Part shown: positions 1 to 33,453 of the stretch, one piece after another
Layout: the number at the start of each line of letters is the position of its first letter
Position numbering within the stretch: position 1 is the stretch's first letter
Source: Pyramidobacter piscolens W5455
Lineage (GTDB): Bacteria; Synergistota; Synergistia; Synergistales; Dethiosulfovibrionaceae
Direction of reading: 5' to 3'
NCBI RefSeq assembly: GCF_000177335.1
Contig: NZ_ADFP01000128.1
Span: 1-33,453, forward strand
DNA length: 33,453 nucleotides
The notes under the pieces: model-generated
Databases searched by the model: none
What the model was told of the DNA's origin: nothing
The model's input: only the letters and a program-made list of their open reading frames with translations
Translations under genes and position numbers: made by a program

Positions 1-3000
1 TTGTAGGTCGGCGCGGAGACCGTGCCGTCGGCGTTGATCGTGGAGCCGCCGCCGAAGTGGGTGGCGACGCTCGACGAGACGCCCCACAGCTGCGAGCCGT
101 TGACCGCGTCGGTACTGGTCTGAGTGACGTCTCCCTTGGCGACGTTGACGATCTTGTGGCCGGTCGCGTCGAAGCCTTTGGCGGTGACTTTGCCGGCGAA
201 GACGGGAGCGTCGACGACGCTTACTTTGATAGCGCCGGAATCGTCGCTCAGCGTGATGTTGCTGCCTTTCTTGAAGTTGAGGACGTTGTCGGTCTTGCTG
301 ACGGTCTTCACTTTCACGCCGTCGATCTGGGCGTCCCAGCTTTGCAGGGCGCTGACAGACGTCGACGCGAGCTGTTTGAGCTGTCCTTCGGTGGCGGCCT
401 GTCCGGCTCTGCTGCCTTCGCCCCAGCCGGTGTCGAGGGCGGTGTTGGTCAGGCCGTTGATCGTTCCTTTGTCGTCTTTGTTGATGGTGAGTTTGTTTGT
501 CGTCCCCGTGACGCCGAATTTCAGTTCGTTTTTGAGGGCGACGACGACTTTGCCGTCACCGACTTTGGTTTCGGTGTTCGTGCCGTCGCCGGCGACGTGG
601 AGGGTCTCGCCGAGTTTCTTGGTGACTTCTCCGGTATCAGCCTTGAAGGTGAGCCCCTTGTTCACCGTGGCGCCGGTTTCGGCGATCTTGCTTTCCACGG
701 CCTTGAGCTGGGCCACGTTCACCGCGTCGGTCTCTTCGGTACCGGCGGCCACGCCGGTAATCTGACGGGTCACGCCGCCGGCGAAATTGCCGACGGAAAT
801 CGCATTGTGCGTCGATATCCAGACCGCGCCGGTATTGTTGCCCTTCAGGTAACCGTCTTTCCCGAACGCCGTATCGGCCAGCGAAGCGCTACCGAGGGCG
901 ACGCTGTCAGCCAGCTTGGCCGTAGCTTTTTTGCCCATCGCAACGGCGTTCGCGGCGTTCAGTTCGACGACGCCGCCGGAGACGGCGAAACTGTTCTTCG
1001 CATTTGCCTTGCTGTTATATCCCATGGCGGTAGAATAATCATCGTTTGCCTGTGACCAGGCGCCGCTTGCCAAAGACCAGCCGCCTGCTGCTGTCGTACC
1101 ATACCCCATTGCAGTAGAGCCGGATCCGCTGGCGATTGTATTATTTCCCATTGCCGTGGAAGTTTCTCCGGAAGCGAGCGTTTCAACCCCCATAGCAGTT
1201 GACCAATAATTAGTAGCTTTCGTATCACTGCCAAGCGCTACCGACCATGTGCCGGACGCTTCCGTGCCTTTTCCTAACGCCACGGAGTCCTGCCCGGTCG
1301 CCTTAGCCTGATCGCCGCCGGCAATGGCGTGAGCGCCGCTGGCCACGGACGCATAGCCGAACGCGGTAGCCGCTCCGCCGGTAGCGATCGTACCGCTGCC
1401 CATAGCAGTCTGCGCTGAATTCCCCGCCCCCGGCTGTCCTGCCGGAGCTCCTGCCTGTGTATTATAGCCTAATGCAACAGATTCAAGGCTGTACGCTTTC
1501 GCACCGTGCCCGATCGCCACAGTTCCCTGCTTTTCAGCCAAAGTTTCTGCACCGACAGCAACAGAACCCCAGCCTTTCGCCTGCGCGCCATTGCCTACTG
1601 CGAAAGAGAAATCTCCCGAAGCGTTGCCGCCGGTCAGAGCCGCCGCTTTCAAGCCGCTTGCTTTCGCCCCTACACCGACTGCCAGTGCGCGGTCGCCGGT
1701 AGCGCCGTCATTATTATAGTTTTCTTCGCCGCTGCCGCCCTTAGCGGAGAAGAAATGAACTTTGCTCCCCGTTATGGTCGTATTCAAAGAATCTTTTACC
1801 GCCTGCAGCTGGCGCAGGTTGACCGCGTCGGTAGCTTCCGTGGCGTCGCCGACGTTGATGATCTGGCGCAGTTTATCCGTCGTGCCCACGGAAACGGCAC
1901 CGGCCGTTTTGCCGTTTAAGTCAAACTTACTGAAAACGCCTTTCATTTCTGTAGTGAAAGCTGCGCGATTGGCAACAGAACCTGCGCCCAGCGCCACGCC
2001 GCCTTCCACGGTGGCATTGGCCTTATGGCCCAGGACAACGACTTCCGCCTTATCCGTCACCATGGCCGCAGCCGCTGTGCCGGTCGGATCCGTCGCATCG
2101 CCGGATCCTAAGATAACGCTGTGATTTGCTCCGGTCAATTTCCTCCTATCGCCAAGGACAATAGCGCCGTCTGTATTTTCCGCTTCGTTGCCAGACCCGA
2201 TAATGGTGGTATTATTGATTTTATTACCGGTATTGCCGAACCCATCAATCATGTTCAGCTTGCTTTCCTTGCCATCTTCACCGGTGAGTTTATTTCCCAC
2301 ACCAACTACTTTGGAAAGCTGGGCATAATCTGCTGTATTGGCACCGCCGATAGCAAGAACGGAGCCCCCGCTGGTCTTGACCATCTTTCCTAAAGCCGAA
2401 ATCATGTCATCCGTATTTCCTGTATCCATGGCAGTCTGTAAACCGCTTGCCAGCGGAATAGCTGACGCCATATCCAAAGGCCGATAAGAGTTGGTTATCT
2501 TATTTCCTGCGCCGAAAATCAGTGCCGCATTCGTATTTTCCGTCTTATTCGCCACACCGACGATACTGTTTGCCACGCCGTCAAACTGCACGTCGGTCTT
2601 TGCGCCGACAGTATTGAACGCACCGTAAACGGATGCAGTTGCCCCCTGGAATCCGCTTTTAAATCCCTTTGTACCGTCGCCATCCACACGGGAGAATGTA
2701 CCTGTCACCGCAGAAGCGGTACCATTGGCAGCCGCACCGGCACCGGCAGCCAGTGCCATACCGCCTTTGGCTCCGTCATTATTGTAATTGGAAACATGAT
2801 GTCCGGCATCATTCACACTATAATAATGTGTCCTGCCCGCTTTGAGCTGGGCGACGTTGACGGCGTCGGTGTCGTTGATGCCGGCGGCGACGCCGGTGAT
2901 CTGGCGGGTGACTGGCGTTCCTCCCGTGATCGTCACCGCGCCGACGGAAACGGCTGCGGCGGTGGATTTCCATACGCCGGTCGTATCGTTGGCGTGGTCT

Positions 3001-4952
3001 GCCCCAGGGGTGGGATCGTAGCCGACGACGCCCTTGTCGACAGAGGCTACGGAGCCGCTGCCGAGGGCCACGCCGCCTTCTACGGTCGAATTGGCGTTGT
3101 AACCAAGAACCACGACATTCTTCTTGTCCGTCACCGACAAACCGGCCGCCCCCGTACCCGGTTTGTCAGCGGAGCCAAGGACGATACTGCCGCTCGCGCC
3201 GTTCAGCTGCCGGTAGTCGCCCAGCAACAGGGCGCCGTCGGTGTCTGCTACCCCATTCCCCGAGCCGATGACGGTGACGTTATTGATATTTTGGCCGGTG
3301 TTTCCGAAACCGTCGATCATGTTCAATTTGCTTTCCTTGTCGTCCTCGCCGGTCAAAGTATTCCCTATGCCGACCAGCTTGGAATGCGTCGCGTAATCGG
3401 CGACGTTGCCGCCGCCGATGGCAAGGACCGCGCCGCCGCTGGAGGAAACATATTCGCCCAGCTTCTTTGCCAGTGCTTCCGTATTCCCGGTTTGAGCTAT
3501 TTGGGCAATTTCCATCAGATTGAAATCGTTTCCATCTTTGTCTTTCAAGTCGCCGTAGGAATTTTTGATGATGTTCCCCGCGCCGAAAATGAGGGACGCA
3601 TTCGCATGGTCGGTAACATTGACGGTACCGACGATGCTGTTTGCCACACCGTCATACTGCTCACCGCTTTTTGCGTTGATCGTGTTCATCGTGCCGAAAA
3701 TGCTGGCAGTCGCTCCCTGCGGCTCGCTGTTCACGTTGATGGAAGACCCCAGTCCGGCAACGATCGATGCGGTTCCTTTCGCTCCATCATTATTATAGTT
3801 CGGCGCAAAACTCAACTGTCCATTTCTATCGTTGACGCTGTAATAATGAGTCTTAGCCGCTTCTACGCTGGCAGCCTGTACCGCCTTCAGCTGTGCCACA
3901 TTGACCGCATCAGTGTCATTCGTACCGGCAGCGAGATTGGTGATCTGGCGGGTGAGCCCATTCGTCTTGTCGCCGATGGAAAGGGCGCCCAATTTGGATT
4001 GCCACGCCTTATCCGCGTTTATGGATTTCTTCCCGGTAGACGGGTCATACCCGGATTCGCCGCTACTGGTATCAGCTACGCTCCAGGCGCCAAGTGCCAC
4101 GCCGTACTTGACACTGGCCTGAGAATCGTACCCCAAGGCCATGGACATTGCATTCTGGGCATCAGCTTTTGACCCCACGGCAATCGTCCAGTCCGCATTC
4201 GCCTTCGCCTCTGTGCCGATAGCTACGGCTTCTTCGCCTTTGACGGTTAGATTGCTCCCCACAGCGACACCTCGCTGTCCGCCGCCATCGCCCATACCGA
4301 TAATAGTATTTCCATGACCGACAGACGTTCCCAGACTATTGGATACGGAACTGGTGCCTACCACGACGCTCCCGCCGTTCACCGTGTTGGTCAGGCCGAC
4401 GGCCACATTCTGGTCGCTGCCGCTGGAGTTCTTGGTGTAGATCCACTTTGTCGAATCGGACGGATCTTTTTCCGCCGTATAGCCGACCAGGTTTCCGACA
4501 CCGATGACCGTATTCTGTTCACCAAAGACTTTTGTCAACTTATGGTCGTAATTATTATAATCCGTGCCGAATACGGCATTATGAACGCCTTCCACCTCTA
4601 CGTTCTGACCGGCGACGATGCTGTTGTTCCTTCCATTTTTGACGCCTGCCAGTGTGTTGTTGTTCCCGAGGACGGTGCTGTTGATGCCTTCCGATGTGGA
4701 AGAAATACCGACGACGATGCTGTCGGCCGCTTTGGCGCCGTCATTGGCATAGTTGCTGCCGGCTTCCGTCTTCGTAGAGTTGGCACTGTAATAATGTGCC
4801 TCCGCCGCCGTTCCCGGCACGGGGCGCAGCAGCATCAGGCCGAGCGCCACGGCCGCCAGCGCGCCGCCTTTCAGGACGGCCGACGAATTTCTTTTCGTCC
4901 CGTGCGCCTCGGGAGCGGAGCGGTGCGGACCATGCGTGTTTCCCTTTCCCAT
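1..4952 (-). CDS. Giant trimeric autotransporter adhesin (YadA/Hia-like), N-terminal part
   Basis: I read one uninterrupted minus-strand frame of 1650 codons from the ATG at 4952 to the window edge; the C-terminal membrane anchor lies outside. The start follows AAGGAGG by 9 nt. Residues 1 to about 50 form a long basic N-terminus plus a hydrophobic signal peptide (ALAAVALGLMLL, then PGTAA). The passenger then has YadA-head repeats of the AxGxxAxA kind (about residues 1060-1330), four HYYS/HFFS...YNNDGA modules and several stalk/neck motifs of the form RQITGVAAGTxxTDAVNVAQLK near 3887-3955, 2836-2913, 1801-1871 and 701-774. The last, near 88-160, reads IVNVAKG...STDAVNGSQL. These are typical of type Vc secreted adhesins, which trimerise in the outer membrane and bind host surfaces. 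The ligand cannot be told. Base composition varies along the gene, with the 1700-2800 stretch AT-richer than the flanks, suggesting mosaic origin. Confidence 0.93.
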   Translation of the reverse strand, partial: MGKGNTHGPHRSAPEAHGTKRNSSAVLKGGALAAVALGLMLLRPVPGTAAEAHYYSANSTKTEAGSNYANDGAKAADSIVVGISSTSEGINSTVLGNNNTLAGVKNGRNNSIVAGQNVEVEGVHNAVFGTDYNNYDHKLTKVFGEQNTVIGVGNLVGYTAEKDPSDSTKWIYTKNSSGSDQNVAVGLTNTVNGGSVVVGTSSVSNSLGTSVGHGNTIIGMGDGGGQRGVAVGSNLTVKGEEAVAIGTEAKANADWTIAVGSKADAQNAMSMALGYDSQASVKYGVALGAWSVADTSSGESGYDPSTGKKSINADKAWQSKLGALSIGDKTNGLTRQITNLAAGTNDTDAVNVAQLKAVQAASVEAAKTHYYSVNDRNGQLSFAPNYNNDGAKGTASIVAGLGSSINVNSEPQGATASIFGTMNTINAKSGEQYDGVANSIVGTVNVTDHANASLIFGAGNIIKNSYGDLKDKDGNDFNLMEIAQIAQTGNTEALAKKLGEYVSSSGGAVLAIGGGNVADYATHSKLVGIGNTLTGEDDKESKLNMIDGFGNTGQNINNVTVIGSGNGVADTDGALLLGDYRQLNGASGSIVLGSADKPGTGAAGLSVTDKKNVVVLGYNANSTVEGGVALGSGSVASVDKGVVGYDPTPGADHANDTTGVWKSTAAAVSVGAVTITGGTPVTRQITGVAAGINDTDAVNVAQLKAGRTHYYSVNDAGHHVSNYNNDGAKGGMALAAGAGAAANGTASAVTGTFSRVDGDGTKGFKSGFQGATASVYGAFNTVGAKTDVQFDGVANSIVGVANKTENTNAALIFGAGNKITNSYRPLDMASAIPLASGLQTAMDTGNTDDMISALGKMVKTSGGSVLAIGGANTADYAQLSKVVGVGNKLTGEDGKESKLNMIDGFGNTGNKINNTTIIGSGNEAENTDGAIVLGDRRKLTGANHSVILGSGDATDPTGTAAAAMVTDKAEVVVLGHKANATVEGGVALGAGSVANRAAFTTEMKGVFSKFDLNGKTAGAVSVGTTDKLRQIINVGDATEATDAVNLRQLQAVKDSLNTTITGSKVHFFSAKGGSGEENYNNDGATGDRALAVGVGAKASGLKAAALTGGNASGDFSFAVGNGAQAKGWGSVAVGAETLAEKQGTVAIGHGAKAYSLESVALGYNTQAGAPAGQPGAGNSAQTAMGSGTIATGGAATAFGYASVASGAHAIAGGDQAKATGQDSVALGKGTEASGTWSVALGSDTKATNYWSTAMGVETLASGETSTAMGNNTIASGSGSTAMGYGTTAAGGWSLASGAWSQANDDYSTAMGYNSKANAKNSFAVSGGVVELNAANAVAMGKKATAKLADSVALGSASLADTAFGKDGYLKGNNTGAVWISTHNAISVGNFAGGVTRQITGVAAGTEETDAVNVAQLKAVESKIAETGATVNKGLTFKADTGEVTKKLGETLHVAGDGTNTETKVGDGKVVVALKNELKFGVTGTTNKLTINKDDKGTINGLTNTALDTGWGEGSRAGQAATEGQLKQLASTSVSALQSWDAQIDGVKVKTVSKTDNVLNFKKGSNITLSDDSGAIKVSVVDAPVFAGKVTAKGFDATGHKIVNVAKGDVTQTSTDAVNGSQLWGVSSSVATHFGGGSTINADGTVSAPTY
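1758..3852 (-). repeat. Two tandem ~1-kb duplicated modules inside the adhesin gene
   Basis: Each module begins with HYYSVND and YNNDGAKG. It then runs through SIVG...LIFGAGN, a GGxVLAIGG segment, ESKLNMIDGFGNTG and a VEGGVALG segment, and ends in a DAVN-QL stalk motif. Module A covers about 2834-3852 and module B about 1758-2833. The two translate to clearly related proteins, but module A is GC-richer. The similarity suggests an old intragenic duplication or exchange with another adhesin gene. Confidence 0.75.
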
Positions 4953-5050
4953 CAAAAATTTCCTCCTTCTGGAACTTCAAAAAATATCCACGGAATTGTG
5001 GGGTGAAAACGTATTTTGCAGAAACAACAAAACAAATTCATGGTAACATG

Positions 5051-5103
5051 TTTATCTTTATAATAAACCTGATTATTAAGTTAATTTCGGCTCGGGGGGG
5101 GGG
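5051..5103 (-). promoter_or_regulatory. Candidate adhesin promoter with upstream poly-C (C10) tract
   Basis: On the coding strand of the adhesin a run of ten C lies at 5103-5094, about 142 bp before the start codon. About 28 nt after it is TATTAT (5065-5060), a plausible -10 box; the matching -35 region (near 5088-5083) is poor. A homopolymer right next to a weak -35 is a known arrangement for slipped-strand promoter phase variation in other pathogens. Here it is inference only, and the -10 assignment is uncertain. Confidence 0.45.
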
Positions 5104-5227
5104 ATAAGATAATTATTTCGTATAAGATTATTTAAATTCATCGTCTCGATGAAAAATGGACGCCCGCGCGAAAGGTATCGCGAAGGCATGGAGGAATGGA
5201 AGAAGAAAGGTTTTCCGGCGCCCGGCG

Positions 5228-5285
5228 AAAAAAAATCTGCCGCGTCCCTCGCTCTTTCGCGAGGGACGGCGGCGAGATTTTTTTT
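5228..5285 (-). terminator. Intrinsic terminator after citF (bidirectional shape)
   Basis: A stem with arms GTCCCTCGC/GCGAGGGAC (5244-5252 and 5259-5267), extended by partly paired flanks, is bordered by eight A on the left and eight T on the right. It can end citF transcription on the minus strand and would also work in the other direction. Confidence 0.85.
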
Positions 5286-5394
5286 CGGGAGTTCCAGTTT
5301 TCAGGGCTCGGGGGTGAAGTACGCAAACTTGGCGAAATGCCGCTTCGATTATGCCGCGAAAGCGGGAACAAGCCCTCGCGGGGAGCGCGGCGCG

Positions 5395-6951
5395 TTACGA
5401 TCTTTCGTACGGCTCGATCTCGCGCACGACGTCGAGGATCGTGCCGTCGCGGGCTTCGAGGATGGCGACGACTTTGTCGTTCCACTGCAGCGGATCAGGG
5501 CGGCCGACGAGCGCGTAGGCTTTTTCCTGAAGCTCTTCGATGCTGACGTGCTTGACGCCGGCGCGGTCGAGGCAGGCGACGATGTCCTGCCGTCTGGGGT
5601 TGACGGCGACGCCGTAATCGGTGACGACGACGTCGACGCACTCGCCGGGGGTGGTGACGGTGACGACGCGTTCGCAGACGGTGGCCATGCGGCCGCGGGT
5701 CAGCGGCGTGACGATGACGGTGCACTTGGCGCCGGCGGCGGTGTCGGGATGGCCGCCGGGCGCGCCGCGCAGCACGCCGTCGGAACCGGTGATGACGTTG
5801 ACGTTGAAGTCGACGTCGACCTCCAGCGCGGCGAGGATGACGAAGTCGAGCTTGTTGACGAAGGCGCCCTTGTTGGCGGGGTTGGCGTATTCGCCGGCGC
5901 TGATCTCGTAATGGCGGGGATTGGTGCGGATGTCTTCGATGGCCCCGGTGTCGAAATCTTGCGTGTCGACGACGCAGCCCACGAGCCCCTTGCGCTGCAG
6001 CTCGCAGATGGGGCCGGCGATGCCGCCGATGGCGAAGCTCATTTTGATGCCGCGCTCGCGCATAAGCGGCTCGATGAAACGGTTCACGGCCAGCGAAGGG
6101 CCGCCCGCGCCGGTCTGGAAGCTGAAGCCGTCTTTGAACCACGGCGTGGCGGCCATGACCTTGGCGGTGGCCTCGGCCATCATCAGATCGCGGGGATTTT
6201 GGGTCATGCGCGCGGCGGCGGAGGCGATCTTTTTCGGATCGCCGATCTCGTCGACTTTTACCACGTAGTCCACGTTGACGCCGTGGATCGAAGCGGGAAA
6301 GTTGGGGTAGGGCACGAGCGTGTCGGTGATGACGACGACCTTGTCGGCGTATTCCGAATCGACGACGGCGTAGGAGAGCACGCCGCAGTCGCTTTTGCCG
6401 CCGACGGCGCGGCAGTTGCCGTACTCGTCGGACGTGGGAGAACCGATAAAGGCCACGTCGATGTGCACGTCGCCCTCCTCGATGGCGCGCACGCGGCCGC
6501 CGTGGCTGCGCAGGATCGCGGGCGTCTTCAGCCTGCCGCGGGACACCACTTCGCCCATCCGCCCGCGGATGCCGCTGGTCTGAAGGCCAGTGACGACGCC
6601 GTCTTCGATGTACCGGGCCACGGGATCGTGAGCCGAGCCCAGGCTGGAGGCGGCGATGGTGATGTCTTTGAGGCCGAGGGCGACGATCTCCTGCATGACC
6701 ATGTTGACGACAAAGTCGCCGTCGCGGAAGTGGTGGTGGAAGGAAACGGTCATGCCGTCCTTGAGTCCGCACGCCACGATGGCCTCGCGGATGGAGGCGA
6801 CGATTTTGCTTTCCCGCGGCTTTTCGCAGATGCGCGTGCGCGGGCCCTGTTTTTTTATGTACTGGCCGTCGCGGGCGTGAGCTCCCGCGTAAGGTTTCCA
6901 GCCCTGAGCGATCAGTTCTTCGGGAATTTCCCGGCCGACTGCGTTCAGCAT
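5395..6951 (-). CDS. citF: Citrate lyase alpha subunit (citrate CoA-transferase), CitF
   Basis: The 518-residue product matches the usual size and content of CitF. This subunit swaps acetyl on the acyl carrier protein for citrate, giving citryl-ACP, which CitE then cleaves to acetyl-ACP and oxaloacetate. The N-terminus MLNAVGREIPEEL is characteristic, and long CoA-transferase-like Gly-rich segments follow (for example GAGGPSLAVNRF and FAIGGIAGP). I chose the ATG at 6951, not the upstream in-frame ATG at 7020, because it lies one base after the citE stop and is preceded by GAGGGGGA. It is the last gene of the citDEF set. The accessory genes citC, citX and citG, needed to make and attach the prosthetic group, are not in the window. 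Confidence 0.95.
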   Translation of the reverse strand: MLNAVGREIPEELIAQGWKPYAGAHARDGQYIKKQGPRTRICEKPRESKIVASIREAIVACGLKDGMTVSFHHHFRDGDFVVNMVMQEIVALGLKDITIAASSLGSAHDPVARYIEDGVVTGLQTSGIRGRMGEVVSRGRLKTPAILRSHGGRVRAIEEGDVHIDVAFIGSPTSDEYGNCRAVGGKSDCGVLSYAVVDSEYADKVVVITDTLVPYPNFPASIHGVNVDYVVKVDEIGDPKKIASAAARMTQNPRDLMMAEATAKVMAATPWFKDGFSFQTGAGGPSLAVNRFIEPLMRERGIKMSFAIGGIAGPICELQRKGLVGCVVDTQDFDTGAIEDIRTNPRHYEISAGEYANPANKGAFVNKLDFVILAALEVDVDFNVNVITGSDGVLRGAPGGHPDTAAGAKCTVIVTPLTRGRMATVCERVVTVTTPGECVDVVVTDYGVAVNPRRQDIVACLDRAGVKHVSIEELQEKAYALVGRPDPLQWNDKVVAILEARDGTILDVVREIEPYERS

Positions 6952-6952
6952 T

Positions 6953-7864
6953 TTAGAGATCCCCCTCGTAAACGCCGCTGGCCTTGGCGAGCTGGATGAC
7001 GCGCTCGGCGCCGGGCACAAAGGCGATGTCGATCATTTTGCCGTTGATGGTGAACACGCCGACGCCTTTGGCGGCGTTTTCGCGATAGGCTGCGACGATG
7101 GCCTCGGCGGCGGCGATTTCCTGTGGCGTCGGCGCCAGCATCTCGTGGACGATGCGAATCTGGCGGGGGTTGATCAGCGACTTGCCGTCGAAGCCCATGT
7201 CTTTGTTCTGCTGCATTTCGGCGCGGAAGCCCGCTTCGTCGTCGAGGTCGGTGAACACGGTGTCGAAGCACTGCACGCCGGCGGCGCGGGCGGCGATCAG
7301 CATCTGGCCGCGGGCGGCGAGCATCTCGATACCGCCGGGGACCGGCTTGACCTGCATGCACTTGCGGTAGTCGCCGCCGGAAAGGGCGATGCCGAACAGG
7401 CGGGGCGAAGCGGCGCAGATTTCGTAGGCGTTGAGCACGCCCTTGGGGCTTTCGATGGCGGCCATCAGGAGCGTGCGCCCTTCTTCGACGGCGAACTCGC
7501 GCTCGGCTTCGGTCACGGCGGCGTCCACGGTTTGCACGTCGGCGGCGCTTTCGGTCTTGGCGATGCGGATGCCGTCGGCGCCTCCGGCGACGGCGACGCG
7601 AATGTCTTCCTTCCAGTGCGGCGTGTCGAGGCCGTTGATGCGCACGAGCACTTCCGTGTCGCCGTAATCGATGCTTTTCAGCGCATGGTAGAGCGAAAAG
7701 CGCGCCGCATCCTTCTGGTTCTCGGCGACCGCGTCTTCGAGGTCGAGCATGATCGAGTCGGCGCCGTAGACGTACGCGTCTTTGATCAGCCCGGGCTTCT
7801 GCGCGTTCATGAACATCATCGTGCGGCGCAGGCGGAACTTTTCCGGTTTCGGGCGGGGGATCAC
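6953..7864 (-). CDS. citE: Citrate lyase beta subunit (citryl-ACP lyase), CitE
   Basis: The 303-residue HpcH/HpaI-type TIM-barrel protein splits citryl-ACP into oxaloacetate and acetyl-ACP. Hallmarks are RRTMMF near the N-terminus, YGADSIMLDLEDAV with the metal-linked acidic residues, IESPKGV in the middle, and SLINPRQI near residue 240. I place the start at a GTG (7864) overlapping the citD stop as GTGA, with GGGGAGGC about 9 nt upstream. The longer in-frame ATG at 7930 would run deep into citD. The overlap implies translational coupling with citD. Confidence 0.95.
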   Translation of the reverse strand: MIPRPKPEKFRLRRTMMFMNAQKPGLIKDAYVYGADSIMLDLEDAVAENQKDAARFSLYHALKSIDYGDTEVLVRINGLDTPHWKEDIRVAVAGGADGIRIAKTESAADVQTVDAAVTEAEREFAVEEGRTLLMAAIESPKGVLNAYEICAASPRLFGIALSGGDYRKCMQVKPVPGGIEMLAARGQMLIAARAAGVQCFDTVFTDLDDEAGFRAEMQQNKDMGFDGKSLINPRQIRIVHEMLAPTPQEIAAAEAIVAAYRENAAKGVGVFTINGKMIDIAFVPGAERVIQLAKASGVYEGDL

Positions 7865-8166
7865 TTGATCTCGCCTCCCCAGGGATACGGTCCGTCGGCG
7901 TCGCGCTGACAGCCGCGATAATAGGCGCACTCGACGCGCGCCGTGATGGTGCAGTCCAGCGCGCCGTGGTCGTTGACGGTGACGGCGGCGTTTTTCACGC
8001 CGAGGCGCGCCAGCGTGGCGAGCACGGTCTCTTTGATCTGGCGCCCGTACTGGTTGACGACGGTGCTTTCAAGGTTCAGGCTGATGCCCGACGGCGCCGG
8101 CTCGAGCGTGACCATCACGTCGCTGGACTCGAGCGTGCCGGCCACGCCGGTGGTTTTCAGTTCCAT
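7861..8166 (-). CDS. citD: Citrate lyase gamma subunit (acyl carrier protein), CitD
   Basis: This 101-residue protein is the carrier subunit that bears the phosphoribosyl-dephospho-CoA group. The attachment motif AGTLESSD puts the modified serine at Ser14, as in known CitD proteins. The ATG at 8166 follows AGGAGG with normal spacing. It is first of the citDEF triplet and lies about 85 nt downstream of tctA, in the same direction, so uptake and cleavage of citrate are probably expressed together. The C-terminal tail, about ten residues rich in Gly and Pro, is ordinary for the family. Confidence 0.93.
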   Translation of the reverse strand: MELKTTGVAGTLESSDVMVTLEPAPSGISLNLESTVVNQYGRQIKETVLATLARLGVKNAAVTVNDHGALDCTITARVECAYYRGCQRDADGPYPWGGEIK

Positions 8167-8210
8167 GGCTTTGACCTCCTGACAGGATTTCTACGATAAT
8201 TCCAAGGAGA

Positions 8211-8237
8211 AAGCGCGGCCGGGGAAGCGCCGCGCTT
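8211..8237 (-). other. Hairpin between tctA and citD
   Basis: AAGCGCGG (8211-8218) pairs with CCGCGCTT (8230-8237). There is no T run behind it on the minus strand, so it is more likely an mRNA-processing or stability hairpin, or a leaky terminator, than a full stop between transporter and lyase genes. Confidence 0.45.
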
Positions 8238-8249
8238 GATCGGACAAAA

Positions 8250-9761
8250 TCAGGCGTGCGCCGACGGTTTCTTTTTCCCGAAGAAGGAGGCGACGATGGG
8301 GTAGACCAGCAGGGCGACGCTGAGCACCATCAGGGAGCCGGCGATGGGGCGCGAAAACATGCCCACCAGGTCGGCGCGCGAGATCGTGTAGGCGCGGCTG
8401 AAATTGCTCTCGCAGATCTCGCCCAGCACCAGGCCGAGGATCATGGCGGCGCTGTTGAAGTGGCAGACGGCGAAGATCAGTCCGGCGATGCCGGCGACGG
8501 CCATGATCTTCACGTCGGCGATGCTCATGTTGGTGGCGTAGGAGCCGATGATGGCCAGCATGACGATGATCGGGCCGAGATAGCTGTAGGGGATGGCGAG
8601 AATCTTCGCGAAAACCTTGGCGATGCCCATGGCGACGACGACCATGAGAATATTGGTGACGAGCATGGAGGCGAACGTGGCGCTCAGGTACTGGGGCTGG
8701 TTGGTGAGCAGCAGCGGCCCGAGCTGCACGCCCTTGAGCACCAGCGCGCTCATCATCACGGCCGCGGCGTTGCCGCCGGGGATGCCGAGCGAGAGCAGGG
8801 GCACCATGGCGCCGCCGGTGGCGGCGTTGTTGGCCGATTCGGATGCGGCGATGCCGTCAATGATGCCGGTGCCGAACTTCTCGGGATGCTTGGAGAGCTT
8901 CGTTTCCGTGGAGTAGCACAGGAACGAGGCGATCGTCGCGCCGGCGCCGGGAAGAATGCCGATGATCGTGCCGATGATGGAACAGCGAAGCACGACCCAC
9001 TTGATCTTGAGCCACTCGGCCAGCGAGGGCATCTTCGTGTCCACATGACCGCCGCCGACGCCCTGCTTGGCGTCGAGCCGATCGCTTTTGCGCGTCTGCT
9101 TGAGCACTTCGGTGACGGCGAAAATGCCGATCAGCACGGGGATCATTTCCAGACCGGCCAGCAGCTCTTTGGAGCCGAAGGTCATGCGCTGCACGGCGTA
9201 CATCTTGTCCTGGCCGACGCAGGCCAGCAGCAGACCGATCAGGCCGGAGATGATCGTGCGCAGGATGTTGGACGAATCGAGGCAGGCGAGGATCGACAGC
9301 CCCATGAACGTGATCGCGAACAGATCGGAAGGACCGAAAGACAGCGCCGCCTGCGTCAGCTGCGGCGAAAGCAGCAACATGCAGAACGCCGAGACCAGGC
9401 CGCCGATCGCCGAAGCGCCGAGGGCCACGCCCAGCGCCTTGCCGGCTTCGCCGCGCTGCGCCATCGGATAGCCGTCGAACGTCGTCGGCGCGCTGGAGGG
9501 CACGCCGGGGATCTTGAACAGGATCGCCGTGATCGAGCCGCCGGTGATGGCCGAGCAGTAAATGGCCACGAGGAAGACGATGGCCGGCACGGGTTCCATG
9601 CTGTACGTAAACGGCAGCCCGAGCGCCACGGCCATCGTGGAGCTGACGCCGGGCAGGGCGCCGAAAATCGTCCCCATCACGATGGCCATGACCACCATGA
9701 AGAACACATAAGGCTCCATGAGGACGCTGAAACCGCTCTGTAACAGTGCAAAAGTCGACAT
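8250..9761 (-). CDS. tctA: Tripartite tricarboxylate transporter large permease, TctA
   Basis: The 503-residue polytopic membrane protein is the large subunit of a TTT carrier, which imports tricarboxylates with a cation gradient using the periplasmic protein TctC. Family hallmarks include GALPGVSSTMAVALGLPFTY near residue 35, the GG/IPGVPSSAPTTFDGYPMA segment near residue 80, and a second LPGAGATIASFLCY repeat near residue 270. Length is normal. It starts 12 nt after tctB. With citDEF next in line, citrate is the likely substrate, which is inference from context; TTT systems also carry other carboxylates. Confidence 0.95.
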   Translation of the reverse strand: MSTFALLQSGFSVLMEPYVFFMVVMAIVMGTIFGALPGVSSTMAVALGLPFTYSMEPVPAIVFLVAIYCSAITGGSITAILFKIPGVPSSAPTTFDGYPMAQRGEAGKALGVALGASAIGGLVSAFCMLLLSPQLTQAALSFGPSDLFAITFMGLSILACLDSSNILRTIISGLIGLLLACVGQDKMYAVQRMTFGSKELLAGLEMIPVLIGIFAVTEVLKQTRKSDRLDAKQGVGGGHVDTKMPSLAEWLKIKWVVLRCSIIGTIIGILPGAGATIASFLCYSTETKLSKHPEKFGTGIIDGIAASESANNAATGGAMVPLLSLGIPGGNAAAVMMSALVLKGVQLGPLLLTNQPQYLSATFASMLVTNILMVVVAMGIAKVFAKILAIPYSYLGPIIVMLAIIGSYATNMSIADVKIMAVAGIAGLIFAVCHFNSAAMILGLVLGEICESNFSRAYTISRADLVGMFSRPIAGSLMVLSVALLVYPIVASFFGKKKPSAHA

Positions 9762-9773
9762 TCCGCTTCACCC

Positions 9774-10316
9774 CTAGATAAGAGATTGAGCCTGGGACAC
9801 CAGGGACTCCAGCCAGAGCGCGAAGTTGCGCGCCTGAGGGATGGTGCCGCGGGGCAGATTGACCGACAGCAGGACGCTGAAGACCACGTAGAGGAGCAGC
9901 GTGATCAGTGCCGAGAAGACGAGCAGGCGCGCGATCTTCCGTTCGCCCAGCAGCACGCCGTAAAAGAACAGCATCAGAAAGCACGTGCCCATAAAGCCGA
10001 GCGGTTCGAGCACAAAGCAGGCCGCCACGACGATGACGATGCCGAGAAACAGGCGGCTGGCGAAAAATCCGCCGATGGAGGCGAAAAAGGCGCCCAGCGA
10101 AAATTCCGCCTTGCCCCTGTTCTTCGTGACAATGCGAATGATGTTGATGGCTACGCAGATCAGAAGCAGAATGATGATGACGCTTGGCCACACGTCGGGC
10201 TTGAGGGCGTAGGGATTGCGCAGGACCTTGGCGGGAACGGGCGCCTCCAGCACGTGGAACGCGTACGTATAGGCCAGGCCGAGCCACAGCAGAACGTTGA
10301 GAATCAGTTCGAACAC
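9774..10316 (-). CDS. tctB: Tripartite tricarboxylate transporter small permease, TctB
   Basis: The 180-residue protein has about four hydrophobic segments and fits TctB, the small membrane subunit that partners TctA. The start is a GTG (10316) with AAGGTGG upstream at good spacing; no ATG fits. Sequence conservation in this family is low, so the call rests on size, topology and its place between tctC and tctA. Confidence 0.88.
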   Translation of the reverse strand: MFELILNVLLWLGLAYTYAFHVLEAPVPAKVLRNPYALKPDVWPSVIIILLLICVAINIIRIVTKNRGKAEFSLGAFFASIGGFFASRLFLGIVIVVAACFVLEPLGFMGTCFLMLFFYGVLLGERKIARLLVFSALITLLLYVVFSVLLSVNLPRGTIPQARNFALWLESLVSQAQSLI

Positions 10317-10380
10317 TGATCCGCACCACCTTTCAGGGATTCAGGGAGCTTGTGCTACAATAAACGTTGGGACCGCAAAG

Positions 10381-10407
10381 AAAAAAAGGGGAGCGGTAAA
10401 GCCCCCC
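10381..10407 (-). terminator. Intrinsic terminator between tctC and tctB
   Basis: On the minus strand GGGGGGC (10407-10401) pairs with GCTCCCC (10394-10388) around a six-base loop, followed by seven T (10387-10381). It sits just after the tctC stop. It should reduce read-through into tctBA and so give more binding protein than permease. Confidence 0.75.
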
Positions 10408-10435
10408 TCTTTGTGATCGAGGCGTGCAGGATGAA

Positions 10436-11428
10436 CTACTTGGCGTAGTAATCTTTCTTCAAAACTTCTTCGGCTTTCAGATATTCGGTGAAGGTCTTGT
10501 ACTCGCTCTCGAACAGCTCGGCGAACTCCTTGGGCCCCGCGAAGCCGGGACGCTCGTCGTATGCGCCGGCCACGAGGAAATCCTGCCATTCTTTGGTCTG
10601 AACGGCTTTCTCAATGGCGGCGACCAGCGCGTCGAGCGCGGGCTGAGGCGTGCCGGCCTTGGCGAAAATGCCGCGCCACGTGCCGATGAAGGAATCGATG
10701 CCCAGCTCGCCCGTGCATTCCATGTCGGGGTAGAGCTTCATGCGCTTCTCGCAGATGGCGCACAGCGGCACGATGTCGCCCGCCTGGATCAGGCCGGCGA
10801 TCTCGTCGGTGCCGGTGATCATCATGTCGATGTGGCCGCCCACCAGCGCGGAGTTCATCTCGGAACCGCCGGAGTAGGGCACCTCGTTGACGTCAAGACC
10901 GGCCAACGTCTGGCGCAGCGAAGCGCCGTCGGCGCCCGTGGCGGTGAGCATGCCCACGTTGATCTCGAACGGATGTTCCTTGGCGTACTTGATCATCTCG
11001 GAAAAGCTGTGATAGCCCTTCTGATCCATGGCTTTCTTGGAGCCGGCGATGATGTTGATCGAGTGGACCAGTTTGGCGACGGGAATGAACTCGGAGCGGA
11101 AGTTCATCGAGGTGGCTCCCTGCAGGTCCTGCATGATCAGGCTCTGCGTGCCCAGCATGAAGGTGTAGCCGTCGGCGGGCTGTTTGTAGGTGTATTCCAC
11201 GCCGTTAACGCCCGAACCGCCGGAAACGTTGACGACCTCGACCTCGACGCCGAGGATGTCCTTGAGCAGCTTGGCCATGGGGCGGATCGTGCTGTCGGCG
11301 CCGCCGCCCACGCCCCAGGGGCAAACCACGTCGATCTTGCGGGTGAACTTCCACTCTTCGGCCCCCGCGGAAACGGCCGCGACGCCGAGCAGAGACATGG
11401 CCAACAGCGCGTACACGAACTTTTTCAC
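10436..11428 (-). CDS. tctC: Tripartite tricarboxylate transporter binding protein, TctC
   Basis: The 330-residue periplasmic protein has a Sec signal peptide (KKFVYALLAMSLLGVAAVSAGA) and then KIDVVCPWGVGGGADSTIRP, the typical TctC/Bug opening whose Gly-rich loop contacts the carboxylate. It catches the substrate and hands it to TctAB. I place the start at a GTG (11428) with AGGAGG 8 nt before it; the in-frame ATG at 11506 lies in the promoter and would add a poor leader. It is first in the citrate cluster and divergent from the LysR gene. Confidence 0.93.
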   Translation of the reverse strand: MKKFVYALLAMSLLGVAAVSAGAEEWKFTRKIDVVCPWGVGGGADSTIRPMAKLLKDILGVEVEVVNVSGGSGVNGVEYTYKQPADGYTFMLGTQSLIMQDLQGATSMNFRSEFIPVAKLVHSINIIAGSKKAMDQKGYHSFSEMIKYAKEHPFEINVGMLTATGADGASLRQTLAGLDVNEVPYSGGSEMNSALVGGHIDMMITGTDEIAGLIQAGDIVPLCAICEKRMKLYPDMECTGELGIDSFIGTWRGIFAKAGTPQPALDALVAAIEKAVQTKEWQDFLVAGAYDERPGFAGPKEFAELFESEYKTFTEYLKAEEVLKKDYYAK

Positions 11429-11476
11429 TTGCAATTCCTCCTCTATATACGAGATTGAGTTGATGAAGCTGGTTTT

Positions 11477-11506
11477 ATTATTCAACTTTTTGGGGGAAAA
11501 TGCCAA
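11477..11506 (-). promoter_or_regulatory. Probable tctC promoter
   Basis: TTGGCA (11506-11501) is followed after 18 bp by AATAAT (11482-11477) on the minus strand. Both are five- or four-of-six sigma-70 matches, and the boxes sit about 50-80 bp before the tctC start. Confidence 0.6.
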
Positions 11507-11531
11507 TACTAAAAGTTTTATGCGCCCATAA

Positions 11532-11580
11532 GTTCACAATTATGGTCAAAGATATTTATACAGTATACATTTTAAGGAGG
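11532..11580 (+). promoter_or_regulatory. LysR-gene promoter region with TATAC-A-GTATA dyad and ribosome-binding site
   Basis: TTCACA (11532) with TATACA about 18 bp downstream could form the promoter. The dyad TATAC-A-GTATA spans 11557-11567, and AAGGAGG lies at 11574-11580. The dyad could be an autoregulatory site. LysR-type sites are usually T-N11-A, so which protein binds here is open. Confidence 0.4.
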
Positions 11581-11588
11581 CGGCACGA

Positions 11589-12500
11589 TTGAATCTGAAA
11601 CACGCTTCTTATATCATGACGATTCTGGAGGAGGGAAGCATCACCGCGGCCGCAAAAAAACTCCTCATCTCCCAACCCTCGCTGTCGCAAACCGTCAAAG
11701 CCGTGGAAGACGAACTGGGGCTGCCGATCTTCGACCGCCGCGCCAAACGGCTGACGCTGACTTACGCCGGCCAACGCTACGTCGAAAGCATGCGCGAGAT
11801 CATGACGGCCGAGCGGAATTTCCTCAGCGAGATCGCCGAAATGAAAAACGATCACCGCGCCACGCTGCGCATCGGCATTTCGGCGCAGCGCAGTATTTCC
11901 CTGCTGCCGCAGATCCTGCCCGCTTTTCTCGCCCGCTATCCGCTCGTCACCGTCGAGCTGAAGGAGCTGCCCTCCGTCCGACTCGAGGAACTGCTCAGCA
12001 AGGGCGGCTGCGACGTGGCCTTCATCACCACCGCGTCGAAGCAGAACGACTTGGAATACCGCCTGCTGGAAAACGAACAGATCGTCCTCATGGCCTCCAA
12101 GCAGACGGCCATTTCCCGCCGCATCGGCCAGGGGACCGAAATCGAACTGAGCGAAGCGCGGGAGGAAAACTTCGTCAACCTCACCTCGGGGCACAGCGTG
12201 CGCACCATCCAGAACCACCTCGCCCAGCTGTGCCAGTTCGAGCCGCGCGTGCTTCTCGAACTGTTCAACATGGAAGCCGCCAAATTGGTCACCGCCCAGC
12301 TCAACGCCGTCATGGTCTGTCCTTACGGCTACATTCAGGGAGACACGCGCGTGGAGACGCTGACCAAATGCTATCCGTTGCGCTGTCACGGCTTCGAGCG
12401 GCATTTTTATTTCTGCTATCCCAAAAAACTGCGTCTCTGCAGCTATATGCGCGACCTTTTCGACATCGCCCGCGGCAAGTGCCAGTATCATACGATGTAG
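11589..12500 (+). CDS. LysR-type transcriptional regulator, likely of the citrate genes
   Basis: The 303-residue protein has an N-terminal winged helix-turn-helix (residues 1-60: SITAAAKKL, SQPSLSQTVKAVEDELG, FDR motifs) and a periplasmic-binding-like effector domain from about 90 on. It starts with TTG at 11589, 8 nt after AAGGAGG. LysR genes usually stand divergent to the operon they control and bind a pathway metabolite. The divergent neighbour here is tctC-tctBA-citDEF, so a tricarboxylate such as citrate is the expected effector (inference). Confidence 0.9.
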   Translation: MNLKHASYIMTILEEGSITAAAKKLLISQPSLSQTVKAVEDELGLPIFDRRAKRLTLTYAGQRYVESMREIMTAERNFLSEIAEMKNDHRATLRIGISAQRSISLLPQILPAFLARYPLVTVELKELPSVRLEELLSKGGCDVAFITTASKQNDLEYRLLENEQIVLMASKQTAISRRIGQGTEIELSEAREENFVNLTSGHSVRTIQNHLAQLCQFEPRVLLELFNMEAAKLVTAQLNAVMVCPYGYIQGDTRVETLTKCYPLRCHGFERHFYFCYPKKLRLCSYMRDLFDIARGKCQYHTM

Positions 12501-12531
12501 TCCGCGTCAGTTGAAAACGCGCGTCGAAGAC

Positions 12532-12574
12532 AAAAAACCTTTCGGACGGAACGTTCCGTCCGAAAGGTTTTTTT
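12532..12574. terminator. Bidirectional intrinsic terminator between the LysR gene and metQ
   Basis: A perfect inverted repeat (12536-12569, core CGGACGGAACGTTCCGTCCG) lies between an A run on the left and a seven-T run on the right. The two flanking genes converge, so it serves both. Confidence 0.92.
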
Positions 12575-12638
12575 GTGGCTGCGTTTGTCTTCCAGCGCGC
12601 GGCGGCGAGAGGCTTGGCGAAATTTTTCGCGTGGGGGG

Positions 12639-13532
12639 TCACTTTTTGCCGGCCAGCGCCTTGAGCTCGTCGAGGGTCTTCGCCTTGCGCGAATAGAGCG
12701 ACAGGGGCGCGATCAGCGTGTCGCCGATGGCTTCGATCGCGTAGCCCTGCGAGGAGATTTCCTTGTTCAGATAGGCTTTGTGCTGGAAGGCGTTGAGGTC
12801 GATCTCGCCGCTGTTCAGGGCCTCGTTGGGCAGATTGTAGGCGTCGAATTCGACCAGCTCGATGAAGATCTTCTCGCCGTTCTCGTCGAGGATTTTCTGC
12901 ACGGCGTTCCACTGTCCGTTGGAAGAGCCGCATACGCCGACTTTGACGACGGTCTTGCCGGCGCGGTCGGACCGGTAGTCATCGATGGACGCGGGAAAAT
13001 CCGAGGCGGGCGTGAAATCCTTGTTGTAAGCGAAAGCGGGGAAGAAGGCTTCCTTGTACTTGACCAGCAGGTACTCGGCCACGAGCTGGCTATGGTAGGC
13101 GTCGACGACCTTTCGATAGGTCTCGTTCCCTTTGTCGGCCGAGCGGGCCACGATCACGTTGACGAAAGGATTTTCGCCGTCCTCTCCCTGTCGTTCGATG
13201 ATCAGCGCGTCGCGCGAAGGCACAAGCCCCACGGGGATCGCGTAGGTGCCGTTGATGGCGCTGGCGCCGAAATCGTCGAGCGTGGAGGGCAGCGTGTTGG
13301 CCATGGTGGGCACGATTTCCACGTCATATACGGAACCGGTCACGTCTTTGAGCTCGGGGGAAAATCCGGCCGCGGGGTCGACGGTGATCAGCCCGGCCGT
13401 CTCCAGCAATTTGATGGCGCGAGCGCCGTTGGTGGCGTCGTCGGGGATGCCGATCCGCACGGCGGCGGGGGCGGACGAAGCGGCCAAAACCGCGGCCGCG
13501 GTGCAGGCGAAAACTTTCAGCGATTTCTTCAT
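12639..13532 (-). CDS. metQ: Methionine ABC transporter substrate-binding protein, MetQ
   Basis: The 297-residue NlpA-family protein binds methionine outside the membrane and delivers it to MetIN. It begins MKKSLKVFACTAAAVLAA with a signal peptide ending SSAPA. Family segments seen include VRIGIPDDATNGARA, NEALNSGEIDLNAFQH and PLSLYSRK. There is no clear lipobox cysteine at the signal end, so it may be soluble in the periplasm and not lipid-anchored. The start at 13532 has GGAGG 8 nt upstream. The same frame stays open into metI, but that longer frame is an artefact of the metI frameshift. Confidence 0.93.
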   Translation of the reverse strand: MKKSLKVFACTAAAVLAASSAPAAVRIGIPDDATNGARAIKLLETAGLITVDPAAGFSPELKDVTGSVYDVEIVPTMANTLPSTLDDFGASAINGTYAIPVGLVPSRDALIIERQGEDGENPFVNVIVARSADKGNETYRKVVDAYHSQLVAEYLLVKYKEAFFPAFAYNKDFTPASDFPASIDDYRSDRAGKTVVKVGVCGSSNGQWNAVQKILDENGEKIFIELVEFDAYNLPNEALNSGEIDLNAFQHKAYLNKEISSQGYAIEAIGDTLIAPLSLYSRKAKTLDELKALAGKK

Positions 13533-13591
13533 GATAAATTCCTCCGTAAATAAATTAAAAACATCTTGTATCGGCGGAAAATCCGCCGCTG

Positions 13592-14306
13592 TTACCTTCT
13601 GACACGAAGCCCGGGACGGAAAAGCCGCCGGTTGGTGGTTCGCCGCGCCATCATGCTGCCCAGCGCCTGAAGAAGCGAAACGGCGACGAGCAGCGCCGCT
13701 ACGCAGACGTTGACGATATCCTGATGATGGAGGTTCTGCCCGTAGTTGATGGCAAAGCCGCCGATGCCGCCCGCGCCCACCGCTCCGGCCATGGAGGTGA
13801 GGCCGATCAGGCTGATGGCCGTGATCGTGACGACGCGGATCAGCTCGGGCACGGCCTCGGGCAGGCAGACGCGGAAGACGATGCCCGCCGTGCCGCTGCC
13901 CATGCTGCGCGCCGCCTCGATCTTGCCGGGGTCCACGCCGACCAGCACCGTCTCCACCTGCCGCGCGAAGAAGGGGACGGCGCCGAAAACCAGCGGCACG
14001 ACGGCCCCCTTCACGCCGATCGCCGTCCCGACCAGCGCGCGTGAAGGGAATCAGGAAGATCAGCAGGATCACGAAAGGAATCGAACGGAAGATATTAATG
14101 AAAGTGTCGACGACGCGGAACAGCGCCGCGTTCGGACGGATGCCGCCCTTTCTCGTCACCGTCAGCAGGATGCCGAAGAAAAATCCGCACAGCAGCGTGA
14201 ACGCGCCGGCGATCAAAAACATCTGCGCGGTCGCTTCGACGCTGGCCAGGAACTTGACGCGATAAGCCCAGACGTTGGGCGCCCAGCTTTTAAGAAACGC
14301 GGGCAT
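13592..14306 (-). pseudogene. metI: Methionine ABC transporter permease MetI, frameshifted
   Basis: The frame from the ATG at 14306 (after GGAGGTGAT) encodes a good MetI N-terminus through FRSIPFVILLIFLIPFTRA. After 14035 it turns into Arg-rich nonsense. The expected continuation (VGTAIGVKGAVVPLVFGAVPFFARQVE, then the EAA loop near EAARSMGSG and LPEAVPELI) is intact in another frame down to the stop at 13592. The switch lies in an alternating GCGCGCG run at 14035-14041; the pattern fits loss of one GC unit or gain of one base. Everything else is well preserved, so this is a very recent mutation or a sequencing error. The gene overlaps the end of metN by 17 nt. Confidence 0.85.
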
Positions 14307-15390
14307 TTTCGATCACCTCCACCCTGACGGAGCGCGAGCGCAAATAGGCCAGCGCGGCGTCGATGTTCTCCGGTTCGCCCTGCGCCATCACGACCGTGTA
14401 GCCCAGCGGACGCCCCTGCAGCAGGTCCACGTTGGCCAGCACCAAATTGAGGTCGACGCAGAACCGCCGCGACGTTTCCGAGATCAGCGCGTCGCCCACG
14501 CAGTCGCCGGTGAAGACCAGATTGACGAGCTGCCGCCGTTCGTCCGTCCGCACCAGCGGCGAGCCGCCGGCGATCAACTTGCCGAAGCTGCCCAGCCCCG
14601 ACGTGGCCGCCACGAAGCGGCGCGTGACGACTTCCGCCGGCGACGAGAAAACGTCGTACACGGGACCTTCCTCGACGACGCGCCCGCTCTCCATGACCGC
14701 CACCTTTTGGCAAATGGACTTGATCACCGCCATCTCGTGGGTGATGAGGATGATCGTGACGCCCAGGCGGCGGTTCAGGTTTTTGAGCAGCGTCAGGATC
14801 GACTCGGTAACGTCGGGATCGAGGGCGCTGGTAGCCTCGTCGGAGAGGAGGATCGGGGGATTGTTTGCCAGCGCGCGGGCAATGGCGACGCGCTGTTTCT
14901 GGCCGCCGGAAAGCTGCGAAGGATAAGCGTCCGCCTTGTCGCGCAGCTCCACCAACTCCAGCAGTTCCAGCACGCGGCGTTCGATTCCGTCCTTTTTCAT
15001 GCCGCAATACCTGAGCGGGTAGGCCACGTTCTCGAAAACGGTGCTGCGGTCCAATAGATTGAAGTGCTGAAAGATCATGCCGATGCCGCGGCGCAGCCGG
15101 CGCAGGTCAGTCTCTCTCATCGGGGGGGACGCGGCCCCTCCTTCGGGCGTGAAGAGCAGCCTGCCGCCACGGGCCTCGACTGTTCCAAAACCGCCGACGG
15201 CAAGCCGCCCTTCGTCGGGCGTCTCGAGCAGATTGACGCAGCGCACCAGTGTGGACTTGCCCGCGCCGGAATAGCCGATGACGCCGTAAATCTCCCCGTC
15301 GCCGACGGCCAGATCGACGCCGTCCAGCGCCGCGACCGCGCCGCCGTCGGCGGCCGGATAGCTTTTTTTGATGCCGCTCAGTTGAATCAT
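14290..15390 (-). CDS. metN: Methionine ABC transporter ATPase, MetN
   Basis: The 366-residue cytoplasmic ATPase powers methionine import. Walker A GYSGAGKST (about residues 39-47), Q-loop in MIFQHFNLLDRS, signature LSGGQKQR, Walker B ILLSDEATSALDP and switch histidine in ITHE are all present. A C-terminal ACT-like NIL domain (about residues 280-360) fits MetN, where bound methionine inhibits transport. It has a slightly longer insert than usual between the Walker A and Q-loop segments (around ARGGRLLFTPEGG). It is first of metN-metI-metQ and lies just after a riboswitch terminator. Confidence 0.95.
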   Translation of the reverse strand: MIQLSGIKKSYPAADGGAVAALDGVDLAVGDGEIYGVIGYSGAGKSTLVRCVNLLETPDEGRLAVGGFGTVEARGGRLLFTPEGGAASPPMRETDLRRLRRGIGMIFQHFNLLDRSTVFENVAYPLRYCGMKKDGIERRVLELLELVELRDKADAYPSQLSGGQKQRVAIARALANNPPILLSDEATSALDPDVTESILTLLKNLNRRLGVTIILITHEMAVIKSICQKVAVMESGRVVEEGPVYDVFSSPAEVVTRRFVAATSGLGSFGKLIAGGSPLVRTDERRQLVNLVFTGDCVGDALISETSRRFCVDLNLVLANVDLLQGRPLGYTVVMAQGEPENIDAALAYLRSRSVRVEVIENARVS

Positions 15391-15428
15391 CGCTCTCTTC
15401 CTCCCCCGCGCGTTTTATCGAGACGACG

Positions 15429-15459
15429 AAAAAGCCGCCCTGTCGTGCGACAAGGCGGC
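15429..15459 (-). terminator. Riboswitch-controlled terminator before metN
   Basis: GCCGCC and GGCGGC arms (15434-15459, with a partly paired centre TTGTCG/CGACA) are followed on the minus strand by five T (15433-15429). It lies between the S-box and the metN start and is the expected off-switch when SAM is bound. Confidence 0.85.
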
Positions 15460-15462
15460 TTC

Positions 15463-15580
15463 AAAAGACCGTTCCGAGGCTTTCCCCTCATCGCTGTCAG
15501 CCGGACCACCTTTCCCGTGCGGGCAGGTTGGTGCAGGATCGTCGAGCTGACTCTCTCCCCTGACTCTTGATAAAAGTTGC
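15463..15580 (-). ncRNA. SAM-I (S-box) riboswitch upstream of metNIQ
   Basis: The minus-strand leader shows the S-box order: TTATCAAGAG (15573-15564), then a CAGG...CCTG P2 stem around GGGGAGAGAG, then GCACCAACC, a small P3 hairpin (CCC-GCAC-GGG), and AAGGTGGTCC. A transcription terminator follows at once and metN comes next. The variant GCACCAACC with a short GGTGGTCC replaces the commoner GCAACC with GGTGCTAA. Binding of S-adenosylmethionine should stop transcription and so lower methionine uptake. The call rests on motif order and context; no covariance search was possible. Confidence 0.8.
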
Positions 15581-15598
15581 GCTGTTTGATTGGCGGGT

Positions 15599-15627
15599 AT
15601 CTTGGCACAGATTGGGCGTCGACGCAA
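15599..15627 (-). promoter_or_regulatory. Promoter of the metN riboswitch leader
   Basis: TTGCGT (15627-15622), a 17-bp spacer and CAAGAT (15604-15599) give a plausible sigma-70 promoter. The predicted start of RNA, near 15592, falls just before the S-box. Confidence 0.55.
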
Positions 15628-15687
15628 GAGTTTTTCGAAAAGCTGTCGTTGTGCGGTGATAAAGCCGGCGGCATCTTGAGACGCGCG

Positions 15688-16170
15688 CTATGCGGCCGGA
15701 GCGCCCGCGGGCCAGAAGCGCTTCTGCAAAGAAGCGAACGTCGCCCGCACGGCAGGGCCGGCGACCAGAAGCTGCCACGCCAGCGCCATGGGATAATTGA
15801 CCCGCAGCATTCCTCCCCAGACCGACGCCCATTCGGCCGGCAGTCCGCGCTGCAAGAGCATGGCCATAAAGCTCATGTAAGGGCACATCAGACTGACCAT
15901 GCACAGCGCCACGACGACCGGAAGCAGTGTCGGAGAGCAGCTTGTCCGTCGCACGATCCGAAAAGCGATCGCGTGGGCCGCAGGCGAAATCAGCGGAAAC
16001 TCCACTGCCAGCGCGAGAGCGCAGAGTTCGAGCACCGTCGCGCCCGTCCGCGCCGACACTCCTGTCAGTCCCTGCGGCGACAGCCAGAGATTGTACAGCA
16101 CCATCCACGTCACCATGACGGGCACCATCATCAGCGTAAAGATCAGTTCCTGCAGTTTCGTTTTCGGCAT
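15688..16170 (-). CDS. DUF2798-like small integral membrane protein
   Basis: The 160-residue protein has four hydrophobic segments arranged as two similar halves. Each half is a pair of helices around an N-rich turn, followed by a conserved-looking proline-rich end (LALAVEFPLISPAAHAI and MALAWQLLVAGPAVRA). This two-unit pattern resembles DUF2798 proteins, whose function is unknown. I start it at MPKTKLQEL (16170), about 11 nt after AAAGGAA; a longer frame upstream would cross a terminator. It stands alone between the met leader and a broken permease. Confidence 0.7.
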   Translation of the reverse strand: MPKTKLQELIFTLMMVPVMVTWMVLYNLWLSPQGLTGVSARTGATVLELCALALAVEFPLISPAAHAIAFRIVRRTSCSPTLLPVVVALCMVSLMCPYMSFMAMLLQRGLPAEWASVWGGMLRVNYPMALAWQLLVAGPAVRATFASLQKRFWPAGAPAA

Positions 16171-16209
16171 CGAATTCCATTCCTTTCGGGCGAAGCGCGG
16201 CTCCGCGCA

Positions 16210-16262
16210 AAATAAAACGAGCCGCTGAAGCAACCGGACTTACGTCGGCACTCCAACGGCTC
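16210..16262 (-). terminator. Terminator after the broken permease
   Basis: GAGCCGTTGGAG (16262-16251) pairs over 12 bp, with two G-T pairs, with CTTCAGCGGCTC (16230-16219), followed by GTTTTATTTT. It lies downstream of the permease remnant. A TATAAT at 16280-16275 just upstream means it could alternatively act as a leader hairpin for the DUF2798 gene. Confidence 0.65.
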
Positions 16263-16275
16263 ATTGCAGACAGCA

Positions 16276-17247
16276 TTATAGCACCGAAAAGGGTTCCCCG
16301 CCAGCGCGGAACAAAAACCGCCGCAGCAAAAATTCCCAAAGAAACAGGAATCCCGTTACGAAAAAATATTGTAGAGCCCCGTAATCGAGATGAGAGATAA
16401 GATAATCGCCATGCAGATGGACCGGAATGAACAACACTACAAATGTTTTGTTTTCATCGATCACTCCTTTGGATTTCTCGTCTCCGACAACGGTAGACAA
16501 GATCACGCCGCCAACGGAAGACGCGGGACTGAAACACGCGCTGGAAGAACCGATCAGTATAGAACTGAGGAGCCCGATGGCCGTGACGTTGCCGCCGATT
16601 TCTGCGGCCAGCTTGGAGACTGCCGGCGTCAGCGTCGGCACGACAACGCCCAGGGTCGATGAGAACCACGACATGACGCTTGCCGTCATACAGGAAACCC
16701 CGCCCGCCGTGACAGGAGAGGTCAGTGCGGCAATCGCGCCTGTCAGAATATCGATTCCGCCCGATATGATGACAATATTCATCAACATGCCGACGCCGGC
16801 AACCATCATGATGATATTCCAGGGAATCGTCTTGAACGCGGATTTTTCGTCGATCACGCCGATCAGTATCAAAACGACGGCGCCGACAATGCCCATGAAT
16901 CCGGAATCCTTTTTGAGGACGATGACGCACAAGACAACCAGAACGAAGACGACAAGGGCGACAACCTGTTTCCTTGTGAGCTTTTCCGTCTCCAGACGAA
17001 CAGCGCCGCCTTTCTTTGCCTTGTGGCCTTTAAAATAAACGAGCGCAAGGATGGAGATAATCGCCATAGCCATCGTCATGTGCGCAGTCAAGACGAAGAG
17101 CCCGCCTTCGATTCCTTGCTTCGCAAGCAAGTTCAGCACAATATTCCCGTCTGGAGAAATCCGCGTATAGCGACCGCACTGTGCGCCGGCGTTGGAGATA
17201 ATCATCAGCATTTTCAACGATACCTTTTCATTGAAAATCAGTATCAT
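16276..17247 (-). pseudogene. SLC13/MatC-type anion permease, N-terminally truncated and frameshifted
   Basis: The frame encodes the C-terminal two thirds of an ion-transporter-superfamily carboxylate permease. ISNAGAQCGRYTRISPDG matches the first conserved inner loop, and about seven membrane segments follow, including the second loop TLGVVVPTLTP. The first roughly 150 residues are missing: homology starts right at the edge of a MITE-like element (17246), and the only ATG there has no ribosome-binding site. Near 16425-16440 the frame is also lost. The expected tail FRSICMAIILSLISITGLYN is in the next frame and ends at a stop at 16356, while the annotated frame runs on with unrelated residues. 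Both defects point to a dead gene. The substrate is unknown, probably a di- or tricarboxylate. Confidence 0.75.
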
Positions 17248-17396
17248 ACTATTTCTTGATAAAAAGCATTAACATAGTTTGCCGGGCGCTGCGAGAGAGT
17301 TCAGTCGCTCAGAACTGTCTCGAATGCTGCGCAGCTCGCTGTGTGAATCTCCCTCGCAATGCCTCTGAGTTCGGCATTTTTATTGAGAAATAGTAT
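17246..17396. mobile_element. MITE-like element (151 bp) with ~22-bp terminal inverted repeats
   Basis: The left end ATACTATTTCTTGATAAAAA and the complement of the right end ATACTATTTCTCAATAAAAA differ at only two positions. The ends contain TA next to CTATTTCT, so a TA target duplication of the IS630/Tc1-mariner kind is possible. The interior is GC-richer, folds into imperfect hairpins (for example CGAGAGAGTTC with GAACTGTCTCG) and has no ORF. It joins exactly at the truncated permease. Confidence 0.6.
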
Positions 17397-17435
17397 AAGC
17401 GCAGCAAAGTTGGGAATCGGCGTCAGAATCTCGCG

Positions 17436-17495
17436 AAAAACACAGCCCGCGGGCAGCTCTGGAATTTTCTCCGAAGACGCCCGCGGGCTGCGTGT
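17436..17495 (-). terminator. Intrinsic terminator after the amidase gene
   Basis: CAGCCCGCGGGC (near 17490-17479) pairs with GCCCGCGGGCTG (17454-17443) on the minus strand, followed by TGTTTTTCG. The loop is long (about 24 nt). It lies about 45 nt past the amidase stop. Confidence 0.7.
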
Positions 17496-17539
17496 TGTCT
17501 TAAAAAGTCTGTTTCAGTTCCTTTATGTTCGGCGAAAAA

Positions 17540-18430
17540 CTAGATTCCGCCCAGTTTCAGGAGCGCCTTGGGGGCGCGCACGCGGAACGTGTGCAAATCG
17601 TTGACTACCTGGCTGACCTGAATGTCACAGGTGGCGCTGAGAAGGCGGTACGCGTCCTGAAATCCCAGTCCAGTTTTTCTCATCAGATAATTGACCATGT
17701 CTTCAACGGCGGTATGCACGCCATCTTTGAACTCTTTTGCGGAAGCGATCGTGTACATGCCGTCTTTTGTCTCCACCATAGGACGTTCGAGGCGCGTTCC
17801 TTTGACCACGGTCGTTTTCATCAGGATTTTGCCGGCCGTTTCGATGCCGGTGCCGCTGAGTTCTCCGTCGCCCATGCAGGCGTGCAAGTCGCCGACGGCC
17901 AGCAATGCCCCTTTGACGGCCACAGGCAGATAAACTTTGGAACCGACGGTGATGACTTTCGTGTCCATGTTGGAACCATGATCGCCGGGCACGGCACAAT
18001 GAATGTCGCCGCTGCGGGGCGCCACGCCGATCACGCCCACCATCGGCGTCAGCGGCAGGATGATATCCTTGCTGAAGTGGGCATAGCCGTCCTTGATCGG
18101 AATGATTTTCGTATTGGCTTTTTCCGTCTTCTCGCCAAGCACTCCCAGTCCCGGCGACGTGACCATTACGCCCTGCGGCGCAAAATCAATGCCAAGGATC
18201 TCGACGCACAGCACATCGTCCGGCTCGGCACCGTTAACGTAAATCGGACCGACCGAACAGTCCATGATGGAGATGTCGATGTCGGGGCGCAACACGCTGG
18301 AATCTTTGATCTGCCCACTGTAGCAGTCGTCGGTTTCGACGGTGAAAACTTCGCCGTCATCGACAAAATACGCAACTTTGTTGTCCTGATTAAAAGAGAA
18401 AATAACTTTGTCTTTTCCTAAAACTTGCAT
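17540..18430 (-). CDS. Acetamidase/formamidase-family amidohydrolase
   Basis: The 296-residue protein matches the FmdA/AmdA family, which hydrolyses formamide, acetamide or related small amides to ammonia and the acid. Family features are GPIYVNGAEPDDVLCVEIL near residue 62, VGVIGVAPRSGDIHCAVPGDHGSNMD in the middle and the metal/active-site region GDLHACMGDGELSGTGIE near residue 178. The start at 18430 lies 14 nt after the permease stop with only a weak GGGTGTG before it, so translation may depend on the upstream gene. Pairing with an amino-acid permease suggests it frees ammonia or a carboxylate from an imported amide; the substrate is not known. Confidence 0.9.
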   Translation of the reverse strand: MQVLGKDKVIFSFNQDNKVAYFVDDGEVFTVETDDCYSGQIKDSSVLRPDIDISIMDCSVGPIYVNGAEPDDVLCVEILGIDFAPQGVMVTSPGLGVLGEKTEKANTKIIPIKDGYAHFSKDIILPLTPMVGVIGVAPRSGDIHCAVPGDHGSNMDTKVITVGSKVYLPVAVKGALLAVGDLHACMGDGELSGTGIETAGKILMKTTVVKGTRLERPMVETKDGMYTIASAKEFKDGVHTAVEDMVNYLMRKTGLGFQDAYRLLSATCDIQVSQVVNDLHTFRVRAPKALLKLGGI

Positions 18431-18444
18431 TCAGCACACCCGCT

Positions 18445-19659
18445 TTACCAAGCGCTCGGAAGAATGCCCATGAGGTCGAAAATTGCGTAGACAGCCGCAC
18501 CGCAGAAGAGGACGATAAGCAGGGCCTGAACCCAGCCGGCACTGTACCAGCCGCACTTCCAATGTGGTTCGATGTCGCTGCTTTTGCGCGAGTTATTCAG
18601 CATCATCACGGGCAGGATGGACATGATCACGCCGCCGAATGTTCCGGCCAGATAAATTGCGTCGACGAAGCCAACCATGCCGCTGTAGGCCAGCAGAAAG
18701 GGAGGCACGCAGACGCAGATCACCGAAACGAGCCGGGTCATGAAATCGGTCTCGGATTTGAAATGGAACATGTCGACGATGTTCGTCAGGAAGCTGCCGC
18801 CGACGGCCCAGTAAGAAGTCATCATAGCGCACAGGGCGAAGATGTTGGCGATGAAGAAAGCCCACTGACCAAGGGCTTCACCCCAAGCAATCGTGGCGAC
18901 CTGCGTGACTTTTTCGGGGCCGGTCAGAGAGATGACAGCCAGAGGCACAAGAGCCAACAGCACGGCGGTGAGAAACATGCCCGTGGTGATGGCCTTGGGC
19001 AGTTTCCGAGGATCATGGCGCAAGCCGCGAGCCATTTCGGGCACAGCATACTGAGCGATGTAACAGAAAATCGCGACGTTAAATACAGGCACGGCGTACG
19101 TCCAATTGGCGTAGAGAGCGCTGTTCACATTCGCCTTGTCGGAGAGAAACGAAGCCACGATAATCACGCCGACCATGACCATCATGCCAGTGCTGATGAT
19201 TTTTTCGGCGACTCCGGTGGCCTTCAGACCCAGCCAGACGACGATGACGGCAGGAATAGCAAACAGCAGACTGCCCATTTGATTGGGAATGCCGAATATT
19301 TTAGCAAGAATATTGCCGCTACCGGTCATGTAGGCAATCATGCAACCGATCGAGTTGGCCGCCACAGAGATAAAGATGAGCACGGCTCCCAGTTTGCCGA
19401 CATAACGCTCAGCCAGTCCGGGGAGTTGTAGAGGTTTTTCCGTGCGCAATGTCGTCTCGGCGACGTACAGCATTGAGAATGTCGTGAAAATGCCGGCTAT
19501 AATCAGCCATAGCAACAGAATCGGCCAGCCGGCCTTACGGCTCGAATAGGCCAGCCCGAGAATGCCGGAGCCGATATTCGCGCCGACGACGATCATCGTC
19601 GCTTCCCAGAACGTCAGCTTGTGAACTTTCAACGCGGAACTCTGTTCGTGAGTGCTCAT
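18445..19659 (-). CDS. Amino-acid permease (aromatic/hydroxy amino acid type)
   Basis: The 404-residue membrane protein has about eleven hydrophobic segments. The first contains VVGANIGSGILGL, the substrate- and Na/H-linked unwound-helix motif of the APC superfamily. The architecture (FWEATMIVVGANIGSGILG, then YVAETTLRT and PGLAERYVG) best fits the HAAAP group, which includes Trp/Tyr and Ser/Thr importers. I start at the ATG 19659, 7 nt after AGGAGG, not at the ATG 19683. It forms an operon with the amidase and is preceded by a strong dyad. The exact substrate is not predictable. Confidence 0.88.
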   Translation of the reverse strand: MSTHEQSSALKVHKLTFWEATMIVVGANIGSGILGLAYSSRKAGWPILLLWLIIAGIFTTFSMLYVAETTLRTEKPLQLPGLAERYVGKLGAVLIFISVAANSIGCMIAYMTGSGNILAKIFGIPNQMGSLLFAIPAVIVVWLGLKATGVAEKIISTGMMVMVGVIIVASFLSDKANVNSALYANWTYAVPVFNVAIFCYIAQYAVPEMARGLRHDPRKLPKAITTGMFLTAVLLALVPLAVISLTGPEKVTQVATIAWGEALGQWAFFIANIFALCAMMTSYWAVGGSFLTNIVDMFHFKSETDFMTRLVSVICVCVPPFLLAYSGMVGFVDAIYLAGTFGGVIMSILPVMMLNNSRKSSDIEPHWKCGWYSAGWVQALLIVLFCGAAVYAIFDLMGILPSAW

Positions 19660-19723
19660 CCATATTTCCTCCTTGAAAAGCATAATCTATCTTTAATGAC
19701 AGTATTTTTATAAAAGATAATAT

Positions 19724-19747
19724 CATGATATAAGTCAGTATATCATG
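19724..19747 (-). promoter_or_regulatory. Palindromic operator upstream of the permease-amidase operon
   Basis: CATGATATA and TATATCATG form a perfect 9-bp inverted repeat around AGTCAG, 65-90 bp before the permease start. An overlapping ATATCATGATAT lies beside it. The surrounding AT-rich stretch probably holds the promoter, though I could not fix its boxes. A GntR- or MarR-type regulator is a fair guess; none is encoded next to it. Confidence 0.6.
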
Positions 19748-19945
19748 GAATGTCGAAGTGTCAAAATAACCGCAGCAGGAATTGGCAGGAAACACCACAT
19801 GTCGTCCGAGGCGTCCGGAGAGAGTTTTTTATCGGGCTGTTTCAGTCTTTCGGAACGTTGTTTCCTTCAAGATAACGGGATTTTCCCATTCGAACCGGAG
19901 CGCTTGCCGTTGGCGAGACAGAGGACCGGGTTTCGAGAGGGGCTC

Positions 19946-21250
19946 TTAAGAATCAGCACGATCTTCCGATTCAGAGGCTTCAACATTTTCTTCGCCGCAG
20001 AGCTGAAAATTGGTCATGTTGGCGAGATGCTCCACGGCGTCGAGGCGGCGGCGCAGGACGCGGGTGCGGCGGCCGGTCTCTTCGATGGACGAGGCGGCGG
20101 CGTTGAGCTGGCGCCTCGCCTTGTCGAGGGCTTCGCCGAATTTGCCGAACTCGCCGCGTACGGAGGCCAGGAGTTCCCACACTTCGCCGCTGCGCTGCTG
20201 GATCGCCAGCGTGCGGAAGCCCATGCGCAGGCTGCTGAGCAGCGCCGCCAGCGTGGCGGGGCCGGCGACGACGACGCGGTACTTGCGCTGCAGCCGTTCG
20301 GCCGCGGCGGGGTCGCGCAGCACTTCGGCGTACAGTCCCTCGATGGGCAGGAAGATCAAGGCGAAATCGGTGCTGTGCGGCGGCGCGATATACTTTTCGC
20401 AGACGTCTTTCGCTTCGCTTTCGAGTACCCTGAGCAAAGCCGCGCGCGCCGCGGCCGCGGACTGCTCGTCGCCGCGGGACGAGGCGTCGCAGAGGCGGTG
20501 ATAATCTTCCAGCGGGAACTTGCTGTCGATCGGCAGCCACACGGGCGGCGCGCCGTCCCCGCCGCCGGGCAGGCGCACGGCGTACTCGACGCGCTCCTGC
20601 GAATCGGGGCGGATCGCCACGTTGGCGGCGTACTGCTCGGGCGAAAGGATCTGTTCGAGGATGGCGCGCAGCTGCACTTCGCCCCAGGAACCGCGCACCT
20701 TGACGTTGGTGAGCACGCGCTTGAGATCGCCGACGCTGCCGGCCAGGCTGCGCATCTCGCCCAGCCCCTTCTGCACGGCTTCGAGCTGCCGCTGCACGAG
20801 CGCGAAGGAACTGCCCAGACGCTTGTCGATGGTCTCCTGCAGGCGCTCTTCCACGCCGGCGCGGATCTTTTCCAGCTGTGACTGGTTTTCCCGACGCAGT
20901 CCGAGCAGGTCGGTCCGCAGCGATTCGAGGCGTTTGTCCACGGCGGCGTTGAGGTCGCCGCTGCGTTTTTCCAGCCGTTCGATGCGGTCGGCCTGCAGGT
21001 CGCCGATGGCGCGCACCGACTCGGTGAGGCTCATTGAGCTGGCGCGCAGCGTCTCGTTCAGCTCGCGGCGCATCTCCGAACTGCGGCGCAGCGCCTCTTC
21101 GCTCTGCTCGGAAAGTTCCTGCTGGAGCAGTTCCATGAGCAGGTCTTCCGTGGCGATGCGGCCGCGTTTCTGGGCGAAGAGCAAGACGACGCAGGCGGCC
21201 GCCGCTCCCAGCGAGCAGGCCGCCGTGATCCAGGGCAGATAGTTTTCCAT
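19946..21250 (-). CDS. rmuC: DNA recombination protein RmuC
   Basis: The 434-residue protein has one N-terminal membrane helix (residues 5-27), a long coiled-coil region (about 40-190) and then the RmuC nuclease-like domain: VRGSWGEVQLRAILEQIL, VWLPIDSKFPLEDYHRL, FALIFLPIEGLYAEVL and GPATLAALLSSLRMGFRTLAIQ. RmuC limits inversions between short inverted repeats and is tied to DNA end processing. Length is typical. GGGAGA lies shortly before the ATG. It stands alone; the 198 bp downstream of it hold no gene that I can see. Confidence 0.95.
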   Translation of the reverse strand: MENYLPWITAACSLGAAAACVVLLFAQKRGRIATEDLLMELLQQELSEQSEEALRRSSEMRRELNETLRASSMSLTESVRAIGDLQADRIERLEKRSGDLNAAVDKRLESLRTDLLGLRRENQSQLEKIRAGVEERLQETIDKRLGSSFALVQRQLEAVQKGLGEMRSLAGSVGDLKRVLTNVKVRGSWGEVQLRAILEQILSPEQYAANVAIRPDSQERVEYAVRLPGGGDGAPPVWLPIDSKFPLEDYHRLCDASSRGDEQSAAAARAALLRVLESEAKDVCEKYIAPPHSTDFALIFLPIEGLYAEVLRDPAAAERLQRKYRVVVAGPATLAALLSSLRMGFRTLAIQQRSGEVWELLASVRGEFGKFGEALDKARRQLNAAASSIEETGRRTRVLRRRLDAVEHLANMTNFQLCGEENVEASESEDRADS

Positions 21251-21387
21251 GTTTTCTCCCGATTTCGTAAAGATAGGGTTCTCTTTGTCATTGTATCACA
21301 GAAAATAAAATTTTAGTTTTCATGCGCTGTTGTTTGTTGACATCTTTGTCGTTCCAACCGTCACCGGCGCCATCGGCGACGGAATGA

Positions 21388-21430
21388 GAAAAACAGGAAG
21401 CCGCCTCGGAAAAATGACCGGGACGGCTTC
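21388..21430 (-). terminator. Intrinsic terminator after the DMT transporter gene
   Basis: GAAGCCGTCCCGG (21430-21418) pairs with CCGAGGCGGCTTC (21409-21397), with two G-T pairs, then CTGTTTTTC. It sits about 65 nt after the transporter stop. Confidence 0.8.
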
Positions 21431-21494
21431 TTACGACGTTCTCCCCTCGCCCGTGACGTCGCACAAGATGCCGTCATGCCGGATTTTTCGCGAT

Positions 21495-22373
21495 TCATCG
21501 CTTCCAGAAGTGTGGGATCAGGATGCCGGTCATGACCAGCGCCGCGCCGATCAGGCTCTGCAGGCCGAAAGACTCGTGCAGGAACAGACAGCCGAGGATG
21601 GCCGCGCTGACGGGGGCCAGCGCGCAGAAGAATCCCGCCCGTTCCGCCGTGGTGCCGCGCTGGGCCATCGGCTGGAGCGTGAAGCCAAAGCCCGAACAGA
21701 CCACGGCCAGCCCGGCGATCGAGCCCCATTCCACGCCGCCGGAGGGCAGGCGCGGCGAGCCGAAACAGAACGCTGCAATCGTGGCGAACAGCGCCATGCC
21801 GCCCACTTGAATGAGCCCGAGCGTGAGCGGATCGTGACGGCGGGCGAAACGTTCGGTGACGATAATGGCCAGCGCGTAGAGCATGGCTGCGAGCACGCCG
21901 AACAGGTCGCCGGACGAAAATCCCGACAGGCCGCCGCGCAGCGTCAGGCAGGCGATGCCCGTCAGCGTCGCCAGCACGCAAACGACGGAGCGCCGGCCGG
22001 GCCAGCGGCGTTCAAGCAGCGCCTGGTACAACGGCACGAAGACGAACGCCGAATTTTCCAGAAAGGCAATGCGCGACGAATCGGACGTGCGCAGCCCCAG
22101 CAGTTCCGCCGCCATGGTGGCGATAAAGATGCCGCCCAGCAGCAGACCGCGCCGGACAGCGCTCCAGCCGGCGAAGAAAATTCTTTTCCAAAAGATCGGC
22201 GCCAAAAGCGCAAAAGCCATCACGAAGCGTACCGACAGCAGATTCAGCGGCGTCATGCGGCGCAAGACGATTTTCGACAGCAGGAAAGATCCCGAGCGGG
22301 CGACGATCACTGCCGCGAGAAGAAGCTCCGCCTGTGTTCTGTTCAGTTGCGCCGGTTTTTCGTCAAGAGTCAC
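21495..22373 (-). CDS. DMT-superfamily (EamA) transporter
   Basis: The 292-residue protein has about ten hydrophobic helices in two EamA repeats of five (SKIVLRRMTPLNLLSVRF in the first, AMLYALAIIVTERFARR at the start of the second). Such proteins usually export amino acids or other small metabolites across the inner membrane. The start is GTG (22373), 8 nt after GGAGGGGG; the in-frame ATG at 22409 would lie upstream of this ribosome-binding site. It is divergent from the CobD-like gene. No substrate can be named. Confidence 0.88.
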   Translation of the reverse strand: MTLDEKPAQLNRTQAELLLAAVIVARSGSFLLSKIVLRRMTPLNLLSVRFVMAFALLAPIFWKRIFFAGWSAVRRGLLLGGIFIATMAAELLGLRTSDSSRIAFLENSAFVFVPLYQALLERRWPGRRSVVCVLATLTGIACLTLRGGLSGFSSGDLFGVLAAMLYALAIIVTERFARRHDPLTLGLIQVGGMALFATIAAFCFGSPRLPSGGVEWGSIAGLAVVCSGFGFTLQPMAQRGTTAERAGFFCALAPVSAAILGCLFLHESFGLQSLIGAALVMTGILIPHFWKR

Positions 22374-22588
22374 TTTGATTCCCCCTCCGTTCCGGGATGG
22401 CACGAGCATAGGCGATTTTTATCCTTGAGTAAAGCGAAACAAATTCAATTTGTTGTTGCTTATTGCGCAAAAGCATATTGATCGGAACACGTCGCTTCTT
22501 TGCGGCGGCTCAGTCCGGTCCCGTCGATTTTCATCCGCCGGATTTTGAGGTATACTGAATAAAATCTGTCGGCAGAGGAGGCGGCGTC

Positions 22589-23617
22589 GTGATCAAAATT
22601 CTCGATTTCAGCGTGCGGGCCAATCCGCTCGGCACGCCGGAAGCCATCAAAACGGCGCTGACGGCCGCCATTCGCGACCAGTGCGGCGCGCCCGTCGATC
22701 CCGACTTTACCGCGCTGCGCCAGACCATCGCGCTGCGCCACGGAGTGCAGGGCGGACAAATCGCCGTCTCGCAGCGCGAAGAAGAGCTGATCGCGCTGCT
22801 TGCCGCCAGCGCCGGCGAAGCGCGCCGCGCGCTGCTGCCCGTGCCGTGTCCGCGCTCGTACGAGCGCGTCCTGAAGCGTTGCGGACTGGACGTGAAAAAA
22901 TTCGCGCTGCCGCTCAAGCACAATTACCGCATTCCCCGCGGCGCGCTGGCCGAAGCGCTGGACGGCTGCGACCTGCTCATCCTCGGCAATCCCGCCTTTC
23001 CGTCCGCCGCCCTCATGCCGCCCGCCGAGCTGCTGTCCGAACTCGACCGCTGGCTCGCCGGCGGCGGCTGGCTGATCCTCGACGAACGGGCCGTCGACTT
23101 CACCTACGGCAGCATCACCAACTCGCTGTGGTCGGGGCTGCGCCGCGAGCCGCGCGCCGCGCTGATCCGCTCTTTCACCGATTCGCTGGCCCTCGCCCTC
23201 TGTCCTCTCTGCTACGCCGTCGGCGGCGAGAATTGGATCGCCGCCCTGCGCGCCCGCCAGTTCGCGCCCGCGCTCAGCCCGCTCGCCCATTATCTCGCGC
23301 CCGCGCTCGAGCACATCATGCCGTTCCGTTCCAGCACCGTGGACGCGGTGACGCGCCTGATGCCGCGCCTGATCGGGCGCCTGCGCCGCATCTCCGGCCT
23401 GCGGCCGCTGCCCAGCGACGCCAACTGGGTGCTCTGCCGCCTCGAACGCGACGACATCACAGCTCCCGAGCTGGCTGCCCAGCTGCGGCGGCGTTTCATC
23501 ATCGTTCCTCCCTGCATCGACGAGCGGCACTTCACGCTCGGCCTGCGCGTCCCCATCGAGACCGACCGTTTCATCAAAGCCGCGCGCGAGATTCTGATGC
23601 CGAAAACGAAAGCGTGA
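22589..23617 (+). CDS. CobD/HisC-like fold-type I PLP-enzyme homologue lacking PLP-binding residues (probable pseudoenzyme)
   Basis: The 342-residue protein follows the threonine-phosphate decarboxylase/HisC layout: DFSVRANPLGTPEAIK at the start, DPDFTALRQTIALRHGV, PCPRSYERVLKRCG, ILDERAVDF. Every cofactor motif is changed, however. The GNGA phosphate loop is SQRE (61-64), the NPNNPTG segment is GNPAFPSA (133-140), the SLTKxxxxPGLRLGY lysine segment reads SFTDSLALALCPLCY, so the Schiff-base lysine is Asp198, and the arginine that binds substrate carboxylate is Pro206. The frame is intact and strongly coding. It starts with GTG after GAGGAGG. It should not work as a PLP enzyme; a binding, regulatory or new catalytic role is possible. 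No cobalamin genes are nearby. Confidence 0.8.
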   Translation: MIKILDFSVRANPLGTPEAIKTALTAAIRDQCGAPVDPDFTALRQTIALRHGVQGGQIAVSQREEELIALLAASAGEARRALLPVPCPRSYERVLKRCGLDVKKFALPLKHNYRIPRGALAEALDGCDLLILGNPAFPSAALMPPAELLSELDRWLAGGGWLILDERAVDFTYGSITNSLWSGLRREPRAALIRSFTDSLALALCPLCYAVGGENWIAALRARQFAPALSPLAHYLAPALEHIMPFRSSTVDAVTRLMPRLIGRLRRISGLRPLPSDANWVLCRLERDDITAPELAAQLRRRFIIVPPCIDERHFTLGLRVPIETDRFIKAAREILMPKTKA

Positions 23618-23621
23618 TTCA

Positions 23622-23673
23622 AGAAAAAGCGCGGCCGCCGGCCGGAAAAATTTTCCGACCGGCGGCCGCGCCG
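23622..23673. terminator. Bidirectional terminator, 17-bp stem
   Basis: Arms at 23627-23643 and 23653-23669 (GCGCGGCCGCCGG and partner) have one G-T pair and flank AAAAATTTT. Five A precede it, giving T5 on the minus strand, and ATTTT follows. The CobD-like gene and the NTF2-like gene converge on it. Confidence 0.88.
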
Positions 23674-23719
23674 CATTTTATCCTCGTGGCCCCCGCGCGA
23701 GTTCAAGGCGGAACGAGAA

Positions 23720-24088
23720 TCATTTTATGGTTCTGCCGATTTTTTTGTCCAGCCGCCACTGCGGCGGCGCGCCGTCGTCGCCCCAGTACTCGTCGATGGA
23801 GACGATTTTGCCGTCCCGCACATGGAAGAAGGAGACGACGTGGAAAGACGCCCCACGGTCCGCGGCGAAAACGCGGACCGCCGTGACGATCAGCCCGCCG
23901 ATCCTCTCGACCCGTTCCACCTCGCCGTCCCACGCGCCGGGATATTCGCAGTTGACTTCGATGAACTCTTCGGCGCTGAACGCCTCGTTCGTGTTGTGCC
24001 AGCGCACGCTGGCGCCGGGCGCGAAGAACTTCCGCATGGAAGCGGCGTCCTGCCTCAGCGTCGCCTTCCAGAAATCGCGTATTTCCAC
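23720..24088 (-). CDS. SnoaL/NTF2-like fold protein
   Basis: The 122-residue protein has the small cone-shaped NTF2-like pattern: an N-terminal helix (FWKATLRQDAASMRKFFAP), a strand with VRWHNTNEAFSAEEFIE, then paired strands ending FFHVRDGKIVSIDEYWGDD. Such proteins bind or convert small molecules, and the sequence does not tell which. It lies 15 nt downstream of the MazG-like gene, in the same direction, so the two are probably co-transcribed. Confidence 0.82.
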   Translation of the reverse strand: MEIRDFWKATLRQDAASMRKFFAPGASVRWHNTNEAFSAEEFIEVNCEYPGAWDGEVERVERIGGLIVTAVRVFAADRGASFHVVSFFHVRDGKIVSIDEYWGDDGAPPQWRLDKKIGRTIK

Positions 24089-24103
24089 GTGGGCACCTCG
24101 CTT

Positions 24104-24457
24104 TCACCGTTTGCGGTTGTCGCCGCGGCACTGGTCCGCCGGGTACTTGCGCGCGTTTTTCGCCATTTTGCGTTCCAGCGCGCGGCCGAGGTCGACGCCG
24201 TTCATCTGCGCGAAGCGCAGCACGAAGAAGAACACGTCGGCCAGCTCGTCCTCGATGTGCTCGCGCGTTTCGTCTCCGGCCAGCAGCGCCGCCTGCTGCT
24301 CCGCGCTCATGAAACGGAAGATCTCCAGCAACTCGCCGGCCTCTGTGGAAATGCCGATGGCCAGGTCTTTGGGATTGTGGAACTGGTCCCAGTCGCGCTC
24401 TTCGCAGAAACTGCGCAGCCGGTCGCTCAAGGCGCGCAGACTGTCGTTGTTCGTCAT
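24104..24457 (-). CDS. MazG-like nucleotide pyrophosphohydrolase
   Basis: The 117-residue all-helical protein has the MazG-type EExxE-like motif STEAGELLEIFRF (about residues 38-50) and the second acidic helix EHIEDELADVFFFVLR (about 67-82), which hold Mg. Close relatives (RS21-C6, dCTP pyrophosphatase 1) convert non-canonical or excess dNTPs to the monophosphate and pyrophosphate. I start at ATG 24457, 7 nt after GGAGGTG; the in-frame GTG at 24466 lies inside that site. It is upstream of the NTF2-like gene. Confidence 0.9.
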   Translation of the reverse strand: MTNNDSLRALSDRLRSFCEERDWDQFHNPKDLAIGISTEAGELLEIFRFMSAEQQAALLAGDETREHIEDELADVFFFVLRFAQMNGVDLGRALERKMAKNARKYPADQCRGDNRKR

Positions 24458-24481
24458 GTTTTTCACCTCCCCGACGCTTTA

Positions 24482-24510
24482 TTTTTATACGAGAGACGCC
24501 GTTTTGGCAA
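24482..24510 (-). promoter_or_regulatory. Probable promoter of the MazG-like gene
   Basis: TTGCCA (24510-24505), a 17-bp spacer and TAAAAA (24487-24482; TATAAA overlaps it) on the minus strand. It lies 25-50 bp before the start codon. Confidence 0.5.
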
Positions 24511-24528
24511 GACGTTCGTCCGCTCCAT

Positions 24529-24563
24529 AAAAAAACGCCTCGATCCCGAAGGAGCGAGGCGTT
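24529..24563 (-). terminator. Intrinsic terminator after the small ORF
   Basis: AACGCCTCG (24563-24555 on the minus strand) pairs perfectly with CGAGGCGTT (24542-24534), then T5 more. It sits about 35 nt after the stop of the 48-residue ORF and supports that ORF as a real transcript end. Confidence 0.85.
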
Positions 24564-24599
24564 GAAAAGTCGTAAAGCTTTCCCCTCGCGGGGGAAATG

Positions 24600-24746
24600 T
24601 TACTCGCCGAGCAGGGCGGTTCTGACGTAACCGGTGGCGTTGCGGACGAGCAGAAGCTTCTTCTCGCCGCAGCCGGCGATCACGCGGTAACTGCCGTTGC
24701 GCTCGCAATACTTTGACGCTTTTCTCAGTCTTTCGTTGTACGACAT
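24600..24746 (-). CDS. Small basic protein, 48 residues, unknown
   Basis: The frame from ATG 24746 gives MSYNERLRKASKYCER, then GSYRVIAGCGEKKLLLVR and TGYVRTALLGE. This is a plausible small basic folded protein with two cysteines and an alternating strand-like pattern. An in-frame ATG at 24767 would add seven residues; GGAGG lies between the two ATGs, 14 nt before the second, so the start is uncertain. A strong terminator follows. I recognise no family. Confidence 0.55.
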   Translation of the reverse strand: MSYNERLRKASKYCERNGSYRVIAGCGEKKLLLVRNATGYVRTALLGE

Positions 24747-24774
24747 GTTTCTGTTGCTAACCTCCATATTTCTG

Positions 24775-24867
24775 TTACCTGTTACGGTACTGCTGCGCCG
24801 CCTCCCGGAACATCTGCGTTCCCGTGAGCCGAACGCTTTCGACCGGGAGCGGTCGCTTAATGCTCAT
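24775..24867 (-). CDS. Possible 30-residue ORF upstream of the small protein
   Basis: MSIKRPLPVESVRLTG then TQMFREAAQQYRNR, ending 7 nt before the in-frame ATG at 24767 of the next small ORF. It lies just after a good promoter and has no clear ribosome-binding site, so it would be leaderless or nearly so. It could be a leader peptide for the 48-residue ORF or just the untranslated leader. Confidence 0.25.
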   Translation of the reverse strand: MSIKRPLPVESVRLTGTQMFREAAQQYRNR

Positions 24868-24881
24868 GGCATTATCATAGT

Positions 24882-24909
24882 ATTCTACCACAGATTTGTT
24901 TTTCCGCAA
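24882..24909 (-). promoter_or_regulatory. Probable promoter of the small ORF transcript
   Basis: TTGCGG (24909-24904), a 16-bp spacer and TAGAAT (24887-24882) on the minus strand, with a predicted RNA start near 24875. It gives a transcript that ends at the terminator at 24529. Confidence 0.5.
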
Positions 24910-24982
24910 GAGGTGATATCGTTGCTGTCGTTGTTTCGTGATAATGTCACTTGTAACTGTTCAAAGAAACTGGACCGTATCA

Positions 24983-25038
24983 CGCTATTTTTCGTTAAGA
25001 AGGACGAAGAACCTCTGCCTTTTTAACGAAAAATAGCG
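24983..25038. repeat. Long inverted repeat, 21-bp arms, downstream of dctM
   Basis: The arm at 24983-25003 (CGCTATTTTTCGTTAAGAAG and one more base) is matched by the reverse complement at 25018-25038 with a single mismatch, around a 14-base loop. No T run follows on either strand beyond those in the stem. It may end or protect the dctPQM transcript, or be a small transposed repeat. The rest of 24910-25099 shows no gene. Confidence 0.7.
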
Positions 25039-25099
25039 AAAGGAGAGAACACGTGGATTTTACGAAAAAGACAAACTTTCGGTCGCTCAATGGTCAAAA

Positions 25100-26380
25100 C
25101 TAGGGCATCAGCCAACTGGGCAACCAGGTGGAAATCTGCGGCACCAGCGTCAGCACGATGAGCATGACGACCAGCGCGGGGAAGAAGGGCATGAAGCCTT
25201 CGAAAACCTCTTCGATCTTCTGATGCGTGATGTCTGCGAGAATATACAGTCCCATGCCGACGGGCGGCGTGGCGATGCCGATGGTGAGAGCGAAGCACAT
25301 CAACACCCCCAGCTGAATTGTGCTGACGCCGAGTTTCTCCATCAGAGGCAGGAGAATGGGTGTGAGCAAGATCATGGCGCTTGAGGCCGACATGAAGCAT
25401 CCCAAAACCAGAAGCAACAGATCGATCAGAATAAGCACGAGGTACTTGTTCTGCGTCAGGCTGAGGATCAGCGTCGCCAACTTGGCGGGCAGCATCTCCA
25501 TGGTGAGAATGTAGGACATGGTGGAGGCGAAACCGAACAGGATCAGGCTTGAGGCCGCCATGATCATCGAATCTTTGACGGCGTTCCACAGCGCGTTCCA
25601 ATTCAGCGTGCGGTAAATGACGCCCAGCAGCAGCGAGTAAAGTACGGCCACGACGCCGGCTTCGGTGGGGCTGACGGAACCGGAGGTCATGCCGATGACG
25701 ATAATAACGGGAGCCAGCAGCGACCAGACCGATTTCTTGAAGATGCGCCAGCGTTCCTTCATAGGGGTGTAACTGCCGCGCGGAAAAATGTCGGGCCGTT
25801 TCATGGAGATGCGCGCGCAGACAAGCATCAACGCCAGGCTGATGACGATGCCGGGAACAATGCCGGCGATGAACAGTTTGGCGATGGATGTGTTGGTAAC
25901 GACGCCGAACATGATGAAGAACACGCTGGGCGGGATGATCGGTCCGACCATGGACGACGCCAGCGTGATGCCCGTGCTGTATCGCAAGTCATATCCCTTG
26001 TCGGTCATGGACTTGATCTCGATCGGTCCGAGCGCGGCGCAGTCCGCGGCGGCCGCGCCGGAAATGCCGGCGAAGACCATGGAACACAGACAGTTGACAT
26101 GGGCCAGTCCGCCGGGCCAGTGCCCCACGCAGGCATTGGCGAAGCTGAAGATCTGGTCGGCGACGCCGCAGACGCCCATGATGTTGCCGGCCATCATGAA
26201 GAAGAAAATGGACAGAAGGCTCCAGGACATGGAACCGTCGATGACGCCCTGCGCGATCAGATACAGCGGCAAGTCCCCCAGCCAACAGCCCACGGCGACT
26301 GAGGTGCCCATGGCGACAATGACCGGCGCTTTGAGGAACAACATCATGATCAGCGTTGAAATAAGTCCGACGGATACCAT
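25100..26380 (-). CDS. dctM: TRAP transporter large permease, DctM
   Basis: The 426-residue polytopic membrane protein is the large subunit of a TRAP carrier, which brings in organic acids with Na using a periplasmic binding protein. Typical features are KAPVIVAMG near the start, SGAAAADCAALGPIEIKSM near residue 105, GIIPPSVFFIMFGVVTNTS-like residues near 145 and the C-terminal TPPVGMGLYILADI. Its ATG directly follows the dctQ stop (TAAATG), so translation is coupled. It is the last gene of the rraA-nitrilase-dctPQM operon. Confidence 0.95.
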   Translation of the reverse strand: MVSVGLISTLIMMLFLKAPVIVAMGTSVAVGCWLGDLPLYLIAQGVIDGSMSWSLLSIFFFMMAGNIMGVCGVADQIFSFANACVGHWPGGLAHVNCLCSMVFAGISGAAAADCAALGPIEIKSMTDKGYDLRYSTGITLASSMVGPIIPPSVFFIMFGVVTNTSIAKLFIAGIVPGIVISLALMLVCARISMKRPDIFPRGSYTPMKERWRIFKKSVWSLLAPVIIVIGMTSGSVSPTEAGVVAVLYSLLLGVIYRTLNWNALWNAVKDSMIMAASSLILFGFASTMSYILTMEMLPAKLATLILSLTQNKYLVLILIDLLLLVLGCFMSASSAMILLTPILLPLMEKLGVSTIQLGVLMCFALTIGIATPPVGMGLYILADITHQKIEEVFEGFMPFFPALVVMLIVLTLVPQISTWLPSWLMP

Positions 26381-26875
26381 TTACCGCTTCCCTCCTTCGG
26401 GCGCAGGACCGGATTCTTCAATTTTATCGACGGCGATGCGGTGCAGGTTGTACAGGCCGTTCCAAATGACGGCAAAACTCAGCAGATAGACGGGCAGCAG
26501 GTTGGTCTCGGGAGGAAAGGGAAGGAACTGTTCGGGCGTCCCCATGCCGACCAGACCGGTATAGTCGTAGGTGGCGTACAGCAGGATAAAGCCGAAAACG
26601 GTGCAGACGGCGTTGATGACAAATTCGCTAAGACGCCGCAGCGTACGGGGAAGATGATCCACGATAATGCCGACGCGGGTCTCAGTGTTCTTGAGAAAAT
26701 GCGCGGCGACGCCGGGAATGATGGAGAACAAGCCTAAAAACGTCAGCAGTTCCACCGTCCAAGCCACAGGGCGCCCGATTATGCGTGAAACGATCTGGAG
26801 CGTGGCCGTCGCGATCATAAGACAGCCGTTCAGGCCGAGAATCCAGTCGATGATTTTTGCGATCTTTTTAGCCAC
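26381..26875 (-). CDS. dctQ: TRAP transporter small permease, DctQ
   Basis: The 164-residue protein has four hydrophobic helices, the expected DctQ build. The segment SRIIGRPVAWTVELLTFLGLF (about residues 31-51) matches the conserved R.....W..E....L motif of the family. It forms the membrane complex with DctM. It is placed between dctP and dctM, with a hairpin before it in the 94-nt gap after dctP. Confidence 0.9.
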   Translation of the reverse strand: MAKKIAKIIDWILGLNGCLMIATATLQIVSRIIGRPVAWTVELLTFLGLFSIIPGVAAHFLKNTETRVGIIVDHLPRTLRRLSEFVINAVCTVFGFILLYATYDYTGLVGMGTPEQFLPFPPETNLLPVYLLSFAVIWNGLYNLHRIAVDKIEESGPAPEGGKR

Positions 26876-26908
26876 AGAGCTCTTCCTCTCTCAAAAGGTT
26901 CCCTCCGA

Positions 26909-26948
26909 ATACGGAGCAGAGTGTCAGGAGTGGTACTCTGCCCCGTAT
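26909..26948 (-). other. mRNA hairpin between dctP and dctQ
   Basis: ATACGG-GCAGAGT arms (26948-26935 and 26922-26909) pair over 13 bp with one mismatch around a 12-base loop. No T run follows. It could block 3' exonucleases and stabilise the dctP message. Confidence 0.65.
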
Positions 26949-26969
26949 CGTGCAGATGGAAACGCGAAC

Positions 26970-27962
26970 TCACTGGATGGCGCGGATACGCCCGGCGAAT
27001 CCTTTGGGGATGTAATTGCTGTTTTCGAGCTCTTCGAGGAAACCGTCCATCTTCGCTCTCCATGGGGCGAGATCGACTTCGATGATCTCGACGTTGTATT
27101 CTTTTTTCATGAGTTCGATGATCTCGGCGCTGCGTTTGTTGGCCTGTTCGGTCACGTAGTCGCCGGCTTTGTCGATTTCGTCGAGAAGGATTTCCTGCTG
27201 TTCTGCTGTCAAACGCTGGAATTTGCGGTCGTTCATGACCACGGCGACCTGCTGGGGGTATTCGTTCGTGACGGTCAGGTAGGGAGCGATTTCGCAGAAC
27301 TTTTGAAAATAGGCGTCAACGACCGGGCAGGTGACGGCATCCACTGTCCCCTGCTTGAGGGCGAGATACGTCTCGGAATAAGGAATGACGGTGACGGCGC
27401 AGCCAAGGGCTTCCCATGCCTTGACGCTGGTGGGGTTTGAGTTCATGCGCAATTTCAGCCCCTGAAGGTCTTCCAGCGAGCGGATCGGTTTGCGCGAGGC
27501 GATGACCCGGAAAGGACCGCGCAGCCAGTTGCGCTTTCTGTCGACGACGCGAAGGCCCGCTTTCTTGAGCAGAGGCTCCTCAATTTCTTTCTCGACGTCG
27601 CTGAGCAGGAAATGGCGATAGTGCTCGTTGTCGCGGAACAAATAAGGAAGCGAGGACACGCGCACGAGGGGCGAGTACATATCGTAGTAGCCGTAGCCGT
27701 CGGCGTAGAAATCCTGTACGCCGCGGACCATGTTCTCGATCTGTTTCTTGTTGTCGCCGAGAACTTCGCCGAAGTAACATTGGATCTCCACTTCGCCGTT
27801 GGTGCGCGTTTTTACGTTCTCGGCCATCATCTTCAAAGCCTGGCTCTCGTAGTGATCCTCGATCATCTTGTTGCCGAGGCGAAGTTTCGTCACGGCTTCG
27901 GAAGGAGCGGCGTTCATGGCGGCGCAGACGCAAAGCAGGAGCAGAGCGATACGTTTCAACAT
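26970..27962 (-). CDS. dctP: TRAP transporter substrate-binding protein, DctP
   Basis: The 330-residue periplasmic protein has a signal peptide (MLKRIALLLLCVCAAMNA). It then shows the DctP/TeaA order: ENVKTRTNGEVEIQCYFGEVLGDNK, LPYLFRDNEHYRHF, WLRGPFRVIASRKPIRSLEDLQGLKLRM (with the substrate-binding arginine of R-x-x) and LKQGTVDAVTCPVVD. It captures the ligand for DctQM; carboxylates are usual, often acidic sugars or keto acids. I use the ATG at 27962, which has AAGGAGA upstream, not 27989. Its message is framed by two hairpins. Confidence 0.93.
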   Translation of the reverse strand: MLKRIALLLLCVCAAMNAAPSEAVTKLRLGNKMIEDHYESQALKMMAENVKTRTNGEVEIQCYFGEVLGDNKKQIENMVRGVQDFYADGYGYYDMYSPLVRVSSLPYLFRDNEHYRHFLLSDVEKEIEEPLLKKAGLRVVDRKRNWLRGPFRVIASRKPIRSLEDLQGLKLRMNSNPTSVKAWEALGCAVTVIPYSETYLALKQGTVDAVTCPVVDAYFQKFCEIAPYLTVTNEYPQQVAVVMNDRKFQRLTAEQQEILLDEIDKAGDYVTEQANKRSAEIIELMKKEYNVEIIEVDLAPWRAKMDGFLEELENSNYIPKGFAGRIRAIQ

Positions 27963-27986
27963 CAGAATACTCTCCTTTTCGAAATT

Positions 27987-28007
27987 CACAGCGAACGGTT
28001 CGCTGTG
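27987..28007 (-). other. mRNA hairpin upstream of dctP
   Basis: CACAGCGAA and TTCGCTGTG form a 9-bp stem with a three-base loop between the nitrilase stop and the dctP ribosome-binding site. Without a T run it looks like a processing or stability element. Confidence 0.55.
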
Positions 28008-28040
28008 TTCAGGACCAGCGAAAGGTCGTCCGGCGGGGAA

Positions 28041-28868
28041 TCACTCAGCCGGCCATACGTAAGCGCCCGGCTGCCGGTTTTTGAGGCTGGGCAGTTGTTC
28101 GCGGATCTGATTTACATAATCGGGGTCGATCTCGGCGTAGATGATCGTTTCGCGGTCTTCGGCGCAGGCGACCGTGACGCCCCAGGGATTGATGATCATG
28201 GAACGGCCGTAAGCCTGGAACGCCGGCTTCTTGCCGATCTGAGCGGGAGCGACCACGTAGCATTGATTCTCGATGGCGCGGGTTTTGAGGATGCATTCCC
28301 AGTGGTCCTTGCCCGTGAACAGCGTGTAGTTGGCTGGCACGAACATCACCTTCGCGCCTTGAAGGGCCATGATGCGGTACATTTCGGGGAAGCGCATGTC
28401 GTAGCAGATCGACAGCCCCACTTTGCAGAACTCGGTGTCGGCGACGACGATCCTGTGCCCCGGTTTTTTCGTGTCCGACTCGCGCGTGGAAGGCCCGTTC
28501 TCGATCTCCACGTCGTACATGTGGATCTTCTCGTAGCGGGCGGCCAAATCTCCCCGAGGATTGTAAAGCAGCGTCGTGTTGTAGAGCCTGCTCTCGCCGG
28601 GAATGACCTCGCCGATACTGCCGCAGTGCAGCCAGATCTTGTACTGCTTCGCCTTGGCGGCGAAAAATGCGCTCATCGGGCCGGGAATCGTTTCGGCGCT
28701 GGCGAAAACGCCGTCTTTGGGTCCGCAGTAGTGAACATTCTCAGCCATGGCGACGAACCGCGCGCCATGAGACGCCGCTTCGTCGATAAAACGGCCGATC
28801 TTGTCAAGATTGGCCTTCTTGTCGGCCTGCGAGTCGATTTGCAGCACAGACATTAAAAATTTGCTCAT
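28041..28868 (-). CDS. Nitrilase-superfamily carbon-nitrogen hydrolase (omega-amidase-like)
   Basis: The 275-residue protein has the full catalytic triad of the superfamily: Glu43 in AMAENVHY, Lys114 in RYEKIHMYDV and Cys155 in GLSICYDMRFPE. The MRFPE form is typical of the Nit1/Nit2 branch, which hydrolyses amides of keto acids (such as 2-oxoglutaramate) or deaminated glutathione, not nitriles. It follows the RraA-like gene by 18 nt and precedes the TRAP genes, so the substrate may be the imported acid amide or a product of it (inference). Confidence 0.93.
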   Translation of the reverse strand: MSKFLMSVLQIDSQADKKANLDKIGRFIDEAASHGARFVAMAENVHYCGPKDGVFASAETIPGPMSAFFAAKAKQYKIWLHCGSIGEVIPGESRLYNTTLLYNPRGDLAARYEKIHMYDVEIENGPSTRESDTKKPGHRIVVADTEFCKVGLSICYDMRFPEMYRIMALQGAKVMFVPANYTLFTGKDHWECILKTRAIENQCYVVAPAQIGKKPAFQAYGRSMIINPWGVTVACAEDRETIIYAEIDPDYVNQIREQLPSLKNRQPGAYVWPAE

Positions 28869-28886
28869 GGGTGGATGACTCTCTCC

Positions 28887-29564
28887 TTATTTGGATTTTG
28901 CGTTTTTATCAAAATATTCTTTGATCAGAGCGCCGGCGCGGGTCACGTCGGCCATATGTTCGCCCTTGGCAATGCGATCCTTTTTGCCGGGCTCAGCGTT
29001 CTGGATCTCGATGGCTTTCTTGCAAACAGCCGCGGCCTCGCCGGCGGGAAGCACCACGAAACCGTTTTCGTCGGCTACGATGATGTCGCCCGGGGTGACC
29101 GTCACGCCGCAGCAGCTGACGGTCGTGTTGATCTCGCCGTCAAGGCCGAACAGGCGCGTGGTGATGGCTGACAGGCGGCGGTACAATACGACCAGTCCCA
29201 TCTCGCGGATCTCTTCGATGTCGGTGGCGGCGCCGTCGACGATGACGCCCTCTACGCCGCTGACATGCAGCGCCCAGGAAACCACGCCGCCCAGAGCGGC
29301 GTACTGCTGGTCGCCGGCGCGGTCGATCACAAGCACGTCGCCGGGGCCGACCATCTCGGTGACTTTGTGCAGCAGGGTGGAATCATTGGACGCCAGCTTG
29401 ACGGTCACGGCGCGCCCGGTAAAACTTTTGCCCGGAAGGGAGATAAAAAGCGGCGCATTGTTAAAACCGAAATTGCGGAAGTGCCCGATTGTCGCCGGCT
29501 CGGCAGCCTTGATGGCGGCAAGTTCTTCGTTGGACAGCGTGACAACGTTGGGATTGATGATCAT
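28887..29564 (-). CDS. RraA-like / HMG aldolase family protein with altered catalytic Arg
   Basis: The 225-residue protein belongs to the RraA/4-hydroxy-4-methyl-2-oxoglutarate aldolase family: GPGDVLVIDRAGD near residue 73, ALGGVVSWALHVSGVEGVIVDGA, CCGVTVTPGDIIVADENG. Enzymes of the family use a G-x20-R-D motif to bind pyruvate-like substrate and metal. Here the pair reads Thr114-Asp115, so the arginine is missing while the metal aspartate remains. It may have another substrate or no aldolase action. The ATG 29564 was chosen because the promoter lies inside the longer frame that starts at 29711; AAAGGAG is upstream at slightly long spacing. It is first in the operon. Confidence 0.85.
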   Translation of the reverse strand: MIINPNVVTLSNEELAAIKAAEPATIGHFRNFGFNNAPLFISLPGKSFTGRAVTVKLASNDSTLLHKVTEMVGPGDVLVIDRAGDQQYAALGGVVSWALHVSGVEGVIVDGAATDIEEIREMGLVVLYRRLSAITTRLFGLDGEINTTVSCCGVTVTPGDIIVADENGFVVLPAGEAAAVCKKAIEIQNAEPGKKDRIAKGEHMADVTRAGALIKEYFDKNAKSK

Positions 29565-29606
29565 TGACGATACGTCTCCTTTATTGAGAAATAAGCAGAA
29601 CGCGAA

Positions 29607-29668
29607 CAGAAGAGTCAGCATTGCGTTAATAATAAATAATATTATAAACAATGCTCGTGTTCTGTCAA
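29607..29668 (-). promoter_or_regulatory. Consensus sigma-70 promoter inside a large dyad, rraA-nitrilase-dctPQM operon
   Basis: TTGACA (29668-29663), a 16-bp spacer and TATAAT (29646-29641) match the consensus fully. A split inverted repeat (CAGAA-N5-AGCATTG, then CAATGCT-N4-TTCTG, 29607-29664) spans the -10 and touches the -35. A strong promoter under such a dyad suggests repression, perhaps by a GntR-type or similar regulator not seen nearby. Confidence 0.75.
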
Positions 29669-29703
29669 TATTGTTGATTGATCCCAGTTTTGAATTGAGA
29701 CAT

Positions 29704-29765
29704 CGCGCCATAAAATCGAGTCTCCCGAACCAGATAGAGTTCGGGAGACTCGATTTTATGGCGCG
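29704..29765. terminator. Perfect 27-bp inverted repeat, bidirectional terminator
   Basis: The 27-bp arms (29704-29730, 29739-29765) frame an eight-base loop and contain GAGTCTCCCGAAC with outer ATAAAAT/ATTTTAT. It ends transcription of the amino-acid-binding protein gene on the minus strand and isolates it from the next operon. Confidence 0.85.
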
Positions 29766-29787
29766 GTTTGATGAAGGGCTGTCGGTT

Positions 29788-30540
29788 TTATTTCTTCCCC
29801 AGCTTCCACTTCTCGCGCAGGGCGGGGAGGGCGCCGTCGGCTTCCATGGCGGCGATGGCGCCGTCGAGTTCGTTTTTCAGCGCGGTGTTGCCGAGGTTGA
29901 CGGCCAGAGCTTTGCCGGCGCCGGTGAGCTGGAAGGTGTAACCGCGCACGGCTTTGCCTTTGAAGCTGGGCAGTTCGAGGATCTTGTCGGCGACGGGCAC
30001 GTCCATGAGGGTGAAGTCGCTGCGGCCGGTGACGATGTCCCACAGGCACTCTTCGATCTTGGCGAAGTTCTTGATCTGAAAACCCAGTTCCCCCGCCAGC
30101 GGCGTAAGAAAAACGTCTTGCGTGGTGCCGACGGGCACGCAGCCGCGCAGGCCGCGCAGATCTTCGAGCTTTTTCACGGCGACGTTGGGCGCGGTGACGA
30201 AGGAGGCCATCGTGGGCACGTAAGGCGTGGAGAAAAGCACGCGTTTGGCGCGGATGGGCGTGGCGCTCATGCCGGCGGCGATGACGTCGGCGCGGTCGGT
30301 GACCAGCGAGGGGATGACCATGTCGTAATGGCCCGTGTCGAGCCAGACGATCTTTTCGCCGAGGCGGCGGCCGATCTCTTCCATCAGGTCTTTGTCGAAG
30401 CCGTCCAGCTCGCCTTTTTCGTTGAGGAACTCGTAGGGCGGGTAGGTGCTGGCGGTGGCGACGCGCAGGTCGGCGCGGGCCGCCAGCGGCACGATCACAA
30501 GCGCCGCGAGCGCGGCGGCGGTTTTTCCGAAAAATTTCAT
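29788..30540 (-). CDS. ABC transporter amino-acid-binding protein (SBP family 3)
   Basis: The 250-residue protein has a signal peptide (AALAALVIVPLAARA) and a family-3 binding domain: STYPPYEFLNEKGELDGFDKDLMEEI, MVIPSLVTDRADVIAAGMSATPIRA, and a C-terminal ELDGAIAAMEADGALPALREKW. These proteins trap polar amino acids for ABC importers. No permease or ATPase gene is adjacent, so it is an orphan binding protein here. I use the second ATG (30540), 8 nt after GGAGG; the first is too close. A parS palindrome lies between it and its promoter. Confidence 0.92.
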   Translation of the reverse strand: MKFFGKTAAALAALVIVPLAARADLRVATASTYPPYEFLNEKGELDGFDKDLMEEIGRRLGEKIVWLDTGHYDMVIPSLVTDRADVIAAGMSATPIRAKRVLFSTPYVPTMASFVTAPNVAVKKLEDLRGLRGCVPVGTTQDVFLTPLAGELGFQIKNFAKIEECLWDIVTGRSDFTLMDVPVADKILELPSFKGKAVRGYTFQLTGAGKALAVNLGNTALKNELDGAIAAMEADGALPALREKWKLGKK

Positions 30541-30581
30541 TCTCATTGCCTCCTTGAAAATGGCCGGCGTTGACGGCCGCA

Positions 30582-30621
30582 GTGCGATGAAAATGTTCCA
30601 CGTGGAACATTTTCATCGCAC
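30582..30621. promoter_or_regulatory. parS: ParB-binding parS site within a perfect 40-bp palindrome
   Basis: The core TGTTCCACGTGGAACA (30594-30609) is identical to the parS consensus used by ParB/Spo0J in many bacteria. The palindrome extends perfectly to 20 bp on each side, ending in GTGCGATGA... It has no T run and so is not a terminator. Bacterial parS sites cluster near oriC, so this region may be origin-proximal; no parAB or dnaA is in the window. Confidence 0.88.
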
Positions 30622-30688
30622 GACAGTCGGCGGCTGGATCCCTTTTTCCGCGCCGCTGGCGCGGAAACGGTCTTTCGTTGCAGAACGT

Positions 30689-30717
30689 ATTATAGAGCAA
30701 AAAAAATCGCCATGCAA
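30689..30717 (-). promoter_or_regulatory. Probable promoter of the amino-acid-binding protein gene
   Basis: TATAAT (30694-30689) with TTGCAT 17 bp upstream (30717-30712), partly inside the terminator of the MocR gene. RNA would start near 30682 and pass the parS palindrome and a GC-rich hairpin (about 30647-30667) before the start codon. Confidence 0.6.
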
Positions 30718-30736
30718 TAATAAAATTGCATGGCGA
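30699..30736 (-). terminator. Intrinsic terminator after the MocR gene
   Basis: TCGCCATGCAAT (30736-30725 side) pairs perfectly over 12 bp with ATTGCATGGCGA (30718-30707), then eight T (30706-30699). Confidence 0.92.
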
Positions 30737-30756
30737 ACGCTTTTGCCTTTGGGCGA

Positions 30757-32133
30757 TTAATCGGCGATCAGTTCGCCGAGAACGCGCAGCCCTTTTTCGA
30801 GTTGGTCGCGCGGCGGCGTGCAGAAAGCGACGCGCACGGCGCGGGCGGGCGGCGTTTTGCCGACGGCGAAGCGTTCGGCGGCGGCGACGCGGACGCCCCG
30901 CGCCAGGGCCGCCTGTTCGAACTGGACGCTCGTGAAGCGTTCGGGCAGCGTCAGCCAGCGGAAGATGTCGGCGTCGCCGCCGCGGCAGATCGCGTCGGGC
31001 AAAATTGCGCGCACGAGGCGGCTGCGCTTGCCGGTGTGCCGTCGGTGCGCGGCGATGATGTTCTCGAACTGGCCGGAGGCGATGACGCGCGCCGCCAGTT
31101 CGGCCATCATCGGCACGACGCCGACGTTGAGGCTGTACAGCGCGCCGGCGACGGCCTCTTTGCGGGGGGCTGGCACGGCCACGCAGGCGGCGCGCAGCCC
31201 CGGGGCGATCACTTTCGACATCGTGGCGATGTAGAGGCTGCGCTCCGGCGCGAAGCTCGACACGGAGGGCACGCCGCGCTGCATGAGCTGATTGGTGCCG
31301 TCCTCGATCAGCAGCGCGTCGTGGGCGCGCAAAACGGCGGCGATCTCGCGGCGGCGGTCTTCCGGGAGCGTGGCGGTGGTGGGGTTGTGGCAGGCGGAGA
31401 TCAGGTAGACGCCGTGGATCTTTTCGCTGCAGCAAAGACGTTCGAGGTCGGCCGGTTCCATGCCCTCATCGCCGCTCCTGACGGGGACGAGTTTGACGCC
31501 GAACATGGCGGCGGCCGACTTGACGCCGGGATAAGTGTGGTCGTCCACGGCGATCTTTTCGCCGCGGCGGAACAGCGAGGCGAAGATGGCCGAGATCGCG
31601 TTCTGGGCGCCGTTGGCAAACAGGATCTGCTCGCGGTGCGCCTCATGTCCGCACAGGCGCATGAACGTAACGGCGGCGTCCTTCTGCCACTCGTCCTCGC
31701 CCTGGGCGTGGAAGCTGAACAGCGCGGCGGCCTCGTCGCTGCGGAAGAGCGAGCGGGCCATCTCCAGCAGCGCGGCGTTGGCAGAATCCTCCGGTTGGAC
31801 GCTGCCCATGTCGATGACGTGCGCTCCTTCGGCGCGTTCGAGAAACCGTTTGTCGGTGAGCGCGCTGTACGCCACGAACGTGCCGCTGCCGACGGTGGCG
31901 GTGAGCAGCCCCTTGAGCTCGCAGAGCTTGAAGGCTTTGGCCACGGTGCTGACGTTGACGTCGAGAAAGTCGGCCAGTTCGCGCTGCGGCGGCAGACGCG
32001 TGCCGGGCTTGAGCGCGCCCGACGCGATATCCTCCTCGAGCGTGCGCGCCAGCGTCAGATAGAGCGCGCGTTCGCTGCGGTCCAGCTTCGGCCGCCAGCT
32101 CATTGGATAGTCGTCGAAGGAATTGTAGGGCAT
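30757..32133 (-). CDS. MocR-type GntR regulator with aminotransferase domain
   Basis: The 458-residue protein has an N-terminal GntR winged helix (about residues 20-85: IASGALKPGTRLPPQRELAD, NVSTVAKAFKLCELKGLL) and a fold-type I aminotransferase-like domain. The PLP lysine is kept in ATMSKVIAPGLRA. MocR proteins sense an amino acid or vitamin-B6 form through the PLP domain and regulate a linked gene. The neighbour downstream is the orphan amino-acid-binding protein, whose control is a fair guess. ATG 32133 follows GAGGTGAC; TATAAT at 32158-32153 would give a very short leader. Confidence 0.92.
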   Translation of the reverse strand: MPYNSFDDYPMSWRPKLDRSERALYLTLARTLEEDIASGALKPGTRLPPQRELADFLDVNVSTVAKAFKLCELKGLLTATVGSGTFVAYSALTDKRFLERAEGAHVIDMGSVQPEDSANAALLEMARSLFRSDEAAALFSFHAQGEDEWQKDAAVTFMRLCGHEAHREQILFANGAQNAISAIFASLFRRGEKIAVDDHTYPGVKSAAAMFGVKLVPVRSGDEGMEPADLERLCCSEKIHGVYLISACHNPTTATLPEDRRREIAAVLRAHDALLIEDGTNQLMQRGVPSVSSFAPERSLYIATMSKVIAPGLRAACVAVPAPRKEAVAGALYSLNVGVVPMMAELAARVIASGQFENIIAAHRRHTGKRSRLVRAILPDAICRGGDADIFRWLTLPERFTSVQFEQAALARGVRVAAAERFAVGKTPPARAVRVAFCTPPRDQLEKGLRVLGELIAD

Positions 32134-32354
32134 GATCGTCACCTCGCCGTTCCATTATAGACGAGAGCCGCCGCCATTTCGCGTTTTGTTTTTGTTGTTT
32201 TCGCGGAAAGCAAGTTGACCGCGGTGTTATAATTTATCCGACGCACGATGAAGAGCCGCGTGTTTCGCTCTTTTGCCGCGCGTTTTTTATCGGCCGGCGC
32301 CGTGCCGAAGGGAGCGTGCGGGACGGCCTGCCGTATCATGTGAAACAAGCGAGT
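32134..32354. other. Divergent intergenic region between MocR and the zinc operon
   Basis: It holds the MocR -10 box at 32153-32158 (minus) and a TATAAT near 32226 without a good -35 (plus). A 31-codon plus frame from 32250 has no ribosome-binding site and I do not call it. I found no clear Zur/Fur-type box. Confidence 0.5.
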
Positions 32355-32383
32355 TTGACAGTGCTAATACCGCTCTGTATAAT
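32355..32383 (+). promoter_or_regulatory. Consensus promoter of the zinc-uptake operon
   Basis: TTGACA (32355-32360), exactly 17 bp, then TATAAT (32378-32383): a full match to sigma-70 consensus on the plus strand. RNA would begin near 32390. Confidence 0.85.
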
Positions 32384-32415
32384 GAAAAAATAAGGGCTGG
32401 ACGAATGCCCGGAGC

Positions 32416-32445
32416 CGCCGGCGGCAGTACGGCCGGCGATTTTTT
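32416..32445 (+). terminator. Candidate leader terminator/attenuator before the zinc operon
   Basis: CGCCGGC (32416-32422) and GCCGGCG (32432-32438) form a 7-bp stem with a nine-base loop, then ATTTTTT. It lies between the promoter and the first start codon, so it may attenuate the operon. No antiterminator is evident. Confidence 0.5.
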
Positions 32446-32466
32446 CGGACTGGAGGAGAGGCAGGC

Positions 32467-32763
32467 ATGAAGAAAAAAAGAATATTGAACCTCGTAGTCT
32501 GCCTTTTCCTGGCCCTTTCGGTGCTCTGTTCGGTGGCGTATCTGTTCATCGAGGCCGTTCACGACTGCCACGGGCACGGCTGTCCCATCTGCGCGCAGAT
32601 GGAGGAGTGCGTCAAGGCGCTGGCGGGCTTCGCCGTCGGCGTGGCGGGCGCGTACTTTTACGCCGCGCGGTATGTCGGTGTGGCCTGCGCTTCCGCGCAG
32701 AGGAAGAGTCTCCGGCGCGAAAATGTGACGCTGGTGGCTCTGAAGGTCAAGCTCTCCAATTAG
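32467..32763 (+). CDS. Small membrane protein with CHGHGCPIC motif, zinc-operon partner
   Basis: The 98-residue protein has an N-terminal membrane helix (about residues 7-29). A Cys/His loop follows (HDCHGHGCPIC at 32-42, with C48 nearby), then a second helix (about 51-69) and a basic tail. The loop could hold a metal such as zinc outside the membrane. A plausible ribosome-binding site, GGAGGAGAGG, precedes the ATG. It is followed 73 nt later by znuA. I know of no assigned function; similar short proteins with a CPIC motif near metal transporters are the likely relatives (inference). Confidence 0.8.
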   Translation: MKKKRILNLVVCLFLALSVLCSVAYLFIEAVHDCHGHGCPICAQMEECVKALAGFAVGVAGAYFYAARYVGVACASAQRKSLRRENVTLVALKVKLSN

Positions 32764-32836
32764 ACGGCGCGCGTTTTTTCATGCGTGTGTCGGTTTGCAA
32801 GTCGAATTTTTGAATGGAATTGGAGAGATCCCTTAG

Positions 32837-33453
32837 ATGAAGAAAAAAATTTTCGCTCTGTGCGCTGCGGTGATTTTCGCCTGCGGTGCCGCTTTTGCCG
32901 CTCCGGCGGCGAACGCTGAAAAACTCAGCGTCATTTGTTCCAACTTTGCCGAGTACGATTTCGTCCGTCAGATCACGGGCGACCTGGCCAACGTGAAGAT
33001 GCTGCTGCGCCCGGGCATGGAAAGCCACAGTTTCGACCCGACGGTAAAAGACATTCTCGACCTGCAGAACTGCGGGCTGTTCGTTTACGTCGGCGGCGAT
33101 TCCGACGCCTGGGTCGACAAGGTGCTGGCCTCTTTCGACAAGGGCAAAAGCCCCCGCGTCGTGAAGCTGATGGACTTGGTGGAGACGGTTCCAGAGGAGA
33201 TCGTCGAGGGCATGCAGCACGATCACGACCACGATGGCGACGATGATCACGGTCATGCTCATCATGACCATGGTCTCGACTGTGACCACGGGCACGATCA
33301 TGACGCCAAGGAAGTGGGGCATCATCACCACGACGGCGAGGAGCCGGAGCTGGACGAGCACGTGTGGACGGCGCCCGAAAACGCGATCCAGATCGTGAAG
33401 AAGCTCGGCGAAGTGGCTGCTGAGCTGGATCCCGAGAACAAGGCCCAGTACGC
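32837..33453 (+). CDS. znuA: Zinc ABC transporter binding protein ZnuA, C-terminus cut off
   Basis: The 205 codons in view encode a signal peptide (ends AAFA or ANA) and a cluster A-I metal-binding protein. Likely zinc ligands are His64 in GMESHSFDPT and His175 in DEHVWTAP. Between them lies a strongly acidic and His-rich loop (about residues 128-166, with HDHDHDGDDDHGHAHHDH), the hallmark of zinc-specific ZnuA. GGAGAG lies shortly before the ATG. The reading frame is open to the window edge, and znuB/znuC are expected beyond. Confidence 0.93.
   Translation, partial: MKKKIFALCAAVIFACGAAFAAPAANAEKLSVICSNFAEYDFVRQITGDLANVKMLLRPGMESHSFDPTVKDILDLQNCGLFVYVGGDSDAWVDKVLASFDKGKSPRVVKLMDLVETVPEEIVEGMQHDHDHDGDDDHGHAHHDHGLDCDHGHDHDAKEVGHHHHDGEEPELDEHVWTAPENAIQIVKKLGEVAAELDPENKAQY

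Follow-up and report, generated by a model that had tools for sequence, protein, structure and literature searches.

A gene in the window, the 33,453-nucleotide stretch of Pyramidobacter piscolens W5455 DNA analyzed here (contig NZ_ADFP01000128.1), encodes a selected pseudoenzyme of fold type I: its predicted fold is intact, the Schiff-base lysine has been lost, and the loss is shared by its orthologues. The protein descends from a CobD/HisC-type PLP enzyme of that fold. Catalysis has very likely been lost, to judge from the residues, and the protein's present role is almost certainly a new one and probably not enzymatic. The account that we favor, with about half of our confidence, is that it is a genus-level pseudoenzyme, most likely a stand-alone, PLP-independent and probably homodimeric protein that binds a ligand or a partner and has a rebuilt former PLP pocket.

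The open reading frame ends with a stop codon at 23615-23617 (Table 1). An earlier sequence-only reading had placed the gene correctly and in the right frame, as the GTG, the upstream AGGAGG and the stop codon indicate. Four genomes share an almost unchanged core promoter and ribosome-binding site, and the DNA farther 5′ has diverged. The stem-loop that follows the gene scored highest as a terminator of the opposite strand and is probably a bidirectional terminator. A frame-wise substitution test detected constraint in the sense frame only (dN/dS, 0.11 to 0.16 by NG86 among close relatives); the long antisense and +2 open frames had an apparent dN/dS of ~2 and have acquired stops in the most diverged orthologue (genome G004). 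A chance reading frame and an antisense gene are thus ruled out.

Table 1. Coordinates, in the window, of the pseudoenzyme gene, its signals and the codons at former PLP sites
Feature	Position	Strand	Basis
CobD-derived pseudoenzyme gene (342 aa, GTG start)	22589..23617	+	Pfam, TIGR01140, orthologues, dN/dS
Promoter-like TTTTCA-17-TATACT	22528..22556	+	promoter scan; inside a ~35-bp identical or near-identical stretch in 4 genomes
Shine-Dalgarno AGGAGG	22576..22581	+	sequence; kept in 4 genomes
Ala34 codon, site of the cross-subunit PLP-phosphate Tyr (CobD Tyr56)	22688..22690	+	alignment
SQRE (61-64) replacing GNGA/GNGE, PLP-phosphate loop	22769..22780	+	alignment
NPAFPSA (134-140) replacing NPNNPTG; Asn157 to Phe137	22988..23008	+	alignment
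Asp165-Glu166, retained pyridine-N aspartate and neighbor	23081..23086	+	Asp invariant in all relatives
Asp198 codon at the Schiff-base Lys216 site	23180..23182	+	alignment
Pro206 codon at the Arg224 (PLP phosphate) site	23204..23206	+	alignment
Thr316 codon at the substrate-Arg337 site	23534..23536	+	alignment
Strong stem-loop between convergent genes	23628..23672		scan; conserved in close species

Alignment of the protein to Salmonella enterica CobD (1lc5/1lkc; E value, 1.2e-22) gave an ungapped stretch that covers the changed sites. Opposite Lys216, Arg224, Asn156-Asn157 and AGNGE of CobD stand Asp198, Pro206, Ala136-Phe137 and VSQRE, which bears out three earlier claims: an aspartate at the Schiff-base lysine site, SQRE in place of GNGA, and an altered NPNNPTG loop. 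A different lysine in the Schiff-base role is ruled out, the alignment being ungapped around residue 198 and residues 190 to 214 containing no lysine. In a family alignment (MAFFT), Ala34 falls at the cross-subunit tyrosine and Thr316 at the C-terminal substrate arginine; nothing in the protein matches CobD residues 1 to 22, which include the HGG segment that active relatives carry, so that the N-terminal arm is missing. The roles assigned to these sites are those generally ascribed to them in the family, and Arg224 we take to be the arginine that holds the PLP phosphate. Pro206 had been read as replacing the carboxylate arginine; an arginine has indeed given way to proline there, but the arginine for the substrate carboxylate is another residue, at Thr316, and is likewise lost. 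Similarly, most PLP-binding motifs are gone, but the claim that every one was lost is slightly overstated, since Asp165, Glu166 and the phosphate-loop Ser195 are kept. Judged from these residues, the pseudoenzyme probably does not bind PLP.

The gene was found in five of six Pyramidobacter genomes: that of the window, three with proteins at 95% identity, and G004, at 57 to 59%. No copy was found in the sixth, G005, whose assembly is 83% complete. A 95% copy from Pyramidobacter sp. C12-8, seen in a genome-contig scan, is probably that of the G002 genome and was left out of the counts. No copy has the lysine: four genomes encode Asp at residue 198, and G004 encodes Ser. The other losses are common to all five copies, as are two length changes close to the active site, a deletion of five residues and an insertion of one. 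Hence, a loss confined to this strain, with relatives keeping the lysine, is ruled out: the four other genomes have lost the same residues. A search of 180 Synergistota genomes gave 96 relatives, and the Schiff-base lysine is kept in 91; the remaining five are four pseudoenzyme orthologues and one unrelated protein (L121). The pyridine-nitrogen aspartate is invariant across all relatives. Conservation among the pseudoenzymes at the 23 lost positions is average (13 of 23, versus 56% over the whole protein). The best-conserved blocks between the diverged lineages lie at about residues 121 to 160, 181 to 240 and 261 to 320, and the pocket residues Phe137, Cys205-Pro206, Thr316 and Trp280 are the same in both lineages. 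Five cysteines (residues 87, 127, 205, 283 and 309) are invariant in all pseudoenzyme copies, and four of them are rare in active relatives.

The AlphaFold model of the protein has a mean pLDDT of 93.2, and its predicted fold is of type I, nearest to CobD. Among solved structures, the four entries for S. enterica CobD came closest (TM score, 0.90 to 0.91; Z score, 39 to 40; ~2 Å over 328 to 333 residues), followed by HisC proteins; the pairing with 1lc7 gave a Z score of 39.9 and 1.9 Å over 332 residues. A CobD-like model was partly to be expected, because the predictor's alignment included active relatives. The aminotransferase layout that had been called intact is thus retained in the model. 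Pfam Aminotran_1_2 matched at 4e-14, and the best NCBIfam model was TIGR01140 (CobD; 1.4e-30), with HisC second. The TIGR01140 score was 106.5 bits against a cut-off of 290.55, which no genome of the family reaches, lysine-bearing CobD included. We do not file the protein as CobD, because the defining lysine was tested for and is absent.

Between close species, pseudoenzyme dN/dS by YN00 was 0.045 to 0.064. A codon model over the five genomes gave an omega of 0.070, a rough value, since synonymous sites are saturated towards G004; the argument rests on the close pairs. The lysine-bearing CobD paralogue of the genus had a higher omega, 0.121. Fisher tests of the substitution counts against equal rates gave P values of ~1e-10 to 1e-11. 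We conclude that the gene is kept under strong purifying selection. The proposal that selection acts on a non-PLP function gains support from the shared losses, a dN/dS of ~0.07, and the fold kept in the model.

The genus also has genes for a lysine-bearing CobD at other loci; in G001, G002, G003, G004 and G005 the distance to cbiB is no more than ~6 kb, and in the window's genome, this copy is cut by a contig end. Because the genus has such a CobD, mostly near cbiB, B12 synthesis does not depend on the pseudoenzyme as an enzyme. The cbiB matches in G003 (C1:2677856-2678730, minus strand) are two adjoining pieces in different frames, a possible frameshift. G013, from another genus of the same family, has one clear CobD, which keeps the lysine and is encoded in a cbiB-cobD-cobT-cobS-cobU cluster. 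The pseudoenzyme clade joins this Jonquetella-like CobD in the tree (support, 87/88), both branches being long; with the G013 row removed, its placement is weakly supported.

The pseudoenzyme gene is monocistronic, divergent from rmuC and convergent with SnoaL-like and MazG-like genes, and a TRAP transporter is also nearby. Its neighbors in G004 are different, rmuC and the others not being kept there. No cob genes, riboswitch or regulator adjoin the gene, and the context names no function. An EamA-type transporter gene (window positions 21495-22409, minus strand) lies between rmuC and the pseudoenzyme gene in this genome only; it is absent at the site in G001, G002 and G003. Elsewhere in the window, a SAM riboswitch (RF00162; 15485-15576, minus strand) scored barely over the gathering threshold.

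The account that we favor starts from what the sequence shows: a CobD/HisC-type enzyme has lost its Schiff-base lysine along with the cross-subunit tyrosine, the substrate arginine, the HGG arm and most of the cofactor ligands, and its fold is predicted to be kept whole. The former PLP pocket would have been remade largely from hydrophobic and uncharged residues (Phe137, Cys205-Pro206 and Thr316), and the product would be a cofactor-free binding protein acting alone beside the genus's active-looking CobD. The rebuilding is the weaker part of this account, because conservation at the former catalytic sites does not exceed that of the protein as a whole. More tentatively still, in an ancestor of the known Pyramidobacter species a decarboxylase of the B12 pathway may have become an allosteric regulator or a ligand sensor that has a remodeled pocket and needs no cofactor; its descendants would then be a family of bacterial fold-type-I pseudoenzymes with a novel role.

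Fold-type-I enzymes usually form dimers whose active sites lie where the subunits meet. The main rival, to which we give roughly half the weight of the stand-alone account, is that the pseudoenzyme pairs with the active CobD paralogue (or with CbiB) as a regulator or non-catalytic subunit; the heterodimer would tune synthesis of the aminopropanol-phosphate arm of B12, by analogy with LCB1 and LCB2 in serine palmitoyltransferase. Lysine-less LCB1 is a real precedent (PMC3794620); the pseudoenzyme shares ancestry and fold with CobD, and the genomes that hold it also have a lysine-bearing CobD and CbiB. However, the residues that would be lent to a partner's active site (the tyrosine at position 34, the Tyr56 site, and the N-terminal HGG arm) are gone, and we therefore lean towards a stand-alone role. 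In addition, the gene lies outside the cob cluster, and the pseudoenzyme lineages are somewhat farther apart than those of the active paralogue (57 to 59% versus 62 to 65% identity), so there is no sign of tight coevolution with the active CobD.

The sequence-only reading had also offered changed chemistry, by which the protein would be an enzyme of another reaction with a remodeled pocket lacking PLP. The pocket residues shared by both lineages, the retained Asp165 and Glu166, and the invariant cysteines would fit such an enzyme, but the lysine site varies and the former catalytic positions change at the average rate, so the proposal was not supported and we consider it doubtful. Residue 198 itself varies between Asp and Ser, so that no conserved residue has taken the place of the lysine, and a new catalytic residue there is unlikely. 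Some fold-type-I enzymes work without the lysine, and non-covalent binding of PLP or PMP, in a B6-responsive protein or an enzyme that depends on the cofactor or is of PMP type, would agree with the invariant Asp165 and the kept Ser195; we regard it as improbable, since none of the phosphate ligands (the tyrosine, Arg224 and the GNG loop) survives, nor does Asn157, a ligand of the ring. The massive loss of catalytic residues might suggest a decaying pseudogene or an assembly artefact, a reading we give almost no weight because five genomes, among them an isolate-type assembly (L012), carry the gene undamaged, and the omega of ~0.07 refutes decay.

Compared with known systems, the protein shares with CobD (1lc5, 1lc7, 1lc8 and 1lkc; TIGR01140) the whole fold, 28% identity, the DFSxxxNPLG segment and the equivalents of Asp185 and Ser213, but lacks the Schiff-base lysine, Asn157, Arg224, Tyr56, Arg337 and the HGG arm, and is not encoded in a cob cluster. 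With HisC (3ftb and 1fg3; TIGR01141) it shares fold type I and the general alignment, but it has lost all the defining catalytic residues except the aspartate, and it scores lower against HisC than against CobD. To our knowledge, there are few functional lysine-less fold-type-I proteins, and most are known as the partner of a catalytic subunit. GcvPA, the alpha subunit of the bacterial two-subunit glycine decarboxylase, is a lysine-less fold-type-I polypeptide that, unlike the pseudoenzyme, is encoded with its active partner. LCB1 is a fold-type-I member without the PLP lysine (PMC3794620). In serine palmitoyltransferase, LCB1/SPTLC1 resembles the pseudoenzyme in being lysine-less and kept beside an active paralogue, but it belongs to another subfamily and is a known heterodimer subunit. 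Lysine-less fold-type-I proteins are thus already known as a kind. Full-text searches of literature outside subscription journals, on PLP pseudoenzymes, CobD paralogues and Pyramidobacter genomes, turned up no description of the Pyramidobacter one. It is bacterial, free-standing, nearly genus-wide and more constrained than the lysine-bearing paralogue, and offers a small, tractable test of what the PLP-enzyme fold can do without PLP. Under the automatic label "aminotransferase class I/II", these genomes would be assigned an activity that they lack.

A lysine-less HisC-like lineage, independent of the CobD pseudoenzyme, occurs in two other Synergistota genera (L127, 7591-8685, plus strand; L136, 6283-7419, minus strand; L137, 6933-8042, plus strand; L138, 6905-7993, plus strand), with 32 to 35% identity across them. 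These proteins have Tyr, Phe or Leu at the lysine site and PNDPTG where NPNNPTG would stand. Each gene is followed by one for a TrpR-family repressor (HisR), and each genome has at least two other full HisC copies. Operons of hisC and hisR in Synergistetes have been described (PMC9413887); a term search of that article's text returned no mention of lost catalytic residues. Because other families (L025, L029 and L030) have the same gene pair with the lysine kept, and because other full HisC copies are present, the lysine-less protein may now act with HisR, as its sensor or partner. A second, independent lineage in the same phylum suggests that conversion to a lysine-less form recurs.

Follow-up and report, generated by a model that had tools for sequence, protein, structure and literature searches.

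Some 54 exact copies of parS dispersed around the chromosome of Pyramidobacter piscolens suggest that ParB marks most of it

The sequence analysed here (the window) is a stretch of 33,453 nucleotides of Pyramidobacter piscolens W5455 (Synergistota; contig NZ_ADFP01000128.1, assembly GCF_000177335.1). Near its end, a perfect 40-bp palindrome lies between a gene for an amino-acid ABC transporter substrate-binding protein, whose named relatives are Pyramidobacter, and a gene for a MocR-like regulator (Table 1). It is the second longest perfect palindrome in the window, and its 16-bp core is an exact parS, whereas a match with as many as three mismatches would be expected only 0.12 times in a window of this size. 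The palindrome lies downstream of the terminator of the regulator gene, whose stem is also visible in Pyramidobacter sp. C12-8 (L016), in the relatives G005 and G001 and in L018, one of two rumen genomes compared. It also lies downstream of a -10-like box conserved in the leader alignment of all relatives compared. If this box is used, the palindrome is in the 5' leader of the binding-protein gene, and it is probably transcribed as leader, although a simple promoter scan reported no full sigma-70 site. No par genes are present in the window; the par locus is on another contig (C49). The core read in frame gives MFHVEH, so that a spurious small ORF covers the site, and such ORFs could be mis-annotated as genes.

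Table 1. Coordinates of the features within the 33,453-nt window
Feature	Position	Strand	Sequence or supporting observation
parS core	30594-30609		TGTTCCACGTGGAACA; one of 54 exact copies in the genome
20-bp extended core	30592-30611		AATGTTCCACGTGGAACATT; family consensus (A/G)ATGTTCCACGTGGAACAT(C/T), the two flanking positions being biased in 96 sites of two genomes
Whole perfect 40-bp palindrome	30582-30621		GTGCGATGAAAATGTTCCACGTGGAACATTTTCATCGCAC; outer arms specific to this locus and not conserved in all species
Intrinsic terminator of the MocR-like gene	30707-30736	-
-10-like box	30689-30694	-	TATAAT
Amino-acid ABC transporter substrate-binding protein gene, downstream of the site	29788-30546	-	TIGR01096, E 1.9e-39, below the curated cut-off
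MocR-like (GntR/aminotransferase) regulator gene, upstream of the site	30757-32142	-	NF052286, E 3.7e-101, below the curated cut-off
Spurious small ORF covering the site	30446-30760	+
42-bp perfect palindrome between convergent genes	12532-12573		AAAAAACCTTTCGGACGGAACGTTCCGTCCGAAAGGTTTTTT; looks like a bidirectional terminator
Copy of a dispersed repeat of roughly 50 bp	17263-17293

The preliminary description of this locus, a perfect palindrome carrying a parS core in the leader of a binding-protein gene with no par genes nearby, is confirmed. Its interpretation, that the site points to an origin-proximal location and that the longer palindrome might have an extra role such as affecting the leader RNA, is only partly supported. 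The core is a parS-type ParB target by sequence and the genome has a ParABS locus, but the origin-proximal reading was not supported, and a special role of the longer palindrome in the leader RNA was not supported by conservation.

The core is not rare in this genome (2.56 Mb, 140 contigs; hereafter G000). We found 54 exact copies, and 77 allowing up to two mismatches, against 0-1 for a reversed-pattern control (0 for exact copies). Three other Pyramidobacter species hold 53, 55 and 57 exact copies. When we searched 188 Synergistota genomes with the 16-bp palindrome TGTTNCACGTGNAACA, only these four had more than 3 sites; the other 184 hold 0-3, and those that have a site mostly carry TGTTTCACGTGAAACA. 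Outside Synergistota the comparison rests on the literature, in which the highest number that we found is 20-23, near the origin (PMC7333895). We found no paper on Pyramidobacter parS or on the function of ParB in Synergistetes.

To examine how the sites are distributed, we used the near-closed genome G005 (main contig 2,777,081 b), with parB at 162 kb and dnaA at 172 kb, in which 55 of 57 sites could be placed. Clustering near the origin, whose absence had been named beforehand as grounds for refutation, gave a mixed outcome: density is higher on the dnaA/parAB side (KS p 9e-5; Rayleigh p about 4e-5), with 22 of 55 sites within 0.3 Mb of dnaA, 52 within 1.0 Mb and 5 in the far third (18 expected), but sites cover about two thirds of the chromosome. 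The 0.99-Mb arc at 1.10-2.09 Mb, opposite dnaA/parAB, holds only 4 sites (19.6 expected), and none of 2000 simulated sets had so few in any 33% arc. Close clustering at the origin, a usual trait of chromosomal parS although not one that defines binding, is therefore lacking in this one near-closed genome. GC skew calculated from sampled stretches switches near 0.3 Mb (origin) and near 1.13 Mb (terminus), so the terminus may lie at the edge rather than the centre of the sparse arc. The G005 counterpart of the site in the window (2,476,359) is about 0.47 Mb from dnaA/parAB and about 0.60 Mb from the GC-skew origin.

The sites are strongly biased in their placement. Using a simple codon-usage gene caller, whose calls are approximate, we observed that 47 of 50, 51 of 55 and 49 of 49 sites in three genomes are intergenic (147 of 154), against about 17% noncoding DNA. 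Convergent gaps hold 41-47% of sites (18% expected by length), whereas divergent, promoter-bearing gaps hold 4-10% (22% expected; 2-5 sites seen, 10-11 expected). Several sites directly follow strong intrinsic terminators. Spreading by a mobile element was rejected, since the flanks are mostly unrelated and the flanks that recur in some sites are terminator hairpins. A dispersed repeat of roughly 50 bp, at 77-90% identity, lies next to one parS site (L095:2966-3020) and recurs at about 20 places per genome in G000, G001 and G004, including the contig of the window.

It is evident from comparison between species that many sites are retained in place. Of 50 sites of the window's genome (the four others were not read), 32 have a reciprocal best partner among G005 sites and 33 among G001 sites. 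The flanks of 28 alignable pairs differ at 17-22% of the positions 15-29 bases from the centre, so an unconstrained 16-mer would stay intact in about 2-5% of cases, that is, about 1-3 sites by chance. Because exact sites were compared, the identity of the cores in these pairs is partly by construction and loss rates are not fully measured; the argument is the rate of retention. Lost sites show small deletions or substitutions.

The long arms, in contrast, are not a conserved device at this locus. The palindrome spans 40 bp in the window and in C12-8, 32 bp in G005 and about 20 bp in G001, where the core stays, and the two rumen genomes (L017 and L018) have the leader without the site. The leader folds well below its shuffles (z -5.5), but the palindrome itself drives this, and no Rfam family reached its gathering score. 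The hairpin was also considered as a terminator, but it has no U-tract on either strand. Nevertheless, across the family, arms beyond 20 bp match better than in mixed controls (score of 5 or more: 6 against 1.25 in G000, 8 against 0.58 in G005). One G005 site with a 48-bp palindrome looks like a bidirectional terminator with parS at its apex; in G001 one of its stem pairs is changed on both sides (G-C to A-T), and in G000 the core has one mismatch.

Each Pyramidobacter genome has a single ParB by two profile models, with ParB_N and ParB HTH domains, encoded in the order rsmG-parA-parB with two parS sites just upstream of rsmG. No second ParB or Noc gene was found with these models. By alignment to solved ParB and Noc chains, and following the residue scheme of PMC7383237, the residues at the positions that read Q173, K179, K184 and R201 in Noc are R, K, S and G, the parS class, with R173 and G201 being the parS-reading residues. 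An N-terminal GRGLGALL segment also aligns to solved ParBs. The protein scores 207.5 bits on the Noc model (nucleoid_noc), below the cut-off of 315, and its N-terminus, read by eye only, does not look like the Noc membrane-binding amphipathic helix; a membrane-linked occlusion mechanism thus has no direct support. In the Dethiosulfovibrio-like genomes G006, G008, G010, G011 and G012, a second ParB-family gene is present, and the main ParB of G006 reads R, K, K, R at the specificity positions, a mix of the ParB and Noc residues. Both smc and MinC are present. In the window's genome smc matches in two pieces that do not join in one frame (contig C97:9459-12838), which could be an assembly error or a real frameshift; it is whole in genomes G001, G004, G005 and G007.

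Two rumen-type Pyramidobacter genomes (G002 and G003), likely but not shown to be those of the rumen contigs L017 and L018, have no exact core, but 97 and 63 matches with up to three mismatches, against 8 for each control. In 111 kb of G002, chosen for its sites, 45 such sites are mostly intergenic (38 of 45, against 14% background). Their mismatches fall mainly on the inner positions 5-8, 85 of 104 being transitions, while TGTT/AACA is kept, and eight rumen-lineage sites fold as strong hairpins. This suggests an older dispersed system with a relaxed target, or partial decay.

We therefore suggest, with reasonable confidence, that the palindrome is a parS site, a loading site for the ParB CTPase clamp, and belongs to a set of about 54 sites spread over most of the Pyramidobacter chromosome. 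The analysis itself establishes the number and exactness of the sites, their intergenic placement and preference for convergent gaps, their retention at orthologous places, their higher density on the dnaA/parAB side with a site-poor arc opposite, their restriction to this genus within Synergistota, and the presence of a single ordinary ParB together with parA and smc. That ParB binds all these sites, with CTP-dependent loading of clamps at dozens of places, so that most of the chromosome except a sector opposite the origin is marked, is inferred from sequence alone, as are SMC loading and any control of division. In this view, the likeliest use is at the scale of the chromosome: a dispersed centromere that segregates or organises bulk DNA through ParA/SMC and that may, like Noc in B. 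subtilis, keep septation off unsegregated DNA while leaving the terminus side unmarked. The 40-bp length would be the site plus local inverted flanks, and would not be required. Such an array is unexpected, since extra parS sites are reported to be tolerated only within about 500-600 kb of the native cluster in Caulobacter and P. aeruginosa.

Known systems resemble this one in different respects. The chromosomal ParABS systems of B. subtilis, Caulobacter and Streptomyces share the exact parS core, the rsmG-parA-parB locus, one ParB with the same two domains and the presence of smc, but the reviewed species have from one to 20-23 sites near the origin (PMC7333895). The Noc-binding sites of B. 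subtilis are similar in number (about 70) and layout, being found around most of the chromosome and scarce on the terminus side (PMC4331003), but here the motif is parS rather than NBS and no Noc-type paralogue was found. The SBS sites of SlmA in E. coli are dispersed palindromes with a similar distribution, as described in PMC4331003. SlmA belongs to an unrelated protein family and has an unrelated motif. Finally, ParB of P. aeruginosa contacts numerous sites beyond the origin cluster, although these are half-parS sites (PMC10419367), while here they are full 16-bp palindromes.

Among alternative explanations, the one that survives best, although unlikely, is relaxed constraint, with extra parS sites being simply tolerated and accumulating without a dedicated use. 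Positions do turn over between species, with about a third not shared and decay visible, and smc reads as two frames in the window's genome, though it is whole in other species carrying the same array. However, exact sites outnumber those with one or two mismatches (54 against 23), totals are similar (53-57) in four species despite the turnover, cores are intact amid diverged flanks, and placement is nonrandom. It is also unlikely that the dispersed sites belong to a different DNA-binding protein, such as a transcription factor with a parS-like palindrome, with only the sites by parAB being true parS. The number and spread are unlike known chromosomal parS, and binding by ParB is itself inferred; but the sites beside parAB and the dispersed ones are the same 16-mer, an exact parS, divergent gaps are under-used, and no second protein was found in a search confined to the ParB type. 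Least likely, the sites could be mainly RNA or terminator hairpins with the parS core a by-product of their apices, as the excess of inverted arms, the 48-bp palindrome and the rumen hairpins might suggest, but most sites have no arms beyond about 20 bp, several lie beside a separate terminator, the hairpin in the window lacks a U-tract and conserved arms, and no stem requires the exact 16-mer.

A bolder possibility, which we regard as tentative and less likely than not, is that Pyramidobacter has turned its parS into a genome-wide, almost holocentric array, and that its single ParB does both origin segregation and Noc-like chromosome protection without a duplicated Noc; the rumen sister clade would then be the same system with a relaxed target sequence. 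Why parS sites cluster at origins, and why their number varies, is posed as an open question in PMC7333895. A genus that naturally carries more than twice the highest number that we found reported, spread over most of the chromosome, is a ready comparison, in which ParB spreading, SMC loading and septum placement could be followed with many loading sites. It also bears on how a Noc-like layout might arise without gene duplication.
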